A stretch of 64,000 bases of DNA from Erythrobacter sanguineus (GTDB lineage: Bacteria > Pseudomonadota > Alphaproteobacteria > Sphingomonadales > Sphingomonadaceae), in contig NZ_FRDF01000008.1 of the NCBI RefSeq assembly GCF_900143235.1, forward strand, positions 1-64,000. The letters are read 5' to 3'. The notes under the pieces are model-generated. The model made no database searches, had not been told where the DNA came from, and saw only the letters and a list, made by a program, of their open reading frames with translations. The translations under genes were made by a program, and so were the position numbers. Shown here one piece after another: positions 1 through 64,000 of this stretch. Each line of letters opens with the position of its first letter. Position 1 is the stretch's first letter.

Positions 1-353
1 TGCCCGAACGCCCGCGCTTCCTCGTCAGCCGCACGCGCCCCGCACGCGAAGCACAGGCGGTGGCGGCGGCACTTGGCGGAGAGCTGGTTCCCATGGGCAG
101 CGCCGGGGCCAAGGCGATGGCAGTGGTTCGCGGCGAGGCCGAAGTCTATCTGCACTCAGGCGGGCAATACGAATGGGACAGCTGCGCGCCGGTCGCCGTG
201 GCGCAGGCATACGGGCTGCACTGCTCACGCATCGACGGGTCGCCGTTGGTCTATAACCAGCCCAACACATACATGCCCGACCTGATGATCTGCCGCCCGG
301 AATGGGCCAAACGCGTGCTGGCCGAAGTGACGCTGCTGGCACGCCGCGATTGA
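1..353 (+). CDS. cysQ: 3'(2'),5'-bisphosphate nucleotidase CysQ (3' part only)
   Basis: Last ~116 residues of a CysQ-type enzyme of the inositol monophosphatase fold; the start lies before the window and the frame is open from base 3. Family members use Mg2+ to remove the 3'-phosphate from PAP or PAPS, by-products of sulfate activation. Visible support is the WDSCAP motif (visible residues ~58-63), whose Asp is a metal ligand in the family, followed by the small helix AVAQAYG and the segment IDGSPLVYNQP that is typical of CysQ rather than of inositol phosphatases. No sulfur genes follow it here; the next genes are for polysaccharide synthesis. Confidence 0.85.
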   Translation, partial: PERPRFLVSRTRPAREAQAVAAALGGELVPMGSAGAKAMAVVRGEAEVYLHSGGQYEWDSCAPVAVAQAYGLHCSRIDGSPLVYNQPNTYMPDLMICRPEWAKRVLAEVTLLARRD

Positions 354-422
354 CACCGTCGCCAGCTTGCTCATAGGCCCGCAGCACGCGATTGTGCGAT
401 GCAGCAAACGAAAGGCTCGCGC

Positions 423-881
423 ATGGGGAAAGACAGGATCAGAGTGTTGGCGGTTGCGTCGGGCGGCGGGCATTGGGAGCAGCTGATGCTGTTGCGTCCG
501 ACGCTGGCGCAATATGATGTGCGCTTTGCCACCACCGAACCTGCGGTAGCCCTCCAGCATGGCGTTGCTGGCGCTGAAAGCCTGCCCGATTGCAACCAGA
601 ACATGCCACTGCCTTCGGCCTTGTGCGCTCTGGTAGCCTTGTGGATCGTGCTGAAGCATCGACCCAAGGTGGTGCTTTCGACCGGTGCAGCCCCAGGCTT
701 TTTCTGTATCTGCGCCGGTCGTCTGATGGGCGCGCGCACCCTGTGGATCGACAGCGTCGCCAATGGGGAGGAGCTGTCGATGTGCGGCAAGCTGTCCAAG
801 CGCTTTGCACACCAGTGCTGGACCCAGTGGGAGCACATCGCAGATGGTGAACGCCCCCGCTATTTCGGAGCGGTGTTGTGA
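423..881 (+). CDS. Alg14/PssD-like glycosyltransferase subunit
   Basis: About 152 residues resembling the Alg14/PssD/EpsE family, the membrane-recruiting half of a two-part GT-B glycosyltransferase. The N-terminus has the glycine-rich VLAVASGGGHWEQ segment (residues ~8-20) and a hydrophobic stretch (ALCALVALWIVL) likely to sit on the membrane. A start at 423 (MGKDRIRV) is preferred over 399 because homology begins there and AAAGGC lies upstream. The stop overlaps the GTG of the next gene (GTGA), which encodes the matching Alg13-like half, so the two are almost certainly made together. Predicted role: transfer of a sugar to an undecaprenyl-diphosphate-linked acceptor during exopolysaccharide assembly; the sugar is unknown. 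Confidence 0.75.
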   Translation: MGKDRIRVLAVASGGGHWEQLMLLRPTLAQYDVRFATTEPAVALQHGVAGAESLPDCNQNMPLPSALCALVALWIVLKHRPKVVLSTGAAPGFFCICAGRLMGARTLWIDSVANGEELSMCGKLSKRFAHQCWTQWEHIADGERPRYFGAVL

Positions 882-1360
882 TCATCGTTACGGTCGGCAT
901 GCAGCTCGGCTTCGATCGCCTGATCAAGGCAATGGACGCGCTTGCGCCCGGCCTTGGGATGCCGATAATCGCGCAGACTGGCAAAGGCACCTACCGTCCG
1001 CGCAACATGGACGCGCGCGACAAGATTGCGCCTGCCGAATTCGAGGCGCTGGTGGAACAATCGCGCCTGATCGTCAGCCATGCCGGGATCGGTACCGTGT
1101 TAACTGCGGCCCGCTGCGCCAGGCCGATCATCCTCATGCCGCGCCGCGCCGGGTTGGGCGAACATCGCAATGATCACCAAATGGCGACCGTGGGCAAGCT
1201 TGCAGAAAGGCCCGGCATTCTGGTCGCCGACAACGAGAGCGAGCTTGGCCAGCGCATTGCAGAGGGCCTGGCACTTGCAAACTGGTCGGCGGCGCAATCC
1301 CCGACCGCACGCCAGCTCCACGGTGCGCTTGCCGCGTTCATCGAGAACCGGCCGCTGTAA
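878..1360 (+). CDS. Alg13/PssE-like glycosyltransferase catalytic subunit
   Basis: A 160-residue protein matching the C-terminal half of glycosyltransferase family 28 (MurG-like), equivalent to Alg13/PssE. It begins MIIVTVGMQLGFDRL, and the donor-binding region HAGIGTVLTAARCARPIILMPR (roughly residues 68-89) is characteristic of the UDP-sugar site. GTG start, overlapping the stop of the Alg14-like gene by four bases. With its partner it should form one active transferase at the cytoplasmic membrane. Function is inferred from family; the acceptor and sugar are not visible in sequence. A 150-base non-coding gap separates it from wecC. Confidence 0.75.
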   Translation: MIIVTVGMQLGFDRLIKAMDALAPGLGMPIIAQTGKGTYRPRNMDARDKIAPAEFEALVEQSRLIVSHAGIGTVLTAARCARPIILMPRRAGLGEHRNDHQMATVGKLAERPGILVADNESELGQRIAEGLALANWSAAQSPTARQLHGALAAFIENRPL

Positions 1361-1510
1361 ACTGTGATCTGCGAGTGGGCTTACCCGGCAGGTATCGATC
1401 ATCGGATTCCGCGTGACATGGCCGGTATGGTAAAAATCTCGGCAAACCTAACGCGATTTTAAGGGCTTTGCGGCCACTGTCTGCCTCGCGCAAAGCGGGA
1501 CAGTATCTTC

Positions 1511-2815
1511 ATGAATGCACCTTTCGATGCCAGTTCGGCTCTCGGCAGCCAGGCCCTGAGCCAACCAGCACCCGACCATCAGGTTGCGGTGATCGGGCTA
1601 GGCTATATCGGCTTGCCGACCGCTGCGCTGCTGGCCTCCTATGGCTGGAGCGTGTGCGGCGTCGATGTATCGCAACGCGTGGTCGATACCGTCAACGCAG
1701 GCGGGGCACACATCGAGGAACGCGACCTCGACAAACTGGTGCACGACGCCATCACCGCGCAAACGCTGACCGCTTCGACAAAAGTGCCGTCGGCCAGTTT
1801 CTACATGATCGCTGTGCCCACCCCACTTGGCGCGGACAATACGCCGGATATTTCCTATGTCGAGGCGGCCGCTCGCGCGATCGCGCCCAAGATCTTGCCA
1901 GGCGCCTGCGTCATCATCGAAAGCACGTCACCGGTCGGCACTACCGAGCGCGTCGCCGCAATCATTGCCGAAGTCCGCCCTGATCTGGTCGTGCCGCGCG
2001 ACGGCAGCACGGAAGAAGCTGACATTGCGCTCGCCTATTGCCCTGAGCGTGTCTTGCCGGGCCGGATCGTCAAGGAACTGGTGCATAATGATCGCGTGAT
2101 CGGCGGCGTAACCGCTGCCTGCGCTGAACGCGCCGCCGTGCTCTATACCAGCTTTGTGAAGGGCGATTGTCTCTACACCACCGCGCGCGTGGCCGAGACG
2201 GTGAAACTGGTCGAAAACAGCTTCCGCGACGTCAACATCGCGTTTGCCAACGAACTTTCGATGATTGCCGATGTGATCGGAGTGGATGTGTGGGACGTAA
2301 TCCGGCTGGCCAACCGCCACCCGCGCGTCAACATCCTGCAACCTGGTCCCGGCGTAGGCGGACATTGTATTGCGGTCGACCCGTGGTTCCTGGTGGCAGG
2401 CGCGCCGGATGCCGCCCGGCTGGTGCGAACCGCGCGTGAGGTCAATGACCAGAAGGCTGTGCACACCGAGACCCGCATCCGCGCGCTGCTGGAAGCCGTA
2501 CCCGGCGGCAAGGTTGCGCTGCTTGGCCTTGCCTTCAAGCCCGACATCGACGACTTCCGCGAAAGCCCCGCGCTTGAGATCGGCGAGGCGCTTGCGCACA
2601 CGCACGGAAGCCGCATTCTTGTCGTTGAACCTTTCACCGAAGACCTGCCCGCCTGCTTTACAGGAACCGGCGCGCAACTGGTGACACTTGACGCGGCATT
2701 GCGAACGGCTGAGATTGTGGTGGTGCTGGTCGATCACACCGCCTTCAAGCATCTCTCCCCGCATGATCTCGCGGGCAAGCTGGTGTTCGACACGCGAGGT
2801 ATGTTGCGGCGATGA
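1511..2815 (+). CDS. wecC: UDP-N-acetyl-D-mannosamine dehydrogenase
   Basis: 434 residues of the UDP-glucose/GDP-mannose dehydrogenase family, WecC type: NAD-dependent four-electron oxidation of UDP-ManNAc to UDP-ManNAcA. The Rossmann motif GLGYIG lies at residues 29-34, the ESTSPVGTT loop follows near 137, and the catalytic Cys is in GPGVGGHCIAVDP (about C286). The AYCPERVLPGR segment fits WecC/WbpA enzymes rather than UDP-glucose dehydrogenase. The extra ~20 residues before the Rossmann strand look unstructured. It overlaps wecB by ATGA, so substrate supply and oxidation are coupled. Sequence cannot exclude a close UDP-HexNAc substrate. Confidence 0.9.
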   Translation: MNAPFDASSALGSQALSQPAPDHQVAVIGLGYIGLPTAALLASYGWSVCGVDVSQRVVDTVNAGGAHIEERDLDKLVHDAITAQTLTASTKVPSASFYMIAVPTPLGADNTPDISYVEAAARAIAPKILPGACVIIESTSPVGTTERVAAIIAEVRPDLVVPRDGSTEEADIALAYCPERVLPGRIVKELVHNDRVIGGVTAACAERAAVLYTSFVKGDCLYTTARVAETVKLVENSFRDVNIAFANELSMIADVIGVDVWDVIRLANRHPRVNILQPGPGVGGHCIAVDPWFLVAGAPDAARLVRTAREVNDQKAVHTETRIRALLEAVPGGKVALLGLAFKPDIDDFRESPALEIGEALAHTHGSRILVVEPFTEDLPACFTGTGAQLVTLDAALRTAEIVVVLVDHTAFKHLSPHDLAGKLVFDTRGMLRR

Positions 2816-3963
2816 GCGCAGCGGGCGCGAAACCGCGCATCCTCGTAACCTTCGGCACCCGTCCCGAAGCGATCAAAATGTTCCCGCTGGTCTTCACGCT
2901 GCGTGGGACCGGGCAGTTCGACGTGCGCGTAGCAGTCACCGCACAGCACCGCGAGATGCTTGATTCGGTGCTGTCAATGGCAGGGATTGCGCCTGACATC
3001 GATCTCGACCTCATGCAGCCGGGCCAAAGCCTCGATGCCCTATCGGCGCGGATCATCACCCGCTTCGGCGAGGCGCTCGATACGCTGAAACCGGATCGGG
3101 TGCTGGTGCACGGCGACACCTTGACGACGATGATGGCAACGCTGGCATGTTATTTCCGGCGTATTCCGGTCGGCCATGTCGAGGCGGGCCTCAGAAGCGG
3201 CGACATCTATTCGCCCTGGCCCGAGGAAGTGAACCGCAAGGTAACCGGCGCGATCGCCGATCTGCACTTCGCCCCGACCGAGACCGCCGCCGCCGCGCTG
3301 CGGGCCGAGAACGTCCCCGCCACCGCCATCCACGTCACTGGCAACACCGTAGTTGATGCACTGATGTTCGCCCGCGCCAAAGTCGCCGCCGATCCCGCGC
3401 TCGCCCCGGTGCTTGCGCCCTTGCTGGCGCGCTTCGCGGGGAAGCGGATTATCGCGGTCACCGCCCACCGGCGCGAGAATTTCGGGACCGGGATACAGGA
3501 AATCGCCGCTGCGCTTCAGACGCTCGCTGCGCGCGATGACGTTGCGATCATCTATCCGGTGCACCCCAACCCCAATATCGCGGAGGTAATGCGCCCGGCG
3601 CTGTCAGGACACGACAACATCGCTTTGATCGATCCGCTCGACTATCTCGATTTCGTGGCGATGATGGCGGCCTGTGATATCGTGCTTACCGATTCCGGCG
3701 GCATTCAGGAGGAAGCGCCAAGCCTTGGCAAGCCGGTGCTGGTGATGCGCGACACCACCGAGCGGCCTGAAGGCGTTGCTGCCGGTACCGCACGACTGGT
3801 CGGCGCCGACCGCAATGCCATTGTTGCCCAAACCGCCCGATTGCTGGACGACCCCGTCGCCTACGAGCACATGGGGCGGGCCCACAACCCCTATGGCGAC
3901 GGACAGGCCAGCCAGCGCATAGCATCGATTCTGGCAACCGTTTGCACCGGGGCGAACCACTGA
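2812..3963 (+). CDS. wecB: UDP-N-acetylglucosamine 2-epimerase (non-hydrolysing)
   Basis: 383 residues, the usual length for WecB, which interconverts UDP-GlcNAc and UDP-ManNAc in the cytoplasm. Family signatures are visible: FGTRPEAIKM at residues 13-22, HGDT at about 100-103, VEAGLRSGD, TAHRREN and the UDP-binding DSGGIQEEAP loop. It starts on an ATG that overlaps the wecC stop. Together with WecC it makes UDP-ManNAcA for a surface polysaccharide, matching the glycosyltransferase genes just upstream. Confidence 0.93.
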   Translation: MSAAGAKPRILVTFGTRPEAIKMFPLVFTLRGTGQFDVRVAVTAQHREMLDSVLSMAGIAPDIDLDLMQPGQSLDALSARIITRFGEALDTLKPDRVLVHGDTLTTMMATLACYFRRIPVGHVEAGLRSGDIYSPWPEEVNRKVTGAIADLHFAPTETAAAALRAENVPATAIHVTGNTVVDALMFARAKVAADPALAPVLAPLLARFAGKRIIAVTAHRRENFGTGIQEIAAALQTLAARDDVAIIYPVHPNPNIAEVMRPALSGHDNIALIDPLDYLDFVAMMAACDIVLTDSGGIQEEAPSLGKPVLVMRDTTERPEGVAAGTARLVGADRNAIVAQTARLLDDPVAYEHMGRAHNPYGDGQASQRIASILATVCTGANH

Positions 3964-4103
3964 GCCCTTAGCCTTGCGCGCGCACCAGACGAACATAATA
4001 GACTGCGGCACCAAGCACTGTCGCACTTGCGCCGAGGTCGACGATCCAATTGAGCTTGACCGGACCACAGTCAATCACCGATTATCCGCTGCGAAACCAG
4101 ACA

Positions 4104-4178
4104 ATGCTGGCATTGGCCGGCTTGGCATTGCTGTTGTTGGTCCGTAGCGCCGCAAGCGACAGGAGAGCGCGATCGTGA
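4104..4178 (+). CDS. possible 24-residue coupled membrane peptide
   Basis: A very short frame, MLALAGLALLLLVRSAASDR..., with a hydrophobic core followed by Arg/Ser residues. Its TGA overlaps the GTG start of the downstream TPR-like gene in the form GTGA, the arrangement this genome uses for coupled genes. TTG starts up to 54 bases further upstream would lengthen it. No clear ribosome binding site precedes the ATG. Could be a real leader or coupling peptide, or chance in the 211-base gap after wecB. Confidence 0.25.
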   Translation: MLALAGLALLLLVRSAASDRRARS

Positions 4179-4900
4179 TCGGCAGAATCGCATGGTTCGC
4201 CGCCTTGCTGGTCGTTGCGATCGTCGCGATTGCGGTGCAGTTTGACAGGCAATCTGCCCGCGATCCGCTGCTGGCGGAACTGGTCCCCCCACCCTTCCGC
4301 GCATTTGCGCAAACCCATGTGGCCGCAGCCGCAGCCGAGAGCGGAAACGTCAATCGCGCGCTGGCCGAAGTGCGCCTGCTGGTCCAGCGGCGACCGATCC
4401 CGGCCGAGCATCTGACATTGCTGGCCGTTGCCCAGACAAATGCCGGCATGCCAGAACAGGCCGGACTGACCATCCAGGTTGCGGCCCAGCGCGGCTGGCG
4501 CGAGCCTCTGGCTCAGGAAGCCATGTTGCGCCTTGCGCTGGCGGCTGGCGATCAGCCCGAGGCCGCCCGGCGGTTTGCAGCCCTTATGCTGCGCGGGACG
4601 ACGCCCGATGATGTGCTGCAGGTGCTGGGAGAGCAGACGCTCGGTGAGCCAGGAGGGCCGGGGCGCCGGACGATGATCGACATCGTCAGCGCCGCCGAAC
4701 GCTGGCAGACAACGTTTCTGCGGCGCGGGGCAGTGGTAATCGCACCCGATGCCTTTGCGGAAATCGTGGCTGAAAGCATCGCGCGGGGCGCAGCCTTCGA
4801 TTGCCCTGTTCTGGAGCAGGCGGCGAAAGGGCTGGCCCGGCGCGACGAGGAAGCCGCACGGAAACTGGCACCCGCACTTGAAGCCTGTCGCCGAAACTAG
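4175..4900 (+). CDS. membrane-anchored TPR-like protein of unknown function
   Basis: 241 residues. One N-terminal transmembrane segment (about residues 5-21, WFAALLVVAIVAIAV) is followed by a helical, alanine-rich region with TPR-like helix pairs (roughly 45-140: NVNRALAEVRLLVQRRPIPAEHLTLLAV spacing). No enzyme motif is seen. The GTG start is supported by AGGAGAG eight bases upstream. It lies just after wecB and convergent with mmsB (4-base overlap of ends), so a scaffold or assembly role in polysaccharide export is a guess from location only. I do not recognise a named family. Confidence 0.6.
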   Translation: MIGRIAWFAALLVVAIVAIAVQFDRQSARDPLLAELVPPPFRAFAQTHVAAAAAESGNVNRALAEVRLLVQRRPIPAEHLTLLAVAQTNAGMPEQAGLTIQVAAQRGWREPLAQEAMLRLALAAGDQPEAARRFAALMLRGTTPDDVLQVLGEQTLGEPGGPGRRTMIDIVSAAERWQTTFLRRGAVVIAPDAFAEIVAESIARGAAFDCPVLEQAAKGLARRDEEAARKLAPALEACRRN

Positions 4901-5763
4901 AGCGTCCGGATGATGCCCGAAAAATCCAGTCCGGCGTTATTCTTCGCGAAGGCTTCGTAGATCGAGCGGGCGTGGTCGCCGAGTTCGACCTTGGCGCCCG
5001 CAGCCTTCGCTGCCTCCATCGCCAGCCGGAGGTCCTTGAGCATCAGCCCGGCAGCGAACCCGCCCTGATAGTCATTGTCGGCGGGGGTGGTCGGCCCGAC
5101 GCCGGGGACGGGGCAATAGGATGTCATCGACCAGTTCTGCCCGCTTGAAACGCTGGAAATGTCGTAGAAGGTCTGCGCGTCCAGCCCCAGCTTTTCGGCC
5201 ATGGCGAAGGCTTCGCAGGTGCCGATCATATGGATCGCCAGCAACATGTTGTTGCAGATCTTGGCCGCCTGTCCGTTGCCTGCATCGCCTGCGTGGATCA
5301 CCGCCTTGCCCATCGCGGCGAGGATCGGCTGGGCGCGGGCAAAGGCTGCCTTGGTGCCGCCGACCATGAAGGTCAGCGTGCCGCCGTTAGCTGCCGCAAT
5401 TCCGCCCGACACCGGCGCGTCGACCATCTGGTAGCCGTGCGCCTCGGTCACTTCGATCACTTCACGCGCAGTGGCGACGTCGATGGTCGAGCAATCGAGC
5501 AGGATCGCACCTTCAGGAGCGTGGCCGATCACGTCATCCCAATAGACCTGTTTGACGATCTGACCATTGGGCAACATCGAGACGACCGCTTCGGCCTCGG
5601 CGCAGGCTTCCTTGGCGGTAGTGAAGGTAGTGCACCCGGCCTCGCGCGCCGCGGCGAGCGCCGGTTCGCTGAGGTCGAAGGCGCGGACTTCATGGCCCGC
5701 CTTGACCAGATTGGCAGCCATTCCACCGCCCATGTTGCCGAGGCCGATAAAGGCGATTTTCAT
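4897..5763 (-). CDS. mmsB: 3-hydroxyisobutyrate dehydrogenase
   Basis: 288 residues of the beta-hydroxyacid dehydrogenase family. It oxidises 3-hydroxyisobutyrate to methylmalonate semialdehyde with NAD in valine breakdown. The N-terminal dinucleotide motif GLGNMGGGM is at residues 8-16, the substrate-binding DAPVSGG at 115-121, and the catalytic Lys in GNGQAAKICNN is K168. It is the last gene of a minus-strand operon after the acyl-CoA dehydrogenase, 3-hydroxyisobutyryl-CoA hydrolase and enoyl-CoA hydratase, in the order of the valine pathway. An mmsA gene for the next step is not in the window. Confidence 0.92.
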   Translation of the reverse strand: MKIAFIGLGNMGGGMAANLVKAGHEVRAFDLSEPALAAAREAGCTTFTTAKEACAEAEAVVSMLPNGQIVKQVYWDDVIGHAPEGAILLDCSTIDVATAREVIEVTEAHGYQMVDAPVSGGIAAANGGTLTFMVGGTKAAFARAQPILAAMGKAVIHAGDAGNGQAAKICNNMLLAIHMIGTCEAFAMAEKLGLDAQTFYDISSVSSGQNWSMTSYCPVPGVGPTTPADNDYQGGFAAGLMLKDLRLAMEAAKAAGAKVELGDHARSIYEAFAKNNAGLDFSGIIRTL

Positions 5764-5776
5764 ATGTCTCTCCGTT

Positions 5777-5877
5777 CGTCATTGCGAGCGACCGGAGGTC
5801 GCGCGGCAATCCAGGGCGCTTGGTTATCCATCTGTCGGACCATGGATTGCGTCGTCGCTGCGTTCCTCGCAATGACG
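5777..5877. repeat. intergenic inverted repeat of the CATTGCGAG type
   Basis: A ~100-base stem-loop between the enoyl-CoA hydratase and mmsB genes. The outer arms CGTCATTGCG (5777-5786) and CGCAATGACG (5868-5877) are perfect complements, and inner arms GGCAATCCA and TGGATTGCG also pair. Elements with this CATTGCGAG...CAATCC composition are common dispersed intergenic repeats in proteobacteria. On the minus strand it lies inside the valine operon, where it could stabilise or attenuate the message. Confidence 0.7.
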
Positions 5878-5890
5878 AGTTTTGGCAGGC

Positions 5891-6685
5891 CTACCGCCCC
5901 TTCCACTGCCCTTCGCGCTTTTCGATGAAAGCGGCCATTCCCTCGGCCTTGTCCTCGCTCGCGGTAAGGATCTGGAAGATCCGGCGTTCGACGATCAGGC
6001 CTTGGTCGAGGGTCATCTCGAAGGCCGAGTTCACCATCTCCTTGTTGGCGATCACCGCCATTGGCGGCATTGCGGCGATGGTCGCGGCGGTCTTGAGCGT
6101 CTCGGCGAGCAACTCCTCATGCGGCACCACGCGGGCCACAAGGTTGCTGCGCTCGGCCTCCTCAGCCGCCATCATCCGGCCGGTTAAGCACATCTCCATC
6201 GACTTCGACTTGCCGATGGCGCGGGTCAGCCGCTGCGATCCGCCCATGCCGGGCGCCACGCCGAGCTTGATTTCAGGCTGGCCGAACTTCGCCTTTTCGG
6301 ATGCGATGATAAAATCCGCCATCATCGCCAATTCGCACCCGCCGCCCAGCGCAAAGCCGTTGACCGCAGCGATCCACGGCTTGCGGGTCTTCTTGACGAT
6401 CTCGGCCGTCCAGGGGCTGAAGAAATCGTCGAGGAAGAAATCCGCCGCCGCCTTCTCGCTCATTTCCTTGATGTCAGCCCCTGCGGCGAAGGCCTTGTCG
6501 CCGCTGCCGGTCAGGATCGCGCAGAGCTGCGAGCCGTCCGCCTGATAGGCGGCGAAAGCGTCAATCAGCTCCTCCAGAACCTTGGAATTCAATGCATTCA
6601 GCGCCTGCGGGCGGTTGATCGTCAGCAGCGTGACGCCCTTGTGCCCTTGCGCATTGGCTTCGGCGGTGATGGTCTCGTAGCTCAT
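5891..6685 (-). CDS. enoyl-CoA hydratase (valine pathway)
   Basis: 264 residues of the crotonase family, hydrating methacrylyl-CoA (or other short enoyl-CoA) to the 3-hydroxyacyl-CoA. Visible are the oxyanion-hole segment AFAAGADIKEM and the GFALGGGCELAMMADFIIAS helix with the first catalytic Glu, followed by PEIKLGVAPGMGGSQRL with the second. The start at 6685 (MSYETI) overlaps the stop of the hibch-like gene as ATGA; a start 12 bases upstream is possible. The 205-base distance to mmsB is partly filled by an inverted repeat. Substrate specificity is inferred from operon context. Confidence 0.88.
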   Translation of the reverse strand: MSYETITAEANAQGHKGVTLLTINRPQALNALNSKVLEELIDAFAAYQADGSQLCAILTGSGDKAFAAGADIKEMSEKAAADFFLDDFFSPWTAEIVKKTRKPWIAAVNGFALGGGCELAMMADFIIASEKAKFGQPEIKLGVAPGMGGSQRLTRAIGKSKSMEMCLTGRMMAAEEAERSNLVARVVPHEELLAETLKTAATIAAMPPMAVIANKEMVNSAFEMTLDQGLIVERRIFQILTASEDKAEGMAAFIEKREGQWKGR

Positions 6686-7737
6686 AGGGGTTTCCATTCT
6701 TCATCGGCGGGGAGCGGAGCGAAGATCGCGTCGAGCAGATCGTCGGTAACCTCCTCGGGCGTCGCCGGGTTCCATTTGGGATCATTGGTCTTGTCGACGA
6801 TGACCGCGCGCACGCCCTCGGCAAAATCGGGGCGGGTCAGCACGCGGCTGGCGATGCGGTATTCCGTCCGCATATTGTCGGCGAAATCGCTAAGCTCGGC
6901 GCTTGTTGCCAATTGGCGCAGCGCGACCTTGCAGGTCTGCGGGCTCTTGATGCCGAGCGTGTCGCGTTCCTTCACCGCCCAGTCGTCCCCCGCTTCGATG
7001 GCGGCTTCAAGGCTCGCGAGGATGTCTTCGTAGGCGTCGGAGGCAAAGTGCTTGGCGATTCTATCGGCATTGGCCTCGATCCGCGCCTTGGGCGGGGTGC
7101 CAACCGGCTCCGACAGGATGCCGGCAATCCGATCGGGGTGATCGTGAATGCGCGCCTTGATGTCTTCGAGCATTTCGTGGGGCACGTAATGCGTGGCAAG
7201 CCCGGTCCAAAGGCATTCCGACCCATCGAGCCGCGCGCCGGTGAGCGCCAGAAACTGCCCAAGCCGCCCGCCCAGCCGCGACAAATACCAGCCGCCGCCG
7301 ACATCGGGGAACAGGCCGATCCCTGTCTCGGGCATGGCGAAACGGGTATTCTCGGTTGCCACCCTGAACTTGGCGGGTTGCGAAATGCCCACCCCGCCAC
7401 CCATCGTGATGCCGTCCATGAAGGCGACGATGGGCTTGGGATAGGTGAACATCTGGTGGTTGAGCTGATATTCGTCGTGGAAGAACTTGCGCCCCGACAC
7501 GCCGCCATCATTCAGCGCGGAATTGCGCAGGAAGGCAATATCGCCGCCCGCGCAAAAGCCGCGCCCTTCGTTGTGATCAAGGATCACCGCCTTGATCGCA
7601 TCGTCATCCGCCCATTCGGTCAGCGCCGCGCTCATCGCGTGGCACATCTCAAGCGTCAGCGCGTGCAGCGCCTTGGGGCGGTTGAGGCTGATATGGCCAA
7701 TCGGGCCATTGGTGGAGATCAGGACATCATTGGTCAT
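6682..7737 (-). CDS. 3-hydroxyisobutyryl-CoA hydrolase
   Basis: 351 residues, longer than simple crotonases and matching HIBCH-type thioesterases that release free 3-hydroxyisobutyrate from its CoA ester. Motifs: GRGFCAGGDI (oxyanion hole), MDGITMGGGVGIS, and ETGIGLFPDVGGGWYLSRL, the FPDVG block being typical of this hydrolase subfamily. The C-terminal ~150 residues form the extra helical domain of the family. It sits between the acyl-CoA dehydrogenase and the enoyl-CoA hydratase with a short gap and an ATGA overlap, giving a complete set from isobutyryl-CoA to methylmalonate semialdehyde with mmsB. Confidence 0.9.
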   Translation of the reverse strand: MTNDVLISTNGPIGHISLNRPKALHALTLEMCHAMSAALTEWADDDAIKAVILDHNEGRGFCAGGDIAFLRNSALNDGGVSGRKFFHDEYQLNHQMFTYPKPIVAFMDGITMGGGVGISQPAKFRVATENTRFAMPETGIGLFPDVGGGWYLSRLGGRLGQFLALTGARLDGSECLWTGLATHYVPHEMLEDIKARIHDHPDRIAGILSEPVGTPPKARIEANADRIAKHFASDAYEDILASLEAAIEAGDDWAVKERDTLGIKSPQTCKVALRQLATSAELSDFADNMRTEYRIASRVLTRPDFAEGVRAVIVDKTNDPKWNPATPEEVTDDLLDAIFAPLPADEEWKPL

Positions 7738-7758
7738 TGTGTTTTCCTCATCCGGGCA

Positions 7759-8919
7759 TCACTGCCGCAGCAGGTCCCGGCCAACGACCATGCGCATGAT
7801 CTGGTTGGTGCCTTCCAAGATGGAGTGGACTCGCAGATCGCGCCAGAAGCGTTCGATGGGGTAGTCCTGCAAATAGCCATACCCGCCGAACAATTGCAGC
7901 GCGCGGTCGACAACGGCCGAGCCATTGTCAGTCGCCAGCCGCTTGGCCATGGCAGAGAACCGCGTCTTGTCGGGCGCATTGTCGGTCACCTTGGCCGCCG
8001 CGAGATAGAGCAGCGCACGCGCTGCCTCCAAATCAGTCGCCATGTCGGCAAGCATGAACTGGGTGTTCTGGAATTCGGCCACGGCCTGCCCGAACTGCTT
8101 GCGATCCTTGGTGTACTGGATCGCTTCGTCAAGGCAGCGCTGCGCGCCCCCCAATGAACAGGCGCCGATATTCAGCCGCCCGCCATCCAGCCCCATCATC
8201 GCGATGCGAAAGCCTTCGCCCTCCCCGCCGACGAGGCTTTCCACCGGGACGCGCACATCTTCAAGGATCAGCTGCGCGGTTGGCTGCGAATGCCAGCCGA
8301 GTTTTTTCTCCTGTGCCCCGAAGCTGACGCCGGGCATGTCCTTTTCGACCACGACGCAGGAAATGCCCTTGGGCCCATTCCCCTCTGGTGTATTTGGGCC
8401 GGTGCGCACCATCACAACGTAGATTTCGTTCGCCCCTGCGCCGGAAATGAACTGCTTGGTGCCGTTGAGAATGTAATCATCGCCGTCCCGCCGCGCCATG
8501 GTCCGCAGCGCGCTGGCGTCCGACCCGCTCGAAGGTTCGGTCAGGCAATAGCTGGCGATGTGCTCCATCGTGATCAGCTGGGGCAGATATTTCGCCTTCA
8601 CCGCCTCGCCGCCAAAGCGGTCGATCATCCACGCGGCCATATTGTGGATCGAGATGAACGCACTGGTCGACGGGCAGCCATAGGCCATCGCCTCCATGAT
8701 CAGCGCCGCTTCCAGTCGCCCCAGCCCGATCCCGCCCGATTCTTCGGAGACATAGATCGCGCCAAAGCCCAATTCGGCGCTGCGCTGGATCGTGTCGCGC
8801 GGGAAGATGTGCTTTTCGTCCCATTCGGCCGCATGGGGCGTGATGTTGTCGGCCGTGAACCGCTGGGCGACCTCGCGGATCGCAAGCTGATCGTCGGTGA
8901 GTTGGAATTGTCCGTGCAT
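7759..8919 (-). CDS. acyl-CoA dehydrogenase (isobutyryl-CoA type)
   Basis: 386 residues, the normal length for a short/branched-chain acyl-CoA dehydrogenase with FAD. The segments SYCLTEPSSGSDASALRT and GTKQFISGAGANEIYVVM are the FAD/substrate signatures; QLFGGYGYLQDYPIERFWRD and ILEGTNQIMR near the C-terminus carry the predicted catalytic Glu. The start at 8919 (MHGQFQLTDDQ) is chosen because the upstream 35 codons are not protein-like. First gene of the valine operon; operon context suggests isobutyryl-CoA as substrate. It is divergent from the small conserved gene at 9046. Confidence 0.9.
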   Translation of the reverse strand: MHGQFQLTDDQLAIREVAQRFTADNITPHAAEWDEKHIFPRDTIQRSAELGFGAIYVSEESGGIGLGRLEAALIMEAMAYGCPSTSAFISIHNMAAWMIDRFGGEAVKAKYLPQLITMEHIASYCLTEPSSGSDASALRTMARRDGDDYILNGTKQFISGAGANEIYVVMVRTGPNTPEGNGPKGISCVVVEKDMPGVSFGAQEKKLGWHSQPTAQLILEDVRVPVESLVGGEGEGFRIAMMGLDGGRLNIGACSLGGAQRCLDEAIQYTKDRKQFGQAVAEFQNTQFMLADMATDLEAARALLYLAAAKVTDNAPDKTRFSAMAKRLATDNGSAVVDRALQLFGGYGYLQDYPIERFWRDLRVHSILEGTNQIMRMVVGRDLLRQ

Positions 8920-9008
8920 GGCGAGGTGCTCTAACGGGGTTTGCGGGGTTGGAAAAGGCTGGCGCGCACGGCGGGCTTGCGGATTTTTGTTAGGCCACAT
9001 GCAAATTT

Positions 9009-9047
9009 GCGTAACCCGATGCATCTCGCATGCGTAACTGGGTGCAT
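9009..9047. repeat. two 16-base direct repeats in a divergent promoter region
   Basis: GCGTAACCCGATGCAT (9009-9024) and GCGTAACTGGGTGCAT (9032-9047) agree at 13 of 16 bases with 23-base spacing, in the 126-base gap between the divergent acyl-CoA dehydrogenase gene and the gene at 9046. The second copy runs into the ATG. Spacing close to two helical turns would suit a dimeric regulator; no regulator gene adjoins. Confidence 0.35.
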
Positions 9048-9429
9048 GAACAGCCCGCCCACCCGCCTGATTCTCGTGTATAATGCCGATGGCGGTCTGT
9101 TAAATGCGGTCAAGGACGCCGTGTGGAAGGTGGTCCGGCCAACGACCTATCCGTGCTCGCTGTGCGCGCTGACCTATGGCTGGGTCTCGATGCATGGCCG
9201 CTGGCGGCGGTTTCTCGCGCGCCTTCCGCAGGGCAAGGTGTTCCACCACAGTGACGATTTCTTGCTTGCTTTCCCGGGCCACGCGGTCCCGCTGCCGGCA
9301 ATCCTGCTAGCCTTGGGCGATGCGCCTCCAGATGTGCTGGTGAGCGCGGCGGAGCTCGACGCCCTGCCCGATCTTGCCGCACTGATCGCACTGGTCGCCG
9401 CCAGGCTGGAACTGCCGGATCACCCCTGA
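9046..9429 (+). CDS. conserved hypothetical protein with CxxC motif
   Basis: 127 residues beginning MNSPPTRLILVYNADGGLLNAVKDAVWKV. The early YNADGGLLNAVKDA block and the TTYPCSLCALTYG block (CxxC, about residues 41-53) are features I associate with a widespread uncharacterised bacterial family. No signal peptide or membrane segment. The start at 9046 is preferred because the first conserved strand follows directly. Convergent overlap of about ten bases with the DUF1254-like gene. The CxxC could be a redox or metal site; function unknown. Confidence 0.65.
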   Translation: MNSPPTRLILVYNADGGLLNAVKDAVWKVVRPTTYPCSLCALTYGWVSMHGRWRRFLARLPQGKVFHHSDDFLLAFPGHAVPLPAILLALGDAPPDVLVSAAELDALPDLAALIALVAARLELPDHP

Positions 9430-9959
9430 CCGGGGTCTGCCGCGACTTTGTGTTCGAGCCCGCAGCGATCACCCTTGCCTGTTTCGGTCGCAGCGGCGAA
9501 CCGTGCGGCGTCGGGCGCAAGGCGGCGGATCAGGATCACACCCTTGGGCGTGGGGCTGACAATCGCGCCTTCCTCGGGCGTGCTGCCCGGCGGAAGTAAC
9601 CGCACAGCGACATCCTGACCCGTGCCCCGCAGCGTGGCAAAATTGTCGGTCCGGGCATCAAAGAAGGAAAGCGACTGGTAATCTGGCCAGCCCTCCATCC
9701 GGACCGTCACCTGCGCGCCGGGATCATCCAGATCATAGCGGCACAGCGCATAGTAGAGATCGGGCGAGGAGCGCACCACGTTCTGGGTCTGCGGGCTGAC
9801 GCGCAAGGGCGCGGTAAACCCGTGAAGCACCACCCGCTTATCAGCCAGCGCTGCCATCGCCCGGGACATGATGAACCCCGGCGCCAATTGCAGCGCGGCA
9901 AGATGCACCCCAGCCGCGCAGACCAGCAGCACCGCCAGCGGGCCGAGCCAGCGCCTCAC
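9420..9959 (-). CDS. DUF1254-like exported protein
   Basis: 179 residues with an uncleaved or cleavable N-terminal hydrophobic segment (WLGPLAVLLVCAAGVHLAAL), then a region RSSPDLYYALCRYDLDDPGAQVTVRMEGWPDYQSLSFFDARTDNF in which the aligned SPDLxYALCxYD pattern is typical of DUF1254 proteins. It overlaps the upstream DUF1214-like gene by ATGA. In many bacteria the DUF1254 and DUF1214 parts are one polypeptide; here they are separate, coupled genes. Probably periplasmic, anchored in the inner membrane; biochemical role not known. Confidence 0.7.
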   Translation of the reverse strand: MRRWLGPLAVLLVCAAGVHLAALQLAPGFIMSRAMAALADKRVVLHGFTAPLRVSPQTQNVVRSSPDLYYALCRYDLDDPGAQVTVRMEGWPDYQSLSFFDARTDNFATLRGTGQDVAVRLLPPGSTPEEGAIVSPTPKGVILIRRLAPDAARFAAATETGKGDRCGLEHKVAADPGQG

Positions 9960-10561
9960 GCCGCGTCCTCCCCGTCACATCCGATCCGCTCGATCTGCGG
10001 AGGGACAAGAGTGTGCAAAGGCCGTTCCAGCAGGGCAGCTTCGGGCATGTAGAGCCGCAAGGTGAGGTCGAATGCGCCCGCATTGCGGCTGGAAATCCAA
10101 TGTCCGGCGCCAAGGGGCCGCTCTGGCGCGATCACCGCTTCCCACCGCCCCGCCCCGGCGCGGCTGGCATCGATGCTGAGCGCTTCGTCAGTGTTGGGCG
10201 GCAACATGCTCTGCGCATCATAAAGCGTTACCGACCACCATCCGGCAGGCATCGCTCCGCCAGATAGCCGATAACGGCACGTCTCGCGCAAGGGCTGTCC
10301 TGCATCATCCGCCGTGCGGGTGAAGTAGACCGCCTCGGTCTTGGCCAGCGCCAGCAATCCATGGCGTGCTACGCGGGCGCGAGTATAGGGATCGGCCGCT
10401 TCCGACCCGATCGCGAAATCGCTGCGCCAGCCATCGACTTCGACATCCCCGAAAGCGAGCGGGTTTGCCCCTGGCCACAGCCCCGCCATGGCCAAGGCGC
10501 TGCCAAGGCCCAGCGCGCAGCCGGCGACCACAGCGAACAGATAGGCCAGAAACCGCCGCAT
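9956..10561 (-). CDS. DUF1214-like exported protein
   Basis: 201 residues with a signal-anchor (residues ~3-27, FLAYLFAVVAGCALGLGSALAMAG). Features such as DPYTRARVARHGLLALAKTEAVYF, YRLSGGAMPAGWWSVTLYD and the C-terminal FDLTLRLYMPE match DUF1214 domains. The ATG at 10561 overlaps the RidA gene stop region and its own stop overlaps the DUF1254-like start, so the three are likely one transcript. Function unknown; the pair is likely a heteromeric periplasmic unit. Confidence 0.7.
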   Translation of the reverse strand: MRRFLAYLFAVVAGCALGLGSALAMAGLWPGANPLAFGDVEVDGWRSDFAIGSEAADPYTRARVARHGLLALAKTEAVYFTRTADDAGQPLRETCRYRLSGGAMPAGWWSVTLYDAQSMLPPNTDEALSIDASRAGAGRWEAVIAPERPLGAGHWISSRNAGAFDLTLRLYMPEAALLERPLHTLVPPQIERIGCDGEDAA

Positions 10562-10962
10562 CAGCCGTGCACCGCCTTCCCAAGCACTGCTTCCGCCTCG
10601 ATCTCGACGCGCCATTCAGGACGGCACAACCATGCCGCCCCGGCCATGGTCGCCGCTGGTCGCGCTGCGCCGAAGAACCGCGCGTGAACTTCGCCGACCG
10701 CATCCTGATCGGCAAAGTCGGTCAGCAACATCCGGGTGCGGACCACATCCGCCGCCGTGCCGCCCAATTCCTCGATTGCGGTGACGATGATTTCGCAGCA
10801 GCGCACCGCCTGATCGGCAGCGAAGCCGGGCGTGGTCGACCCGTCAGGCTCGACCGGCCCGGTGCCAGCCACGATGATCCGGTTGCCGACCCGCACCGCG
10901 CGAGCAAAACCGAAGGTCGTTTCATAAGGGGACCCGGAGGTCACTCGCACCCGCTCGCTCAT
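10561..10962 (-). CDS. RidA family (YjgF/YER057c/UK114) protein
   Basis: 133 residues of the RidA fold. RidA proteins form trimers that hydrolyse reactive enamine/imine intermediates such as 2-aminoacrylate. The pattern VRVGNRIIVAGTGPVEPDG at the N-terminus, VVRTRMLLTDFADQDAVGEVHARFF in the middle, and the terminal EWRVEIEAEAVLG support the family. The conserved Arg is in ARPAATM. The subfamily is not the archetypal RidA (the P-R-(S/T) context differs), so enamine deaminase activity is likely but not certain. Overlaps neighbours on both sides by a few bases. Confidence 0.8.
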   Translation of the reverse strand: MSERVRVTSGSPYETTFGFARAVRVGNRIIVAGTGPVEPDGSTTPGFAADQAVRCCEIIVTAIEELGGTAADVVRTRMLLTDFADQDAVGEVHARFFGAARPAATMAGAAWLCRPEWRVEIEAEAVLGKAVHG

Positions 10963-11270
10963 CCGCAGCTGATCCGGACGATCCTCATGGTCTCGTCATA
11001 TTCGACATTCACCCGGTCCTGCCGGTAATCCATCGTCCATGCCGCATTGGGTGGGCCCCAGCGCAAGGTGCGTGCGCCGCTGTTCTTGAGGATGGCCGCG
11101 CCCGTCACTTCGTCTGCCTGCTGGCCGACATAGGCCTGCACCGCTTCGGCGTTGCACATCATCCGCATCACCGCTCCACCCGGAGCCGCCTGCCCCGGCG
11201 CGGTGTCGTCAGCGGTAGCGGTGCAGCCCGCCATACCGATTGCGGCCAAGCCGATGATTGTCTGTCTCAT
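10959..11270 (-). CDS. lipoprotein with I78-type peptidase inhibitor domain
   Basis: 103 residues. The N-terminus MRQTIIGLAAIGMAGCTAT has a short hydrophobic core ending in a lipobox-like MAGC, predicting an acylated lipoprotein. The rest has CNAEAVQAYVGQQADEV...ILKNSGARTLRWGPPNAAWTMDYRQDRVNVEYD followed by IVRISCG, the pattern of peptidase inhibitor family I78 (two Cys, RW/RVNVE core). Likely inhibits serine proteases in the periplasm. Start at 11270 chosen for the signal. ATGA overlap with RidA. Confidence 0.75.
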   Translation of the reverse strand: MRQTIIGLAAIGMAGCTATADDTAPGQAAPGGAVMRMMCNAEAVQAYVGQQADEVTGAAILKNSGARTLRWGPPNAAWTMDYRQDRVNVEYDETMRIVRISCG

Positions 11271-11339
11271 GGCGCCCTCCATCACGTGCGCCAGTCCTAC
11301 CGACGCGTGGCAAAAGATATCAGGCGTTCCCCACACGCA

Positions 11340-12812
<1,473 letters not shown>

Positions 12813-12877
12813 TTTTGGCTATCCCTCGTCAGCCACGCCTATGGCACACCCGTCTTTCAACTCAAGGAAAAGCCGCG

Positions 12878-13189
12878 ATGAATAGCAATGCCGATCCGCT
12901 TGATGCGCTGGATGACGCGCAGGCCGCCGCCGCCTTCCGCAGGCTGGTGCGCCACCTGCGCCACCGCCACGATGCGCAGAACATTGAATTGATGGGGCTG
13001 GCCGGCTTCTGCCGCAATTGTCTGGCCGACTGGATCCGCGATGCGGGCTACGCGAACGACAAGGAAGCGGCGCGCGAATTGATCCACGGGATGCCCAGCG
13101 CGGAGTGGAAAGCGACCCGCCAGACGCCCGCGACAGACGAACAACTGGCGCGGATGGAAGCGAGTATCGCGAAGAACGCACAGGAATAA
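12878..13189 (+). CDS. DUF1244 family protein
   Basis: 103 residues, soluble, with the compact block FRRLVRHLRHRHDAQNIELMGLAGFCRNCLADW (about residues 24-56) including a CxxC pair that marks DUF1244 proteins found throughout proteobacteria. The start at 12878 (MNSNADPLD) is preceded by AAGGAAAA. No function is established for the family; the Cys pair and flanking His suggest a small metal or redox site. Followed by gapR after 79 bases. Confidence 0.85.
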   Translation: MNSNADPLDALDDAQAAAAFRRLVRHLRHRHDAQNIELMGLAGFCRNCLADWIRDAGYANDKEAARELIHGMPSAEWKATRQTPATDEQLARMEASIAKNAQE

Positions 13190-13268
13190 TTTTCCCGGGC
13201 AGTTCAACCATGGCGCACGGCTGGCTATCGGCAGCGCCAAGTGATTCTCATTTCCAATGGAGACCCCC

Positions 13269-13514
13269 ATGAGCGACAACGCCAACGCTTCCGATGATCG
13301 CCTGCGCCTGCTGATCGAGCGCATCGAACGGCTTGAAGAAGAAAAGAAGGGCATCGCCGACGATATCCGCGACGTCTATGCCGAAGCCAAGGCGGTCGGT
13401 TACGACCCCAAGATCATGCGCCAGATCGTGCGCCTGCGGAAAATGAAGCCCGACGATCGCAGCGAGCAGGACATGCTGCTGGAGACTTACAAGAACGCGC
13501 TCGGGATGGGGTAA
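13269..13514 (+). CDS. gapR: GapR family DNA-binding protein (DUF2312)
   Basis: 81 residues, nearly all helical. LRLLIERIERLEEEKKGIADDIRDVYAEAKAVGYDPKIMRQIVRLRKMKPDDRSEQDMLLETY is the GapR/DUF2312 fold, a nucleoid-associated protein that in Caulobacter binds overtwisted AT-rich DNA ahead of replication and transcription. The ATG at 13269 has GGAGAC nearby; an in-frame ATG four codons upstream is less likely. The family is almost confined to Alphaproteobacteria and supports the taxonomic call. Confidence 0.92.
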   Translation: MSDNANASDDRLRLLIERIERLEEEKKGIADDIRDVYAEAKAVGYDPKIMRQIVRLRKMKPDDRSEQDMLLETYKNALGMG

Positions 13515-13549
13515 TCACGCGGGTGCCTGCCACCGGCGATTGAAATATC

Positions 13550-13583
13550 CTCGCGCTGTGTTATCTGGATAAGACAGCGCGAG
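13550..13583 (+). terminator. long hairpin just upstream of the ybjQ ribosome binding site
   Basis: Arms CTCGCGCTGT (13550-13559) and ACAGCGCGAG (13574-13583) pair perfectly, with a second inner pairing TTATC/GATAA. There is no T-tract. The last bases of the 3' arm touch the Shine-Dalgarno GAGGAGAG for the gene at 13594, so it may regulate translation as well as mark the end of gapR mRNA. Confidence 0.55.
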
Positions 13584-13593
13584 GAGAGCCCCA

Positions 13594-13941
13594 ATGCCCG
13601 GTCCATGGAAAGACGCACGCGGAATCACCGTAACCACCACCCCGACGATCGAAGGCCGCCCGATTCAGGAATATTGCGGCATCGTCACCGGCGAGGTGAT
13701 TGTTGGCGCGAACCTGTTCCGCGACCTGTTCGCCAATATCCGCGACATCGTCGGCGGGCGTTCGGGCAGCTACGAACGCATCCTTGCCGATGCACGCAAG
13801 CAGGCAATCGAGGAATTGCAGGCCGAGGCGGCGGCGCTTGGCGGCAATGCGGTGGTCGGGATCGACCTTGATTACGAGGTGATCGGCGCCAATGGTTCGA
13901 TGCTGATGGTCAGCGCCAGCGGCACGGCGGTGAAGGTCTGA
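13594..13941 (+). CDS. YbjQ family (UPF0145) protein
   Basis: 115 residues: [51 protein letters not shown] followed by [32 protein letters not shown]. This is the conserved pattern of the YbjQ/UPF0145 family, which forms homopentameric rings in solved structures; no function is established. GAGGAGAG lies at the correct distance before the ATG. A long hairpin precedes that site. Confidence 0.9.
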
Positions 13942-13945
13942 ACCC

Positions 13946-14710
13946 TCACCACCAGCCGTAATCCACCGCCAGAAACACCGCGTTATAGGCCGCATGGTGC
14001 GCCATCGCCGCGCCGAGACCGAGCCGCGTTCGGGTATAGGCGAGCAGCAATCCGCCGATGGTCTGGGGCAACACCACCAGCAGGCCCAATGGACTGCTGA
14101 TCGCTTCGTAATTGCCAAGGTGTGCGAGGCCGAACAGAAGTGTGCTTCCCCACACGAACCAGCGGAAATGGCGGGTGAACCATGCAGGCACGGCGGTGTC
14201 GCGGGCCCGTGTCAGGCTCCACTGCACCAGCCCCGCCAGCACCACGGCCACACCGGCCAGTGCCAGCGGCATCGCCATGTCCGCAGACACAAACAGGCTC
14301 GCGCCGAAAATCGCCAGAGCGGCGAAACCGTAAACCGCAAAGCGCAGCGCGGCCACGCGCCCGGTCAACCAACCGCGATAGACCAGTTCCTCCAGCACCG
14401 GCGCGAGCACGAGGAAACCGAACAGATCCTCGACCAGCGTGGTGTCTTGCTCGACCGGGTCAGGCAGAAAATCCAGCCTTGCATCAAGCAGCGCGGTCAC
14501 TGCTGCAACCAGCACATCAAGCGCCAGATCGAAGGCAAACACGACAAGCAGCGCCGCAACCAGCGCCCGCCCCCAGGACACGGGCGGCCCGTGCGGGGTC
14601 GGACGCAGCATGAAGCGCGCTGCGTCTGCCACCCGTTCACACAGGCTCATCGCGCGGGGCACGAGCGGCCTTGCGTCTGCGTCCGCCATCGGGGTAAGGC
14701 CCGCGCTCAT
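13946..14710 (-). CDS. CPBP family intramembrane metalloprotease
   Basis: 254 residues with about seven hydrophobic segments. The three CAAX protease/bacteriocin-processing (CPBP, Abi) motifs are visible: [13 protein letters not shown] (EExxxR), [11 protein letters not shown] (FxxxH) and [12 protein letters not shown] (HxxxN). These form the zinc or glutamyl catalytic site inside the membrane. The substrate is unknown. Start at 14710 (MSAGLTP), since the longer frame begins with TTG inside the divergent yebC. It shares its start region with yebC. Confidence 0.82.
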
Positions 14711-14739
14711 ATCTCCAACATTCCGGTGAAGTTCGTCCA

Positions 14740-15486
14740 ATGGCAGGCCATTCCAAGTTCAAGAACATCATGCACCGCAAGGGTGCGCAGGACAAGAAAC
14801 GCTCGGCGATGTTCTCCAAGCTCAGCCGCGAGATCACCGTGGCAGCCAAGATGGGCATGCCCGATCCCGACATGAACCCGCGCCTGCGCCTCGCGGTCAA
14901 CGCGGCCAAGGCGCAGTCCATGCCCAAGGACAATATCCAGCGCGCGATCGACAAGGCGGCCCAGGCGGGCGGCGAGGATTACGCCGAAATCCGTTATGAG
15001 GGCTATGGCCCCGGCGGGGTCGCGCTGATCGTCGAGGCGTTGACCGACAACCGCAATCGCACCGCCACCAATGTCCGCACCGCGTTCAGCAAGAACGGCG
15101 GGAATCTCGGCTCGGAAGGCTCGGTCAGCCACGGGTTCGAACGGCGCGGGCTGATCGAATATCCTGCCAGCGCGGGTGACGAGGAAACCTTGCTCGAAGC
15201 CGCGATCGAGGCGGGCGCGGATGATGTGGAATCGTCGGAAGATGGCCACACCATCTGGACCGCCGCCGATGCGCTGCACGGTGTCGCGGGTGCGCTGGAA
15301 CAGGCGCTGGGCGCGGCGGATAATGTCAAACTGGCATGGAAGCCGGTGCTGACCGTCGATGTCGACGAAGCGACCGCGGGCACGCTGATGAAGCTGATCG
15401 ACACGCTTGATGATGATGACGATGTGCAGACCGTGTGGGGCAATTACGACATCTCCGACGCGGTGATGGCCAAGCTCGAGGGGTGA
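14740..15486 (+). CDS. yebC: YebC/PmpR family regulatory protein
   Basis: 248 residues, full length: [63 protein letters not shown] and the [10 protein letters not shown] block are hallmarks. Members act as transcriptional regulators or ribosome-linked factors. An acidic loop near the C-terminus ([17 protein letters not shown]) is typical. It precedes ruvC, as in many bacteria; the stop overlaps the GTG of a tiny frame at 15483. Confidence 0.93.
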
Positions 15487-15575
15487 GGCAGCGCGAGTGG
15501 CTGCTGGCAATCGCGCTCGGAGCCGCATTCCTGCTCGCCTTGCTGTGGCGCGTGGGCCTGAGGATCGGGCTGTGA
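15483..15575 (+). CDS. small single-span membrane protein between yebC and ruvC (candidate)
   Basis: A 30-residue frame, [20 protein letters not shown] plus [10 protein letters not shown]. It has two basic residues, a central hydrophobic segment long enough for one membrane span (about residues 7-22), then Arg residues. The GTG start overlaps the yebC stop (GTGA), a coupling pattern used repeatedly here, and ruvC begins 16 bases after its stop. I do not recognise a family. Chance is possible at this length, but hydrophobicity plus coupling is a specific combination. Confidence 0.45.
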
Positions 15576-15591
15576 TCGCGGTGGGGACGGC

Positions 15592-16065
15592 ATGATCATC
15601 CTTGGCCTGGACCCCTCGCTTTCCTCGACCGGATGGGGCGTGATTCGCTGCGAGGGTGCGCGGATCAGCCACATCGCCAACGGACAGATCAAGACCGTCG
15701 CCGCAGCGCCGATGAGCGCGCGACTCGCAGCCTTGCAGGCGGGGCTGGCGGAGGTGATCGCCGCCCACCTGCCTGACCGCTCTGCGGCCGAGGAAATCTT
15801 CGTCAACAAGAACCCGCAATCGACCCTGAAACTGGCGCAGGCGCGCGGCGCGGTGCTGGCGGCGTGCGGGACGGCGGGGCTCACCGTCAACGAACACGCC
15901 GCGCGGCTGGTCAAGAAAGCCATCACCGGCACTGGCGCTGCCGAAAAGGCGCAGGTCGCCGCGATGCTCAAGGTGCTGCTGCCGGGGGTCGCCATTGCCG
16001 GAAGCGATGCCGCCGATGCGCTGGCGGTGGCGATTGCCGATGCGCATCTTTTCCGTCTTGCCTGA
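15592..16065 (+). CDS. ruvC: Holliday junction resolvase RuvC
   Basis: 157 residues. RuvC cuts Holliday junctions during recombination, working with RuvAB. Start MIILGLDPSLSSTGWGVI holds the first catalytic Asp (D7); the second acidic cluster is AEEIFVNKNPQSTLKLAQARG (Glu near residue 67) and the C-terminal GSDAADALAVAIADAH carries the third and fourth acids. The ruvA and ruvB genes are not in the next bases; the neighbour is a convergent universal stress gene. Confidence 0.95.
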   Translation: MIILGLDPSLSSTGWGVIRCEGARISHIANGQIKTVAAAPMSARLAALQAGLAEVIAAHLPDRSAAEEIFVNKNPQSTLKLAQARGAVLAACGTAGLTVNEHAARLVKKAITGTGAAEKAQVAAMLKVLLPGVAIAGSDAADALAVAIADAHLFRLA

Positions 16066-16107
16066 CCTGCCCACGGCAAGCCCGCGGAGGGCGGCTGGCA
16101 GCGTCGC

Positions 16108-16959
16108 CTAACGCACCAGCAACAGCGGCGCCTTGATGCTGCGGATCATCGCAGTGGTGGTGCTGCCGATGATCATGCGGCGCAGCGGCGAATGGCCATA
16201 GGCACCCATCAGCAGCAAGGGATCGGTTGCAGCGCCCATCACTCGGGGCAGCACGTCTTCGGCCTTGCCCGGGTCCATCACACTGGTGACCGGATGATCG
16301 GCGGCAAACACGGCTTCGGCTTCGGCCAGTTGCGCGGCCTTTGCCCCGCCGTGCGCCTCGGCCATCACGATGGTGACGGGCAGCCCATCGAATAGCGACG
16401 AGTTGGCGAGCCGGTCAAGCGCGCGCTTTGCTGCCGGGCTGGCATCATAGGCGAACACCACATGGGCGGGCGGGGCAAAGCGGCGAGAGGCGATCAGCAC
16501 CGGCTTTTCACTGGCGCGGATCACCCGTTCGATGATCGAACCGATCTGGTCGGGCATGAATTCGTGATCGGTTCCGCGCTTGCCCAGCACCACCAGCCGC
16601 GCGTGTTCCTCGCGTTCAAGGATGGTCTCGACCGGCCCGCCATGGCGATGCAGCGTGGTGACATCGGCCACCCCCGCTTCGCGCAGGATCTGCTCGCCCG
16701 CGGCCAGCAGCACGCGCCCCTTTTCGATCTCGGTGCGGCTGCTTTCCTCTGACAGGCGCACGAGTTCTTCCATCAATTCGCTTTTGACCCCGAGCCCGAT
16801 CGCCCCTGACAGGTCGCGCCGGGTCGTGATCGGATCGGGTCGCTGGACGATGTGGAGCAGCTCCACCGGCAGCCCAAGCCGCCGAGCCGCCCAGCCTGCA
16901 TAACCGCATACGCTCGGCGCATAGGCAGAGGCATCAATTGCCGCGAGAATGTTGTCCAT
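16108..16959 (-). CDS. tandem-domain universal stress protein
   Basis: 283 residues with two UspA-like domains (about 1-145 and 150-283). Domain 2 ends with GAYGHSPLRRMIIGST, the ATP-type G-2x-G-9x-GST pattern; domain 1 has GKRGTDHEFMPDQIGS. A start at 16959 (MDNILAAIDASAY) gives the usual N-terminal strand. Overlaps the end of the SulP gene on the same strand, so both may share a transcript. Tandem Usp genes next to SulP/BicA-like transporters are common; the role is probably stress-linked regulation. Confidence 0.85.
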   Translation of the reverse strand: MDNILAAIDASAYAPSVCGYAGWAARRLGLPVELLHIVQRPDPITTRRDLSGAIGLGVKSELMEELVRLSEESSRTEIEKGRVLLAAGEQILREAGVADVTTLHRHGGPVETILEREEHARLVVLGKRGTDHEFMPDQIGSIIERVIRASEKPVLIASRRFAPPAHVVFAYDASPAAKRALDRLANSSLFDGLPVTIVMAEAHGGAKAAQLAEAEAVFAADHPVTSVMDPGKAEDVLPRVMGAATDPLLLMGAYGHSPLRRMIIGSTTTAMIRSIKAPLLLVR

Positions 16960-16973
16960 GGCCAGTTCTCCCA

Positions 16974-18458
16974 TCAATGCGCCCCCGTCTGCGTCTCGGC
17001 GCCGGGCTTGTCATGCGTGGCATAGCGTTCGATCATTGTCGCGCTTTCCGGGTTGAGCCCGACCACCTCGACCGCAGTGCCCTCGCGCCGGAATTTCAGG
17101 ATCGCCTTGTCGAGGGTGCCGACCGCCGAAATGTCCCAGAAATGGGCGTCGGACACGTCGATCACCACCCGGTCGATCACCTCGCGGTAATCGAAGGCGC
17201 CCACGAAATTGTCGGCCGAGGCGAAAAACACTTGCCCACCGATCCGGTATGTCCGGCTGCGGCCATCGGCAGAGGCTTCGCTCGAAACGGTGAACATCCG
17301 CTTGACCTTGCTGGCGAAGAACAGGCCCGACAGGATCACGCCTGCCGCCACGCCCCGGGCAAGATCATGGGTCCACACCACGATCACGACCGTCACGATC
17401 ATCACCACCGATGATTGCCACGGGTGATGGCGAATGTCGCGGATCGAGGTCCACGAAAAAGTGCCGATCGATACCATGATCATCACCGCCACCAGCGCCG
17501 CCATCGGAATGATCGCGACCAGCGGCCCCAGCACCAGCAGCAGGAACAGCAGGAACACGCCTGCGGTGAAGGTCGAAAGCCGCGTCTCGCCGCCCGATTT
17601 CACGTTGATCACCGATTGCCCGATCATCGCGCAGCCGCCCATCCCGCCAAAGAACCCGGTGACGAAGTTGGCGATCCCCTGCCCTTTCATCTCGCGCTGC
17701 TTGTTCGATGGCGTATCGGTGAGATCATCGACGATCTGCGCCGTCAGCATCGATTCCAGCAGGCCGACCGCCGCCATTGTCGCCGAAAACGGCAGGATGA
17801 TCTGCAAAGTCTCAAGCGTGAAAGGCACGTTGGGAATCAGGAAGCTGGGCAGCGAATTCGGCAATTCGCCCATGTCGCCCACGGTGCGCACGTCCATCCC
17901 GGCATAAAACGCCAACGCGGTCAGCAGCGTGATAGCGACCAGCGGCGACGGCACGGCGCGGGTCAGCAGCGGGAAGGTGTAGATGATCGTCAGCCCGCCT
18001 GCGACCAGCGCGTAGGTCAGCATCGGCACGCCGATCAGTTCGGGCAACTGCGCGATGAAGATCAGGATCGCCAGCGCATTGACGAAGCCGGTGATCACCG
18101 AACGCGAGACATATTGCATCAGCAGGTTAAGCCGCAGGAACCCGGCAACGGCCTGGATCACCCCCATCAGGATGGTCGCGGCGAACAAATATTCGACCCC
18201 GTGGTCGCGCACCAGCGGCCCCACCAGCACGGCGATGGCGGCGGTCGCGGCCGAAATCATGCCGGGCCGACCGCCAACCAGCGAAATGATCACTGCAATC
18301 GAGAACGAGGCATACAGCCCCACCCGCGGATCAACTCCGGCGATGATCGAAAAGCCGATCGCTTCGGGAATCAGCGCCAGCGCCACGACGATCCCGGCGA
18401 GAATATCGCGCCGGGGACTGGACAGCCACTCGCGCCGCAGCGCGGTTAGATCGAACAT
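16974..18458 (-). CDS. SulP family inorganic anion transporter
   Basis: 494 residues with 10-12 transmembrane segments, the SulP signature region around [17 protein letters not shown], and a cytoplasmic STAS domain at the C-terminus ([22 protein letters not shown], roughly residues 420-470). Family members carry sulfate, bicarbonate or related anions; this layout resembles the BicA/sulfate branch. Start at 18458 ([11 protein letters not shown]). Upstream is a 115-base structured leader. Followed by the tandem universal stress protein with slight overlap. Substrate not resolvable from sequence. Confidence 0.87.
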
Positions 18459-18510
18459 GAAAATACCTGACACGCTTCGTGAAACCGGCGCGGCCACCAC
18501 GGCGCCGAAC

Positions 18511-18625
18511 AAGCGCTGAGACCAACACGAAATATCTGGGAGCCGGTTGCGAAAGGTTGTCCCGGGGATAGGCGCCGGGCCGAGCCACCCGGCAAGGCCG
18601 GGTCCGGTGGATGAGCTCAGCGCTT
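18511..18625 (-). promoter_or_regulatory. structured mRNA leader of the SulP gene (candidate cis-regulatory RNA)
   Basis: On the minus strand, AAGCGCTGAG (18625-18616) and CTCAGCGCTT (18520-18511) are perfect 10-base complements enclosing ~95 bases. Inside are a GC hairpin with arms CCCGGC/GCCGGG around a CTT loop and a second hairpin with arms CCCGG/CCGGG. The closing stem ends 52 bases before the transporter ATG. This multi-stem architecture is riboswitch-like. A leader motif upstream of alphaproteobacterial sulfate transporter genes has been reported (I recall it as sul1); identity not tested. Confidence 0.5.
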
Positions 18626-18760
18626 AACGGACAAGAAGCGGTGCTGCAAGTGCGAAGACTGCGCAGCACAGCAATCGTGCTGGCGCGCTGGATATCCACA
18701 TCGTCGAGCTCCGAAACCCGCAACACGATATCCCTGAAATATCTTCGTCCGTCAGCTTAT

Positions 18761-18777
18761 TTGCGATTGCTTCGCAA
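18761..18777. promoter_or_regulatory. Fur-like operator, distal copy
   Basis: TTGCGATTGCTTCGCAA, an inverted repeat TTGCGA-N5-TCGCAA located 50 bases before the TonB receptor ATG. Resembles Fur-type iron boxes of proteobacteria and is one base different from the second copy at 18798-18814. Confidence 0.65.
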
Positions 18778-18797
18778 TATTATGGCCATTAGTGGGG

Positions 18798-18814
18798 TTG
18801 CGATTGATTCGCAA
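18798..18814. promoter_or_regulatory. Fur-like operator, proximal copy
   Basis: TTGCGATTGATTCGCAA, ending 12 bases before the TonB receptor ATG and 37 bases from the first copy. Two near-identical palindromes ahead of an iron-type receptor strongly suggest repression by Fur (or a related metalloregulator) under iron sufficiency. The rest of the 368-base gap from 18459 holds the SulP leader and no protein gene. Confidence 0.65.
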
Positions 18815-18826
18815 AAAGGTGTTCCG

Positions 18827-21004
18827 ATGTCCGACCGTTTCATGATGCTCAGGCTTTCGCTCATGTGCACTGCGCTGCTCCCCGCACCGCTGCTTGCCCA
18901 GACCGGCGCATCGGACCGCGATGATCAGGAAGAGCCGCAGGCCCTGCAAGAAAACGCCGATCGCATCATCGTGACTGGCCGCGCCCAGAAGCTGTATCGT
19001 GCGGAAAAGACCTATGCCAGCAAGCTGCCGACCGAGCCGTTGCTGTCCAGCCAGAACATCACCGTCATCACCAGCGAACTGATCCAGGATCAGGGCGCGC
19101 GGGACGCGCAGGACATTTATCGCAACATCTCGGGCGTCAGCTTCTTCAGCTATGCCGGGGTCACCGCGCGCGGGTTCCGGCAGGAGGAAATCTTCTTCGA
19201 TGGCCTGCGCGGCGATCCCTATGCGGGTTTTTCCGTGCCGCAGCTGTTCAACCTTGAACGGGTCGAATTCCTGAAAGGCCCGGCAGGGATGCTCTATGGC
19301 CCCGGCGCGCCGGGCGGGCTGTTCAACTACGTCACCAAGAAACCGCAGAACGGCCCCCTAACCGCCGATGTGCGCGGGATCATCGGCAATGCCGACCGCT
19401 TCGGTGGTTCGGTCGAGGTCAATTCTTCGCTGGGTGGTGACTTCGCGGCGCGTGGCGGCTTGTTCTACGAGGATCGCGGGCTGTTCCGCACCAACGCCTC
19501 ATCGCGCACCTTCATCGCCGATGGCGGCGTATCATGGGACCCGGGCCCGGTGCGGGTGATCCTGCAGGCGACCCGATATGATCAGGAACTCGACGCCAAC
19601 CGGTTGCGCGGGGTGCCGACCGACAATGATGGCAATTTTCTCGCCAGCCGACGTTGGAACCACAACGAACCGGGCGACTTCCTCAACCTTCAGTCCGATG
19701 TGCTGCAAGCCCGGATCGAGGCCGAGCCGCTGACTGGCGTCACCTTTGATGCCACCTTGCGTTACAACAACGCGGTCGAGGAACAACAATATCACGAACC
19801 GCGCGGGCTGTTCGATTCCGATGGCGACGGCGTGCGCGATGCTTCGGTCCGCGAATTCCGCGATCAACGTCGTGAACAGGAAAACTGGTCATTCGGCACC
19901 AATCTTGTGTGGGCAACCACGATTGGCGAACTCGGCAACCGGCTCCTCGTTGGCGGCGACTATTTTGACGGTTCGCTCGATTTTGACAGCCGCCTCGTGC
20001 GCGGCCGAGCCACGTCCACGCCGGGCCTGCCCAATCCGCTCAGCCTGCTCAACCCGGTCTATGGCGTGTCCGACCCGGCCACCTACAACCTGCCAGCCTT
20101 CCAGAATCGCCTGACCGAAGGCTATCGCTGGGGTGTCTACCTGCTCGACGAACTGACGATCGGGCGACTGATCCTGACAGGAGGATTGCGCTTCGATCGC
20201 TTCAGCGACACCATCACCGGGGGTGCGTTCGGGATTGTTCAGGCGGACAGTTTTTCCGATGAGGACATGACCTGGCGGGCTGGCGCGGTGTACCGGGTGA
20301 CCGACGCAATTTCGTTGTTCGGCCAGTATTCGACCAGCTTCGAGCCGCAGGCGATCGGATCCCAGGACCCGCGCGCGGGCGGGCCCTTCAGCCCGACCAC
20401 CGGCGACATGTTCGAAGGCGGGATCAAGACCGCGCTGATGGGCGGACGGATCCAGTCCTCGCTGACCGCCTATCAGATCCGCCGCCGCAACATCCTGCAG
20501 ATCGATCCGCGCGGCGATGTCGGCAATGACGGGGTCGATGATTTCGTCGCTTTTGGCGAGGTTACCTCAAGGGGCATCGAGTTTGACATCGCTGCCGACA
20601 TCACGCCCGACTGGGTGCTGACGCTGGCCTATGCCTACAACGACACCACCGTCACCGGTGACAATGGCGGAGGCGGAATCGGCAACCGGGTGGGCGATCG
20701 TTTCGCCAATGCGCCTGAACATCAGCTCGGCTTCTGGACGCGCTATCAGCTGCCCGAAACCGGTCTGGCCGTGGCCTTCGGCGGCGATTACGTATCCGAA
20801 CAGGTCAGCCTTTCCGGCCAGCGGGTGCAGCCCTTCATGATCTTCGATGCCTCGCTGATCTACGAAGTCGGGCCGATCCGCGCGATGCTGCGCGCCGATA
20901 ACCTGTTCGACAAGACCTATGCCGTATCCGGTTTCATCGACCGCACCGGGCATTTCCCGGGCGAGCCGCGCTCGGTGTTCATCGAGGTCGGCTACGCTTT
21001 CTGA
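18827..21004 (+). CDS. TonB-dependent siderophore receptor
   Basis: 725 residues: signal peptide (MSDRFMMLRLSLMCTALLPAPLLAQ), a plug domain with ITVITSELIQDQGARDAQDIYRNISGV, TARGFRQEEIFFDGLRGD, VEFLKGPAGMLYGPGAPGGLFNYVTKKP, and a beta-barrel ending in the aromatic EVGYAF. This is the FhuA/FpvA-like iron-siderophore class. Start chosen at the signal peptide with AAAAAGG upstream; an upstream ATG at 18611 would add 72 non-homologous residues across the operators. Followed by a PepSY membrane protein, as in many ferric-siderophore uptake loci; probably repressed by iron. Confidence 0.92.
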   Translation: MSDRFMMLRLSLMCTALLPAPLLAQTGASDRDDQEEPQALQENADRIIVTGRAQKLYRAEKTYASKLPTEPLLSSQNITVITSELIQDQGARDAQDIYRNISGVSFFSYAGVTARGFRQEEIFFDGLRGDPYAGFSVPQLFNLERVEFLKGPAGMLYGPGAPGGLFNYVTKKPQNGPLTADVRGIIGNADRFGGSVEVNSSLGGDFAARGGLFYEDRGLFRTNASSRTFIADGGVSWDPGPVRVILQATRYDQELDANRLRGVPTDNDGNFLASRRWNHNEPGDFLNLQSDVLQARIEAEPLTGVTFDATLRYNNAVEEQQYHEPRGLFDSDGDGVRDASVREFRDQRREQENWSFGTNLVWATTIGELGNRLLVGGDYFDGSLDFDSRLVRGRATSTPGLPNPLSLLNPVYGVSDPATYNLPAFQNRLTEGYRWGVYLLDELTIGRLILTGGLRFDRFSDTITGGAFGIVQADSFSDEDMTWRAGAVYRVTDAISLFGQYSTSFEPQAIGSQDPRAGGPFSPTTGDMFEGGIKTALMGGRIQSSLTAYQIRRRNILQIDPRGDVGNDGVDDFVAFGEVTSRGIEFDIAADITPDWVLTLAYAYNDTTVTGDNGGGGIGNRVGDRFANAPEHQLGFWTRYQLPETGLAVAFGGDYVSEQVSLSGQRVQPFMIFDASLIYEVGPIRAMLRADNLFDKTYAVSGFIDRTGHFPGEPRSVFIEVGYAF

Positions 21005-21032
21005 TGCAATTGAGGGCCTTCTGATGCAACTG
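20999..21032 (+). repeat. 20-base tandem duplication at the receptor/PepSY junction
   Basis: TTCTGATGCAATTG (20999-21012) and TTCTGATGCAACTG (21019-21032) repeat with period 20 and one difference. Each copy contains a TGATG stop-start overlap: the first joins the receptor stop to a six-codon frame (MQLRAF), the second joins that frame's stop to the true start of the PepSY gene. Looks like a local duplication of the start region. Confidence 0.55.
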
Positions 21033-22262
21033 GTGCGCGATCTTGACGCGGCAACGGGCGTGCAGCCCGTGAAGAAGCGCAAGACCTCGCGCCTGTGGTG
21101 GACCGTGCATCAATGGGTGGGGCTGAAGCTCAGCCTGTTCATGGCCTTCATCATGTTCACCGGCACGCTGGCGGTGGTCAGTCACGAGATCGACTGGGTG
21201 CTGCAACCCAGCCTGAGGGTGGCACCCGCCAGTGCCGAAGGGCCGGTCGATTGGGCCGGGATCGCCAGCAATGCCGCGCGCCATCCGGGGGTGGCGCAGG
21301 TATGGTCGATGGAAGCGCCCGTCGCCTCCGCCTTCGCGGTCAAGGTGACGGTGGAGGACAAAGCAGGCGATCTGTTCTACCTCCACGCCCATCCCGCCAC
21401 AGCCGCGATACAGGGCGAAGGGCCTTGGGCAGGCGCGCAGCGGGTGCTGCGCAACATGCATCGCCACCTCAACCTGCCGACCAGGATCGGCGTGCCGATC
21501 GTCGCCTTCCTCGGCTTTCTGCTGCTGGTCACCCTCGTCACCTCGCTGGTGGTCTATAAGAAATGGTGGCGCGGCTTCACCAAACCGCTGCGCAGCCGCG
21601 ATGCGCGGACATGGTGGGGCGATCTCCACCGCCTGTCGGGTGTATGGTCGCTTTGGTTCGTGGCGCTGATGGCTCTCACCGGAATTTGGTATTTCGCCGA
21701 AAGTGTCGGACTGAACGCCCCGCCGCCGCCGAGGGTCAAGATCGCGGGACAGGCCACGCCGATGGCCGAAGGGCTGAAACCCGCTTTCGCCGCCGCGCTC
21801 AATGGCTATCCAGGGCTGGAAGTGCGCCGGGTGCTGCTGCCGGGCGAGGAAAGCCCCGTGCTGCAACTGCATGGCGACCACAAGGCAGTGCTCGTGCGTT
21901 CGCGCGCCAACACGGTCTGGGTCGATCCGGTGAGCGCCAAGGTGCTGCTGACCACCGACGGGCGCGACATGAACCTGCACCAGCGCATCGCCGAAATGGC
22001 CGATCCGCTGCATTTCGGCGACTTCGGCGGGTACTGGACCAAGATTCCGTGGTTCGCGTTCGGCCTGCTGCTGACCAGCCTTTCGCTGTCAGGTGCCGCC
22101 ATCTATTCGCTGCGCATCGCCCGCGAGCGCGGCGACAAGGCCCGGTTGGCGCACGCCTTTGCCGGGATGTGGCGGGGCCTGCCGCGCTGGCGCTGGGTGT
22201 CGGCGGCGCTGATCGCGACCGGGCTTGCCTTGCTGCCTGCGCTGATCTGGCAACTGGGTTGA
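21024..22262 (+). CDS. PepSY-associated transmembrane protein
   Basis: 412 residues with four main membrane segments (LSLFMAFIMFTGTLAVVS; PIVAFLGFLLLVTLVTSLVVY; SGVWSLWFVALMALTGIWY; FAFGLLLTSLSLSGAAIYSL) and conserved His in HQWVGLKL, MHRHLNLP and LHRLSG, matching the PepSY-TM family. These proteins accompany siderophore receptors and are thought to reduce or help release iron at the inner membrane; the His residues may bind heme. ATG at 21024 directly after the receptor. A C-terminal extra hydrophobic segment (WVSAALIATGLALLPALIW) is present. Confidence 0.87.
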   Translation: MQLVRDLDAATGVQPVKKRKTSRLWWTVHQWVGLKLSLFMAFIMFTGTLAVVSHEIDWVLQPSLRVAPASAEGPVDWAGIASNAARHPGVAQVWSMEAPVASAFAVKVTVEDKAGDLFYLHAHPATAAIQGEGPWAGAQRVLRNMHRHLNLPTRIGVPIVAFLGFLLLVTLVTSLVVYKKWWRGFTKPLRSRDARTWWGDLHRLSGVWSLWFVALMALTGIWYFAESVGLNAPPPPRVKIAGQATPMAEGLKPAFAAALNGYPGLEVRRVLLPGEESPVLQLHGDHKAVLVRSRANTVWVDPVSAKVLLTTDGRDMNLHQRIAEMADPLHFGDFGGYWTKIPWFAFGLLLTSLSLSGAAIYSLRIARERGDKARLAHAFAGMWRGLPRWRWVSAALIATGLALLPALIWQLG

Positions 22263-22310
22263 AGCCCGCTTCCAACCGCAGCGCAAGGGGCCACCAAGAC
22301 CCCCGCAAGC

Positions 22311-23177
22311 CTAACCGAACAACCGCCCCGCCACGGCATCCAGCCTGGCCATCACGGCCGGATCATGTTCGTCCGGCGCGGTTATCACCGCATCGTCGAG
22401 CGCGGTATCAATGGGTGACGCCTCGCGCTGCTTGGGCAAGGCGGCGATAAAGTTCCTGACCATTGCCCGCGCCAGCGCGCCATTGGCCTGCATCTGTCCG
22501 ATCACCTGCGCGACATCAACCGCTTCGCCTTCACGCCAGCAGTCGTAATCGGTGACCATGCCGACAAGGGCATAGGGCAGCTCCGCCTCGCGCGCGAGCT
22601 TGGCTTCGGGCATCGCGGTCATGCCGATCACATCCGCGCCCCACTGGCGGTACATCCGGCTTTCGGCGCGGGTGGAGAATTGCGGGCCTTCCATCGCGAG
22701 ATAGGTCGCGCCCACGGCGACCTTGCCCTTGGCCTTGGCCACCGCCTTGGCCGCCATCTCCGACAGGCGCGGGCAGACCGGATCGGCCATTGAGACATGG
22801 GTCACAAAGCCGCTGGTGAAGAAGGTGCTTGGTCTTGCCACGGTGCGGTCGATAAATTGTTCGACCACGGCAAAGCGCCCCGGCTCCAGCTCCTCGCGCA
22901 AGGAACCGACGGCCGAGATCGCAAGGATATCGGTGCAGCCCGCGCGCTTCAATGCATCAATATTGGCGCGCGAATTCAATTCGGTCGGGCTGACAGGGTG
23001 CCCGCGCCCGTGGCGGGGAAGAAAGCGCACCTTCACGCCTTGCAGCGTCCCGCACAGGATTTCGTCCGAGGGATCGCCCCACGGCGTATCAATCGCGATC
23101 CACTGGGCCTCCTCGATGCCGTCGATCGCATAAAGGCCCGATCCGCCGATGATCCCGATGCACCATTCGCTGGCCAT
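22311..23177 (-). CDS. mtnP: S-methyl-5'-thioadenosine phosphorylase
   Basis: 288 residues of the PNP/MTAP family. It splits methylthioadenosine (from polyamine or quorum-signal synthesis) into adenine and methylthioribose-1-phosphate for methionine salvage. Seen: IGIIGGSGLYAIDG (phosphate loop), RHGRGHPVSPTELNSRANIDALK, AISAVGSLREE, TYLAMEGPQFSTRAESRMYRQWGADVIGMT and MVTDYDCW. The MEGPQFSTRAES stretch separates MTAP from inosine phosphorylase. Single gene convergent with the PepSY gene. Confidence 0.93.
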   Translation of the reverse strand: MASEWCIGIIGGSGLYAIDGIEEAQWIAIDTPWGDPSDEILCGTLQGVKVRFLPRHGRGHPVSPTELNSRANIDALKRAGCTDILAISAVGSLREELEPGRFAVVEQFIDRTVARPSTFFTSGFVTHVSMADPVCPRLSEMAAKAVAKAKGKVAVGATYLAMEGPQFSTRAESRMYRQWGADVIGMTAMPEAKLAREAELPYALVGMVTDYDCWREGEAVDVAQVIGQMQANGALARAMVRNFIAALPKQREASPIDTALDDAVITAPDEHDPAVMARLDAVAGRLFG

Positions 23178-23218
23178 GCTTGCCGCTCTGTCCTTTGTTC
23201 GCCGTGTGGGGATCCGGA

Positions 23219-23923
23219 TTAGGTCAGGTCGAACCGGGTGGGCAAGGCCTTGCGGACCATCTTTTCCGCCGCTGCGTAAGGTTGGGCGATGGAAGCCCGC
23301 GCCTGCATCGCGGCGAAGTGGGCGGCAAGCGCGGGCCAGCGGTCAAGCGGCGTTTCGGCCACCAGCGACACCTGCATCAGCACGCATGCGACCGAAATAT
23401 CCGCAATCGACAAGGCCTCGCCGGCAAAAAATCCGCTTCCGCCGAGCCTGCCCTCAAGCACGTCGAACACAGCCGGCATCTGGTTGGCCCAGGCATCGCG
23501 GGCCTTGGCAAGATCGGGCTCGTCGCCCTTGGAAATGGCGAAGAAGATCGGGCGAAAGATGCCCAGCCCCCCAGCCATAGCCAATGCAGTATCGGCATAT
23601 TCCTCGATGAACAGCGCCTCGCCCAGCGCCATCGGGTCTTCGGGATAAAGCGCAGGGGCAGGATGCTTGCGTTCGATCATCGCGCAGATCGCGGAGGAAT
23701 CGGCGATCGTGCCGGCCACGCCTTCTTCGGCCACCGACCGATCGCGCAGCACCGGAATCCGCTTCATCGGCGAGATATCGCGGAACCACTGGGGCGGATC
23801 GAACACGTTCACCGCCTCGATCTCGTAGGGAACCTGCTTTTCGATGCAGAGCCCCGCCACCTTGCGCACGAAGGGCGAAACCGGGCTGCCATAGATGACC
23901 AGATCGGGGCGGGAATCACTCAT
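23219..23923 (-). CDS. glutathione S-transferase family protein
   Basis: 234 residues: an N-terminal thioredoxin-like domain (LVIYGSPVSPFVRKVAGLCIEKQ with Ser/Tyr contact residues, SPMKRIPVLRD cis-Pro, DSSAICAMIERK) and an all-helical C-terminal domain with LSIADISVACVLMQ. Catalyses glutathione conjugation or peroxide reduction in general; class not assigned. Start at 23923 (MSDSRPDL). It is divergent from the aldehyde dehydrogenase gene, which could point to shared handling of reactive aldehydes or epoxides. Confidence 0.82.
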   Translation of the reverse strand: MSDSRPDLVIYGSPVSPFVRKVAGLCIEKQVPYEIEAVNVFDPPQWFRDISPMKRIPVLRDRSVAEEGVAGTIADSSAICAMIERKHPAPALYPEDPMALGEALFIEEYADTALAMAGGLGIFRPIFFAISKGDEPDLAKARDAWANQMPAVFDVLEGRLGGSGFFAGEALSIADISVACVLMQVSLVAETPLDRWPALAAHFAAMQARASIAQPYAAAEKMVRKALPTRFDLT

Positions 23924-24111
23924 GCACATTCTCCGTGAAGGCAGGTTTGGCCGCCTCCATAGGCGCACCGGGCAATAGCGCAATCGCCAGTAGCCGCGCA
24001 TCACCCCAAGGCCTACACGATCCGGCACAGCAGCGATTGCGTTTTCGGATGCGACGCGCCAGTTTGTGAGGGAGAGAGACAACTCCCCCGCTTCGTTAGA
24101 GAGGAATAATC

Positions 24112-25539
24112 ATGGCCACCCAATACAAGAACCTCATCAATGGCGAGATGATCGCCGCCGACCGCTGGCTCGACGTGGTCAACCCGGCGAACGAACAGGT
24201 GATTGGCCAGGTGCCCGCCTGCGGCAAAGACGAACTCGACAAGGCGGTCGCCGCCGCGCGCGGAGCGTTCAAGACGTGGAAGAACACCCCGATCGAGGAA
24301 CGCCGCGCTGCGATCATGGCGATTTCGGCCGCGATCAAGGAAAACGCCGAGGAACTCTACCGCTTGCTCACCGCCGAACAGGGCAAGCCGCACGACCAGG
24401 CCAAGGGCGAAATCTACGGCGCTGCGGGCATGAGCGCGGCGCAATCGACCCTCAGCCTCGAGGATGAAATCAACGAGGACAGCGATACGCGCCTTTCACG
24501 CACCCGCCGCGTGCCGGTGGGCGTGGTCGGCGGGATCGTGCCGTGGAACTTCCCGGTGATGATGGCGATCCAGAAGATCGTACCCGCCATGCTGTCGGGC
24601 TGCACCATCGTTTTGAAGCCCTCGCCCTTCACCCCGCTCACCACCCTCAAGATCGCCGAGCTGATTGCGGACAAGGTGCCCGCCGGTGTGGTCAACATCA
24701 TCACGGGTGAGGACGATCTTGGCCCGATGATCACTTCGCACCCCGATATCGACAAGATCACCTTCACCGGATCGACCGCCACCGGCAAAAAGATCATGGA
24801 AGGCGCCAGCGCCGATCTCAAGCGCATCACGCTGGAACTCGGTGGCAACGACGCCTCGATCGTGCTGCCCGATGCCGATCCCAAGAAGGTCGCCGAACAG
24901 CTGTTCTGGTCCAGCTTTTCTAACGCCGGGCAGATCTGCATCGCGGCCAAGCGCGTCTATATCCACGAGGATATCTATGATGAGCTGTCGGCGGCGATCG
25001 TCGAATATGCAAAGAATGTGAAAGTCGGCGACGGCAGCCAGCAGGGCACGGGCGTCGGTCCGATCCAGAACAAGAAGCAGTACGAACGCGTGCTCGACCT
25101 GATCGAGGATGCCAAGGACAAGGGCTACAAGTTCCTGCTGGGCGGCAATACCGATCCCACCGGCACCGGCTATTTCGTGCCGCTGACCATCCTCGACAAC
25201 CCGCCCGAAGATGCGCGGATCGTGGCCGAGGAACAGTTTGGCCCGGTCATGCCGCTGATGAAGTTCTCTTCCGAAGAAGAAGTCATCGCGCGCGCCAACA
25301 ACTCCGAATATGGCCTTGCGGGCGCGGTGTGGACCGCCAACCCGGACAAGGGTGTGGAGATCGCCGAACAGCTGGAAACCGGCACGGTGTGGGTGAATGA
25401 ATTCCTGCACCTTTCGCCCTTCGCCCCGTTCGGCGGGCACAAGCAATCGGGCTTCGGCGCCGAATACGGCAAGGAAGGCCTGAAGGAGTTCACCTATCCG
25501 CAGGTGATCACCGTCAAGAAGGACAACGTGCCTGCGTAA
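24112..25539 (+). CDS. NAD(P)-dependent aldehyde dehydrogenase (semialdehyde type)
   Basis: 475 residues, the length of succinate-semialdehyde/hydroxy-aldehyde dehydrogenases. Motifs: VPWNFPVMMAIQKIVPAMLSG, TGSTATGKKIME, LELGGND with catalytic Glu (about E242) and SNAGQICIAAKR with nucleophile Cys (about C276), plus PFGGHKQSGFGAEYGKEGL. GAGAGGAATAATC is the ribosome binding region. The next gene starts 3 bases after its stop. In this operon with an LvaAB-like kinase and an acyl-CoA dehydrogenase it may oxidise a 4-hydroxyaldehyde or similar to the acid. Substrate unproven. Confidence 0.87.
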   Translation: MATQYKNLINGEMIAADRWLDVVNPANEQVIGQVPACGKDELDKAVAAARGAFKTWKNTPIEERRAAIMAISAAIKENAEELYRLLTAEQGKPHDQAKGEIYGAAGMSAAQSTLSLEDEINEDSDTRLSRTRRVPVGVVGGIVPWNFPVMMAIQKIVPAMLSGCTIVLKPSPFTPLTTLKIAELIADKVPAGVVNIITGEDDLGPMITSHPDIDKITFTGSTATGKKIMEGASADLKRITLELGGNDASIVLPDADPKKVAEQLFWSSFSNAGQICIAAKRVYIHEDIYDELSAAIVEYAKNVKVGDGSQQGTGVGPIQNKKQYERVLDLIEDAKDKGYKFLLGGNTDPTGTGYFVPLTILDNPPEDARIVAEEQFGPVMPLMKFSSEEEVIARANNSEYGLAGAVWTANPDKGVEIAEQLETGTVWVNEFLHLSPFAPFGGHKQSGFGAEYGKEGLKEFTYPQVITVKKDNVPA

Positions 25540-25542
25540 ACC

Positions 25543-26898
25543 GTGCGGCTCTCCGCTGACGAACTGAACGCCGGGCTAGCGCGGGTGTGTTCCCGCGCTG
25601 GCCTTGGCGTGTTGTCGGGAGAGCTTCAGCGGCTCACCGGCGGGGCGGTGATGGAAAGCTGGCGCTTTGCGGCTGGGACAAGCGCCTACGTCCTGCGCCG
25701 CGCGCCGAGTATCGAATTCATGCAAGGGCGGCCCTATGGGCACTCCACCGAAGCCGCGCTGATCGAGGCAGCCCGCGCCAAGGGCGTGACTGCGCCGGAA
25801 GTGGTGGCGGTGCTGGACGGGCCCGACGGGCTTGGCAGCGGCTTCGTGATGCGCGCTTTGCCGGGGACGGCTGATCCCAAGGTTATTCTGGCTTGCGACG
25901 ATCCGGCGGGGCTGCTCGCTGAGGCGGCGCGGGATCTGGCGCGGATTCATCGCTTGCGGCAGTCAGATGTGCCGGAGGGCGTGCCGGTGATGGATTACGC
26001 GTGCGCGATTGCCGACCTCAAGGCGCAGTTCATGGAGGCGGGCGGGGATCGCCCGATCATCGCGCTGGGGCTGAAGTGGCTGGAGGATAACTGCCCCGAC
26101 GCGGTCGAGCCTGTCCTCAACCACGGCGATTACCGGATGGGAAACCTGCTGGTGGAGGGTTCGACCCTGACGGGCGTGCTCGACTGGGAACTCGCGCACT
26201 TTGGCGACCCCCACGAAGACTTGGCCTTCGGCTGCATGGCAGTGTGGCGCTTTGCCCGGTATGATCGCCCCGCGCTGGGGCTGGGGTCACTGGAGGATTA
26301 CTTCGCCGCCTACGAGGCCGAAGCGGGGGTGACAGTCGATCCCGCGCGGTTCCGCTTCTGGACGATCTACCGCACCGTGTGGTGGGCATTGGGCTGCCTC
26401 AAGATGGCGGCGCAATGGCGCTCGGGCGCGGACCGGATGCTGGAGCGCGTGGTGATCTCGCGCCGGACCAGCGAGCAGGAACTGGACCTGCTGCTGCTGC
26501 TGGAGGAGGATGCTCCGGAGGTGGAGCGGGCGCGGCTGGTCCCTGCATTCCATTCCGGCGCGGAAACCGAATTCGGCGAAGCAAGCGATCAGGAGACCCT
26601 GACGGCGATTTCCGAATGGATCGCCTCGATAAAGGACCAGCTTTCACCGCACGACAGGTTTCAGGCAGCCGTTGCACGAAACGCGCTTGGCATTGTTCGG
26701 CGGGAGGTAATGCACGGAGCCTCCGAGCTGTTCTTCCACGACCAGCGACCATCGCAAATTTTGACAGGTGATCTCTGGCTCGATGCGCCCGAGTTTCTAG
26801 CGACACTGAGAATGCGTGCGCTAACCAAAGTCGAGATCGATTCACCCAAATACCCCGCGCTTGGCCATGCGCGCAAAAAATGGACCGGAGAGCAATAA
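25543..26898 (+). CDS. phosphotransferase fused to a DUF6285-like domain (LvaA-LvaB type)
   Basis: 451 residues. Residues ~1-330 are an aminoglycoside-phosphotransferase-like kinase (ACAD10/11 N-terminal type): HGDYRMGNLL (H194/D196) and GVLDWELAHFGDPHEDLAFGC (metal Asp about D214). Residues ~345-451 (AISEWIASIKDQLSPHDRFQAAVARNALGIVRREV...) resemble the small DUF6285/LvaB protein that is separate in most genomes. LvaA plus LvaB phosphorylate the 4-hydroxyl of 4-hydroxyacyl-CoA. GTG start, 3 bases after the aldehyde dehydrogenase stop; TAA is directly followed by the next ATG. Fusion of both subunits is the odd point. Confidence 0.78.
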   Translation: MRLSADELNAGLARVCSRAGLGVLSGELQRLTGGAVMESWRFAAGTSAYVLRRAPSIEFMQGRPYGHSTEAALIEAARAKGVTAPEVVAVLDGPDGLGSGFVMRALPGTADPKVILACDDPAGLLAEAARDLARIHRLRQSDVPEGVPVMDYACAIADLKAQFMEAGGDRPIIALGLKWLEDNCPDAVEPVLNHGDYRMGNLLVEGSTLTGVLDWELAHFGDPHEDLAFGCMAVWRFARYDRPALGLGSLEDYFAAYEAEAGVTVDPARFRFWTIYRTVWWALGCLKMAAQWRSGADRMLERVVISRRTSEQELDLLLLLEEDAPEVERARLVPAFHSGAETEFGEASDQETLTAISEWIASIKDQLSPHDRFQAAVARNALGIVRREVMHGASELFFHDQRPSQILTGDLWLDAPEFLATLRMRALTKVEIDSPKYPALGHARKKWTGEQ

Positions 26899-28185
26899 AT
26901 GGACTTCGCCATCCCCGCCGACCTTCAGGCCTATCTCGATGAACTCGATGCCTTCATCGCCGCCGAGATCAAGCCGCTCGAGAGCCAAGACGACAATATC
27001 CGCTTCTTCGACCACCGCCGCGAATATGCGCGCACAGATTTCGAGGCGGGCGGGCTGCCCCGGCACGAGTGGGAGGAACTGCTCAAGGAAGCCACCCGCC
27101 GCGCCGACAAGGCCGGGCATTGGCGCTTCTCCGCGCCCAAACGCTATGGCGGCAAGGACGGCAGCAACCTGTGGATGGCGGTGATCCGCGAGCATTTTGC
27201 GCGGGCTGGCCTCGGCCTGCACAATGATTTGCAGAACGAACACAGCATCGTTGGCAACTTCCCCTTCGTCGCCATGTTCGACCAGTGGGGGACCGAGGAG
27301 CAGAAGGCCGAATTCATCACCGGCGGATTTGAACGCACCCGCCGCGTTGCCTTTGGCCTGACCGAACCCGACCACGGCTCGGATGCCACCCACATGGAAA
27401 CCGTCGCAGTCCGGGAAACCCGCGACGGGGTCGATGGCTGGCGGATCGATGGCGAGAAGATGTGGATCACCGGCATGCACGTTGCCACCCACTGCGCGAT
27501 TTTCGCGCGCACTTCGGGCAAGGCGGGGGATGCCAGCGGGATCACCTGCTTCCTTGTCCCCAACCCCACCGAAGGCCTCAAGATCGAGGAGTGGATGTGG
27601 ACCTTCAACATGCCCACCGACCACCCGCGCCTCAGCGTCACCAATGTCTGGGTGCCCGATAGCGCAATCCTCGGCGTGGAAGGCCGCGGCCTCGCGCTGG
27701 CGCAGAGCTTCGTCCACCAGAACCGCATCCGGCAGGCGGCGTCATCCTGCGGCGCGGCGCTTTATTGCATTGATGAAAGCGTGAAATACGCGCGGGAGAG
27801 GAAGCCCTTCGGCGAGGAGTTGGCGCGCAATCAGGCGATCCAGTTCCCCTTGGTGGAGCTGGCGACGCAGGCGGAAATGCTGCGGCTGCTGATCTTCAAG
27901 ACGGCGTGGGAGATGGACAATATGCCCCACGAACAGATCGAGCGCACCATCTCCGACAAGGTCTCTATGTGCAATTACTGGGCGAACCGGCTGGTGTGCG
28001 AGGCGGCAGACCGCGCGATGCAGGTCCACGGCGGCATCGGCTATTCGCGCCACAAGCCGTTCGAACACATCTACCGCCATCACCGCCGTTACCGGATCAC
28101 CGAAGGCAGTGAGGAAATCCAGATGCGCAAGGTTGGGGCATACCTGTTCGGCTATCTCGGGCCGAAGCGCGGGACGTTTTCCTGA
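26899..28185 (+). CDS. acyl-CoA dehydrogenase (LvaC/ACAD11-like)
   Basis: 428 residues, longer than short-chain enzymes. Signatures: FGLTEPDHGSDATHMET, DGEKMWITGMHVATHCAIFART, RPFGEEL-type segment (KPFGEELARNQAIQFPLVELATQAEMLRLLIFK), QVHGGIGYSRHKPFEHIYRHHRRYRITEGSEEIQMRKVG with a Glu at about 402. Its ATG directly abuts the stop of the fused kinase gene. In LvaC-type systems this enzyme converts 4-phosphoacyl-CoA to a 3-hydroxy or enoyl product. Ordinary beta-oxidation is the alternative, but the kinase neighbour argues for the phospho-elimination route. Confidence 0.82.
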   Translation: MDFAIPADLQAYLDELDAFIAAEIKPLESQDDNIRFFDHRREYARTDFEAGGLPRHEWEELLKEATRRADKAGHWRFSAPKRYGGKDGSNLWMAVIREHFARAGLGLHNDLQNEHSIVGNFPFVAMFDQWGTEEQKAEFITGGFERTRRVAFGLTEPDHGSDATHMETVAVRETRDGVDGWRIDGEKMWITGMHVATHCAIFARTSGKAGDASGITCFLVPNPTEGLKIEEWMWTFNMPTDHPRLSVTNVWVPDSAILGVEGRGLALAQSFVHQNRIRQAASSCGAALYCIDESVKYARERKPFGEELARNQAIQFPLVELATQAEMLRLLIFKTAWEMDNMPHEQIERTISDKVSMCNYWANRLVCEAADRAMQVHGGIGYSRHKPFEHIYRHHRRYRITEGSEEIQMRKVGAYLFGYLGPKRGTFS

Positions 28186-28193
28186 GGTTCGTC

Positions 28194-28213
28194 GCCCCGG
28201 CGCAGGCCGGGGC
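28194..28213. terminator. GC-rich hairpin between convergent genes
   Basis: GCCCCGGC (28194-28201), loop GCAG, GCCGGGGC (28206-28213). The flanking GTCGC/GGGTGAC bases make it match a dispersed intergenic repeat common in this group. It sits in the 39-base gap between the acyl-CoA dehydrogenase and the BASS gene. There is no T-tract. Confidence 0.5.
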
Positions 28214-28224
28214 CGGGGTGACGG

Positions 28225-29184
28225 TTATCGCCGCCGCCACCAGCCGGCCAGCAGGCTGCCGATCACCACGTGCCACACGGCTGAAATGGCTGCCGGGACG
28301 GGCGCAAGCACAGCCTGCTGCAAGTTTGCGAATTGCGCGGCGAAAGCAGGGGTTTTGGCAAGGCCTGAACCGAGGCCGGAATTCTGCATTCCGACCTCGA
28401 TCGAGACAGTGCGCGCCTCGACCTCCCCAAGCCCCAGCAGTCGCGCCAGCACATATCCCAGCGCAAAGCCTGTCGCATGCAGCAGAAAGGTCGCCAGCAA
28501 GAGCACGCCGGCGTGCTGCGCGATCTGCGCCTTGGCTCCGCCGACAATCCCGCCCACGATCAGGATCACCAGCACGATCGCCACCAGCGGCAGAACAGCG
28601 CTCACCGCCCCTGCCGCACGCGGGAACAGGCGGTTCAGCAGCGTGCCTGCAACCACCGGCACCAGCACGATGGCGATCATGTTGGTGAGCAGGTTCCAGC
28701 GGTCAATCTCCACATAAGCCCCCGCCAGCCAGCCGGTCAGCAGCGGGGTCAGCACCACAGCGGCAAGGGTCGAGGCCATGGTCATCGCCACCGACAGGGC
28801 AACATTGCCGCGCGCCAGAAAAGCCACCACGTTGGACGCCGTCCCGCCCGGACAGCAGGCGACAAGGATCAGCCCCACCGCTAGACCCGGCTCCAGCGCC
28901 AGCACGCGGGCAATCGCGAACCCCGCCAGGGGCATCACCGCAAATTGCAGCGCCACACCTGCGATCAGCGCGCGCGGCAGGGCGGCCAGCTTGCGGTAAT
29001 CATCAAAGGTCAGCGTCAGGCCCATCGCCAGCATGATCGTGCCGAGCGCGAGGCTCAGCAGCGGCTGGCCCGCGACTGCGATGCTGCCATCGGTCATCCA
29101 CGTGAACAGTGTCGGGAAAAACCACGCGAGGCCCACGCCCAGCACCGTCAGCACGGCAAAATTGTTGGTGATGATGCGCAGCAT
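28225..29184 (-). CDS. bile acid:sodium symporter family (BASS) protein
   Basis: 319 residues with nine or ten hydrophobic segments: LALGTIMLAMGLTLTFDDYRKL, VGLILVACCPGGTASNVVAFLARGNVALSVAMTMAST (the crossover region with Na+ site), EVGMQNSGLGSGLAK (second Na+ site), and LLNRLFPRAAGAVSAVL. This is the BASS/SBF fold for sodium-coupled uptake of organic anions such as pantoate, pyruvate or sulfated steroids. Substrate unknown. Divergent from the amidohydrolase fusion; convergent to the LvaC-like gene. Confidence 0.88.
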   Translation of the reverse strand: MLRIITNNFAVLTVLGVGLAWFFPTLFTWMTDGSIAVAGQPLLSLALGTIMLAMGLTLTFDDYRKLAALPRALIAGVALQFAVMPLAGFAIARVLALEPGLAVGLILVACCPGGTASNVVAFLARGNVALSVAMTMASTLAAVVLTPLLTGWLAGAYVEIDRWNLLTNMIAIVLVPVVAGTLLNRLFPRAAGAVSAVLPLVAIVLVILIVGGIVGGAKAQIAQHAGVLLLATFLLHATGFALGYVLARLLGLGEVEARTVSIEVGMQNSGLGSGLAKTPAFAAQFANLQQAVLAPVPAAISAVWHVVIGSLLAGWWRRR

Positions 29185-29292
29185 TGTGTGCCTTCCCCTC
29201 AGGCGCAGCCTCTAATCGACCAACGGCGTTCCGCCCCCTAGCAATATCGTTGCGCGGCGCTAGTCTCCCGCGCCAACACAGGAGACATTTTC

Positions 29293-32200
29293 ATGCGTCA
29301 TATCGCCGCCGCCCTGCTCGCCGGGGCCGTCTGCATTACCCCAAACCTTTCAGCGCCGCTCGCCGCCCAGTCGAAGGGCAAGTCCGCCAAGGCTGACGCA
29401 AGCTGGAGCGTCGAGGCGCCCAAGGGTGCAAAGATCAAGCAGGTCCCGATCCGCACCGACGAAGGCACGTGGATGGATGTCGACGTGTCGCCCGATGGTC
29501 AGACGCTCGCCTTCACGCTGCTCGGCGATATCTACACGATGCCGATTTCTGGGCCGATCACCGGCGGCACGCCCAAGCGCATCACCGAGGGCCTTGCGTG
29601 GGATGTCCACCCGCGTTTCTCGCCCGATGGCACGCGCATCGCCTTCACCTCCGATCGCGGCGGCGGGGACAATATCTGGGTCATGAACGCCGATGGCAGC
29701 GACCCGCGGCAGGTGACCAAGGAGGATTTCCGCCTGCTCAATCAGCCCGCCTGGTCGCCCGACGGGCGGTTCATTGCCGCCAAGAAGCATTTCACCACCG
29801 GGCGCTCGCTCGGCACCGGCGAGATCTGGCTCTACCACGTGTCGGGCGGCGGCGGGGTGCAGGTGGTCGAGCGCGCCAATGAAGCCTTGCAGAAGGAACT
29901 GGGCGAGCCGGTGTTCGCCCCTGATGGAACTGCGATCTATTACACCCGCAACACCACCGGCGGGAACATCTTCGAATATGCGCAGGATTCTAACGCGGGC
30001 ATCTTCGCGATCGAACGCCATGATCTTGCCACCGGTGAAGTGACAACCGCTGTCGATGGCTATGGCGGCGCGGTGCGGCCCGCGCCCTCGCCCGATGGCA
30101 AGGAAATCGCCTTCGTCCGCCGCGACAAGGATCAGAGCCAGCTGTGGGTCAAGGATCTGGCCAGCGGGGGCGAGCGGATGATCTATGGCAAGCTCGATCT
30201 CGATGTGCAGGAAACATGGGCGGTGACCGGGGTCTATCCCAACATAGACTGGCTGCCCGACAGCAGCGGGATTGTCTTCTGGGCGGGCGGCAAATTGAAC
30301 CGCGTGAACCGCGACGGATCGGGGCACGCGGTGATCCCCTTCACCATCTCCGACACGCGCGGGATCGCCGATGCGCCGCATCCGGTGATCGATGTGTCGC
30401 CAGACAGCTTCACCACCGCCATGCCGCGCTTTGCCACGCTGTCGCCCGACGGGGCGCGGGTGGTGTTCGAAAGCCTCGGGCGGCTCCATTCCAAGTCAGT
30501 GCGCAGCAAGGATGCACCCGCCCCGCTGACCGGCGACAGCGCCGACGCAGTGGAAGCCTTCCCCGCTTTCAGCCGCGACGGCAGCAGCCTTGCCTATGTG
30601 CGCTGGAACGATGCGACGCTGGGCGAAATCGTGATCGCTGATGCCACCGGGCAGAACCGCCGCGTGCTAACCGGGCCGGGCCATTTCGGCAACATCGCCT
30701 TTTCGCCCGATGGCGGCATGATCGCCTTTGAAAAGCGTGAGGGCGGATACCTCACCGCACCCGATTATTCGCAGAACCCCGGCGTCTATGTGATGCCGGT
30801 CAGCGGCGGGGAGCCACGCCTTGTCAGCCGCGATGGCGGCAATCCGCAATGGGGCGCTGCCTCCGACCGCCTGTTAATGCTGGCAGGCGAAGGCGGCAAG
30901 CTGGCGCTGATCTCCACCGACCTCAATGGCGAAGCGCGGCGGGTGCATGCCAAGGGCGAACTCGCCAATGATTTCCGCATCGCGCCGGATGGCCGCACCA
31001 TCGCCTTTCGCCAGAATTACGAGGTGTTCGCCATGCCGCTGGTGCCCGGCGGCAAGCCGGTGGATGTCAGCGAAAAGGGCGGGCCGCTGCCTGTCACCAA
31101 GGTCAGCACCGGAGGCGCGGACTACCTCGGCTGGGCGCGCGGGGGTGAGACGCTGTTCTGGTCGATCGGCCCGAGCCTGCAGAGCGCCAATGTCAACGAT
31201 TTCTTCCCTACCGCGCCCAAGGCAGATGGCGACAAGGCCGCAACCTACACCCCGCCCACTGCCGGAGTGCCGCTTGGCATGACAGTCATGGCGGCCAAGC
31301 CCTCCGGCACCACTGTCATCACCGGGGCGCGCATCCTGACCATGAAGGCAGGCCTTGCGCGCGAGGATGCAGGCGCGATCGAAAACGGCGTGATCGTGAT
31401 CGAAGGCGATCGGATCAAGGCTATCGGCGCAGCGGGCAGCGTCGCCGTGCCTGCGGGCGCGCGCCTGATCGATGCCAGCGGCAAGACCATCATGCCCGGT
31501 ATCGTCGATGCCCATGCCCACGGGCCTTACGGGGTCGGCGACCTCATCCCGCAGCAGAACTGGACGCTGCTCCAGGATCTCGCGCTGGGCGTGACCACGG
31601 TGCACAATCCGTCGAGCCAGGCCAGCACGGTGTTTGCCACCGCCGAACGCCAGCGGGCGGGCCTGACGCTGGCCCCGCGCATCTTCTCGACCGGCGAGAT
31701 CATCTATGGAGCCAAGGCGCCAGCGGTCTATGCCCGGATCGACAGCTATGATGATGCGCTGGCCCATGTCCGCCGGATCAAGGCGCAGGGCGGGATTTCG
31801 GTCAAGAACTACAACCAGCCCCGGCGCGAACAGCGCCAGATGGTCGCCCGCGCCGCCGCGCAGGAGAACATGCTGGTAGTGGCCGAGGGCGGATCGCTGT
31901 TCGGGATGGACATGAACCTTGTCGCCGACGGCAATTCCACCATCGAGCATAATGTGCCGGTCGATATATTCTACGAAGACGTGCTGCAATTCTTCGGCCA
32001 GTCGAACAGCAATTACACCCCCACGCTGGTGGTTACCTATGGCGGGCTGGCGGGCGATCCCTACTGGCGGCAGGCGATGGACGTGTTCGATCACCCGCTG
32101 ATGATCCACACGCCCCCCAAGGCGCTGCTCGCCGCCAATGCCCGGCGGGTGAAAGCGCCCGAATGGGCTTTCGTGGATGATAATTCCGCGCGCGAGGCCG

Positions 32201-32631
32201 ACAAGCTGGCCGAGCGGGGCGTAAAGGTCAGCATCGGCGCGCATGGCCAGCAGGCCGGGATCGGCGCGCATTGGGAGATCTGGAGCTTCGCGCGCGGCGG
32301 GATGACCCCGGTCGAGGCCTTGCGGGCCGCCACCATCGTCCCGGCCCAATCGCTCGGCATGGCGCAGGACATCGGCAGCCTTGAGATCGGCAAGCTCGCC
32401 GATCTGGTGATCCTGTCGGACGATCCCAGTCAGGACATCCGCAAGTCCGATAGCATCGAGCAGGTGATGCTCGGCGGGCGGCTGTACGATGCGACGACGC
32501 TGAACGAAGTCGGCACCGGCTCGGCGACGCGGCAGCCCTATTGGTGGGATGCCAATGGCGGCAAGGGTGCGGGCGGATCCGAAGCAGCGACCCACGCGGG
32601 CAGCGGCCATGTCGATGGGGATGCAGGGTAG
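29293..32631 (+). CDS. exported beta-propeller plus amidohydrolase fusion protein
   Basis: 1112 residues. A signal peptide (MRHIAAALLAGAVCITPNLSAPLAAQ) is followed by ~650 residues of WD40-like/PD40 repeats (SPDGTRIAFTSDRGGGDNIWV, SPDGRFIAAKKHFTTG, SPDGKEIAFVRRDKD, ...) as in TolB and tricorn propellers, then an amidohydrolase domain from about residue 670: IMPGIVDAHAHGPYG with metal His at 741 and 743, a Lys in VKNYNQPRREQRQ, His in STIEHNVPVD and SIGAHGQQ, and IGSLEIGKLADLVILSDDP near the end. Likely periplasmic hydrolase of peptide-like or cyclic amide substrates. The role of the propeller may be gating, as in tricorn. Single gene, divergent from the BASS gene. Confidence 0.85.
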   Translation: MRHIAAALLAGAVCITPNLSAPLAAQSKGKSAKADASWSVEAPKGAKIKQVPIRTDEGTWMDVDVSPDGQTLAFTLLGDIYTMPISGPITGGTPKRITEGLAWDVHPRFSPDGTRIAFTSDRGGGDNIWVMNADGSDPRQVTKEDFRLLNQPAWSPDGRFIAAKKHFTTGRSLGTGEIWLYHVSGGGGVQVVERANEALQKELGEPVFAPDGTAIYYTRNTTGGNIFEYAQDSNAGIFAIERHDLATGEVTTAVDGYGGAVRPAPSPDGKEIAFVRRDKDQSQLWVKDLASGGERMIYGKLDLDVQETWAVTGVYPNIDWLPDSSGIVFWAGGKLNRVNRDGSGHAVIPFTISDTRGIADAPHPVIDVSPDSFTTAMPRFATLSPDGARVVFESLGRLHSKSVRSKDAPAPLTGDSADAVEAFPAFSRDGSSLAYVRWNDATLGEIVIADATGQNRRVLTGPGHFGNIAFSPDGGMIAFEKREGGYLTAPDYSQNPGVYVMPVSGGEPRLVSRDGGNPQWGAASDRLLMLAGEGGKLALISTDLNGEARRVHAKGELANDFRIAPDGRTIAFRQNYEVFAMPLVPGGKPVDVSEKGGPLPVTKVSTGGADYLGWARGGETLFWSIGPSLQSANVNDFFPTAPKADGDKAATYTPPTAGVPLGMTVMAAKPSGTTVITGARILTMKAGLAREDAGAIENGVIVIEGDRIKAIGAAGSVAVPAGARLIDASGKTIMPGIVDAHAHGPYGVGDLIPQQNWTLLQDLALGVTTVHNPSSQASTVFATAERQRAGLTLAPRIFSTGEIIYGAKAPAVYARIDSYDDALAHVRRIKAQGGISVKNYNQPRREQRQMVARAAAQENMLVVAEGGSLFGMDMNLVADGNSTIEHNVPVDIFYEDVLQFFGQSNSNYTPTLVVTYGGLAGDPYWRQAMDVFDHPLMIHTPPKALLAANARRVKAPEWAFVDDNSAREADKLAERGVKVSIGAHGQQAGIGAHWEIWSFARGGMTPVEALRAATIVPAQSLGMAQDIGSLEIGKLADLVILSDDPSQDIRKSDSIEQVMLGGRLYDATTLNEVGTGSATRQPYWWDANGGKGAGGSEAATHAGSGHVDGDAG

Positions 32632-32647
32632 AAATCGGGGGGGTGGC

Positions 32648-33379
32648 CTAATCCGCCCCCTCCGCTTCCATCAGCGCCTTAAGGTCTTTCAAGGCCTTGG
32701 CGCGCAGCTGGTGGACGCGCGGCACGCTGACTTCGAGCACGGCGGCGATTTCGGTGAGGTTCAACTCCTCGACGAAGAACAATTGCAGCACCAGCTTCAG
32801 CCGCTCGGGCAGGGCAATCATCGCCCGCAGCAATCGCTCGCGGTCTTCGGCGGCGCATAAGGCCTCGAACGGGTCGGGATCATCGCTGGCGAAGGCGGTC
32901 GAGCTTTCGTCATACTCCTCGGAGATTGAAGTCAGGGTCACGCCTGCGCTCTCGATCGACAGCAATTCGGCATCGTCGACATCAAGCGCGCGCGCCAGCT
33001 CTGCCCGGCTGGGTTCACGCCCCAAGGTGCCGCGCAGGCTTGCGAGCGCGCGCTCGAAGGCGGCGCGTTTGCGGCGCGCGGTGCGGGTATCATGCGCGGC
33101 GCGGCGCACTTCGTCCAGCATCGCCCCGCGCACCCGGATCTTGGCATAGGCGGCAAAGCCATCCTCGGTCGGCCCGGCATGGCGCTGGGCGCATTCGGTC
33201 AGGGCAAGGATGCCCGCCTGCACCAGATCCTCGATTTCGAGCCCGTCCCGCCCGCTGCCATGGATATGCCATGCCGCGCGGCGCACCAGCGGCAGGAAAC
33301 GGCGCACGCGGTCTTCAACCTCGGCGCGGGAGGGCGCGTAAGGCTGCGCTCCGGCAAAGCTTTGGGCATCATGTTTCAT
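32648..33379 (-). CDS. fliA: flagellar sigma factor sigma-28 (FliA)
   Basis: 243 residues of the FliA class (regions 2, 3, 4, no region 1.1). Region 2 contains VRRAAWHIHGSGRDGLEIEDLVQAGILALTECAQRH; region 3 DEVRRAAHDTRTARRKRAAFERALASLRGTLGREPSRAELARAL; region 4 LPERLKLVLQLFFVEELNLTEIAAVLEVSVPRVHQLRAKAL. Directs late flagellar genes and is held off by FlgM. ATG overlaps the flhA stop as TGATG. FliA is uncommon among alphaproteobacterial flagella, which supports a transferred type of regulation. Confidence 0.93.
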   Translation of the reverse strand: MKHDAQSFAGAQPYAPSRAEVEDRVRRFLPLVRRAAWHIHGSGRDGLEIEDLVQAGILALTECAQRHAGPTEDGFAAYAKIRVRGAMLDEVRRAAHDTRTARRKRAAFERALASLRGTLGREPSRAELARALDVDDAELLSIESAGVTLTSISEEYDESSTAFASDDPDPFEALCAAEDRERLLRAMIALPERLKLVLQLFFVEELNLTEIAAVLEVSVPRVHQLRAKALKDLKALMEAEGAD

Positions 33380-35520
33380 CAGGCAGGTTCCGTCGCATCA
33401 GGGGCAGCGAGCGCGGGCGGTTCCGCCGCAGTCGCCTCACCGATCACGCCCACCACCGCGATCGGCTGGGTCGGGGGCAGTTCGGCAATCGAAAGGACAA
33501 GGCAGCGGGGGCTGCGTTGCTTGAGCAGCGCGGCGAGCGCGCGCCGCGCCGGGGGCTGGACGATCAGGGCAATGGCGCCCTTCTCGGCATCGGCGATGGC
33601 ATTGACCTCGCGCGCGATCATGCTGCCGCAATCAGGCTCCACCAGCGGCTGGCCGGTGGCAGGATCGATCATCCCGCCCAGGATCGCGCTTTCCAGCCCG
33701 GCATCGAGCGTCGCCACCTTCAGCGGCTCTCCCGATGCGGCAATGCGGGCGATCAGCCGTGCGCCAAGATCGGCCCGGACGGCATCGATCACCGCATCGA
33801 AATCGGTGGTTTTCTGGAGCGCCAGCGCCAGCGAAGTGAACAGCGGCTGGGGATGCGCCAGCCCGATCCCGTCCGCCACCAGCGCACGCAAGGTGCGGGT
33901 CAGCGCAGGCAGGGTCAGCGGATCGGGCGTCACCGCCTCGACCAGCGCCGGCGCGCGGGCCTTGAGGCCATCGACCCATTCGCGCACCTCGTCCGGGCCA
34001 AGCAACTGGTGCGCTTCGGCCAGCAGCCCCTGGTTGGTGTGGGTGGCGATGACCGTGGCGGGATCGACCACCAGAAACCCCTCGGCCACCGCGTGATCGC
34101 GCGCCGACGGGACAATCCACAAGGCGGGGCAATCGAAGCTGGGATCGCGGGTCGCTTCTCCTGCCAACCCATGGCCCGGCCGCACTTCGCCTGCGTCGAT
34201 GGCGAGCAGCTTGCCGGGTTTGACAGTGCCGCGCGCCACACTCACCCCGCCCAGCAGCACGGCGTAATCCTGCGCCGCCAGATCGAGCGAATCGCGGATC
34301 CGGAACTGCGGCAGAACAAAACCCAGATCGCGCGACAATTGCTTGCGGATGCCGGTGATGCGGGTGATCAGCGGCGCGCCCTGACCTTCGTCGACCAGCC
34401 CGACAAGGCCGTAACCCAGCTCCACTGTCACCAACGTCTGGTCCGACACATCGGCAAGCGCGATATGATCGGGCGCAGGTTCGGCGGCGGGGGCGGGCGG
34501 CGGCGGCGGGGCGGCGGCGCGGCGTTTCAACTGCCACCAGATCACCCCTGCAATCGCGGCGCCGGGGAAGAAGATCGTCTGCGGCATGGCAGGGACAAGG
34601 CCGATCGCGCCAAGGATCAGCGCCACCGGCAGCCACCCGCGCGGATCGGCGAACTGGCCACCGATCTGCCCGGCCAGATCGCGCGTGTCGGCGACCCGGG
34701 TAACGATGGCCGCAGCGGCAATCGACAGCAGCAGCGATGGCACCTGCGCCACCAGCGCATCGCCGACCGCCAGCGTGACATAGACTTCGCCCGCCTCGCC
34801 CGCTGAGAGGCCATGGCTGATCATGCCCAGCGCGAAACCGGCGATGATATTCACACCGAGGATCAGCAGCGCGGCAATCGCATCGCCCTTCACGAATTTG
34901 GACGCACCATCCATCGAGCCGTAGAAATCCGCCTCGACCGTGACTTCGCGGCGGCGTTCGCGCGCTTCATCGGCGGTGACGAGGCCAGCGGCGATATCGG
35001 CATCGATCGCCATCTGCTTGCCCGGCAGCGCATCGAGCACGAACCGCGCCGAAACCTCGGACACGCGGCCCGCGCCCTTGGTGATGACGATCATGTTGAT
35101 GATCATCAGGATCGCGAACACGAACAGCCCGACCGCAAAATTGCCGCCAACCAGAAACGCGCCGAAGCTTTCGATCACTTCGCCCGCCGCAGCGCCGCCT
35201 TCATGCCCGCTCATCAGCACGATCCGGGTCGAGGCGACATTCAATGCCAGCCGCAGCAGCGTGGCGAACAGCAGTACGCTGGGGAAGCTGGAAAAATCGA
35301 GCGGGCGGCGCGCATTCAGCGCCACCATCAGCACCGCCACCGCAATGGCGATGTTGAGCACGAAGAAAATGTCCAGCAGCAGCGGCGGGATCGGCAGCAC
35401 CATCAGCGCGAACAGCGCGAAGATACCGGCCGGCAGCGCCATCGCCGCCGGCATGGCAAGCAGGCGCTGCAATGGGGCGGGGGCGCTCGTCATCGCTGCG
35501 GGCAGCTCGGAACCGCTCAC
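33379..35520 (-). CDS. flhA: flagellar type III export protein FlhA
   Basis: 713 residues: about eight N-terminal membrane segments (to residue ~310, e.g. GIFALFALMVLPIPPLLLDIFFVLNIAIAVAVLM) and a C-terminal cytoplasmic domain that docks chaperone-substrate complexes. Family markers: RPLDFSSFPSVLLFATLLRLALNVASTR, NIIAGFALGMISHGLS, ALPGKQMAIDADIAAGL. GTG start overlapping the SLT gene stop. No flhB, fliP, fliQ or fliR in the window, so the other export genes are elsewhere. Confidence 0.95.
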   Translation of the reverse strand: MSGSELPAAMTSAPAPLQRLLAMPAAMALPAGIFALFALMVLPIPPLLLDIFFVLNIAIAVAVLMVALNARRPLDFSSFPSVLLFATLLRLALNVASTRIVLMSGHEGGAAAGEVIESFGAFLVGGNFAVGLFVFAILMIINMIVITKGAGRVSEVSARFVLDALPGKQMAIDADIAAGLVTADEARERRREVTVEADFYGSMDGASKFVKGDAIAALLILGVNIIAGFALGMISHGLSAGEAGEVYVTLAVGDALVAQVPSLLLSIAAAAIVTRVADTRDLAGQIGGQFADPRGWLPVALILGAIGLVPAMPQTIFFPGAAIAGVIWWQLKRRAAAPPPPPAPAAEPAPDHIALADVSDQTLVTVELGYGLVGLVDEGQGAPLITRITGIRKQLSRDLGFVLPQFRIRDSLDLAAQDYAVLLGGVSVARGTVKPGKLLAIDAGEVRPGHGLAGEATRDPSFDCPALWIVPSARDHAVAEGFLVVDPATVIATHTNQGLLAEAHQLLGPDEVREWVDGLKARAPALVEAVTPDPLTLPALTRTLRALVADGIGLAHPQPLFTSLALALQKTTDFDAVIDAVRADLGARLIARIAASGEPLKVATLDAGLESAILGGMIDPATGQPLVEPDCGSMIAREVNAIADAEKGAIALIVQPPARRALAALLKQRSPRCLVLSIAELPPTQPIAVVGVIGEATAAEPPALAAPDATEPA

Positions 35521-36536
35521 AGCCCGAACGCCTTCAGCCGGTCATATGCACGGCGCACCTGCACAGGTGCGGCGCTGGCCTCTCCGCCAAAGGCCGCGCC
35601 GAGCACCTGCGAAATCGGCACGCGCGGCGGCGGTGATAGGGCGGGTGGCAGCGCGCCATTGAGCGCAGGCGACGGGCCAGCGCCCAACCCGGCTGCATCA
35701 GCGATGCGATAAGGCGCGGCGGCGGGGCCTGATGTGCGGGCATAGTCGGTGTGGGCATAGTCAGTGCGGGCATGGTCAGCACGGGAAGGCCGCACCCCCT
35801 GTCCGCTGCCCGCGCGGTCGAGCGCGCGTTCAAGCTTCCCCGCGAGCACGTCCATCACCCCTGCAAGGCTGCGCGGCGTGCCGTCAGGCTGGTAGAAGAT
35901 CGTCCGGTTGGCGGCGGCAGGCCGGGCAAACAGGGTGGCAGCGCTTTGCGAAGGGTCATCCTGCATTTCCGACAGGAACCGCCCCGCCCCTCCCGCGCCA
36001 AGGAAATGGGCAAGGTAAAGCTCCGAATGATCAGGCGCGCGGCCAAGGATCGGGGTCAGATGCGCACGGTTATCCTCGGCCAGTCCTGCCGCCATCAACG
36101 CGGCGATCTGTGGGTCGGCGCGCAGGGCGAGGATCGCCTCACGCTGCGCCGGATCGGCGACCAGGGCGCTGCCTGACGCGCTGAGTGCAATGTTATCGGC
36201 CATCCCGCCCAGGCCAAAGCGCCCGCCATGCTTCCTGACCGTATCAAGCCAGGTGCTCTCGATGAACTGGTACAGCCCGGTCGCGCTGGAAGTGCGGGCG
36301 CGGGCATCGGGGTTCATTGCGGATTCGACCTCGGCCTGCGCGAGCAGGAAACCGAAATCGACACTCGTCTGTTCGGCCGCCCGCGCAATCGCGGCCTCGA
36401 CCGGGGTATCGGAGAGCGGGACGGCAATCGGGCGCACGGGTCCGCCCGCGCCCGCCGCCTGATGGCTGCGGGCGGCGGCATCAAACCCGGCGCGGATCGA
36501 GCCGGACGGCAAAAAGGAAGGGGGTGAGGTGCTCAC
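35517..36536 (-). CDS. flagellar-type lytic transglycosylase (SLT domain)
   Basis: 339 residues. The catalytic SLT region covers ~residues 55-160: DFGFLLAQAEVESAMNPDARARTSSATGLYQFIESTW with catalytic Glu in AEVESAMN and the GLYQF motif. C-terminal half is low-complexity, with a repeat HARTDYAHTDYARTS (three 15-base units). No obvious signal peptide, so export may use the flagellar apparatus or be cryptic. First gene of SLT-flhA-fliA behind a good sigma-54 promoter (36593-36610). Its FlgJ partner in the flg operon lacks a hydrolase domain, so this enzyme probably opens the peptidoglycan for the rod. GTG start with GGCGGAG upstream. Confidence 0.8.
   Translation of the reverse strand: MSTSPPSFLPSGSIRAGFDAAARSHQAAGAGGPVRPIAVPLSDTPVEAAIARAAEQTSVDFGFLLAQAEVESAMNPDARARTSSATGLYQFIESTWLDTVRKHGGRFGLGGMADNIALSASGSALVADPAQREAILALRADPQIAALMAAGLAEDNRAHLTPILGRAPDHSELYLAHFLGAGGAGRFLSEMQDDPSQSAATLFARPAAANRTIFYQPDGTPRSLAGVMDVLAGKLERALDRAGSGQGVRPSRADHARTDYAHTDYARTSGPAAAPYRIADAAGLGAGPSPALNGALPPALSPPPRVPISQVLGAAFGGEASAAPVQVRRAYDRLKAFGL
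35734..35778. repeat. three imperfect 15-base tandem repeats inside the SLT gene
   Basis: Units GTGCGGGCATAGTCG, GTGTGGGCATAGTCA and GTGCGGGCATGGTCA encode the five-residue repeat (R/H)TDYA-like in the C-terminal low-complexity part of the transglycosylase. Frame-preserving, so repeat number may vary between strains. Confidence 0.7.
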
Positions 36537-36592
36537 GCAAACTCCGCCTGATCGCGCAGCGCCGCAGAGCGCGACGCTTTCAGACGGGGACG

Positions 36593-36610
36593 TTGCAAGC
36601 CGCGTGCCAG
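36593..36610 (-). promoter_or_regulatory. sigma-54 promoter for SLT-flhA-fliA
   Basis: On the minus strand CTGGCACG-CGGC-TTGCAA, with GG at 36608-36607 and GC at 36596-36595, an exact 12-base GG-to-GC distance and full agreement with the -24/-12 consensus. It lies 57 bases before the GTG of the transglycosylase gene. Confidence 0.8.
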
Positions 36611-36640
36611 AACGACGGCAACTTGATTAAGTGTGAATGC

Positions 36641-37039
36641 TTACGCGCTCACCGGCGCATAGGCCCTGCGCGGCATCCGGCGGGGGCCGCCCAGCGCCTC
36701 GATCCGCGCGGCAACATTGGCGGCAAGCAGGTTGCGCACCCGGCGGTTGACCTCGTTCAATTGCCGCGCGGTCTCGGCCAGGCCGCGGGTCTCGCCGTCG
36801 AGTTCATGCGGGCCAAACGCCGCCAGCAGGCCGCACAGCGACTCCTTCTCGCGCGCCGAGCCGATCAGCCCGTCGGCATCCAGCGCGGCAAGCGCTTGCC
36901 GCTCATCTTCAAGCACGGCAATCATCTGCCGCAGGCTTGCCGCCAGAGGCGCGGCTGGCGCAGGCGTGGCTGGCACAGGCTGGGCTGGCACAGGCTGGGC
37001 TGGCACAGGCTGGGGTGAGGCGGGGATTTCGATCATCAT
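36641..37039 (-). CDS. flgN: FlgN-like flagellar export chaperone
   Basis: 132 residues. After a Pro/Gln/Val repeat region at residues ~8-30 come helices SLRQMIAVLEDERQALAALDADGLIGSAREKESLCGLLAAF and GLAETARQLNEVNRRVRNLLAANVAARIEAL, the length and pattern of FlgN, the chaperone for FlgK and FlgL. Gene order flgA-flgM-flgN supports the call more than sequence alone. Two adjacent ATG codons can start it. Stop of flgM is 1-2 bases upstream. The Pro-rich head, from three 15-base repeats, is unusual. Confidence 0.78.
   Translation of the reverse strand: MMIEIPASPQPVPAQPVPAQPVPATPAPAAPLAASLRQMIAVLEDERQALAALDADGLIGSAREKESLCGLLAAFGPHELDGETRGLAETARQLNEVNRRVRNLLAANVAARIEALGGPRRMPRRAYAPVSA
36969..37013. 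repeat. three perfect 15-base tandem repeats at the start of flgN
   Basis: GCTGGCACAGGCTGG three times without a mismatch, encoding P-(A/V)-Q-P-V repeats at the N-terminus of FlgN. Perfect identity at the DNA level points to recent slippage expansion. Confidence 0.8.
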
Positions 37040-37040
37040 G

Positions 37041-37340
37041 TCAGGCCTTGGCCGGCAGCGCGAAGCTGATCTGCGCGGCGATCATGGCATCGACGATTTG
37101 CGTCGGCACCAGCGGATAGGACCCATCCTGCAGCGCAGCGCGGATCTGCTGCACGCGCTCAGCATCGACCGGCACGCTGGCCGCACCCGCGGCATTGGCA
37201 ATCTCGACACTGACACCCGAAGCGGGGGCCGCAGCGCTGCGGGGCGCAGCTGCACGCGCTTCGATCTGCGCGCGGTCGCTTGTGGAGACCGCGCGCGGGA
37301 CGGCGATCCCTTGCAATTTGCTCAGTTCGACAGAAGGCAT
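37041..37340 (-). CDS. flgM: anti-sigma-28 factor FlgM
   Basis: 99 residues. The C-terminal half has VSVEIANAAGAASVPVDAERVQQIRAALQDGSYPLVPTQIVDAMI, the VDxxRVxxIRxAIxxGxYxVxxxxIADxM pattern of FlgM. It binds FliA until the hook is complete and is then exported. Gene order flgA-flgM-flgN on one strand. A weak sigma-28 type promoter lies just upstream (37372-37398), consistent with the usual second promoter of flgM. Confidence 0.87.
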   Translation of the reverse strand: MPSVELSKLQGIAVPRAVSTSDRAQIEARAAAPRSAAAPASGVSVEIANAAGAASVPVDAERVQQIRAALQDGSYPLVPTQIVDAMIAAQISFALPAKA

Positions 37341-37371
37341 GGCGTATATCCTTGATGGGATTGTGACAGGC

Positions 37372-37398
37372 AGAACGGCCCACCGGAGGCGAGTTTAA
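37372..37398 (-). promoter_or_regulatory. candidate sigma-28 promoter for flgM
   Basis: Minus strand TAAACTCG then GCCGTTCT with the TAAA and GCCG cores intact but a spacer one base shorter than the FliA consensus (TAAA-N15-GCCG). It ends about 32 bases before flgM and overlaps no gene. Modest quality. Confidence 0.35.
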
Positions 37399-37416
37399 GG
37401 GGCTGTAAAGAAATCT

Positions 37417-37965
37417 TCAGCTGGCCGGGATGATCGCAAGACCGGGGCGTTCGATCCGGGCGCGCAGAGGTTCGGCTTTGCGCGCGGTGCGCACGAATAT
37501 CCATTCGCCCACTGCGCCATTTTCCATCGCTTCACCCGACTGCTGCACCGAAAAGCCGCGCCCGCGCACCATGATCGTCAGCGCATCGCCGCGCTTGATC
37601 GCCGGGGGTGCCGGGCGGGCCGAGGGGGCAGAGCCGCCGCTGGAATCGACCGCGACGAAAATCCGCCAGTTGTCCGGACCGGGGCATTCGACCCGCACCG
37701 AGCTGCGCGCATTGCCGTGCCACGCCACCGCCAGCGGCGCTTCGCAGGCCGCTAGCCGCAGCCGCCGGTCAGCCGGTATTCGCGGGCCGCCGGGGGTGCC
37801 AATGGCGGAACCGGTAAAGGCCACCACTGCACGATCAATCGTGTCAGGATCGGTAAAGCCGCCCGCGCTTCCGGCGCGCGCCGCGCCATCACACAGCGGC
37901 AGCAGCATCACGGCGGCCAGCGGGGCGAGCCGCCAGCCATCGGGCCAGGGATTGGTGATTTCCAT
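37417..37965 (-). CDS. flgA: flagellar P-ring assembly chaperone FlgA
   Basis: 182 residues with a signal peptide (residues ~8-27, APLAAVMLLPLCDGAARA). The SAF-type C-terminal domain has RRLRLAACEAPLAVAWHGNARSSVRVECPGPDNWRIFVAV and the loop IKRGDALTIMVRGRGFSVQQSGEAMENGAVGEWIFVR. Helps FlgI form the P ring in the periplasm. A strong sigma-54 promoter lies upstream. First gene of flgA-flgM-flgN. Confidence 0.9.
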   Translation of the reverse strand: MEITNPWPDGWRLAPLAAVMLLPLCDGAARAGSAGGFTDPDTIDRAVVAFTGSAIGTPGGPRIPADRRLRLAACEAPLAVAWHGNARSSVRVECPGPDNWRIFVAVDSSGGSAPSARPAPPAIKRGDALTIMVRGRGFSVQQSGEAMENGAVGEWIFVRTARKAEPLRARIERPGLAIIPAS

Positions 37966-38018
37966 GCATATGCTCCTGTCAGACGCGCCAGCTTGCGCGG
38001 GGGGATGCCCGACAACCC

Positions 38019-38036
38019 AGCAAGGGCCGTGCCAAG
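38019..38036 (-). promoter_or_regulatory. sigma-54 promoter for flgA-flgM-flgN
   Basis: Minus strand TTGGCACG-GCCC-TTGCT, with GG at 38033-38032 and GC at 38021-38020 (12 apart), a full match to the -24/-12 consensus. It is 54 bases before the flgA start, in the gap shared with the divergent GGDEF gene. Confidence 0.8.
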
Positions 38037-38147
38037 CCAGCCGCATCACGACCTAAGGACTTTACCGGAGGTCTGGCGCCGCACGGCTTAAGCATGATGC
38101 GGCTAGGGGTGGCGGCAAGAAATCCATGCAGCCTTCAGGTGTTTGCC

Positions 38148-39248
38148 ATGTCCCTTGCTTCCCGCTTATTCGCCCGATCCTACCGTCCTCCTGCCCAAGC
38201 CGCCGCCGGGACTGGCGACCAAACCGCCACCCCGGGCCGCGCCGACGAGGCCCGCCGCGCGCTGCTGGCGCGGATCGGAGAATTCGTCGAGACCCATGAT
38301 CTGTCTGTCAGCGCCGCCAATCTGGCGACCATCTGCGGCGGGCTGTCGGGATCGCATCCGGAATTGGCGCAGGCCTTCGCCGCGCGCGAGATCGCGGGCC
38401 AGCCGATCGATCAGCGCTGGCTCGACACGATCGCTCGCCTCGACCCCGAAGGCCATGCGCGCATTGCCGAGCTTGAGGTGCTGATGGACCAGCTGGAATA
38501 TTCGCTGATGCGCTTTGCCCAGACCGCGCATTCGGCGCAAAGCGAAACCAGCGATCACCGCGGCGCGCTGGGCGCACAGATCGAGGCGATGGCCGAAGTT
38601 GCCATTGTCCCGGCGGCAGCCACCGAACTGGCGCGGGTGATCGACCTCTCGCGCGCAATGCTGACCCGGATCGAGCAGGTCGAAGTCGCCATGGCGCGCA
38701 GTCAGGAAGAAACCGATCACCTGCGCGAAAATCTCGTCCGGGCGCGGATGGAAGCCGATGTCGATCACCTCACCGGCCTGCCCAACCGCCGCGCCTTTGA
38801 ACGCCGGCTGGCCTCCGCCGCGATCGAAGCGCGCGCCAAGGGCGAGAAACTGAGCATCGCGTTCTGCGACGTCGATCGCTTCAAGCTGATCAATGACAAT
38901 CACGGCCACGATGCGGGCGACCGGGTGCTGTGCGCGGTGGCGGCGACGCTCAGCGAACATGGTGACAATGCCTGCTTCGCCGCGCGCCACGGAGGCGAGG
39001 AATTCGTGCTGCTGTTCTACGGCATGGACAAGGAGGCAGCGCGCCTGCGACTGGATATGATCCGCCGCGCGCAGGCCGCGCGCCAGATGATGAACCGCGA
39101 GAACGGCCAGCCGTTCGGACGCGTCACCTTTTCGGCCGGGGTCGCGGAAGTGACCGAGGATAGCGATACCCGCAGCGCGCTGGGGCGGGCCGACGCGGCG
39201 CTCTATCGCGCCAAGCAGGAAGGCCGCAACCGGGTGGTGGTGGGCTAA
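38148..39248 (+). CDS. diguanylate cyclase (GGDEF domain)
   Basis: 366 residues. The C-terminal ~165 residues form a GGDEF domain: DHLTGLPNRRAFERRL, CDVDRFKLINDNHGHDAGDRVL and the active-site HGGEEF (GGEEF at about 282-286), so c-di-GMP synthesis is predicted. No RxxD inhibitory site is obvious. The N-terminal half (TAHDLSVSAANLATICGG..., heptad-like helices up to ~200) is not a family I recognise and may be a sensor/dimeriser; no membrane span. ATG at 38148 is preferred over an upstream pair of ATGs. Divergent from flgA, so it may tie motility to c-di-GMP. Confidence 0.85.
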   Translation: MSLASRLFARSYRPPAQAAAGTGDQTATPGRADEARRALLARIGEFVETHDLSVSAANLATICGGLSGSHPELAQAFAAREIAGQPIDQRWLDTIARLDPEGHARIAELEVLMDQLEYSLMRFAQTAHSAQSETSDHRGALGAQIEAMAEVAIVPAAATELARVIDLSRAMLTRIEQVEVAMARSQEETDHLRENLVRARMEADVDHLTGLPNRRAFERRLASAAIEARAKGEKLSIAFCDVDRFKLINDNHGHDAGDRVLCAVAATLSEHGDNACFAARHGGEEFVLLFYGMDKEAARLRLDMIRRAQAARQMMNRENGQPFGRVTFSAGVAEVTEDSDTRSALGRADAALYRAKQEGRNRVVVG

Positions 39249-39250
39249 TG

Positions 39251-39285
39251 CCAATGCTCGATGAGCGTGACTCATCGCGCATTGG
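39251..39285. terminator. hairpin after the GGDEF gene
   Basis: Arms CCAATGC-T-CGATGAG (39251-39265) and CTCATCG-C-GCATTGG (39271-39285) pair over 14 of 15 positions with a five-base loop. It lies between convergent genes (diguanylate cyclase and MotB-like). No long T-tract, so a stabiliser or factor-assisted terminator. Confidence 0.6.
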
Positions 39286-39369
39286 TTAAGCCCGTGCGGC
39301 GCCTGAGCATTTCCAGCGCGTGATGCGTCAGCATCCTGGCGCGCTGGCATAAGCTGATCCATCGTCCGC

Positions 39370-39834
39370 TTACTGCGCGTATGCCGCCGGCACTTCATCA
39401 TAGGCGAGGCTGGCATAGAGATCTGTCTCGGCCCCGGCTGTGATGATGGTCCGCACCGGCACCGCGCCACCGCTTGCGCCAGCTGCCAGCGCGCGCGCCG
39501 CGTCCCATGCCGCTGCCTCGCCGCCCGGGCGATAGCGCGCAAAGACTGTCAGCGTCGCTCTCGGGTCGTGCGGCTGGGCGGCGAGCCATTCGGCCAGCGT
39601 TGGCCCATCCGTAACCGGACGATAAAGCGCCTGCGCAGCGGCGATCGCGGCGGTGGCGGTCCGCGCGCGGGTTTCCTCCGCGCGCGCCGCGCGGTCTGTC
39701 GGCTTGCGCCCGGTCTCTGCCTCGGCGGCCGGCAGGGCGGAAAGCGTCAGCAGGAACAGGATCAGCGCAAGGTCGGCCAGGATAACCTGCCAGCCATGGC
39801 CGCCGCCCTTGAGCGGTACGGACGCCGCGCTCAT
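39370..39834 (-). CDS. small MotB/ExbD-like stator protein
   Basis: 154 residues. The N-terminus KGGGHGWQVILADLALILFLLTL is a single span with an Asp at about position 21 in the place of the proton-carrying Asp of MotB/ExbD. The periplasmic part (RATLTVFARYRPGGEAAAWDAARALAAGASGG...VRTIITAGAETDLYASLAYD) has a beta-alpha-beta pattern faintly like an OmpA/MotB domain but lacks its peptidoglycan-binding motifs. Start overlaps the MotA-like gene (ATGA). With that gene it makes a minimal ion-channel pair beside the flg operon, separate from motAB at 48752. Confidence 0.6.
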   Translation of the reverse strand: MSAASVPLKGGGHGWQVILADLALILFLLTLSALPAAEAETGRKPTDRAARAEETRARTATAAIAAAQALYRPVTDGPTLAEWLAAQPHDPRATLTVFARYRPGGEAAAWDAARALAAGASGGAVPVRTIITAGAETDLYASLAYDEVPAAYAQ

Positions 39835-40505
39835 GCCACGCCCCTCAGCTGCGCCCGATTGTCTCGCGGCGGCAAGGCAGGTGCGGCGATCTGTTCGGCG
39901 AACCATCGGGCCAGCGCCTCGCGCTGCTGTTCGCGCGCCAGCCCGCGCCGTTCAATCGCGCTGGCCAGCGGATAGCAGGCGAGATGCGCCAGCAGCGCCC
40001 CGTAAAGGGTCGAAAGCACCGAGGTCGCGATCGCGGCCATGGTTGCCGCGATGGCATGCTCGCCGCTCGCCGGGGCGAGCTGGGTAAAGGCATAGAGCGT
40101 GCCGATCAGCCCGAAGATCGGAGCCAGTTCGCCCGCCCACGCGAACACCTGCGCCGCCGTCACCCGGCGGGCTTCGTCAAGCGCACGTTCGGCACGGCGC
40201 GAACGGTCCAGTGATTCGAGCGAACCGTGGCGCAGATAGGTTTCAACCATCAGCCCGAGCGCCCGGTCAGGCGGCAGCATGGGGTTGGCGCGGTGGGAAC
40301 CGTCGCGCCGGATCGCGCTGACCGCGCGGGCCAGCGCCTTGCGGTTGGCGTCCTCATCGAACCCCGACCCCATCAGCCCGCCCGCCTCGCGCAGCGCAGC
40401 GCCGAAATCGCGCCAGCCGCAGCGCGCCGCGCAGGCTAGAACTGTGCCCGCGACCACGATCATGAATGCTCCCGGATCGATCAGGGAGCTGACATTGTCC
40501 GGCAT
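39831..40505 (-). CDS. MotA/TolQ/ExbB-like proton channel protein
   Basis: 224 residues with membrane segments near LIDPGAFMIVVAGTVLACAA (N-terminal) and the signature C-terminal pair ELAPIFGLIGTLYAFTQLA and IAATMAAIATSVLSTLYGALLAHLACYPLASA, the MotA/TolQ/ExbB proton-channel pattern (ATSVxSTLxGALxA). Only three or four spans, not the larger MotA of flagella. The N-terminal half resembles MotA (IDPGAFMIVVAGTVLA). Start at 40505 (MPDNVSSLI). Its partner follows with a four-base overlap; it is divergent from flgB across 248 bases that include the flgB promoter. Function: probable stator-like complex; not ordinary MotA. Confidence 0.75.
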   Translation of the reverse strand: MPDNVSSLIDPGAFMIVVAGTVLACAARCGWRDFGAALREAGGLMGSGFDEDANRKALARAVSAIRRDGSHRANPMLPPDRALGLMVETYLRHGSLESLDRSRRAERALDEARRVTAAQVFAWAGELAPIFGLIGTLYAFTQLAPASGEHAIAATMAAIATSVLSTLYGALLAHLACYPLASAIERRGLAREQQREALARWFAEQIAAPALPPRDNRAQLRGVA

Positions 40506-40671
40506 CGGGTTCCCCTCGCTGGCCCCAGGCAAACAGGGCCTTCGCAAGGTCAGAACGTCAGCCGCGCTGACCGATTAAGCCTACGTATTACCGGCAGGCC
40601 TTTGCCGGAAAGGCGGCAAGGGTTTGCCATCGGGCCGCGCTTTACCCGCGCCTGCGCCGTCTCAGCACAAA

Positions 40672-40688
40672 TTGGCACGCTTCCTGCA
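40672..40688 (+). promoter_or_regulatory. sigma-54 promoter for the flgB operon
   Basis: TTGGCACG-CTTC-CTGCA: GG at 40674-40675 and GC at 40686-40687, 12 apart; one base differs from the -12 consensus. It lies 66 bases before flgB, upstream of the whole flgBCDEFGHIJKL-motAB unit. Confidence 0.75.
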
Positions 40689-40753
40689 CAATCGAAGTCG
40701 CACTGGCAGGCAACCCGGTTTCGGACGGTCTGCACAACCGAGCGGAGACCCGC

Positions 40754-41113
40754 ATGAACGAGAGACTTTTCGGCATCCACGGCGCGGCGCTGACCTTGCG
40801 GTCGGAGCGCATGGGCGTGATCGCCTCCAACATCGCCAATGCCGCCACCCCGGGTTACAAGGCGCGCGACATTGATTTCGGGGCCGCGCTTGATGCGCGC
40901 CTCGCCAGCCAGCGCGGCGATGGTGCCGCCACCAGCGACCCGCGCGCCGGAATGGTGTGGCGCAACCCGACCATGCCTTCGCTCGATGGCAACACGGTCG
41001 AACTGAACCGCGAACAGGTCGCCTTCGCCGAAAACGCCGTTGCCTATTCGGCAAGCCTCAGCTTCGTGCAGGGCAAGGTCAACACCCTCACCCGCGCGCT
41101 GAAGGGTGAATGA
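40754..41113 (+). CDS. flgB: flagellar rod protein FlgB
   Basis: 119 residues. Starts MNERLFGIHGAALTLRSERMGVIASNIANAATPGYKARDIDFGAAL, the conserved N-terminal rod/hook signature (ANxxxNxxTPGYKxxxxxF). C-terminal coiled region VQGKVNTLTRALKGE completes the helix pair. The proximal rod protein inside the periplasm. The stop overlaps the flgC start (ATGA). First gene of the operon behind a sigma-54 promoter. Confidence 0.93.
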   Translation: MNERLFGIHGAALTLRSERMGVIASNIANAATPGYKARDIDFGAALDARLASQRGDGAATSDPRAGMVWRNPTMPSLDGNTVELNREQVAFAENAVAYSASLSFVQGKVNTLTRALKGE

Positions 41114-41526
41114 CCATGCCCGAACGCGCGCCCATGACGCTGTTTTCCATGACCACCCGCGCGATGAGCGCGCAGATGGTGCGGATGAACGCGGCGACAT
41201 CGAACCTCGCCAATGCAGGCTCTGTCTCCTCTACCGAGGAAGGCGCCTATCGCCCGATCCGCACGGTGTTTGCCGTCGAACTCGATCGCGCCTCAGGCCT
41301 TGCCGGGGTGACATCGAGCGGGCTGGTGCGGGCCGAAACCGCAGCCAACAAGCGCCACGATCCCTCGCACCCGCTCGCCGATGCCGATGGCAACGTGTTC
41401 GAGGCACCGGTCGATGAAAGCGCCGAGATGATCGAGATCATGGAGAGCGCCCGCCAGTATCAGAACCTGGTGCAGGCACTCCAGACCGCCAAGCAGCTGA
41501 TGCTCGAAACCCTGAGGAGCCAGTAA
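41110..41526 (+). CDS. flgC: flagellar rod protein FlgC
   Basis: 138 residues. MTLFSMTTRAMSAQMVRMNAATSNLANAGSV carries the rod N-terminal signature and EMIEIMESARQYQNLVQALQTAKQLMLETL is the C-terminal rod helix. Proximal rod component. ATGA overlap with flgB and TAATG overlap with flgD. fliE is absent from the operon. Confidence 0.9.
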   Translation: MTMPERAPMTLFSMTTRAMSAQMVRMNAATSNLANAGSVSSTEEGAYRPIRTVFAVELDRASGLAGVTSSGLVRAETAANKRHDPSHPLADADGNVFEAPVDESAEMIEIMESARQYQNLVQALQTAKQLMLETLRSQ

Positions 41527-41849
41527 TGACCACCACCAGCAATGCGATCACTCCTGCCGCGCAAAGCACGCTCGATCGGCTCAACACCCCTTCGCGGCTC
41601 ACCGGCGGCGGGCTGGGGTCGCTCGACGGCGGCGATTTCCTGCGGCTGCTGACGACGCAGCTGACCTTTCAGGACCCGCTCGAACCGACCGATAACGAAG
41701 CGATGCTGGCGCAGATGGCGCAGTTTTCCTCGCTCGCCGCGACCACCGAAAGCGGGGCCACGCTGGAGGACATCTCCGCCAAGCTCGACCGCCTGATTGC
41801 CGCGCAGGAAGCAGCCTTGCGTCTTGCCTCACCCCCCGTTCAGCCCTGA
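41526..41849 (+). CDS. flgD: flagellar hook-capping protein FlgD, short form
   Basis: 107 residues, against ~220 or more in Enterobacteriaceae. The conserved N-terminal block LDGGDFLRLLTTQLTFQDPLEPTDNEAMLAQMAQFSSL is intact; after ~30 more residues the protein ends, so the C-terminal Tudor/Ig-like domains are missing. Because the export signal and capping helices lie in the N-terminal part, it may still cap the hook. Ends 31 bases before flgE; one-base overlap with flgC. Not a frameshift visible in the track. Confidence 0.85.
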   Translation: MTTTSNAITPAAQSTLDRLNTPSRLTGGGLGSLDGGDFLRLLTTQLTFQDPLEPTDNEAMLAQMAQFSSLAATTESGATLEDISAKLDRLIAAQEAALRLASPPVQP

Positions 41850-41880
41850 CCCCAATCCCCAACCAGAGGATCACACACCT

Positions 41881-42696
41881 ATGTCCTTCTTCACTTCCCT
41901 CAGCGGCCTGCGCAATGCCGAAACCGACTTGCGCGTGATTGCCCACAACATCGCCAATGCCGAAACCGCCGGCTTCAAGAAAAGCTCGGCGCAGTTTTCC
42001 GATCTGGTCGCCAGCGGTTCGGCCACCGATCCGCGTCGGACCGCCGGGATCGGCGCGACCGTGTCGGCAATCACGCAGGACTTCGCGCTCGGCCCGCTCG
42101 AACAGACCGGCCGCAGCCTTGATGTCGCGATTGACGGCGACGGCTTCTTTGCGCTCGAAAATCCGTTCTCGGGTGAACTCAGCTTCACCCGCAACGGCAA
42201 TTTCCAGCTGCGGGCCACCGGGGAAATGCAGGATGCCAATGGCAACCGCCTGCAGGCCTTCCCGGTCGATGCTGCCGGGGTTCCGACCTCGGCCGTGCCC
42301 GCCGATGTGATCGTGCCGCTGACCAATGCGGCCGGTTCGGGACTGGCCAATGTCACGATCGACAATCGCGGGATTGTCAGCGCCGCCTATGCCGATGGCA
42401 CCTCGACCCCGATCGGACAGATCGCGCTCGCCACCTTCGCCGCACCAACCGGACTGCGCGCCATCGGCCAAACCAAATGGCAGGCCTCGGGCGATTCCGG
42501 CCCGCCCAGTTTCGGCAACCCCGGCATCGGCAATAATGGCGAGATGATCAGCGGCGCGCTGGAACGTTCCAATGTCGATCTGGCCGAGGAAATGGTGTCG
42601 CTGCTGACCGCGCAGCGCAATTTCCAGGCCAATGCCCGCGCCATCGACACCGCGACGCAGATTTCGACCACCGTCATCAACCTGCGGCAGCAGTAA
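41881..42696 (+). CDS. flgE: flagellar hook protein FlgE, short form
   Basis: 271 residues, shorter than typical hook proteins (~400). MSFFTSLSGLRNAETDLRVIAHNIANAETAGFKKSSAQFSDL is the FlgE N-terminus, and VDLAEEMVSLLTAQRNFQANARAIDTATQISTTVINLRQQ the C-terminal helix. Middle LDVAIDGDGFFAL and LSFTRNGNFQL are the hook core. Reduced surface domain suggests a thin or short hook. The start at 41881 follows CCAGAGGATCACACACCT. Confidence 0.92.
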   Translation: MSFFTSLSGLRNAETDLRVIAHNIANAETAGFKKSSAQFSDLVASGSATDPRRTAGIGATVSAITQDFALGPLEQTGRSLDVAIDGDGFFALENPFSGELSFTRNGNFQLRATGEMQDANGNRLQAFPVDAAGVPTSAVPADVIVPLTNAAGSGLANVTIDNRGIVSAAYADGTSTPIGQIALATFAAPTGLRAIGQTKWQASGDSGPPSFGNPGIGNNGEMISGALERSNVDLAEEMVSLLTAQRNFQANARAIDTATQISTTVINLRQQ

Positions 42697-42702
42697 AACG
42701 CG

Positions 42703-43449
42703 ATGGACCGGCTGATCTACACTGCCATGACCGCGATGAACGCGGCGATGGACCGGCAACGGGTGGTGGCGAACAATCTCGCCAACGCCTCGACCCCCGG
42801 CTTTCGTCAGGAAATCTTCGCGGTCACCCCGGCCACGCTGAAGGATGGCTCACTGGAAGCCCGCGCCATGGCGCGCGGCAATGTGCGCGGGGCGGACATG
42901 ACAGCGGCGCGGGTGGTGCCGACCGGCAATCCGATGGATGTCGCGCTGGAAGGCGAAGCGCTGCTGGCCTATCAGTCACCCGACCTTCAGGGAGAGATCT
43001 ATTCCCGCCGCGGCGACCTGCGTGTTGCCGCATCGGGCGTGATCGAAAATGGCGAAGGACTGGCCGTTCTGGGCGAAGGCGGCACACCGATTACCGTGCC
43101 GCCAGGGTTCAGCATCGCTATCGCCGCCGACGGCACGATCATGGCAAGCGATCCGGCCGCGCCGAACGCACCTGCCGAGACGATCGACAAGCTGCGGCTG
43201 GTGACGCCGAATGGCAGCCCGCTCGCCAAGGGGATCGACTCATTCCTGAAGGTGCCGAATGGCGGCGTGTTGCCCCCCGATCCGACCGCGCGCCTTGCCA
43301 CCGGCGCACTTGAACAATCCAACGTCGAAACCGCCGATACGCTGGTGCAGATGATCGAAGCCCAGCGCGCCTTTGAACAGCGCGCGCGGATCATCCAGAC
43401 CGCAGGCGAGCTCGACGAAGCCTCCAGCGGCCTGATGGGCCTGCGCTGA
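42703..43449 (+). CDS. flgF: flagellar rod protein FlgF
   Basis: 248 residues. Begins MDRLIYTAMTAMNAAMDRQRVVANNLANASTPGFRQEIF, the proximal-rod signature; the C-terminus LEQSNVETADTLVQMIEAQRAFEQRARIIQTAGEL is the matching helix. Six bases after flgE. Places the hollow rod tube through the periplasm. Confidence 0.93.
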   Translation: MDRLIYTAMTAMNAAMDRQRVVANNLANASTPGFRQEIFAVTPATLKDGSLEARAMARGNVRGADMTAARVVPTGNPMDVALEGEALLAYQSPDLQGEIYSRRGDLRVAASGVIENGEGLAVLGEGGTPITVPPGFSIAIAADGTIMASDPAAPNAPAETIDKLRLVTPNGSPLAKGIDSFLKVPNGGVLPPDPTARLATGALEQSNVETADTLVQMIEAQRAFEQRARIIQTAGELDEASSGLMGLR

Positions 43450-43473
43450 ACCCTTTTCAAGGAGCACTGACCA

Positions 43474-44265
43474 ATGCCCACCTCCGCCCTTCACGTCGCC
43501 CGCACGGGCCTTGAGGCTCAGGATGCGCGGATGCGCGTCATCGCCAACAACCTCGCCAATATCGGCACCACCGGGTTCAAGCGCGACCGTGCGGACTTCG
43601 CCACGCTCGCCTATCAGGAACAGCGCGTGGCTGGTCAGGCATCGACCGGGCAGACCGCGTTCGCGGTCGGCCTCAACCTCGGCACCGGGGTGCAGGTCCA
43701 AGGCACCACCCGGATCGAGGCGCAAGGCACGCTCAACAACACCGCCAACCCGCTCGATCTGGCACTGGATGGCCCAGGCTATTTCCAGGTGGAACTGCCG
43801 CCGGGCGGCGAAATCGCTTTCACCCGCGCCGGCAATTTCACCCTTTCGGCAGATGGCACGCTGATCACCTCGCAGGGCTATGCGCTCCAGCCGCCCTTGC
43901 AGGTGCCGCCGGGCGCGCAATCGGTCGTGATCGCGCCCGATGGCACGGTGAGCGCGCTGACACCCGGCGATGCCGCACCCACGCTGCTGGGCCAACTGAC
44001 CGTCGCCAGCTTCGTCAACTCGGCAGGCCTGCGCGCGATCGGCGACAACTTCCTGGTCGAAACCGCCGCTTCCGGCCCGGCAGAGCTCGGCTTTGCGGGC
44101 GAGAACGGGCGCGGGCAGATCCGGCAGGGGATGCTCGAATCCTCCAACGTCAATGTGGTCGAAGAGCTGGTCGAGATGATCGAGGCCCAGCGCGCCTATG
44201 AAATCAATTCCAAGATGGTGAGCGCGGTCGACGAAATGCTGCGCAACGCCAATCAGACATTGTGA
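43474..44265 (+). CDS. flgG: flagellar distal rod protein FlgG
   Basis: 263 residues, usual length. MPTSALHVARTGLEAQDARMRVIANNLANIGTTGFKRDRADFATLAYQE, then LDLALDGPGYFQVELPPGGEIAFTRAGNFTLS and C-terminal MLESSNVNVVEELVEMIEAQRAYEINSKMVSAVDEMLRNANQTL, all diagnostic of FlgG. Forms the distal rod. AAGGAGCACTGACCA provides the ribosome binding site. Confidence 0.95.
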   Translation: MPTSALHVARTGLEAQDARMRVIANNLANIGTTGFKRDRADFATLAYQEQRVAGQASTGQTAFAVGLNLGTGVQVQGTTRIEAQGTLNNTANPLDLALDGPGYFQVELPPGGEIAFTRAGNFTLSADGTLITSQGYALQPPLQVPPGAQSVVIAPDGTVSALTPGDAAPTLLGQLTVASFVNSAGLRAIGDNFLVETAASGPAELGFAGENGRGQIRQGMLESSNVNVVEELVEMIEAQRAYEINSKMVSAVDEMLRNANQTL

Positions 44266-44273
44266 GAAACATC

Positions 44274-44990
44274 ATGACGGCTCGATACCTCATCCTTGGC
44301 GCAACGCTGGCACTGGGTGCCTGCATGGGGTCAGGCGGCAGCGGGCCGCAGACAGGCTTTACCGCGCCCCCTCCGCCCGGCGCGGCGATGGTGGCGGCAG
44401 GCGTGGGCGATCCCATGCTGGTCGCCGCACCGCAGCCGCTGGCACAAACCGCCAATGCGGGCGCGATCTTTCAGGTGGGGAACGGCTATTCCGGCCTCGT
44501 CACTGGCACCCGCGCGCGGATGCTGGGCGACATGGTGACGATCATCCTCACCGAAAACACCATCACCACCAAGAGCACGGCGGGGCAGACCAACCGTTCG
44601 GGCAGCTTCGGAATCACCCCGCCCGCCTCCGGCCCGCTCGATTTTCTCAACCCCGATGCCCTTAAAGCTGCGGCTGAAGGGTCGTTCAGTGGTGGGGGCA
44701 ATGCCGCGCAGCAGAGCCGGTTGAACGGCGCGGTCGCGGTGACCATCGCCGCGATCTACCCCAACGGCACCGCCGAAGTGGTCGGAGAAAAGCAGATGAT
44801 GTTCAGCCAGGGCGAAGAATGGGTTCAGTTCGCCGGACGCATCCGCCTGATCGACATTGATGGCGATAACCGCCTTTCCTCCGCCCAGGTCGCCAATGCC
44901 CGGATCATCTATTCAGGGCGCGGCGCGGTGCAGCAGGCGAGCCGCCCGGGCTGGCTGAGCCGCTTCTTCAACAAGATCTCGCCGTTCTGA
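44274..44990 (+). CDS. flgH: flagellar L-ring lipoprotein FlgH
   Basis: 238 residues. MTARYLILGATLALGACMGSGG is a lipoprotein signal with LGAC lipobox. Mature part contains RARMLGDMVTIILTENTITTKSTAGQT, NGAVAVTIAAIYPNGTAEVVGEKQMMFSQGEEWVQFAGRIRLIDIDGDNRLSSAQVANARI, the FlgH core. Outer-membrane L-ring. An alternative GTG start at 44262 overlaps flgG; ATG at 44274 is preferred for the signal. Confidence 0.92.
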   Translation: MTARYLILGATLALGACMGSGGSGPQTGFTAPPPPGAAMVAAGVGDPMLVAAPQPLAQTANAGAIFQVGNGYSGLVTGTRARMLGDMVTIILTENTITTKSTAGQTNRSGSFGITPPASGPLDFLNPDALKAAAEGSFSGGGNAAQQSRLNGAVAVTIAAIYPNGTAEVVGEKQMMFSQGEEWVQFAGRIRLIDIDGDNRLSSAQVANARIIYSGRGAVQQASRPGWLSRFFNKISPF

Positions 44991-45001
44991 GGGGCCACGC
45001 C

Positions 45002-46117
45002 ATGAACCATATCCGCATTCTCCCCCGGCTGCTCGCCGCTGCACTGGCGCTGTTTGCAGCGCTCGCACCGGCCGCAGCCGCCGCCGAACGCATTCGTGAT
45101 GTCGGGCAGTTCGAAGGCCTGCGGGCCAACCAGCTGACCGGTTATGGCGTCGTCGTCGGCCTGCAAGGCACCGGCGACAACAACCTGCAATATGTGACCG
45201 AAGCGATGCGCGGCGTGTCCGGCAGGCTAGGGCTGCAACTGCCGCCCGGCGCCAGCCCGATCCTGCGCAATGCCGCAGCGGTGATCGTGACCGCAGAACT
45301 GCCCGCCTTTGCCAAGCCCGGCCAGCGGATCGACATTACCGTTTCCACCCTTGGTCAGGCCTTGAGCCTGCGCGGCGGGGCGTTGATCCTCACCCCGCTT
45401 TATGGCGCTGACGGACAGATTTACGCGATGGCGCAGGGCAATGTCGCGGTCGGCGGGCTGGGCGTGTCGGGCCGCGATGGTTCGCAGCTTACCGTCAATG
45501 TCACGACCGTGGGCCGGATCGCCGATGGCGCGACGGTCGAACGCGCGGTGGCGACCGGTTTCGATGCCTTGCCGACCCTGCGCTTCAACCTGCACAAGGC
45601 CGATTTCCTCACCGCCGCGCGCGTGCGCGATGCGATCAACGATCGTTATCCCGGCATCGCCACCATTGCCGACGGGGTCAGCATCGAACTCATCCTGCCG
45701 CAGGGCAATGACCTGCGATCAGGCCTGATGGCCGAGATCGAGATGCTCGCCGTCACCCCTGCGCCGGTTGCCGCGCGGGTGATCGTCAACAGTCGCACCG
45801 GCACGGTGGTGATCAACGACGCGGTGCGATTGTCGCCCGCCGCAGTCAGCCATGGCAAGCTGGTGATCCGGATCGATGAAAGCCCCACCGTGGTCCAGCC
45901 CGAACCCTTTGGCGCAGGCCAGACCGCGATCGAGGAAGCAAGCGACATCACGGTTACCGAACGCGCTGACCGGGTCGCCTACATGCCCGGCGCGACATCC
46001 TTGTCGGAGATCGTCGATGCGCTGAACCTGCTTGGCGTGGGTGCGGCGGATCTGGTGGTGATCCTCGAAAGCCTCAAGCAGGCGGGCAGCCTGCAAGCTG
46101 AAATGGTTGTGCTGTGA
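45002..46117 (+). CDS. flgI: flagellar P-ring protein FlgI
   Basis: 371 residues with a signal peptide (ILPRLLAAALALFAALAPAAAAAE). Core RIRDVGQFEGLRANQLTGYGVVVGLQGTGDNN and QPEPFGAGQTAIEEASDITVTERADRVAYMPGATSLSEIVDALNLLGVGAADLVVILESLKQAGSLQAEMVVL are characteristic. Periplasmic P ring. GAGGGGCCACGCC precedes the ATG. Confidence 0.95.
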   Translation: MNHIRILPRLLAAALALFAALAPAAAAAERIRDVGQFEGLRANQLTGYGVVVGLQGTGDNNLQYVTEAMRGVSGRLGLQLPPGASPILRNAAAVIVTAELPAFAKPGQRIDITVSTLGQALSLRGGALILTPLYGADGQIYAMAQGNVAVGGLGVSGRDGSQLTVNVTTVGRIADGATVERAVATGFDALPTLRFNLHKADFLTAARVRDAINDRYPGIATIADGVSIELILPQGNDLRSGLMAEIEMLAVTPAPVAARVIVNSRTGTVVINDAVRLSPAAVSHGKLVIRIDESPTVVQPEPFGAGQTAIEEASDITVTERADRVAYMPGATSLSEIVDALNLLGVGAADLVVILESLKQAGSLQAEMVVL

Positions 46118-46458
46118 CCGGCCCGTCTGCCCTTCCCCCCTTCCGGTCGACTGGTCCGGTCGTACCCGGCAGCTCGGCGCGCTCTGCGGATGTATCCCCG
46201 GATCGCGCCGAGCTGCACACCGAATTGCGCAAGGCCGCCGAAGGCTTCGAAGCGATCATGGTGCGCAAGATGCTCGCCACCGCGCGCGCGGCAAGCTTTG
46301 CCGAGAAGACCCCGCTGACCGGTGGCGGGATGCAGCAGTTCCAGACCATGCGCGATGAACACTTCGCCGATATTGCCGCGTCAAGCGGTGCCTTCGGGTT
46401 TGCCCGGAGTATCGAGGCACAGCTTGCGCAATATCTGCCTGCCAAAGGTGACGAATAA
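46114..46458 (+). CDS. flgJ: flagellar rod assembly protein FlgJ, rod-binding domain only
   Basis: 114 residues. LRKAAEGFEAIMVRKMLATARAASFAEKTPLTGGGMQQFQTMRDEHFADIAASSGAFGFARSIEAQL is the rod-binding domain. The muramidase/glucosaminidase half of enterobacterial FlgJ is missing; the SLT gene at 35517 likely supplies hydrolysis. GTG start overlaps flgI stop (GTGA); flgK follows with TAATG. Confidence 0.88.
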   Translation: MTGPSALPPFRSTGPVVPGSSARSADVSPDRAELHTELRKAAEGFEAIMVRKMLATARAASFAEKTPLTGGGMQQFQTMRDEHFADIAASSGAFGFARSIEAQLAQYLPAKGDE

Positions 46459-47801
46459 TGCCCAGCGCGATCTTCACCATTGGACGGAGCGGCCTGACCG
46501 CGTCACGCCTCAGCCTTGAGCTGACGGCGCAGAACATCGCCAATGCCGCCAACCCCGATTATGCGCGCCGCACCCTGACGCAAGGCGAACTGGTGATGAC
46601 AGGCAATATCGGAATTTCCGCCTCGGCGGATTCGCTGGGCGGCGCGCGGCCGGGCGTGGTGGTGCGCGCCGAAAGCATGCTGGTGCAGCGCCAGGCCCGC
46701 GATAGCGCATCCGCGCTGGCCGCGGCAGAGTCCGAATTCTTCGCCATGCGCGAGGCTGAAAGCGCGCTGGAAACATCGGGCGTGTTCACCGGCCTGATCG
46801 AATTCGAAGCCGCGCTGACCCGGCTGGAAGGCAACCCGCTCGAACCTGCGCTGCGCCTTTCTGCGCTTGAAAGCGCGCGCCAGATGGCCAGCAATTTCCG
46901 CGTCGCCGAAGGCACGCTCGCCAATGCCCGCAGCCTGGTGCAGGACGGGGCCGCGGCGGAGGTGCTGACCGTCAACGAATTTGCTGCCGAACTGGCCAAG
47001 GTCAACCGCGATCTTGTCGCTTCGCGTGAAGGCACGGCGGGCCGCGCGGCGCTGCTTGATGCGCGCGACAAGGCGCTGCGCGGCCTGTCCGAACAATTCG
47101 GGATCGCCGCGGTCATCAACGCCAATGGCACCGCTGACGTGACGCTCGACGCTGCGCCCCCGGTCGCGCTGGTGACGGGCGGGGCTGCCGCGAGCATGGC
47201 GATCAGCGTCGCTACCGATGGCACGCTGGCCTTCGACGTCGGCGGCACCGCTTTTGTGCCCGCCAGCGGCGCGATGGCCGGACGCGCCGCCGCGCTTGAC
47301 CAGATGGCCGGGCTTCAGACAGAGATCGACAGCCTCGCTGCATCCGTAATCGCGATTGCCAATGGCGCGCAAGGCGCAGGCGTGGACGCCGATGGCAACC
47401 CCGGCCAGCCACTGTTTTCAGGCACAAGCGCCGCCGATATCGACGTGGCGCTGGTCTCTGCCACCGGCCTTGCCACCGCCCCCGCCGGCGCACCTGCGGG
47501 CAGCCGCGATACCGCCAATCTCGCCGCGCTGCTGGGGGGGCTGGGGGCTGAAACCGGCCCTGCCGCCACCGCCGATGCGTTGTTGCTGGGCCTTTCCAGC
47601 CGCGTTTCCGCGCTCGATACGCGGCGCGAAGGCTTGGGCGTGGTCACCGCCAGCGCCGAGGCCGAACTGCTGCGCGAGACCGGGGTCGATCTTGATACCG
47701 AGGCGGCCAATCTGGTGCGCCTGCAACAGGCATTTGCGGCCAATGGCCGGGTGATCCAGGTCGCCACCGAGCTGTTCGATACGCTGCTGGGCCTGAGGTA
47801 G
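46458..47801 (+). CDS. flgK: flagellar hook-associated protein 1 FlgK
   Basis: 447 residues. N-terminal IFTIGRSGLTASRLSLELTAQNIANAANPDYARRTL and the C-terminal LDTEAANLVRLQQAFAANGRVIQVATELFDTLLGL are the conserved FlgK helices. The central part (about 110-400) is low complexity and variable. Joins hook to filament via FlgL. Starts with ATG one base into the flgJ stop. Confidence 0.93.
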   Translation: MPSAIFTIGRSGLTASRLSLELTAQNIANAANPDYARRTLTQGELVMTGNIGISASADSLGGARPGVVVRAESMLVQRQARDSASALAAAESEFFAMREAESALETSGVFTGLIEFEAALTRLEGNPLEPALRLSALESARQMASNFRVAEGTLANARSLVQDGAAAEVLTVNEFAAELAKVNRDLVASREGTAGRAALLDARDKALRGLSEQFGIAAVINANGTADVTLDAAPPVALVTGGAAASMAISVATDGTLAFDVGGTAFVPASGAMAGRAAALDQMAGLQTEIDSLAASVIAIANGAQGAGVDADGNPGQPLFSGTSAADIDVALVSATGLATAPAGAPAGSRDTANLAALLGGLGAETGPAATADALLLGLSSRVSALDTRREGLGVVTASAEAELLRETGVDLDTEAANLVRLQQAFAANGRVIQVATELFDTLLGLR

Positions 47802-47815
47802 AGGAGCGCGCCGCC

Positions 47816-48736
47816 ATGAGCTTTGTCAGCACCTCCACCGGTTCGTTCTTCAACCGCTCGCTTGCGCAGATGGCCGATCTGCGCGCAGGCATCGAACGCA
47901 ACCGCACCCAGATCGCCACGGGCCAGAAGATCGAGCGCGGATCGGATGATCCCGCCGCCGCCGCGCAGCTGCGCAACGTTGCCCGGCGCACGGCGCTGGC
48001 CGAGGTGGAAGGCGATAATGCCGCGCAGCTCGGGCAGGAACTCGGCTCGGCCTCTGAGGAACTCACCGCCGTCACCGCGCTGCTCCAGCGCGCGCGCGAA
48101 CTAGCGGTGCAGGCGGCCAATACGCCCACCGGCGATGACGGACGGCAAGCGATCGCGTTTGAACTGGAGCAGCTGTCCGAGGAATTGTTCAGCCGCGCCA
48201 ACGCCGTCACCCTGACAGGCGAGCCGCTGTTTGCCGGGCTGTCCTCCGATCCCGCCTTCACCCGCGATGCCCTCGGCAATGTCACCTATTCCGGCACGCT
48301 CGCCAGCGGCGCGGTGCCGGTTGCGCCGGGAACCGCGATCGAACGCGGCTTGCCGGGCAGCGAGGTATTCCAGTTCGATCTCAATGGCACGCCCACCAGC
48401 GCCTTTGCCGTGCTTGGCGGGCTGGCGGCCGCGCTGGGCGGCGGTGCGGCCGATCCGGCAGCGGTAGCCAGTGCCGCGCTGGAAGGCATCGACGCCGCGC
48501 TCGACACTGCCAATCGCGCGCAAACCATCCTTGGCACCCGCATGGCGTGGGTCGATCAGGTGCAACAGCAGCAGGAAACCCGCAGCGTTGCTCTGGCTGA
48601 ACGCCGTTCGCGGGTCGGCGATACCGACATTGCCGAGGCGATCGCCCGGCTGCAACAATCGCTCACCGCGCTCGAAGCGAGTCAGGCCGCCTTTGCGCGG
48701 ATCAGCTCGCTTTCGCTGTTTGACGCGCTGCGCTGA
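47816..48736 (+). CDS. flgL: flagellar hook-associated protein 3 FlgL
   Basis: 306 residues. SFVSTSTGSFFNRSLAQMADLRAGIERNRTQIATGQKIERGSDDPAAAAQLRNVARR is the flagellin-like N-terminal helix; RRSRVGDTDIAEAIARLQQSLTALEASQAAFARISSLSLFDAL the C-terminal. Short central domain. Second adaptor between hook and filament. 14-base gap to flgK and to motA. Confidence 0.92.
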   Translation: MSFVSTSTGSFFNRSLAQMADLRAGIERNRTQIATGQKIERGSDDPAAAAQLRNVARRTALAEVEGDNAAQLGQELGSASEELTAVTALLQRARELAVQAANTPTGDDGRQAIAFELEQLSEELFSRANAVTLTGEPLFAGLSSDPAFTRDALGNVTYSGTLASGAVPVAPGTAIERGLPGSEVFQFDLNGTPTSAFAVLGGLAAALGGGAADPAAVASAALEGIDAALDTANRAQTILGTRMAWVDQVQQQQETRSVALAERRSRVGDTDIAEAIARLQQSLTALEASQAAFARISSLSLFDALR

Positions 48737-48751
48737 CAGGAGCCTGACCCA

Positions 48752-49615
48752 ATGTTTGTTGCAATCGGCATAGTTGTGCTGCTGGTGATGGTGTTCGGCG
48801 GCTTCATGCTGGCCGGCGGCGCGCTCGGCCCGGTGATGGCGGCAATGCCGCTCGAATTCATGATGATCGGCGGGGCGGCACTCGGCGCGATCCTGATCGG
48901 CAATTCGATGCACGCCATCAAGCTGCTCGGCGGCGGGCTGGGCAAGGTGTTCAAAGGCCCGAAATATACCGACGATGACCATATTGATGCGATTGCACTG
49001 ACCAGCAAACTGATGAAATTGCTGCGCTCCGAAGGCGCGGTGGCGCTGGAAAGCCATGTCACCGAACCGGGCAGTTCGACCATTTTCAGCGAATATCCGC
49101 GGCTGCAGAACGATCCGGTCGTCACCGCGATGATCTGCGATCCGCTCACTTTGATGGTGGTGTCCTCGGGCACGCTCGATACCCACGCGGTCGAGGAGGT
49201 GATCGACAACGCGATCAAGACCCAGCTGCATGAAATGGACGAGCCTGAGCATATGATCCAGTCGCTCGCCGATGCCTTTCCGGCATTGGGGATCGTGGCT
49301 GCGGTGCTCGGCATCATCAAGACCATGGGCGCGATCGACCAGCCACCCGAAATTCTCGGAAAGATGATCGGCAGCGCGCTGGTCGGCACCTTTCTCGGCG
49401 TGCTGCTGGCCTATGGCATCGCGGGGCCGCTTGGCACCCGGCTGAAGCAGATCAACACCCATGACCAGCAGATCTTCCATTCGATCAAGCAGGTGATCAT
49501 CGCCAGCCTGCACGGCTATCCGCAACCGCTGGTGCTGGAGGCGGCACGTTCGGGCCTGCCGCCCGCGCACCGGCCCAAGCTGACCGACCTGCTCGACATG
49601 ATGCGGGGCCGGTAA
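48752..49615 (+). CDS. motA: flagellar motor stator protein MotA
   Basis: 287 residues with four membrane spans. Charged cytoplasmic loop LLRSEGAVALESHV has the Arg and Glu that contact FliG; second pair of spans is FPALGIVAAVLGIIKTMGAIDQPPEILGKMIGSALVGTFLGVLLAYGIAGPLGTRL with conserved Pro. Proton-driven type by sequence. Directly precedes motB. Confidence 0.93.
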   Translation: MFVAIGIVVLLVMVFGGFMLAGGALGPVMAAMPLEFMMIGGAALGAILIGNSMHAIKLLGGGLGKVFKGPKYTDDDHIDAIALTSKLMKLLRSEGAVALESHVTEPGSSTIFSEYPRLQNDPVVTAMICDPLTLMVVSSGTLDTHAVEEVIDNAIKTQLHEMDEPEHMIQSLADAFPALGIVAAVLGIIKTMGAIDQPPEILGKMIGSALVGTFLGVLLAYGIAGPLGTRLKQINTHDQQIFHSIKQVIIASLHGYPQPLVLEAARSGLPPAHRPKLTDLLDMMRGR

Positions 49616-49616
49616 G

Positions 49617-50591
49617 GTGGCGCTGTCCGATCCGACCCAGTCGGGCGAAGGCGCGGCCGCCGCGATCCCTGCCCCGATCATCGTCAAGAAGGTCACCATC
49701 CAGGCAGCCGGCCATCACGGCGGGGCGTGGAAGGTGGCCTATGCCGATTTCGTCACCGCGATGATGGCGTTCTTTCTGCTGCTGTGGCTGCTTGGCGCGA
49801 CCGAGGAAAAACAGCGCAAGGGCATTGCCGACTATTTCACCCCCACCCTCGTCAAGATGCGCAAGGAAAGCGCTGGTTCCGATGGCTTGCTGGGCGGAAG
49901 CTCCATTACCGATGCGGATAATTATCCCAACGCCATGGGCCAAACCGGTACGCGCGCAATCACCATCCCGCGCGGCGTCACCGGCGGGCCGGTGGAAGGT
50001 GGCGGGCGCGGCGAGATGGATTCCGACAAGCTCAAGGAACTGCGCGACAAGATTGAAAAGAAGCTGGTGCAGCGCCGCCAGCTGTCGCATCTCGCACGGC
50101 AGGTGCGGGTGATGCGCGCGCCCGAAGGGATCCGCATCGATCTGGTTGATGATGCCGATTTCTCGATGTTTGAACTCGGCACCACGATCCTCACCCAGGA
50201 GGCGCGCGGGCTACTGGGCGTGATGGCCGAAACGCTCGATGGCGAACGCGCGCCGCTGATCCTGCGCGGCCACACCGATTCGCTGCCGTGGCGCAGCGGG
50301 GTGGCGGCAAATAACTGGTCGCTTTCCACCGGACGCGCCGAGGCAACCCGTCAGGCGCTGGTGCTGAGCGGTCTGCCGGCCCGGCAGATCGCCCGGATCG
50401 AAGGCGTGGCCGAGACCGAGCCGCTGATTGCCGATAACCCCGCCGACCCACGCAACCGCCGCATTTCGTTGCTGCTGATCGACGGCAAGGCGGGCGGCAA
50501 GAACGCTGGCATCCGGGCGCGACCGCGCGTGCTGCCGAAACTGGACGAAACTGCCGCAGCGGCGGCGGGCAAAGCAGCACCAGCAAGCTAG
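49617..50591 (+). CDS. motB: flagellar motor stator protein MotB
   Basis: 324 residues. One span with WKVAYADFVTAMMAFFLLLWLLG, Asp at about residue 44 in the proton path. C-terminal OmpA-like domain, ILRGHTDSLPWR...NNWSLSTGRAEATRQALVLSGL and DPRNRRISLLL, binds peptidoglycan. GTG start one base after the motA stop. Last gene of the operon; a short TCCCCT-GAAC-AGGGGA hairpin at 50652-50667 follows, with a weak T-run. Confidence 0.93.
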   Translation: MALSDPTQSGEGAAAAIPAPIIVKKVTIQAAGHHGGAWKVAYADFVTAMMAFFLLLWLLGATEEKQRKGIADYFTPTLVKMRKESAGSDGLLGGSSITDADNYPNAMGQTGTRAITIPRGVTGGPVEGGGRGEMDSDKLKELRDKIEKKLVQRRQLSHLARQVRVMRAPEGIRIDLVDDADFSMFELGTTILTQEARGLLGVMAETLDGERAPLILRGHTDSLPWRSGVAANNWSLSTGRAEATRQALVLSGLPARQIARIEGVAETEPLIADNPADPRNRRISLLLIDGKAGGKNAGIRARPRVLPKLDETAAAAAGKAAPAS

Positions 50592-50651
50592 AGCGGCCAA
50601 TATCGCGGCCGCGGGCAGCGCGCCCGTGCCTCTCTATGCCGGCTTTGCCTC

Positions 50652-50667
50652 TCCCCTGAACAGGGGA
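50652..50667 (+). terminator. small hairpin after motB
   Basis: TCCCCT-GAAC-AGGGGA, then T-containing sequence at 50674. Located 61 bases after the motB stop, so a candidate terminator of the 9.8-kb flg-mot unit. Weak. Confidence 0.4.
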
Positions 50668-50724
50668 TGGCAGTTTTCACCGCAAGATGCTTTTCCTAAT
50701 GCAAGATCTGCAAGAGTTCCGCGC

Positions 50725-51345
50725 ATGAAAACCCGCCTGCCCTGTGCTGCTGCGCTGGCCGTGTCTTTCGCGGCGCTGCCGGTCGGCCCGACAGGGGCGC
50801 GAATGCCCGCCGACCCGATGGGCCTTCCCGGCCTTTATGGCGGAAGCCATGTCTGCGAGAATGGCGCGCTGCCCGAAATCACCCGGCGGATCGCAGAATA
50901 CACACCGGGCAATCGGTTCTGCATGATCTGGGTCGGGAAGACCCAGCCGATGTTCAACATCAGCGTGGCTGAGGAAACGACCCATCGCCTGCCCTTGCTG
51001 AGCATGCCGGCTCCCTAGCTGGAAGGTCAGGCCGATCTTTCTCCGGTTGCGGTCACGGTGCGCTTTCCCGACGGATCAAGATTTGATGGGCGCGGCGTTT
51101 ATGGAACGGAAAAAGCCATCACCAGCACCCGCATGGAATCGCTCGAGGCCGTGCTTGCCGGATTCTCGCGTCCCGGCGTGATCAGTATCACCATCGGCAA
51201 TACCACCCAGCGCTTCAGCGCACCTGCGTTTCAGAAAGCCGTCATGGCGGTGCGCGAATGCGCTGCGGCGCTGCGTCCGGTCGCCGTCAGCGCGGGGCCG
51301 GGGCCTGGCTGGCGAAGAGCTGCCCGATATCGGCAAAAGCCTTGA
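50725..51345 (+). pseudogene. secreted protein gene interrupted by an in-frame TAG
   Basis: The first part, 97 residues, starts MKTRLPCAAALAVSFAALPVGPTG (signal peptide) and ends at a TAG at 51016-51018. The same frame continues without another stop to 51345 with protein-like content (DLSPVAVTVRFPDGSRFDGRGVYG, TITIG-like strands). Read through, it would be ~206 residues; the piece downstream includes a Met near 51136 but no good start with SD. I see no family. The tail overlaps the convergent VOC gene by 59 bases. Best read as a nonsense-broken gene; sequencing error is possible. Confidence 0.5.
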
Positions 51346-51724
51346 ACTCCAGCGCATTGCCCGCCGGATCGCGCAGGAACATCGTCGCCTGTTCGCCCGG
51401 CTGGCCCCTGAAGCGGATGGTGGGTTCGATCACGAAATCAGTGCCCGCCGCGCGCAGGCGGTTTGCCAGCGCCTCCCATTCGGCCATGCCCAGCACCAGC
51501 CCGAAATGCGGCACCGGCACGCCATGGCCGTCGACGTGGTTGCTCGCCCGGTCGCCCGCCTGCCCCGGCGCGAGGTGGGCAACGATCTGGTGCCCGTGAA
51601 AATCGAAATCGATCCATTCGTCCGATGATCGCCCCTCGGCGCAGCCCATGGCCTCGCCATAGAAACGGCGCGCGGCGGCAAGGTCATCGACCGGAAAGGC
51701 GAGGTGAAATGGCGGCAGGGTCAT
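51287..51724 (-). CDS. VOC family (glyoxalase/dioxygenase-type) protein
   Basis: 145 residues. Two beta-alpha-beta-beta-beta modules: [26 protein letters not shown] with a His ligand, VPHFGLVL with second His, and the [10 protein letters not shown] end with a Glu ligand, typical of the vicinal-oxygen-chelate fold. The particular reaction (glyoxalase, dioxygenase, fosfomycin-type or other) cannot be told. Start at 51724 (MTLPPF). 284 bases to the next gene contain no clear gene; see the GST entry. Confidence 0.78.
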
Positions 51725-52008
51725 ACCTGCTTGCATAGCGCGGGCGCGCGGGCGCTGGAAATGGTTTTCCTACTGCATCGCGATCTGTCAGCCGCGGTGC
51801 CGCCATGCGACGTTACATGACCCGCAACGTGATCCGCGCCATGGCTCATCCCATGACCCGCGAGGAATTCGACAGACGGGTCGAAGGCCTTCTTACCGGG
51901 GAGGTTTCGCCTTCCGGGCAGTGTCTCAAGTGTCTCACCGTTCAGCATCGACAGCGCCGGGATGAACGGTTAGGGCCGGATCGCCAGGCAAGTTGGAGCG
52001 GGCAGGCA

Positions 52009-52671
52009 ATGAAACTGATCATCGGCAACAAGAACTATTCGAGCTGGAGCTTGCGCGGCTGGCTTGCGGCCAGGCAATCGGGCCTCCATTTCGACGAACT
52101 CACCGTGCCGATCATGGGCGAGGAATGGGACCGGCTGAAACACGACATGGGCGAGGTGCAGCCATCATCCGGCAAGGTGCCGATCCTGTGGGACGGCGAA
52201 GCAGTGGTGTGGGACAGCCTTGCGATCATGGAATACCTCGCCGACAAGGTCGGGCGCGAACGTTTCTGGCCCAAGGACGAGGCCGCCCGCGCGATGGCCC
52301 GCGCGATGGTGGCGGAAATGCATTCGGGCTATCAGTCCTTGCGCAAGGAAATGCCGATGAACATCCGCCGCCGGGTGCAGCTGGCAGGCGTGTCGGATCA
52401 GACAAAGCACGATATCGTGCGCATCCTAGGGCTGTGGGCCGAAGCCCGCGCACGGCATGGCAATAGCGGCCCCTATCTGTTCGGAACCTTTGGCGCGGCC
52501 GATATCTTCTATGCTCCGGTGGTGACGCGGTTCGTCACCTACGGGATCGGCGTGCCGGGCTTTGCGCAGGCCTATATGCAGGCGATCGAGGAACATGACT
52601 GGATGCGCGAATGGACCGGCGCGGCCGAGGAAGAACAATGGGTAATCGAACAATACGAACTGCTCGCATGA
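52009..52671 (+). CDS. glutathione S-transferase family protein
   Basis: 220 residues: MKLIIGNKNYSSWSLRGWLAARQSGL (thioredoxin-like, catalytic Ser likely in NYSSWS), GKVPILWDGEAVVWDSLAIMEYLAD, and helical C-terminal domain. Resembles proteobacterial GSTs of the yfcF/yncG-like type. An upstream 68-codon extension (51805-52008) is dismissed as it carries no family feature. Stop overlaps the start of the nuclease gene (ATGA), so both may be one unit. Confidence 0.85.
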   Translation: MKLIIGNKNYSSWSLRGWLAARQSGLHFDELTVPIMGEEWDRLKHDMGEVQPSSGKVPILWDGEAVVWDSLAIMEYLADKVGRERFWPKDEAARAMARAMVAEMHSGYQSLRKEMPMNIRRRVQLAGVSDQTKHDIVRILGLWAEARARHGNSGPYLFGTFGAADIFYAPVVTRFVTYGIGVPGFAQAYMQAIEEHDWMREWTGAAEEEQWVIEQYELLA

Positions 52672-53567
52672 GAGCCATCATCGCCGCGCTGCTGGCGGTG
52701 ATTGTCATGCTGCCCGCTCCGGCAAGCGCATGGGGCTTCTACGCCCACCGCAAGACCGCCGAGATTGCCGAGGCCAATGTCTCAGCGCAAGTGCGCGCCA
52801 AGATCCGACGGCTGCTGCGTTCCGAACAGGCGCTCGGCACGCCCGAATGTCCGTTGAAGAGCCTTGAGGATGCGGCGGTCTGGGCCGATTGCGTCCGCCG
52901 CGAAGGTTGGCGCTGGGGCTATACCGCAGCGTGGCATTACCGCACTGCGCCGATCTGCGAGACATTCAACCCGCGCGCCAATTGCGCGGGCGGCAATTGC
53001 GTGACCGCCCAGATCGAGCGGGCGCACAGGCTGCTGGCGGACGAAAGCCTGCCCGACGCGATCCGGCTGGAGGCGCTGGCCTTCATGGTGCATTTTGCAG
53101 GCGATGTGCACATGCCGCTGCATTCGGGCGACAACGAGGATCGCGGCGGCAATGACCGCAAGGCCGATTACGGCATCATCCCCGGCCTCAACCTGCACTG
53201 GATCTGGGACGGGCCACTGGCCGAACGCGCGATCAGCGACCCGGCCGACCCGGTGGTGCGGCGCTATTCCGCCGCCGAACGTGCCGAACTGGGCGGCGGC
53301 GGCCCGGCCGACTGGGGCCGCGAAAGCTGGGAAATTGCGCGCGGCTTTGTCTACCCCACCGCCTTTGACACTGATGATGTGTGCGCGAGCGAACTGCCGG
53401 CCAAGACCGCGCTTTCGCAAGAGGATATCGTCGCCGCCGTGCCGATTGCAAAACGCCGGGTGCAGCAGGCGGGCATCCGCATCGCCGATCTGCTGGAAAG
53501 CGCCTTTGCCCCCGGCCCGCTCCCCGGCCCGCTCAAGGTCGAGCAGCGGCGGCGGGGCGGCTCTTAA
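52668..53567 (+). CDS. S1/P1-type zinc-dependent nuclease
   Basis: 299 residues. Signal peptide ends at ...APASA with mature N-terminal Trp (W22), which coordinates zinc in this family. Metal ligands are visible in WGFYAHRKTAE, HYRTAP, MVHFAGDVHMPLHSGDNEDRGGND and LNLHWIWD. Cleaves single-stranded DNA/RNA with 3'-nucleotidase activity, usually secreted/periplasmic. GGGGPADWG is part of a surface loop. ATGA overlap with the GST gene. Confidence 0.87.
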   Translation: MRAIIAALLAVIVMLPAPASAWGFYAHRKTAEIAEANVSAQVRAKIRRLLRSEQALGTPECPLKSLEDAAVWADCVRREGWRWGYTAAWHYRTAPICETFNPRANCAGGNCVTAQIERAHRLLADESLPDAIRLEALAFMVHFAGDVHMPLHSGDNEDRGGNDRKADYGIIPGLNLHWIWDGPLAERAISDPADPVVRRYSAAERAELGGGGPADWGRESWEIARGFVYPTAFDTDDVCASELPAKTALSQEDIVAAVPIAKRRVQQAGIRIADLLESAFAPGPLPGPLKVEQRRRGGS

Positions 53568-53619
53568 AAGTGTTCGGGCGCGGCTTGCGCTGCCCTGCGG
53601 GACTGCTAGGCCAGCGCAA

Positions 53620-54774
53620 ATGAGCGATGTTCCAGACCTTGCCAAGCGCCTGATCGCCGCGCCCAGCATCACCCCTGCGACCGGCGCGGTGTTCGATGAA
53701 CTGGCCGCAATGCTGACGCCGCTGGGCTTTGCCATCCATCGCTTTACCCGCGGCGAAGGACCGGAAGGCAGTGATGAGGCGCCGGTCGAAAACCTGTTTG
53801 CGATCCGCCCCGGCCCCGCAGGATCGCGCCACTTTGCCTTTGCAGGCCACCTTGATGTGGTGCCGCCGGGCGAAGGCTGGGCATCCGATCCCTTCGTGCC
53901 GCAAGTGCGCGGCGAATTGCTCCACGGGCGCGGCGCGGTGGACATGAAGGGCGCAATCGCGGCGATGGTCGCCGCTGCCGCCCAAGTGCCGCAGGACGCG
54001 GGCACGGTCAGCTTCATCATCACCGGCGACGAAGAAGGCCCCGCGCTCCACGGCACCCGTGCGCTGATCGATTACATGAATGCGGCCGGCATCCGCCCCG
54101 ATCTGTGCCTTGTCGGAGAGCCCACCAGCGTCAACCGGCTGGGCGACATGGTGAAGATCGGGCGGCGCGGATCGGTCAATATCTGGATCGACGCGCACGG
54201 CACGCAGGGCCATGTCGCCTATCCGCACCTTGCCGACAATCCGCTGCCCCGGCTGGTGGCGATTCTTGCGGAGCTTGATGCGCTTACGCTCGACACCGGC
54301 ACCCACTGGTTCCAGCCGTCCAATCTCGAAATCACCGATATCAATGTCGGCAACCGCGCGCATAATGTCATCCCCGCGCTGGGGCAGGCGCGCATCTCGA
54401 TCCGATTCAATGATCTGCACACCGGCAACAGCCTGTCCGAACGCGTCATGGCGATTGCCGAAAAGCACGGCGGCAAGGCGTGGCCCATCATCTCTGGCGA
54501 ACCCTTCCTGACCGAGCCGGGCGCGTTCTCGAAGCTGGTCAGCGACGCGGTGGAGGCCGAAACCGGCCTAAGCCCCGAACTTTCCACCAGTGGCGGCACC
54601 TCCGACGCGCGGTTCCTGCGCGCTGTCTGCCCGGTGATCGAATTCGGCCTTTGCAACGCGACCATGCACAAGCGTGACGAGGCCGTGGCGATCCCCGATC
54701 TGGCCGTGCTCGCCCGCATCTATGCCCGCATCGCCGCGCAAGCGCTGGCGCTTGAGGAAGGACACGCAATTTGA
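53620..54774 (+). CDS. dapE: succinyl-diaminopimelate desuccinylase
   Basis: 384 residues of the M20 metallohydrolase family, DapE type. HLDVV at 77-81 (metal His, Asp), GAVDMKGAIAAM, TGDEEGPALHGTR (catalytic Glu E138/E139), VGEPTSVNRLGDMVKIGRRGSV and GTSDARFL support the call. Makes LL-diaminopimelate for lysine and peptidoglycan. Start chosen at 53620; a longer upstream frame overlaps the nuclease gene. Overlaps the transporter gene at the 3' end (TTGA). dapB lies at 58985. Confidence 0.93.
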   Translation: MSDVPDLAKRLIAAPSITPATGAVFDELAAMLTPLGFAIHRFTRGEGPEGSDEAPVENLFAIRPGPAGSRHFAFAGHLDVVPPGEGWASDPFVPQVRGELLHGRGAVDMKGAIAAMVAAAAQVPQDAGTVSFIITGDEEGPALHGTRALIDYMNAAGIRPDLCLVGEPTSVNRLGDMVKIGRRGSVNIWIDAHGTQGHVAYPHLADNPLPRLVAILAELDALTLDTGTHWFQPSNLEITDINVGNRAHNVIPALGQARISIRFNDLHTGNSLSERVMAIAEKHGGKAWPIISGEPFLTEPGAFSKLVSDAVEAETGLSPELSTSGGTSDARFLRAVCPVIEFGLCNATMHKRDEAVAIPDLAVLARIYARIAAQALALEEGHAI

Positions 54775-56027
54775 ACGCCTGGTTCCGGATTCCCCTGTGG
54801 CAGCGGGTGATCGCCGCGCTGATCCTTGGCATCATCATCGGCTATCTGTGGGGGCCGGGGGCTGCGAGCATCAAGATCATCGGCGATATCTTCATCGCCT
54901 TCATCAAGATGCTGGTGGTGCCGCTGATCTTCTTCAGCCTGGTCGCCGGGGTGGCCAGCATTGGTGACCTGCGCAAGCTTGGCAGCGTCGGCTGGCGGGC
55001 GATGCTGCTGTTTGTCATCACCGGCCAGATGTCGGTGTGGATGGGCCTTGGCATCGGCACGCTGACCCAGCCCGGCGCGGGCATCGACGGGGCGAGCATG
55101 GCGCTCGATCAGGCCGCGCTCGAACGCGCGCAGGATCGCCGGGAGAACGCGCAGAGCTTTGAACAGATGATCCTTGAGGTCGTGCCATCCAGCCCGGTGC
55201 AGGTGATGGCCGATGTCAACGTCCTGCCGCTGATCGTGTTCTCGCTGCTGATCGGAATCGGCATCCTGATGGCCAAGGAGGATGGCGAGCCGGTTCTGAA
55301 GATCTTCGAAAGCGGTTCTGTGGTGATGCAGAAGGTCACCATGGTGGTGATGGAACTGACCCCGTTCGGCGTTTTCGCGCTGATGGCGTGGGTGGCGGGC
55401 ACGCTGGGGATCGATGCCTTGAAGGCGCTCGGCCAGCTCGTGTTCCTCAATTACCTTGGCTGCTTTTTGATCATCGGCATCATCTATGCCGGGATGATCA
55501 AGGGGATCGCGCGCCTGCCGGTGGTCGATTTCTTCCGCGGCATCGTGGATGCCATGGCGGTCAGCTATTCCACCGCCAGCTCCAACGCGACCCTGCCGGT
55601 GACCTTGCGCTGCGCCGAGCGCAACCTCGGCGTGTCGCGATCGGTCGCGAGCTTCGTGGTCGCGCTGGGGGCGACCATCAACATGAACGGCACGGCGATG
55701 TATCTAGGCCTTGCGACGCTGTTCGGCGCGCAGGTCTTCGGCATCGATCTGAGCTGGGGGGATTATCTCACGATCTCGATCCTCGGCACGCTGGGCGCGA
55801 TCGGTGCGGCGGGGATCCCGGGCTCGGGACTGATCATGATGGTGCTGGTGTTCGGCGCGGTCGGCGTGCCGCTGGAGACCATCGCGCTGGTCGCCGGGAT
55901 CGACCGGATCATGGACATGATGCGCACCACCACCAACATCACCGGAGACGCGGCTGTGGCGGTGACCGTGGCGAGCCTGACCGGCGAACTCGACCGGGCG
56001 GAACTGATCAGCGCGGACGACGTGTAG
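54771..56027 (+). CDS. dicarboxylate/amino acid:cation symporter (DAACS family)
   Basis: 418 residues with eight transmembrane segments and two re-entrant loops. Signature parts: VVPLIFFSLVAGVASIG, STASSNATLPVTLRCAERNLGVSRSVASFVVALGATINMNGTAMY, IPGSGLIMMVLVFGAVGVPLETIALVAGIDRIMDMMRTTTNITGDAAVAV. Takes up C4-dicarboxylates or Glu/Asp with Na+ or H+. TTG start overlapping the dapE stop; sequence does not decide substrate. Confidence 0.88.
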   Translation: MNAWFRIPLWQRVIAALILGIIIGYLWGPGAASIKIIGDIFIAFIKMLVVPLIFFSLVAGVASIGDLRKLGSVGWRAMLLFVITGQMSVWMGLGIGTLTQPGAGIDGASMALDQAALERAQDRRENAQSFEQMILEVVPSSPVQVMADVNVLPLIVFSLLIGIGILMAKEDGEPVLKIFESGSVVMQKVTMVVMELTPFGVFALMAWVAGTLGIDALKALGQLVFLNYLGCFLIIGIIYAGMIKGIARLPVVDFFRGIVDAMAVSYSTASSNATLPVTLRCAERNLGVSRSVASFVVALGATINMNGTAMYLGLATLFGAQVFGIDLSWGDYLTISILGTLGAIGAAGIPGSGLIMMVLVFGAVGVPLETIALVAGIDRIMDMMRTTTNITGDAAVAVTVASLTGELDRAELISADDV

Positions 56028-56031
56028 GCGT

Positions 56032-56502
56032 CTACTTCGCGCCGGTCGGCGGCACGCTCGCACTGTCTTTTGCCGAGGGTGCGACGGGCACGAAGTCTCC
56101 GAGTTGACACAAGGCAGGCCCTGACCCGCGATCTTGATTGAGCCGCATCCTATCGCCCGAACAGATGGTCGCATTGACGGCGCCGATGCCGGGAACGCCG
56201 TCCTCGCGCTCGCGGCGCAGGCCGGGACAGCGCTTCGCAAGATCGTTGACGAAGACCTCGCCCTGCCGCTGGAACAGGACCTTGCGCTCGTTCACGACGA
56301 GAAAACTTGCATTGCTCGTCCGGAGGCATTTCTGCGGCGCGCCGGTGACCACGAAATCGAACGGCTGGTCATGCTGCATTAGCAGCGTCGTGAGCGGGGT
56401 CGGCGAGGCCTGCCAACCGCCTTGACCCGCGTTTGCGGCCGAGAGGCTGATTCCGAGCGCCAAGGTTGCTCCTGTCACCCCGATCCATAGCCCGCGTTCC
56501 AT
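56032..56502 (-). CDS. secreted protein with four Cys, paralogue of 56608
   Basis: 156 residues with a signal peptide (MERGLWIGVTGATLALGISLSAANA). Mature part shares with the protein at 56608 the elements KCLRTSN..., RGEV-like F-x-R-x-G-x-V-x-x-N-x-L, CPGLR, and C-x-LG-x-FVPV, with four Cys in register. Probably two disulfide-bonded periplasmic proteins of one family (perhaps annotated DUF6491; unverified). The paralogue differs by being lipoprotein-like. Function unknown. Convergent with the DAACS gene. Confidence 0.65.
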   Translation of the reverse strand: MERGLWIGVTGATLALGISLSAANAGQGGWQASPTPLTTLLMQHDQPFDFVVTGAPQKCLRTSNASFLVVNERKVLFQRQGEVFVNDLAKRCPGLRREREDGVPGIGAVNATICSGDRMRLNQDRGSGPALCQLGDFVPVAPSAKDSASVPPTGAK

Positions 56503-56607
56503 GCATGCCTCCTGAACTGCCGATCTGCCGCCAAGGGTGTTGGCAGTCGGCTAAAGTTAGAGGGAAGTTACTGAATTCTCAGTGAACAACGCAAGCCTCA
56601 GCACGCC

Positions 56608-57033
56608 TCATTCGGCCTTGCCGTCCTTCACATATTCCACCGGCACAAACCGGCCCAGCCCGCATCCCGCCCCGCGCTGCGGCACGCCGCCGAGGTTCTG
56701 CAGTACGTAGATGATCTCGGGCGTGCAGAGCTGGTCGATGGTGGTGTTGTAGGTGAAGGCGCGCTCCAGCCGCAGGCCCGGGCAGGATTGCGGCAGGATG
56801 TTGCGATAGACCTTGCCGCCGCGCATCTCGAAATCGATCACCCGGTCGTTGCGCACCATCGTCTGACGGATCTGGGGCCGGTTGATGCAGGTCTGCGGCT
56901 GGCCCAGCACCCGGACTGCGGGCGCACCGGCAGCAGGATCGGCATCCGGGTCACGCTCAACCGGCGCGCAGGCAGCCGCGAGCAGAAGTGGCGCAAGAAA
57001 AGGCAAGGCGGTGGGCGGAAAACGCATATCCAT
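56608..57033 (-). CDS. lipoprotein-like paralogue of the 56032 protein
   Basis: 141 residues from ATG 57033 (a second ATG is two codons later). Short signal MDMRFPPTALPFLAPLLLAAACAP with a possible lipobox Cys. Then QTCINRPQIRQTMVRNDRVIDFEMRGGKVYRNILPQSCPGLRLERAF, CTPEIIYVLQNLGGVPQRGAGCGLGRFVPV. Four Cys aligned with the 56032 gene. Ends of the row CPGLR and CGLGRFVPV are shared. Function unknown; genes lie downstream of nth on the same strand. Confidence 0.65.
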   Translation of the reverse strand: MDMRFPPTALPFLAPLLLAAACAPVERDPDADPAAGAPAVRVLGQPQTCINRPQIRQTMVRNDRVIDFEMRGGKVYRNILPQSCPGLRLERAFTYNTTIDQLCTPEIIYVLQNLGGVPQRGAGCGLGRFVPVEYVKDGKAE

Positions 57034-57080
57034 GATCGTGGCATCCTCGATTATTCGACGCCAGCCCTGCCGGGCCCGCG

Positions 57081-57743
57081 TCATTGGCGCTGGCTGCCCC
57101 CGCGCGGGTCTTGTAGCACTTTTTTGCGGTAGCTGCACAGATCAGCGACCTTGCAACGCCAGCATTCGGGCGTCCGCGCCTTGCAGACATAGCGCCCGTG
57201 CAGGATCATCCAGTGGTGCGAATCCCGGCGGAACGGCTGCGGCACGCGCTTTTCCAGCTTCGCCTCGACCTGATCCGGGGTCTTGCCCCCGGCCATCCCG
57301 GTGCGGTTGCCGAGACGGAAGATGTGGGTGTCGACCGCGAAGGTCTCCTGCCCGAACCAGCAATTGAGCACCACGTTCGCCGTCTTGCGCCCCACGCCGG
57401 GCAGCCGGGTGAGGTCTTCGCGGGTATCGGGCACCGCGCCGTCATATTCGTCGACCAACAGCTGCGAAAGCGCGATCACGTTCCTCGCCTTGGAATTGAA
57501 CAGACCGATGGTCTTGATGTGCTCCTTCAACCCAGCTTCGCCCAGATCGATCATCTGCTGCGGCGTTTCAACCTTGGCGAACAGCGCGCGGGTCGCCTTG
57601 TTGACACCCACGTCGGTCGCCTGCGCGCTGAGCGCGACAGCCACCACCAACTGATAGGCATTGCCATATTCCAGCTCGGTCTGGGGCGAAGGGTTATCTT
57701 CGGCCAGTCGGCGGAAGAATTCGAAGATCTGGTCCTTGGTCAT
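57081..57743 (-). CDS. nth: endonuclease III
   Basis: 220 residues, helix-hairpin-helix DNA glycosylase/AP lyase for oxidised pyrimidines. LPGVGRKTANVVL contains the catalytic Lys; FAVDTHIFRLGNR the catalytic Asp; four Cys (CKARTPECWRCKVADLC) bind [4Fe-4S]. Ten bases after the M48 gene on the same strand, so co-transcribed with it. Confidence 0.95.
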   Translation of the reverse strand: MTKDQIFEFFRRLAEDNPSPQTELEYGNAYQLVVAVALSAQATDVGVNKATRALFAKVETPQQMIDLGEAGLKEHIKTIGLFNSKARNVIALSQLLVDEYDGAVPDTREDLTRLPGVGRKTANVVLNCWFGQETFAVDTHIFRLGNRTGMAGGKTPDQVEAKLEKRVPQPFRRDSHHWMILHGRYVCKARTPECWRCKVADLCSYRKKVLQDPRGGSQRQ

Positions 57744-57753
57744 CGTCTCGCGA

Positions 57754-58923
57754 TCATTCGTTCGGCGGCGTTTTTGCCTTCCACTCCATCGCCATCAAGG
57801 CGCGCTTTTCGACCGACGGGTGGGTGTAGAACAGCGCCTCCTCCAGCGCACCGGGGCGCGGGTAGCGGTACTCGGCAGTCTTGATAAGCGCGGTGGCCAG
57901 CGCTTCGGGTTCATTCACGGTTTCCAGCGAATATTGATCGGCCTCGGTCTCGCCCACGCGGGTCATGGTGTTGGTCATCGGGGTGACGAGCAGGCCCAAC
58001 ACCGACCCCACCACCGCAAACACCGGCAAGCCACGCGCCTCGTCCAGCCGTGCATCGCTCCCCAGCAAGCGCGCTGTGGGGGCGAACAGGCGATTGAGCA
58101 GATAGAAGAACAGCATCGCCAGAAGCGGCAGAATCACCACAGAACGCCAGATATGGCCAAGCTGGTAATGCCCCGCCTCATGTCCCGTTACCGCGCGCAC
58201 TTCATCGAGCGAGGCCTGCTTCAGCGCCACGTCGGAAATCGCAATCCGTGCTGCCGGACCGATGCCAGAGACATTGGCGGTGAAGCGTTCGGACTGGCGC
58301 GATCCGTCATACATGAATATCCGGTCATGCGGGATGCCGACATCATCGGCGATCTGTTCAAGCGCGGTGCGCACGTCGCCCTGTGGCACTGGCCTGTATT
58401 CGTTGAACAGCGGTTGGATCAGACTCGGCCCGGCCAGCAGCAACAGCAGTGTGGTGACACCCGCCAGCCCGCCGCTCCACAGCCACCATCGTTGCCCGGT
58501 GCGGCGGATCAGGACATAGACTCCGGTCAGGAACAGCCCGCCGATAATCGCAGCAATCCCCTCGCCAATCGCCTGCTGCGACAGGAAATCGCCCAGCGGC
58601 TGTTGCGAAAGGTCATAGGCGCGCTGCCGGTACCAGTCGGTGTAGATTACCCAGGGCAGCGCCAATACGGCAGAAATCAGCAGGAAAGCAGCGCTCACCG
58701 CAAGGGTTGAAAGCCAGGGTTTTCGGCCCTCAAGCCGCGCCGCGATCCGGTCAAGCAGCCGGAACCGCACCATGATCCATGCCACCAGCACCGACACGCC
58801 GACACCCATCAACAGCACCCAGTGATTGCCGGTGGTATAGGCTTCGGCCTTGGCCAGCGCTTCCGGCCCCAGACCGTCAACCATCCGCGCGGCCTGTTGC
58901 GCTGGCATCATTGGGCTTGCCAT
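57754..58923 (-). CDS. M48 family membrane metalloprotease (CAAX-like)
   Basis: 389 residues. N-terminal membrane region of five or more spans (peptidase M48_N-like, VIYTDWYRQRAYDLSQQ), then the gluzincin motif GHEAGHYQLGH (about H248, E249, H252) and distal ligand Glu in RVGETEADQYSLE, typical of CAAX/HtpX-like proteases. Quality control or maturation of membrane proteins is likely. ATG at 58923 with GGGGA at 9 bases; a TTG two codons earlier is possible. A palindromic operator lies 17 bases before the ATG. Confidence 0.88.
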   Translation of the reverse strand: MASPMMPAQQAARMVDGLGPEALAKAEAYTTGNHWVLLMGVGVSVLVAWIMVRFRLLDRIAARLEGRKPWLSTLAVSAAFLLISAVLALPWVIYTDWYRQRAYDLSQQPLGDFLSQQAIGEGIAAIIGGLFLTGVYVLIRRTGQRWWLWSGGLAGVTTLLLLLAGPSLIQPLFNEYRPVPQGDVRTALEQIADDVGIPHDRIFMYDGSRQSERFTANVSGIGPAARIAISDVALKQASLDEVRAVTGHEAGHYQLGHIWRSVVILPLLAMLFFYLLNRLFAPTARLLGSDARLDEARGLPVFAVVGSVLGLLVTPMTNTMTRVGETEADQYSLETVNEPEALATALIKTAEYRYPRPGALEEALFYTHPSVEKRALMAMEWKAKTPPNE

Positions 58924-58940
58924 TTTCAATGATCCCCTTT

Positions 58941-58962
58941 GTGTATTATTAAGCTAATACAC
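58941..58962. promoter_or_regulatory. palindromic operator of the M48 gene
   Basis: GTGTATTA-N6-TAATACAC with perfect 8-base arms (58941-58948 and 58955-58962), AT-rich in GC-rich DNA. The layout GTGTA...TACAC resembles sites described for YtrA-type GntR regulators, though no such gene is in the window. It sits 17 bases before the M48 start and may overlap the promoter. Confidence 0.6.
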
Positions 58963-58984
58963 TCAGACGGGAACCGGTCAAGCG

Positions 58985-59719
58985 TCAGAGGCCCAGCACG
59001 TTGTTCATCGTGTATCGCCCGGCAGGCTTGCCGATCAGCCAGCACGCCGCCTTCACCGCGCCGCGGGCAAAGATCATGCGATTTTCTGCCGAATGCGAAA
59101 GCGTCAGGCGTTCTTCCGGCCCGGCAAAGATCACGGAATGTTCGCCTGCCACGGTGCCGCCGCGCAAGGTGGCGAAGCCGATATTGCCTTGGCCCCGTGC
59201 GCCGGTCTGCCCGTGACGCCCGCTTTCCATGTTGGCGGACAGTTCGATCCCGCGCGCCTCTGCCGCTGCCTCGCCCAGCAGCTTGGCCGTGCCTGAGGGC
59301 GCGTCGACCTTCAGGCGGTGGTGCATTTCCAGCACCTCGATATCCCAGTCCGGCCCCAGCCGCGCCGCCGCTTCGCGCACCAGATGCGCCAGCAATGTCA
59401 CGCCAGCGGAGAAATTGCCCGATTGCAGCACGGGAATGGTCCTGGCCGCCTCGGCCAGCATCACGAAATGCTCCTCGCCCAGACCGGTGGTCCCGACCAC
59501 GATCGGGATGCCCGCCACCCGCGCCGCGCCAAGATTCTGGCTGAGCGCATCAGGCGCGGAGAAATCGACCAGCACATCGCACTGGCCCGCCAGCGGCCCG
59601 ACATTGCCCCCGGCATCGACACCGATGCACATGCTGTGCCTGGCCTCGTCGATGGCCTGTTCCAGCGCCTGCCCCATGCGGCCCTTGTGTCCGATCACTC
59701 CGAATTGCAGCTGTGCCAT
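58985..59719 (-). CDS. dapB: 4-hydroxy-tetrahydrodipicolinate reductase
   Basis: 244 residues. N-terminal nucleotide-binding GVIGHKGRMGQAL, VDFSAPDAL, VGTTGL, and the catalytic/substrate motif HHRLKVDAPSGTA. Reduces the dipicolinate precursor in lysine and peptidoglycan synthesis. Start at 59719 (MAQLQFG) with AGGGGCGAGGC upstream. Divergent from cobB by 35 bases. Confidence 0.94.
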   Translation of the reverse strand: MAQLQFGVIGHKGRMGQALEQAIDEARHSMCIGVDAGGNVGPLAGQCDVLVDFSAPDALSQNLGAARVAGIPIVVGTTGLGEEHFVMLAEAARTIPVLQSGNFSAGVTLLAHLVREAAARLGPDWDIEVLEMHHRLKVDAPSGTAKLLGEAAAEARGIELSANMESGRHGQTGARGQGNIGFATLRGGTVAGEHSVIFAGPEERLTLSHSAENRMIFARGAVKAACWLIGKPAGRYTMNNVLGL

Positions 59720-59754
59720 TGCCTCGCCCCTGCCGATCATGTTTGAAGGTGTCC

Positions 59755-60471
59755 ATGGCAGAGATTGAACGCATCGTCATCCTCACCGGCGCAGGGATTT
59801 CCGCCGAAAGCGGGATCGACACCTTCCGTTCGGCTGGCGGCCAGAACGGGCCGGGGCTGTGGGAACAGCACCGGGTGGAAGATGTCGCCACGCCCGATGG
59901 CTTTGCCCGCAATCCCGATCTGGTGCTGGGCTTCTACGACATGCGGCGCGAGGCCTTGGCACAGGCCGAACCCAACCCCGCGCACAGCGCGCTGGCGCGG
60001 CTGGAGCGCGAATTTTCGGGCGATCTGCTGCTGGTGACGCAGAATGTCGATGATCTGCATGAACGCGGCGGATCGGCCGATGTGCTGCATATGCATGGCG
60101 AGTTGAAATCGGCGCTCTGCACCTCGTGCGAAACCCGTTCCCCGTGGCGGGCGACCATGATCGACCGCCCGCCATGCCCGGTGTGCCGCGCGCCGACATT
60201 GCGCCCTGACGTGGTGTGGTTCGGCGAAATGCCCTACCAGATGAGCCGGATCTATCAGGCGCTCGAGACCTGTGACCTGTTTGTGAGCATCGGCACCAGC
60301 GGCGCGGTCTATCCGGCGGCGGGGTTTGTACAGGAGGCGCGGGCCAGCGGGGCGCGCACGCTCGAACTCAATCTCGACCCGAGCGAAGGCTCGCGCTTGT
60401 TTGACGAATCGCGGTTGGGACCGGCCAGCGTGCTGGTGCCGGAGTGGGTGGAAGAGGTGCTGGGCGACTGA
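59755..60471 (+). CDS. cobB: NAD-dependent protein deacylase, sirtuin CobB type
   Basis: 238 residues. ILTGAGISAESGIDTFRSAGG binds NAD; TQNVDDLHERGG and the catalytic His in HMHGELK are seen; four zinc Cys (CTSC, CPVC); GTSGAVYPAAGF and LDPSEGS complete the site. The GFYDMRR segment with Tyr and Arg is the pattern for desuccinylase/deacetylase activity. Removes acetyl or succinyl groups from Lys using NAD. Convergent with the MoeB/ThiF-type gene. Confidence 0.9.
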   Translation: MAEIERIVILTGAGISAESGIDTFRSAGGQNGPGLWEQHRVEDVATPDGFARNPDLVLGFYDMRREALAQAEPNPAHSALARLEREFSGDLLLVTQNVDDLHERGGSADVLHMHGELKSALCTSCETRSPWRATMIDRPPCPVCRAPTLRPDVVWFGEMPYQMSRIYQALETCDLFVSIGTSGAVYPAAGFVQEARASGARTLELNLDPSEGSRLFDESRLGPASVLVPEWVEEVLGD

Positions 60472-60525
60472 TTCTGCACATGTCGGCGCTGCGATACGGC
60501 AGCGCGCCGCGTCAACCGGGGTCGC

Positions 60526-61299
60526 TTAACTGCAACCCTTGCACCCGGCATCCTTGGCAATCCGGATCGTGCGCATCCCCGGTGCCAGTCCATCGAGAAT
60601 ATGCAGCCGCCCCCAGCCCGGATCGCCCAGCGCGGCTGTGCCGGCCAGCAGCACCTTGATCGCCTGCAACGCGGCAAAAGTGCCCGCCCAGCCGGCCATC
60701 GCGCCCAGCATGCCATCATCGGCGCAGGTGTCGCAATCCTCGGCATCGAAGGCATCGCCGACAAAGCAGCGGTAGCACGCCTGTTCCGCAAGGTGCCCGG
60801 CAAAGGCCGCGACCTGGCCCTGAAACCGGCCCACCGCCGCCGACAGCAAGGGAATGCCCGCCGCGACGCAGGCATCCGATACCGCCAGCCGCGTGGCGAA
60901 ATTGTCTGTCCCGTCGAGCACCAAATCGCACGCACCGATCAGGCGTGCGGCATTATCCGGCGTGATCCGCGCGTCCGAGACATCGACCTGAAGCGTATCG
61001 TCGAAATTGGCGAGCCAGCGCCGCGCCGACACCGCCTTGCCGTGCCCGACATCGCGGGTGGTGAAGATCGTCTGGCGTTGCAGGTTGCTGGCATCGACCA
61101 CGTCATCATCGACCAGCGTCAGCCTGCCGACCCCGCTCGCCGCCAGATATTGCAGCGCGGGCGATCCGATCCCGCCAAGACCGATAATGGCAAGATGGCT
61201 GGCCGCCAGCGTCGCCTGCCCCGCGCCGCCGACTTCGGGCAGGACGATATGGCGCGCGAAACGCGCAAGCCGGGCGGGAGAAAGCGGCGCAGAACCCAT
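60526..61299 (-). CDS. MoeB/ThiF-type adenylyltransferase
   Basis: 257 residues. IIGLGGIGSPALQYLAASGVGRLTLVDDDVVDASNLQRQTIFTTRDVGHGKA is the E1-like ATP site; DGTDNFATRLAVSDAC and Cys of the two CxxC zinc knuckles (CYRC and CKGC) are seen. Activates a sulfur-carrier (MoaD or ThiS) C-terminus. The exact carrier, and so Mo-cofactor versus thiamine, is not decided. 97 bases after dnaA on the same strand. Confidence 0.87.
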   Translation of the reverse strand: MGSAPLSPARLARFARHIVLPEVGGAGQATLAASHLAIIGLGGIGSPALQYLAASGVGRLTLVDDDVVDASNLQRQTIFTTRDVGHGKAVSARRWLANFDDTLQVDVSDARITPDNAARLIGACDLVLDGTDNFATRLAVSDACVAAGIPLLSAAVGRFQGQVAAFAGHLAEQACYRCFVGDAFDAEDCDTCADDGMLGAMAGWAGTFAALQAIKVLLAGTAALGDPGWGRLHILDGLAPGMRTIRIAKDAGCKGCS

Positions 61300-61326
61300 G
61301 GACAGGCTGTTTACAACCTGTGCAAC

Positions 61327-61350
61327 GCCTGTCGACAGGCCTGTGGATCA
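61327..61350 (-). promoter_or_regulatory. palindrome and single DnaA-box-like site after dnaA
   Basis: GCCTGTCGACAGGC (61327-61340), a 14-base palindrome, followed by TGATCCACA read on the minus strand (61350-61342), the G-box form of the Caulobacter DnaA site. One box only in the 97-base gap between dnaA and the MoeB-type gene. Confidence 0.35.
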
Positions 61351-61396
61351 GCCTGTCGAAAGTGCGGTGCAAAGCTTGACGATATTATGTGCGGAT

Positions 61397-62800
61397 TCAG
61401 CTTTCGAGCTGACGCAGCAGGCTGCGCACATCACCATCCATGTCGGCATCGCGCTGGCGCAGATCCTCGATCAGGCGCACGGCGTGGATCACCGTGGAAT
61501 GATCGCGCCCGCCGAACTTGCGCCCGATTTCCGGGTAGGAACGCGGGGTCAGCACCTTGGACAGGTACATTGCCACCTGCCGCGGCCGCACCACCGCCCG
61601 CGCGCGGCGCTTGCTGCTCATTTCCGCGCGGTCAATCCGGTAGAACTGGCACACGGTGCGCTGAATCTCGTCGATGGTGATCCGGCGGCGGTTGGCCGAG
61701 AGGATGTCGGTAAGCTGTTCTTCGGCGAGCTGGAGCGAGACTTCCTGTCCCGTCAACTGAGCATAGGCGATCAGCTTGTTGAGGCCGCCCACCAGCTCGC
61801 GGATATTGCGGGTGATGGTGCGGGCAAGGAATTCGACCACATCGGCCGGCACATCAAGCGGTGCAAAGCGGACCAGCTTGGCGACAAGGATCTTCTTGCG
61901 CAATTCGATGTCGGCGGGCTGGATATCGGCCACCAGCCCCATCGACAGGCGCGACAGCAGACGCGGTTCGACCCCATCCAGCGCCTGCGGCGCGCGGTCG
62001 GCGGCGAAGACCAGCCGCTTGCCCTCGGCCAGCAGTGCATCGATGGTGTAGAGCAATTCTTCCTGCGCGCTCGCCTTGCCGATGATGAACTGGATATCAT
62101 CGACCAGCAACAGATCGAAAGACCGCAGCCGCGCCTTGAATTCGATGGTCTGGCTGGATTTCAGCGCCTGCACGAATTCGACCATGAAGCGTTCGGCCGA
62201 ACAATAGAAAATCCGCGCGCGCGGGTGCGCCTGCAGATAGGCGTGGCCGATAGCGTGCAGCAGGTGGGTCTTGCCCTGCCCGGTCGCCGCCTTGAGATAG
62301 AGCGGCGAGAATTGCGGCGCTTCGACTGCGGCCATGCGCTGCGCCGCATTGCAGGCGAGGACATTGGCCTCACCCGTGACAAAGGCGGTGAAGGTCAGCG
62401 AAGGGTCCAGCCCGACCGACGAGGTGAAGCCTGAATCCGACATGGAGCCAGCCGCCACCGCCATCGCGCTTGCCCCGTCATTGGCCGGGCGGCGGCCATC
62501 ATTGATACGCAGGTCGGGCAGCTGGCGGCGCCCGGGATGCACCATGATGTTGACCTTGCGCACTTCGCTGCGGGCGATTTTCCACGCCAGCTGCAGCCGG
62601 TCGTGAAAGCGGTCACGCACCCAGTTGGCCGAGAATTCGGTTGGCAGGTAGAGGTCGAGCATGCCGCTCTCGCGGTCGAGACTGCCAAGCTGGATCGGCT
62701 TGATCCACTGGCTGTGGAGCTGATGGCCCAGATCCTTGCGCAGCCCCTGGCTGATATCGGACCAGTCGGCGGCAAGGTTCACGGCTTCCGCATCTTCCAT
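61397..62800 (-). CDS. dnaA: chromosomal replication initiator DnaA
   Basis: 467 residues from ATG 62800 (MEDAEAVNLAADW). Domain I is at the N-terminus; the AAA+ domain III has Walker A LKAATGQGKTHLLHAIGH, Walker B LLLVDDIQF, sensor and box motifs LSRLSMGL; domain IV ends in RPRQVAMYLSKVLTPRSYPEIGRKFGGRDHSTVIHAVRLIEDL, the DnaA DNA-binding signature. Transcribed from the gap with a long leader containing two hairpins. Longer GTG start at 62854 is possible but less homologous. Confidence 0.95.
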   Translation of the reverse strand: MEDAEAVNLAADWSDISQGLRKDLGHQLHSQWIKPIQLGSLDRESGMLDLYLPTEFSANWVRDRFHDRLQLAWKIARSEVRKVNIMVHPGRRQLPDLRINDGRRPANDGASAMAVAAGSMSDSGFTSSVGLDPSLTFTAFVTGEANVLACNAAQRMAAVEAPQFSPLYLKAATGQGKTHLLHAIGHAYLQAHPRARIFYCSAERFMVEFVQALKSSQTIEFKARLRSFDLLLVDDIQFIIGKASAQEELLYTIDALLAEGKRLVFAADRAPQALDGVEPRLLSRLSMGLVADIQPADIELRKKILVAKLVRFAPLDVPADVVEFLARTITRNIRELVGGLNKLIAYAQLTGQEVSLQLAEEQLTDILSANRRRITIDEIQRTVCQFYRIDRAEMSSKRRARAVVRPRQVAMYLSKVLTPRSYPEIGRKFGGRDHSTVIHAVRLIEDLRQRDADMDGDVRSLLRQLES

Positions 62801-63214
62801 CAAATCATCATCCGCAGGTCGGCGCGTGCTGCGCGCCTTGTCGATCCTGTGCACAAGCTCTTCCCCAATCTTCTCACACCTGCGTGACCAGCGTCACGCA
62901 GATGCACCCTTGTTATTGTGACAGGCAAATACCATCGCTGCCCCGAAAAATGGATTTTCGGGGAGCCCCCTGTCGGCCGGTTTTCCTAGAACCCGGGCTG
63001 TCCCGCGCCGGGTGAGATGGGAATAAAGAACGCAACGCAGCTTTGCGCAAGCGCGGAGATTACAAAAAAGTGAAATAATCCTGTTGACTCGGCGCAAGCC
63101 CGCAGACTTGCGTTGATCATGTTGTTTTTAAAAGAAGATCACTAATCACACCACGCGAATCGCGGGGAATCCTGACATTTGTCGGGGTTGCACCTGTCGC
63201 AATTGTCGCAAACC
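62801..63214 (-). promoter_or_regulatory. dnaA leader and promoter region
   Basis: About 414 bases without a protein gene between dnaA and the rpsT terminator. Two perfect hairpins lie here: TGCGTGAC-CAGC-GTCACGCA (62881-62900) and CCCCGAAAA-N5-TTTTCGGGG (62941-62963). GANTC sites occur at 63086, 63157 and 63167. There is also an inverted CGCAAG-N8-CTTGCG (63093-63112). The exact promoter could not be identified. Confidence 0.55.
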
Positions 63215-63247
63215 AAAAAGGCCGCGCTGATCCAGCGCGGCCTTTTT
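63215..63247. terminator. bidirectional rho-independent terminator downstream of rpsT
   Basis: AAAAAGGCCGCGCTG, loop ATC, CAGCGCGGCCTTTTT: a perfect 15-base stem with A and T tracts at the ends, so it works on both strands. It lies 67 bases past the rpsT stop and separates rpsT from the dnaA promoter region. Confidence 0.92.
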
Positions 63248-63314
63248 GCGATTCTCCTCCGCCGACAACCCGCATTCACCCCTTAGGCAGTGATACGGAT
63301 CGCCCAAAAACGAA

Positions 63315-63575
63315 TCAGAGCGTGGCGACTCGGCGCGTCAGACGCGAAAGCTTGCGGGCCACGGTGTTCTTGTGCAGCACGCCGCGGGCGACGCCGCGGG
63401 CCATTTCCGGCTGGGCTTCCTTGAGCGCGGCAGCGGCGGCTGCCTTGTCGCCAGCTTCACAGGCCGATTCGACCTTCTTGATGAAGCTGCGGATGCGGCT
63501 GATGCGCGCACCGTTGATTTCGGCGCGGGCGGCGTTGCGACGGATGCGCTTCTTGGCTTGCGGCGTGTTGGCCAT
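63315..63575 (-). CDS. rpsT: 30S ribosomal protein S20
   Basis: 86 residues, [22 protein letters not shown], then [60 protein letters not shown]. The three-helix basic S20. Binds 16S rRNA. A longer frame upstream belongs to other DNA. Same orientation as mutM and dnaA; a strong terminator follows. Confidence 0.96.
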
Positions 63576-63819
63576 AATTCGTGTCTGTCTCGCAAATGGT
63601 TCGGGCCGCGGCAGGCGGCCGGGAAATTCTGTCAGGTTGGTCGAAACCGGGCGAGCGGGCGCATGGCCCGACCGCCGGAAAGCAGCGCGCATAGTGCGAA
63701 GGGCGCGCAAGGTCAACGATTCCCTTGGCTGGCCATCGCAAGGCGCACAGAATTGGCCCTTGCCGGAACGCAGCGGAGGAACCGCGCCAAGGATGCAACC
63801 GCAGCAGCGGGTTCTTACA

Positions 63820-64000
63820 TCATCGCTGGCACACCGGACAATACCACGTGCTGCGCCCGCCCTGCGCGATGCGGCGGATGGTGCCGCCATCCTCGCGGCG
63901 GCAGGCCTCGTCTGTTCGCCCGTAGACATCGAAGCTGCTGGCGAAATAGCCGAGTTCGCCATCGGGCCGGGCATAGTCACGCAAGGTCGAGCCGCCATCG
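63820..64000 (-). CDS. mutM: formamidopyrimidine-DNA glycosylase MutM (3' part only)
   Basis: Last ~60 residues, [35 protein letters not shown], then [20 protein letters not shown] at the end. The Gly-rich DGGSTLRDY loop and the R[14 protein letters not shown] tail belong to Fpg/MutM, which excises 8-oxoguanine. The start is outside the window. The zinc finger shows three Cys (EACRR..., YCPVC) where four are normal. Confidence 0.88.

Follow-up and report, generated by a model that had tools for sequence, protein, structure and literature searches.

A kinase-DUF6285 fusion and a Glu-type acyl-CoA dehydrogenase in Erythrobacter sanguineus: a putative relative, not a copy, of the levulinate/ACAD11 pathway

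In the 64,000-nucleotide stretch of the Erythrobacter sanguineus genome analysed here (the window), an APH-type kinase fused to a DUF6285 domain is encoded immediately upstream of an acyl-CoA dehydrogenase (ACAD). Comparison of related loci identifies kinase, DUF6285 and a Glu-type ACAD as the conserved core. The sequences suggest that this unit is a relative, and not a copy, of the levulinate/ACAD11 pathway. By a modest balance of probability, the fusion and the ACAD would together carry out phosphorylation-assisted removal of a hydroxyl group from an acyl-CoA, with a substrate or chemistry other than that of LvaC. No paper on DUF6285 was found in a literature search, and neither the fusion nor the window-type ACAD subfamily is described in the titles or abstract openings of the open-access matches listed.

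The preliminary description reported three adjoining genes with gaps of 0-3 bases, and this was confirmed. The ORFs are separated by 3 and 0 bases and encode an aldehyde dehydrogenase (ALDH; 475 aa; Pfam Aldedh, E 1e-159), the fusion, and a 428 aa protein with acyl-CoA dehydrogenase domains in Pfam (Table 1). The glutathione S-transferase (GST) gene is divergent from this set, as described. Genes flanking the unit between 18611 and 33379 encode a TonB receptor, a PepSY protein, a PNP-type phosphorylase, the GST, the ALDH, an SBF-family transporter, a PD40/amidohydrolase protein and a sigma factor; the CoA ligase, SDR and acetate symporter that feature in the lva operon are absent among the genes of this region. 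A scan for promoters and terminators returned 2 sites of each kind, where 1.0 and 3.2, respectively, would be expected, and PADLOC matched neither the kinase nor the ACAD.

Table 1. Positions of the unit, its domains and its close-relative neighbours in the window
Feature	Position	Strand	Basis
Kinase-DUF6285 fusion protein, 451 aa, GTG start	25543..26898	+	Pfam; full-length relatives in 48/196 order genomes
APH kinase domain, residues 28-257	25624..26313	+	PF01636; alignment
DUF6285 domain, residues 366-437, putative LvaB-like partner	26638..26853	+	PF19802
ACAD of separate 'Glu/QAAS' subfamily, sister to LvaC/ACAD10/11	26899..28185	+	Pfam, alignment, tree
ACAD residues 271-283 (FVHQNRIRQAASS); site of ACAD11 phosphate-binding helix R626...HCMR	27709..27747	+	Alignment
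ACAD predicted catalytic Glu402 (Asp753 in ACAD11)	28102..28104	+	Alignment
Aldehyde dehydrogenase, kept beside unit in close relatives only; outside unit	24112..25539	+	Pfam, neighbourhood survey
Glutathione S-transferase, divergent; close-relative neighbour, outside unit	23219..23923	-	Pfam, neighbourhood survey

Both domains proposed for the fusion are recognized by Pfam, the APH domain with an E-value of 1.7e-24 and DUF6285 with 40.8 bits, above the 28.1-bit cut-off; the latter domain, correctly guessed at residues 345-451, was placed by the HMM search within that span, at 366-437. DUF6285 occurs only once in the whole genome. The kinase domain has the catalytic HGDxxxxN ... DWE motif on an APH fold, and D196, N201 and D214 are invariant across 21 aligned fusions. 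Full-length matches are present in 48 of the 196 genomes of the order (table counted by reading), and the fusion is therefore not a sequencing artefact. LvaA-type kinases have a small DUF6285 partner, adjoining or joined, and the fusion shares this feature. The suggestion that LvaA and a small LvaB-like partner correspond here to one protein is thus supported at the level of sequence. In a kinase tree with long branches, the kinases partnered with window-type ACADs are scattered over more than one clade.

Two irregular sequences were encountered in the survey. One of the 48 genomes with a full-length fusion (G119) carries an in-frame TAG, and an apparent 863 aa kinase-ACAD fusion in G182 (L062) was rejected as an artefact of a run of Ns in the assembly.

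The third gene had been described as LvaC-type and ACAD11-like. In a study of mouse ACAD11, the key residues are R626, H634, R637 and the catalytic D753. Non-conservative substitution at R626, H634 or R637 did the most damage, R637K had a partial effect only, and replacement of the catalytic-site Asp by Asn abolished activity (PMC12440821). The window ACAD differs at all four positions, with F271, Q279, S282 and E402, and the HCMR motif is replaced by Q279 A280 A281 S282. F271 and Glu402 are invariant in an alignment of 40 rows, the register of which was checked by aligning the HCMR enzyme of this genome with ACAD11. The protein also has an extended N-terminal segment that is conserved, and a segment rich in His and Arg ahead of the catalytic Glu; both set it apart from conventional ACADs. 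The surroundings of a conserved RHHRRYRITEG sequence are a candidate site for phosphate binding.

In a tree of bacterial and archaeal rows, in which ACAD10/11 is represented via the genome's own ACAD11-type enzyme, the window-type ACADs form their own clade (support 100/100), sister to the LvaC/ACAD10/11 clade (joint support 99/95). An earlier tree gave the same picture, with the window type outside the LvaC/ACAD10/11 clade. A test of the window-type and LvaC-type rows as a single group rejected one clade (p 6e-6), a result to be expected because two rows falling inside the tested clade, L006_own and an HCMR ACAD of Bradyrhizobium, sat under 'other'; these were relabelled in the later tree. 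The four residues and the tree position together rule out LvaC-type membership. 'ACAD11-like' is therefore accurate for a sister-clade relationship but not for clade membership. Fold comparison was not used to decide membership, since Foldseek matches re-aligned by VIA do not separate ACAD11 (Z 36.0) from CarC (Z 35.9).

The sister relationship is one reason to consider that the locus encodes a true 4-hydroxyacyl-CoA pathway, in which the ACAD would strip phosphate from 4-phosphoacyl-CoA using residues other than R626, HCMR and Asp. The kinase and DUF6285 partners come from the same families as those of lva-type operons, and ACAD11 is first, if tied with CarC, in the VIA re-alignment. Set against this, the substitutions in the window ACAD lie at the sites that are sensitive in ACAD11 (PMC12440821). 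In addition, another contig encodes an ACAD11-type ACAD and kinase (the C16 pair), identified by sequence, which match ACAD11 at 4e-134 and 8e-71, respectively; the window pair is far from it (ACAD 6e-22, kinase 4e-5). A 4-hydroxyacyl-CoA route therefore need not depend on the window locus. An ACAD11-type ACAD is also present in 54 of the 56 genomes that have the window type, and both kinds lie within 21 kb of each other in five Bradyrhizobium loci, which argues for different jobs. We consider a true 4-hydroxyacyl-CoA pathway rather unlikely.

The ACAD could alternatively be an ordinary alpha,beta-dehydrogenase, using Glu402 and passing electrons to ETF, that shares a pathway with the kinase, with phosphate loss due to another enzyme or absent. 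The catalytic Glu is conventional, the pocket helix is without charged phosphate ligands, and a sequence search of the PDB ranks conventional ACADs highest, e.g. CarC at 4e-42 compared with 6e-22 for ACAD11. However, such a role fits poorly with the position of the ACAD as sister to LvaC/ACAD10/11 and with its tight coupling to a kinase and to a domain that is single in the genome, and we regard it as improbable.

The gene order in the window, repeated in close relatives, had suggested a detoxification set for 4-hydroxyaldehydes comprising ALDH, kinase and ACAD, plus the GST. The neighbourhood survey speaks against the ALDH and GST as pathway members and makes such a set very improbable. Among the 80 closest loci, orthologues of the ALDH and of the GST are each near the unit in 12, all among the 13 closest to the window, and in 7 of the 12 about 0.7-2.3 kb separates the ALDH from the kinase. 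Of 19 regions from genomes of the order, the five with both orthologues are all from the window's genus. Elsewhere, genes for DNA polymerase I and for a GroEL-type chaperonin are among the most frequent neighbours. The ALDH is thus at most part of the unit in close relatives; it cannot be taken to replace the SDR and CoA-ligase neighbours of the lva operon, and the GST, as a close-relative neighbour, lends the set no support.

The core itself is far more widely kept. In the 80 loci, kinase and DUF6285 accompany the ACAD in 65 (53 fused, 12 unfused), and no other gene cluster exceeds 22; neither kinase nor DUF6285 was seen in 13, of which 7 have 10 kb on both sides. The kinase adjoins DUF6285 in all 13 positive regions checked (fused in 6). 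All 48 genomes with a full-length fusion have the ACAD, next door on the same strand in 45; the distance between match ends is within 150 bases in 44 and is 786 in G116, and the ACAD lies elsewhere in G065, G118 and G180. At cut-offs chosen after seeing the lists (kinase E <= 1e-30, ACAD E <= 1e-100), kinase and ACAD mark an identical 56 of the 196 order genomes. Eight of these ACAD genomes are without a full-length fusion, and in three (G121, G133 and G155) kinase and ACAD are on different contigs. Across the class, 41 genomes have the ACAD, and DUF6285 is present in 40 of them (the exception is G319), compared with 26 of the 248 genomes that lack the ACAD (Fisher p 3e-30, kinship ignored). 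Only 7 of the 40 show DUF6285 and ACAD less than about 5 kb apart, although some of the ACADs are near contig ends and true linkage may be higher, so inheritance as one operon does not explain the co-occurrence. That kinase and ACAD adjoin by chance and have unrelated functions, as their separation in 3/48 fusion genomes and at least 7/80 loci might suggest, has a negligible probability given the identical genome sets in the order and the association, mostly not seen linked, in the class.

Relatives elsewhere offer hints about the substrate. In Sulfitobacter the order is CoA ligase, kinase, DUF6285 (unfused), ACAD, two crotonase-family genes and thiolase, and in Bradyrhizobium and its kin the unfused genes lie alongside CoA ligases, enoyl-CoA hydratases and an SDR. 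These ligases and hydratases suggest that the substrate is a CoA ester. Nocardia has the trio of kinase, DUF6285 and Glu-type ACAD. Haloarchaea have the kinase and the ACAD; their small partner (157-159 aa) gave an hhalign probability of only 8.7 against DUF6285, and two such partners scanned had no Pfam match above the cut-off.

In the favoured reading, phosphorylation-assisted hydroxyl removal by fusion and ACAD, the kinase domain would phosphorylate a hydroxyl group of the acyl-CoA, with D196 as the probable catalytic Asp and N201 and D214 engaging Mg-ATP, roles assigned from those known in the kinase family. In cis, the DUF6285 domain would perform the job of a separate LvaB, binding and supporting the kinase. 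The phosphorylated acyl-CoA would then pass to the ACAD, where Glu402 may abstract the alpha proton, with FAD beside it, as phosphate departs, and the resulting enoyl-CoA could enter beta-oxidation. Because the ACAD11 phosphate-binding helix is absent, the position of the hydroxyl or the kind of molecule is probably unlike that handled by LvaC and ACAD10/11. Counting against this reading are the four substitutions relative to ACAD11, the loci and genomes in which kinase, DUF6285 or ACAD stands apart or is missing, the spread of the kinases over more than one clade, the doubtful identity of the haloarchaeal partner, and the absence of CoA ligase and SDR genes around the window unit. A wider proposal, which we hold tentatively, is that the kinase/DUF6285 pair, fused in several lineages, and a Glu-type ACAD that handles a phosphorylated acyl-CoA without the HCMR site represent a further branch, not yet described, of phosphorylation-assisted dehydration of CoA-bound hydroxy acids. 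It would be directed at a hydroxyl position or molecule class beyond 4-hydroxy acids, with members in Alphaproteobacteria, in Nocardia and, where the small partner is a different one, in haloarchaea.

In the papers cited, the described cases of hydroxyl removal via a phosphorylated acyl-CoA are ACAD10/11 and LvaC. If a sister subfamily performs related chemistry without the phosphate motif, this would reveal what the mechanism cannot do without; a new substrate class would be opened to bacterial beta-oxidation, and DUF6285, a domain of unknown function, would gain a role as a kinase partner. A kinase beside an ACAD need not imply degradation of 4-hydroxyacids.

Of the systems already described, LvaA-LvaB-LvaC, from the levulinate operon of Pseudomonas putida, likewise combines an APH-type kinase, a small partner and an ACAD. 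An lva-type operon on a Stutzerimonas plasmid (kinase, DUF6285, His phosphatase, HCMR ACAD, SDR, acyl-CoA synthetase, DUF485 and symporter) resembles the genes listed for P. citronellolis and KT2440 in PMC6692424. P. putida LvaB is probably a DUF6285 protein, judging by its 12 kDa size and the DUF6285 gene of the Stutzerimonas operon. The window unit differs in that kinase and DUF6285 are fused, the ACAD has neither HCMR nor the Arg upstream of it nor the catalytic Asp, and genes for a CoA ligase, an SDR and an acetate symporter are missing from its surroundings. The 25-hydroxysteroid kinase of Sterolibacterium (PDB 9fsg) is the second entry among fold matches of the fusion model. It has an APH fold and phosphorylates a hydroxyl before phosphate elimination, and the lyase of the steroid pathway was still unknown at publication (PMC8449060). 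Identity to the fusion is about 21%, and the substrate of 9fsg is a steroid. Conventional ACADs (MCAD, CarC and others) share the fold and catalytic Glu of the window ACAD, which is distinguished from them by the co-occurrence that ties it to kinase/DUF6285. Mammalian ACAD10 and ACAD11, with kinase and ACAD in one chain, share the kinase-ACAD pairing, and the window-type clade is sister to the group containing ACAD11-type enzymes, whereas in the window the kinase is not fused to the ACAD and the key residues differ; the close match to ACAD11 in this genome is the C16 pair, not the window pair.

The three ORFs tabulated below are adjacent, as had been proposed, separated by 3 and 0 bases, and an ORF check and the Pfam families confirm them.

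The three adjacent genes and their Pfam assignments
Feature	Position	Strand	Basis
Aldehyde dehydrogenase (ALDH) ORF	24112-25539	+	Pfam
APH kinase (residues 28-257) joined to DUF6285 (residues 366-437)	25543-26898	+	Pfam
Acyl-CoA dehydrogenase (ACAD) ORF	26899-28185	+	Pfam

The proposed C-terminal DUF6285 domain of the kinase is also upheld, matching above the Pfam cut-off (40.8 against 28.1 bits). It is the only DUF6285 copy in the genome and a divergent one: scans of four stand-alone relatives give 79 to 111 bits. Elsewhere in the window, on the minus strand, a gene that we take to encode an enoyl-CoA hydratase/3-hydroxyisobutyryl-CoA hydrolase (6682-7737) adjoins a second ACAD gene (7759-9024); the pair (6682-9024) is reminiscent of valine catabolism. 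The catalytic residues of the fused kinase are retained. Foldseek matches to the predicted fusion structure (pLDDT 88) are headed by a putative APH (3dxp), 25-hydroxysteroid kinase (9fsg) and Rv3168 (3ats). The 25-hydroxysteroid kinase is described as phosphorylating a hydroxyl, with elimination of phosphate coming afterwards (PMC8449060).

The fusion is matched at full length in 48 of 196 Sphingomonadales genomes, all from the family of the window, including one (G119) with an in-frame TAG within the match; in a further genome, G182, it is interrupted by a run of N. All 48 also encode an ACAD of the window type, which adjoins the fusion in 45 (not in G065, G118 and G180). At cut-offs picked after the lists were inspected, kinase (E <= 1e-30) and ACAD (E <= 1e-100) mark the identical 56 of 196 genomes. 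Eight of the ACAD genomes have no full-length fusion match; in these the two genes adjoin each other (G105, G149, G182 and G188), lie 3.8 kb apart (G186) or are on different contigs (G121, G133 and G155). Among 289 alphaproteobacterial genomes, the ACAD is present in 41, DUF6285 in 66 and both in 40 (Fisher p 3e-30, kinship of the genomes being ignored); G319 has the ACAD and no DUF6285 match in this search. The two are seen within about 5 kb in only 7 of the 40, and true linkage may be higher, as some of these ACADs are near contig ends.

Beyond the window's family, fusions are present in further families of the class, in 6 of 14 regions examined, each from a different genome; Pfam scans of four of the six confirmed all four. 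The fourteenth region is that of G319, and in all 13 DUF6285-positive regions the kinase adjoins DUF6285. The two are separate adjoining genes in Rhizobiales, Sulfitobacter, Thermus and others, and in Nocardia farcinica DUF6285 comes first, followed by kinase and ACAD. In the kinase tree, which has long branches, the kinases partnered with window-type ACADs do not form one clade, and those partnered with LvaC group weakly (82/58). This counts against reading fusion and ACAD as a unit.

Genome contigs hold at least 590 relatives of the ACAD. Of the best 80, all close relatives at >=75% identity, 53 loci contain a kinase-DUF6285 fusion, 12 both genes unfused, 2 DUF6285 only and 13 neither; the largest other gene cluster in these 80, DNA polymerase I, occurs at 22. 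Orthologues of the ALDH and of the divergent GST are each found at 12 of these 80 loci, exclusively within the 13 nearest to the window (records titled Erythrobacter, Porphyrobacter, Erythrobacteraceae and, in one case, uncultured Alphaproteobacteria), and in 7 of the 12 with the ALDH it is about 0.7 to 2.3 kb from the kinase. In the order, the ALDH orthologue is present in 5 of 19 regions, all of the window's genus. Seven of the 13 kinase-free loci (L105, L110, L116, L140, L141, L146 and L151) have 10 kb of sequence on each side of the ACAD, and no kinase or DUF6285 within it; for L110 there seems to be a kinase fusion at a distance of about 0.6 Mb. Such loci again weigh against the unit. A 3.3-kb metagenome contig (L162) carries an ACAD 75% identical to that of the window; its Bordetella parapertussis label is doubtful for this gene.

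A study of ACAD11 reports that Asp753 is catalytic and that R626, H634 and R637 lie in a phosphate-binding helix; replacement of these three by Ala or Leu was most disruptive, R637K being so only in part (PMC12440821). In the alignment, the window ACAD has F271, Q279, S282 and E402 at the places of R626, H634, R637 and Asp753. Across a 40-row alignment F271, Q279 and E402 are invariant and S282 almost invariant; the genome's own HCMR enzyme aligns gap-free to ACAD11 over the motif, which checks the register. Ahead of the catalytic Glu lies PFEHIYRHHRRYRITEG, a stretch that hardly varies across the range from sphingomonads to haloarchaea. A careful tree built from 34 ACADs unites the window-type proteins in one clade (100/100), whose sister comprises the LvaC/ACAD11-type rows and one ACAD of the window's own genome that lacks HCMR (joint clade 99/95). 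Support for the LvaC-type group is 94/83, and a quick 48-row tree agrees with this. The four positions and the separate clade rule out the LvaC-type dehydrogenase of the preliminary description, and its term 'ACAD11-like' is therefore right for the sister group but wrong for the active site. The lack of the phosphate site weighs against a phosphoacyl-CoA substrate. For the ACAD model (pLDDT 80), ACAD11 and CarC share first place in the VIA list, and Foldseek's own list is headed by conventional ACADs.

The genome also encodes an ACAD11-type pair on another contig: an ACAD with HCMR and ADGPDEVH and, 1.2 kb further on, a kinase. These match ACAD11 at 4e-134 and 8e-71, against 6e-22 and 4e-5 for the window's ACAD and kinase. 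ACAD11-type ACADs, assigned by E value alone (<= 1e-90), occur in 159 of the 196 Sphingomonadales genomes and in 54 of the 56 with the window type (exceptions G186 and G188). Five loci titled Bradyrhizobium (L158, L159, L160, L161 and L164) hold Glu/QAAS and HCMR/Asp ACADs within 21 kb; since both kinds coexist there and in this genome, the window type does not simply replace LvaC. The Bradyrhizobium loci also hold kinase and DUF6285, and those members that were examined have CoA ligases, hydratases and an SDR as well.

HCMR/Asp ACADs are found in kinase clusters at seven aligned plasmid loci of Thermus, Stutzerimonas, Azospirillum, Azoarcus, Massilia, Paroceanicella and Paracoccus (small gene annotated hypothetical), a set that excludes Azotobacter cluster L081. 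In Variovorax an ACAD of generic kind adjoins the kinase/DUF6285 pair. In four LvaC-type clusters (L077, L080, L082 and L083) the gene after DUF6285 encodes a histidine phosphatase, perhaps for removal of stalled phosphoacyl-CoA. DUF6285 lies between kinase and phosphatase in the lva-type operon of the Stutzerimonas plasmid (L080:5878-12891). A Pseudomonas citronellolis cluster of the same kind is said to be missing lvaB in a paper whose table skips several ORF numbers (0388, 0391, 0392 and 0395; PMC6692424); our guess is therefore that an lvaB located between the kinase and phosphatase genes may have escaped notice there.

In Sulfitobacter the order is CoA ligase, kinase, DUF6285, ACAD, two crotonase-family genes, thiolase and TRAP transporter, and in the members examined of Bradyrhizobium and relatives the unit is accompanied by CoA ligases, enoyl-CoA hydratases and an SDR. 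Such neighbours suggest that the acid is CoA-bound and ends in β-oxidation. Three haloarchaeal plasmids (L075, L076 and L079) carry a window-type ACAD (57-60% identity), a kinase and a protein of 157-159 aa; hydantoinase/oxoprolinase genes adjoin in two of the three. The small protein has no DUF6285 match in the two of three scanned, which counts against the unit.

No description of a kinase-DUF6285 fusion with this sister ACAD subfamily was found among the papers listed by the literature searches, judged by titles and abstract openings. LvaB of KT2440 is described as a 12-kDa LvaA-binding protein required for growth on levulinate (PMC6692424). A role for DUF6285 as kinase partner would fit this, LvaB being likened by its published description. 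The unit is real and conserved, and the earlier reading is partly wrong: the unit pairs a fusion of kinase and partner with an ACAD subfamily that is sister to LvaC/ACAD10/11.
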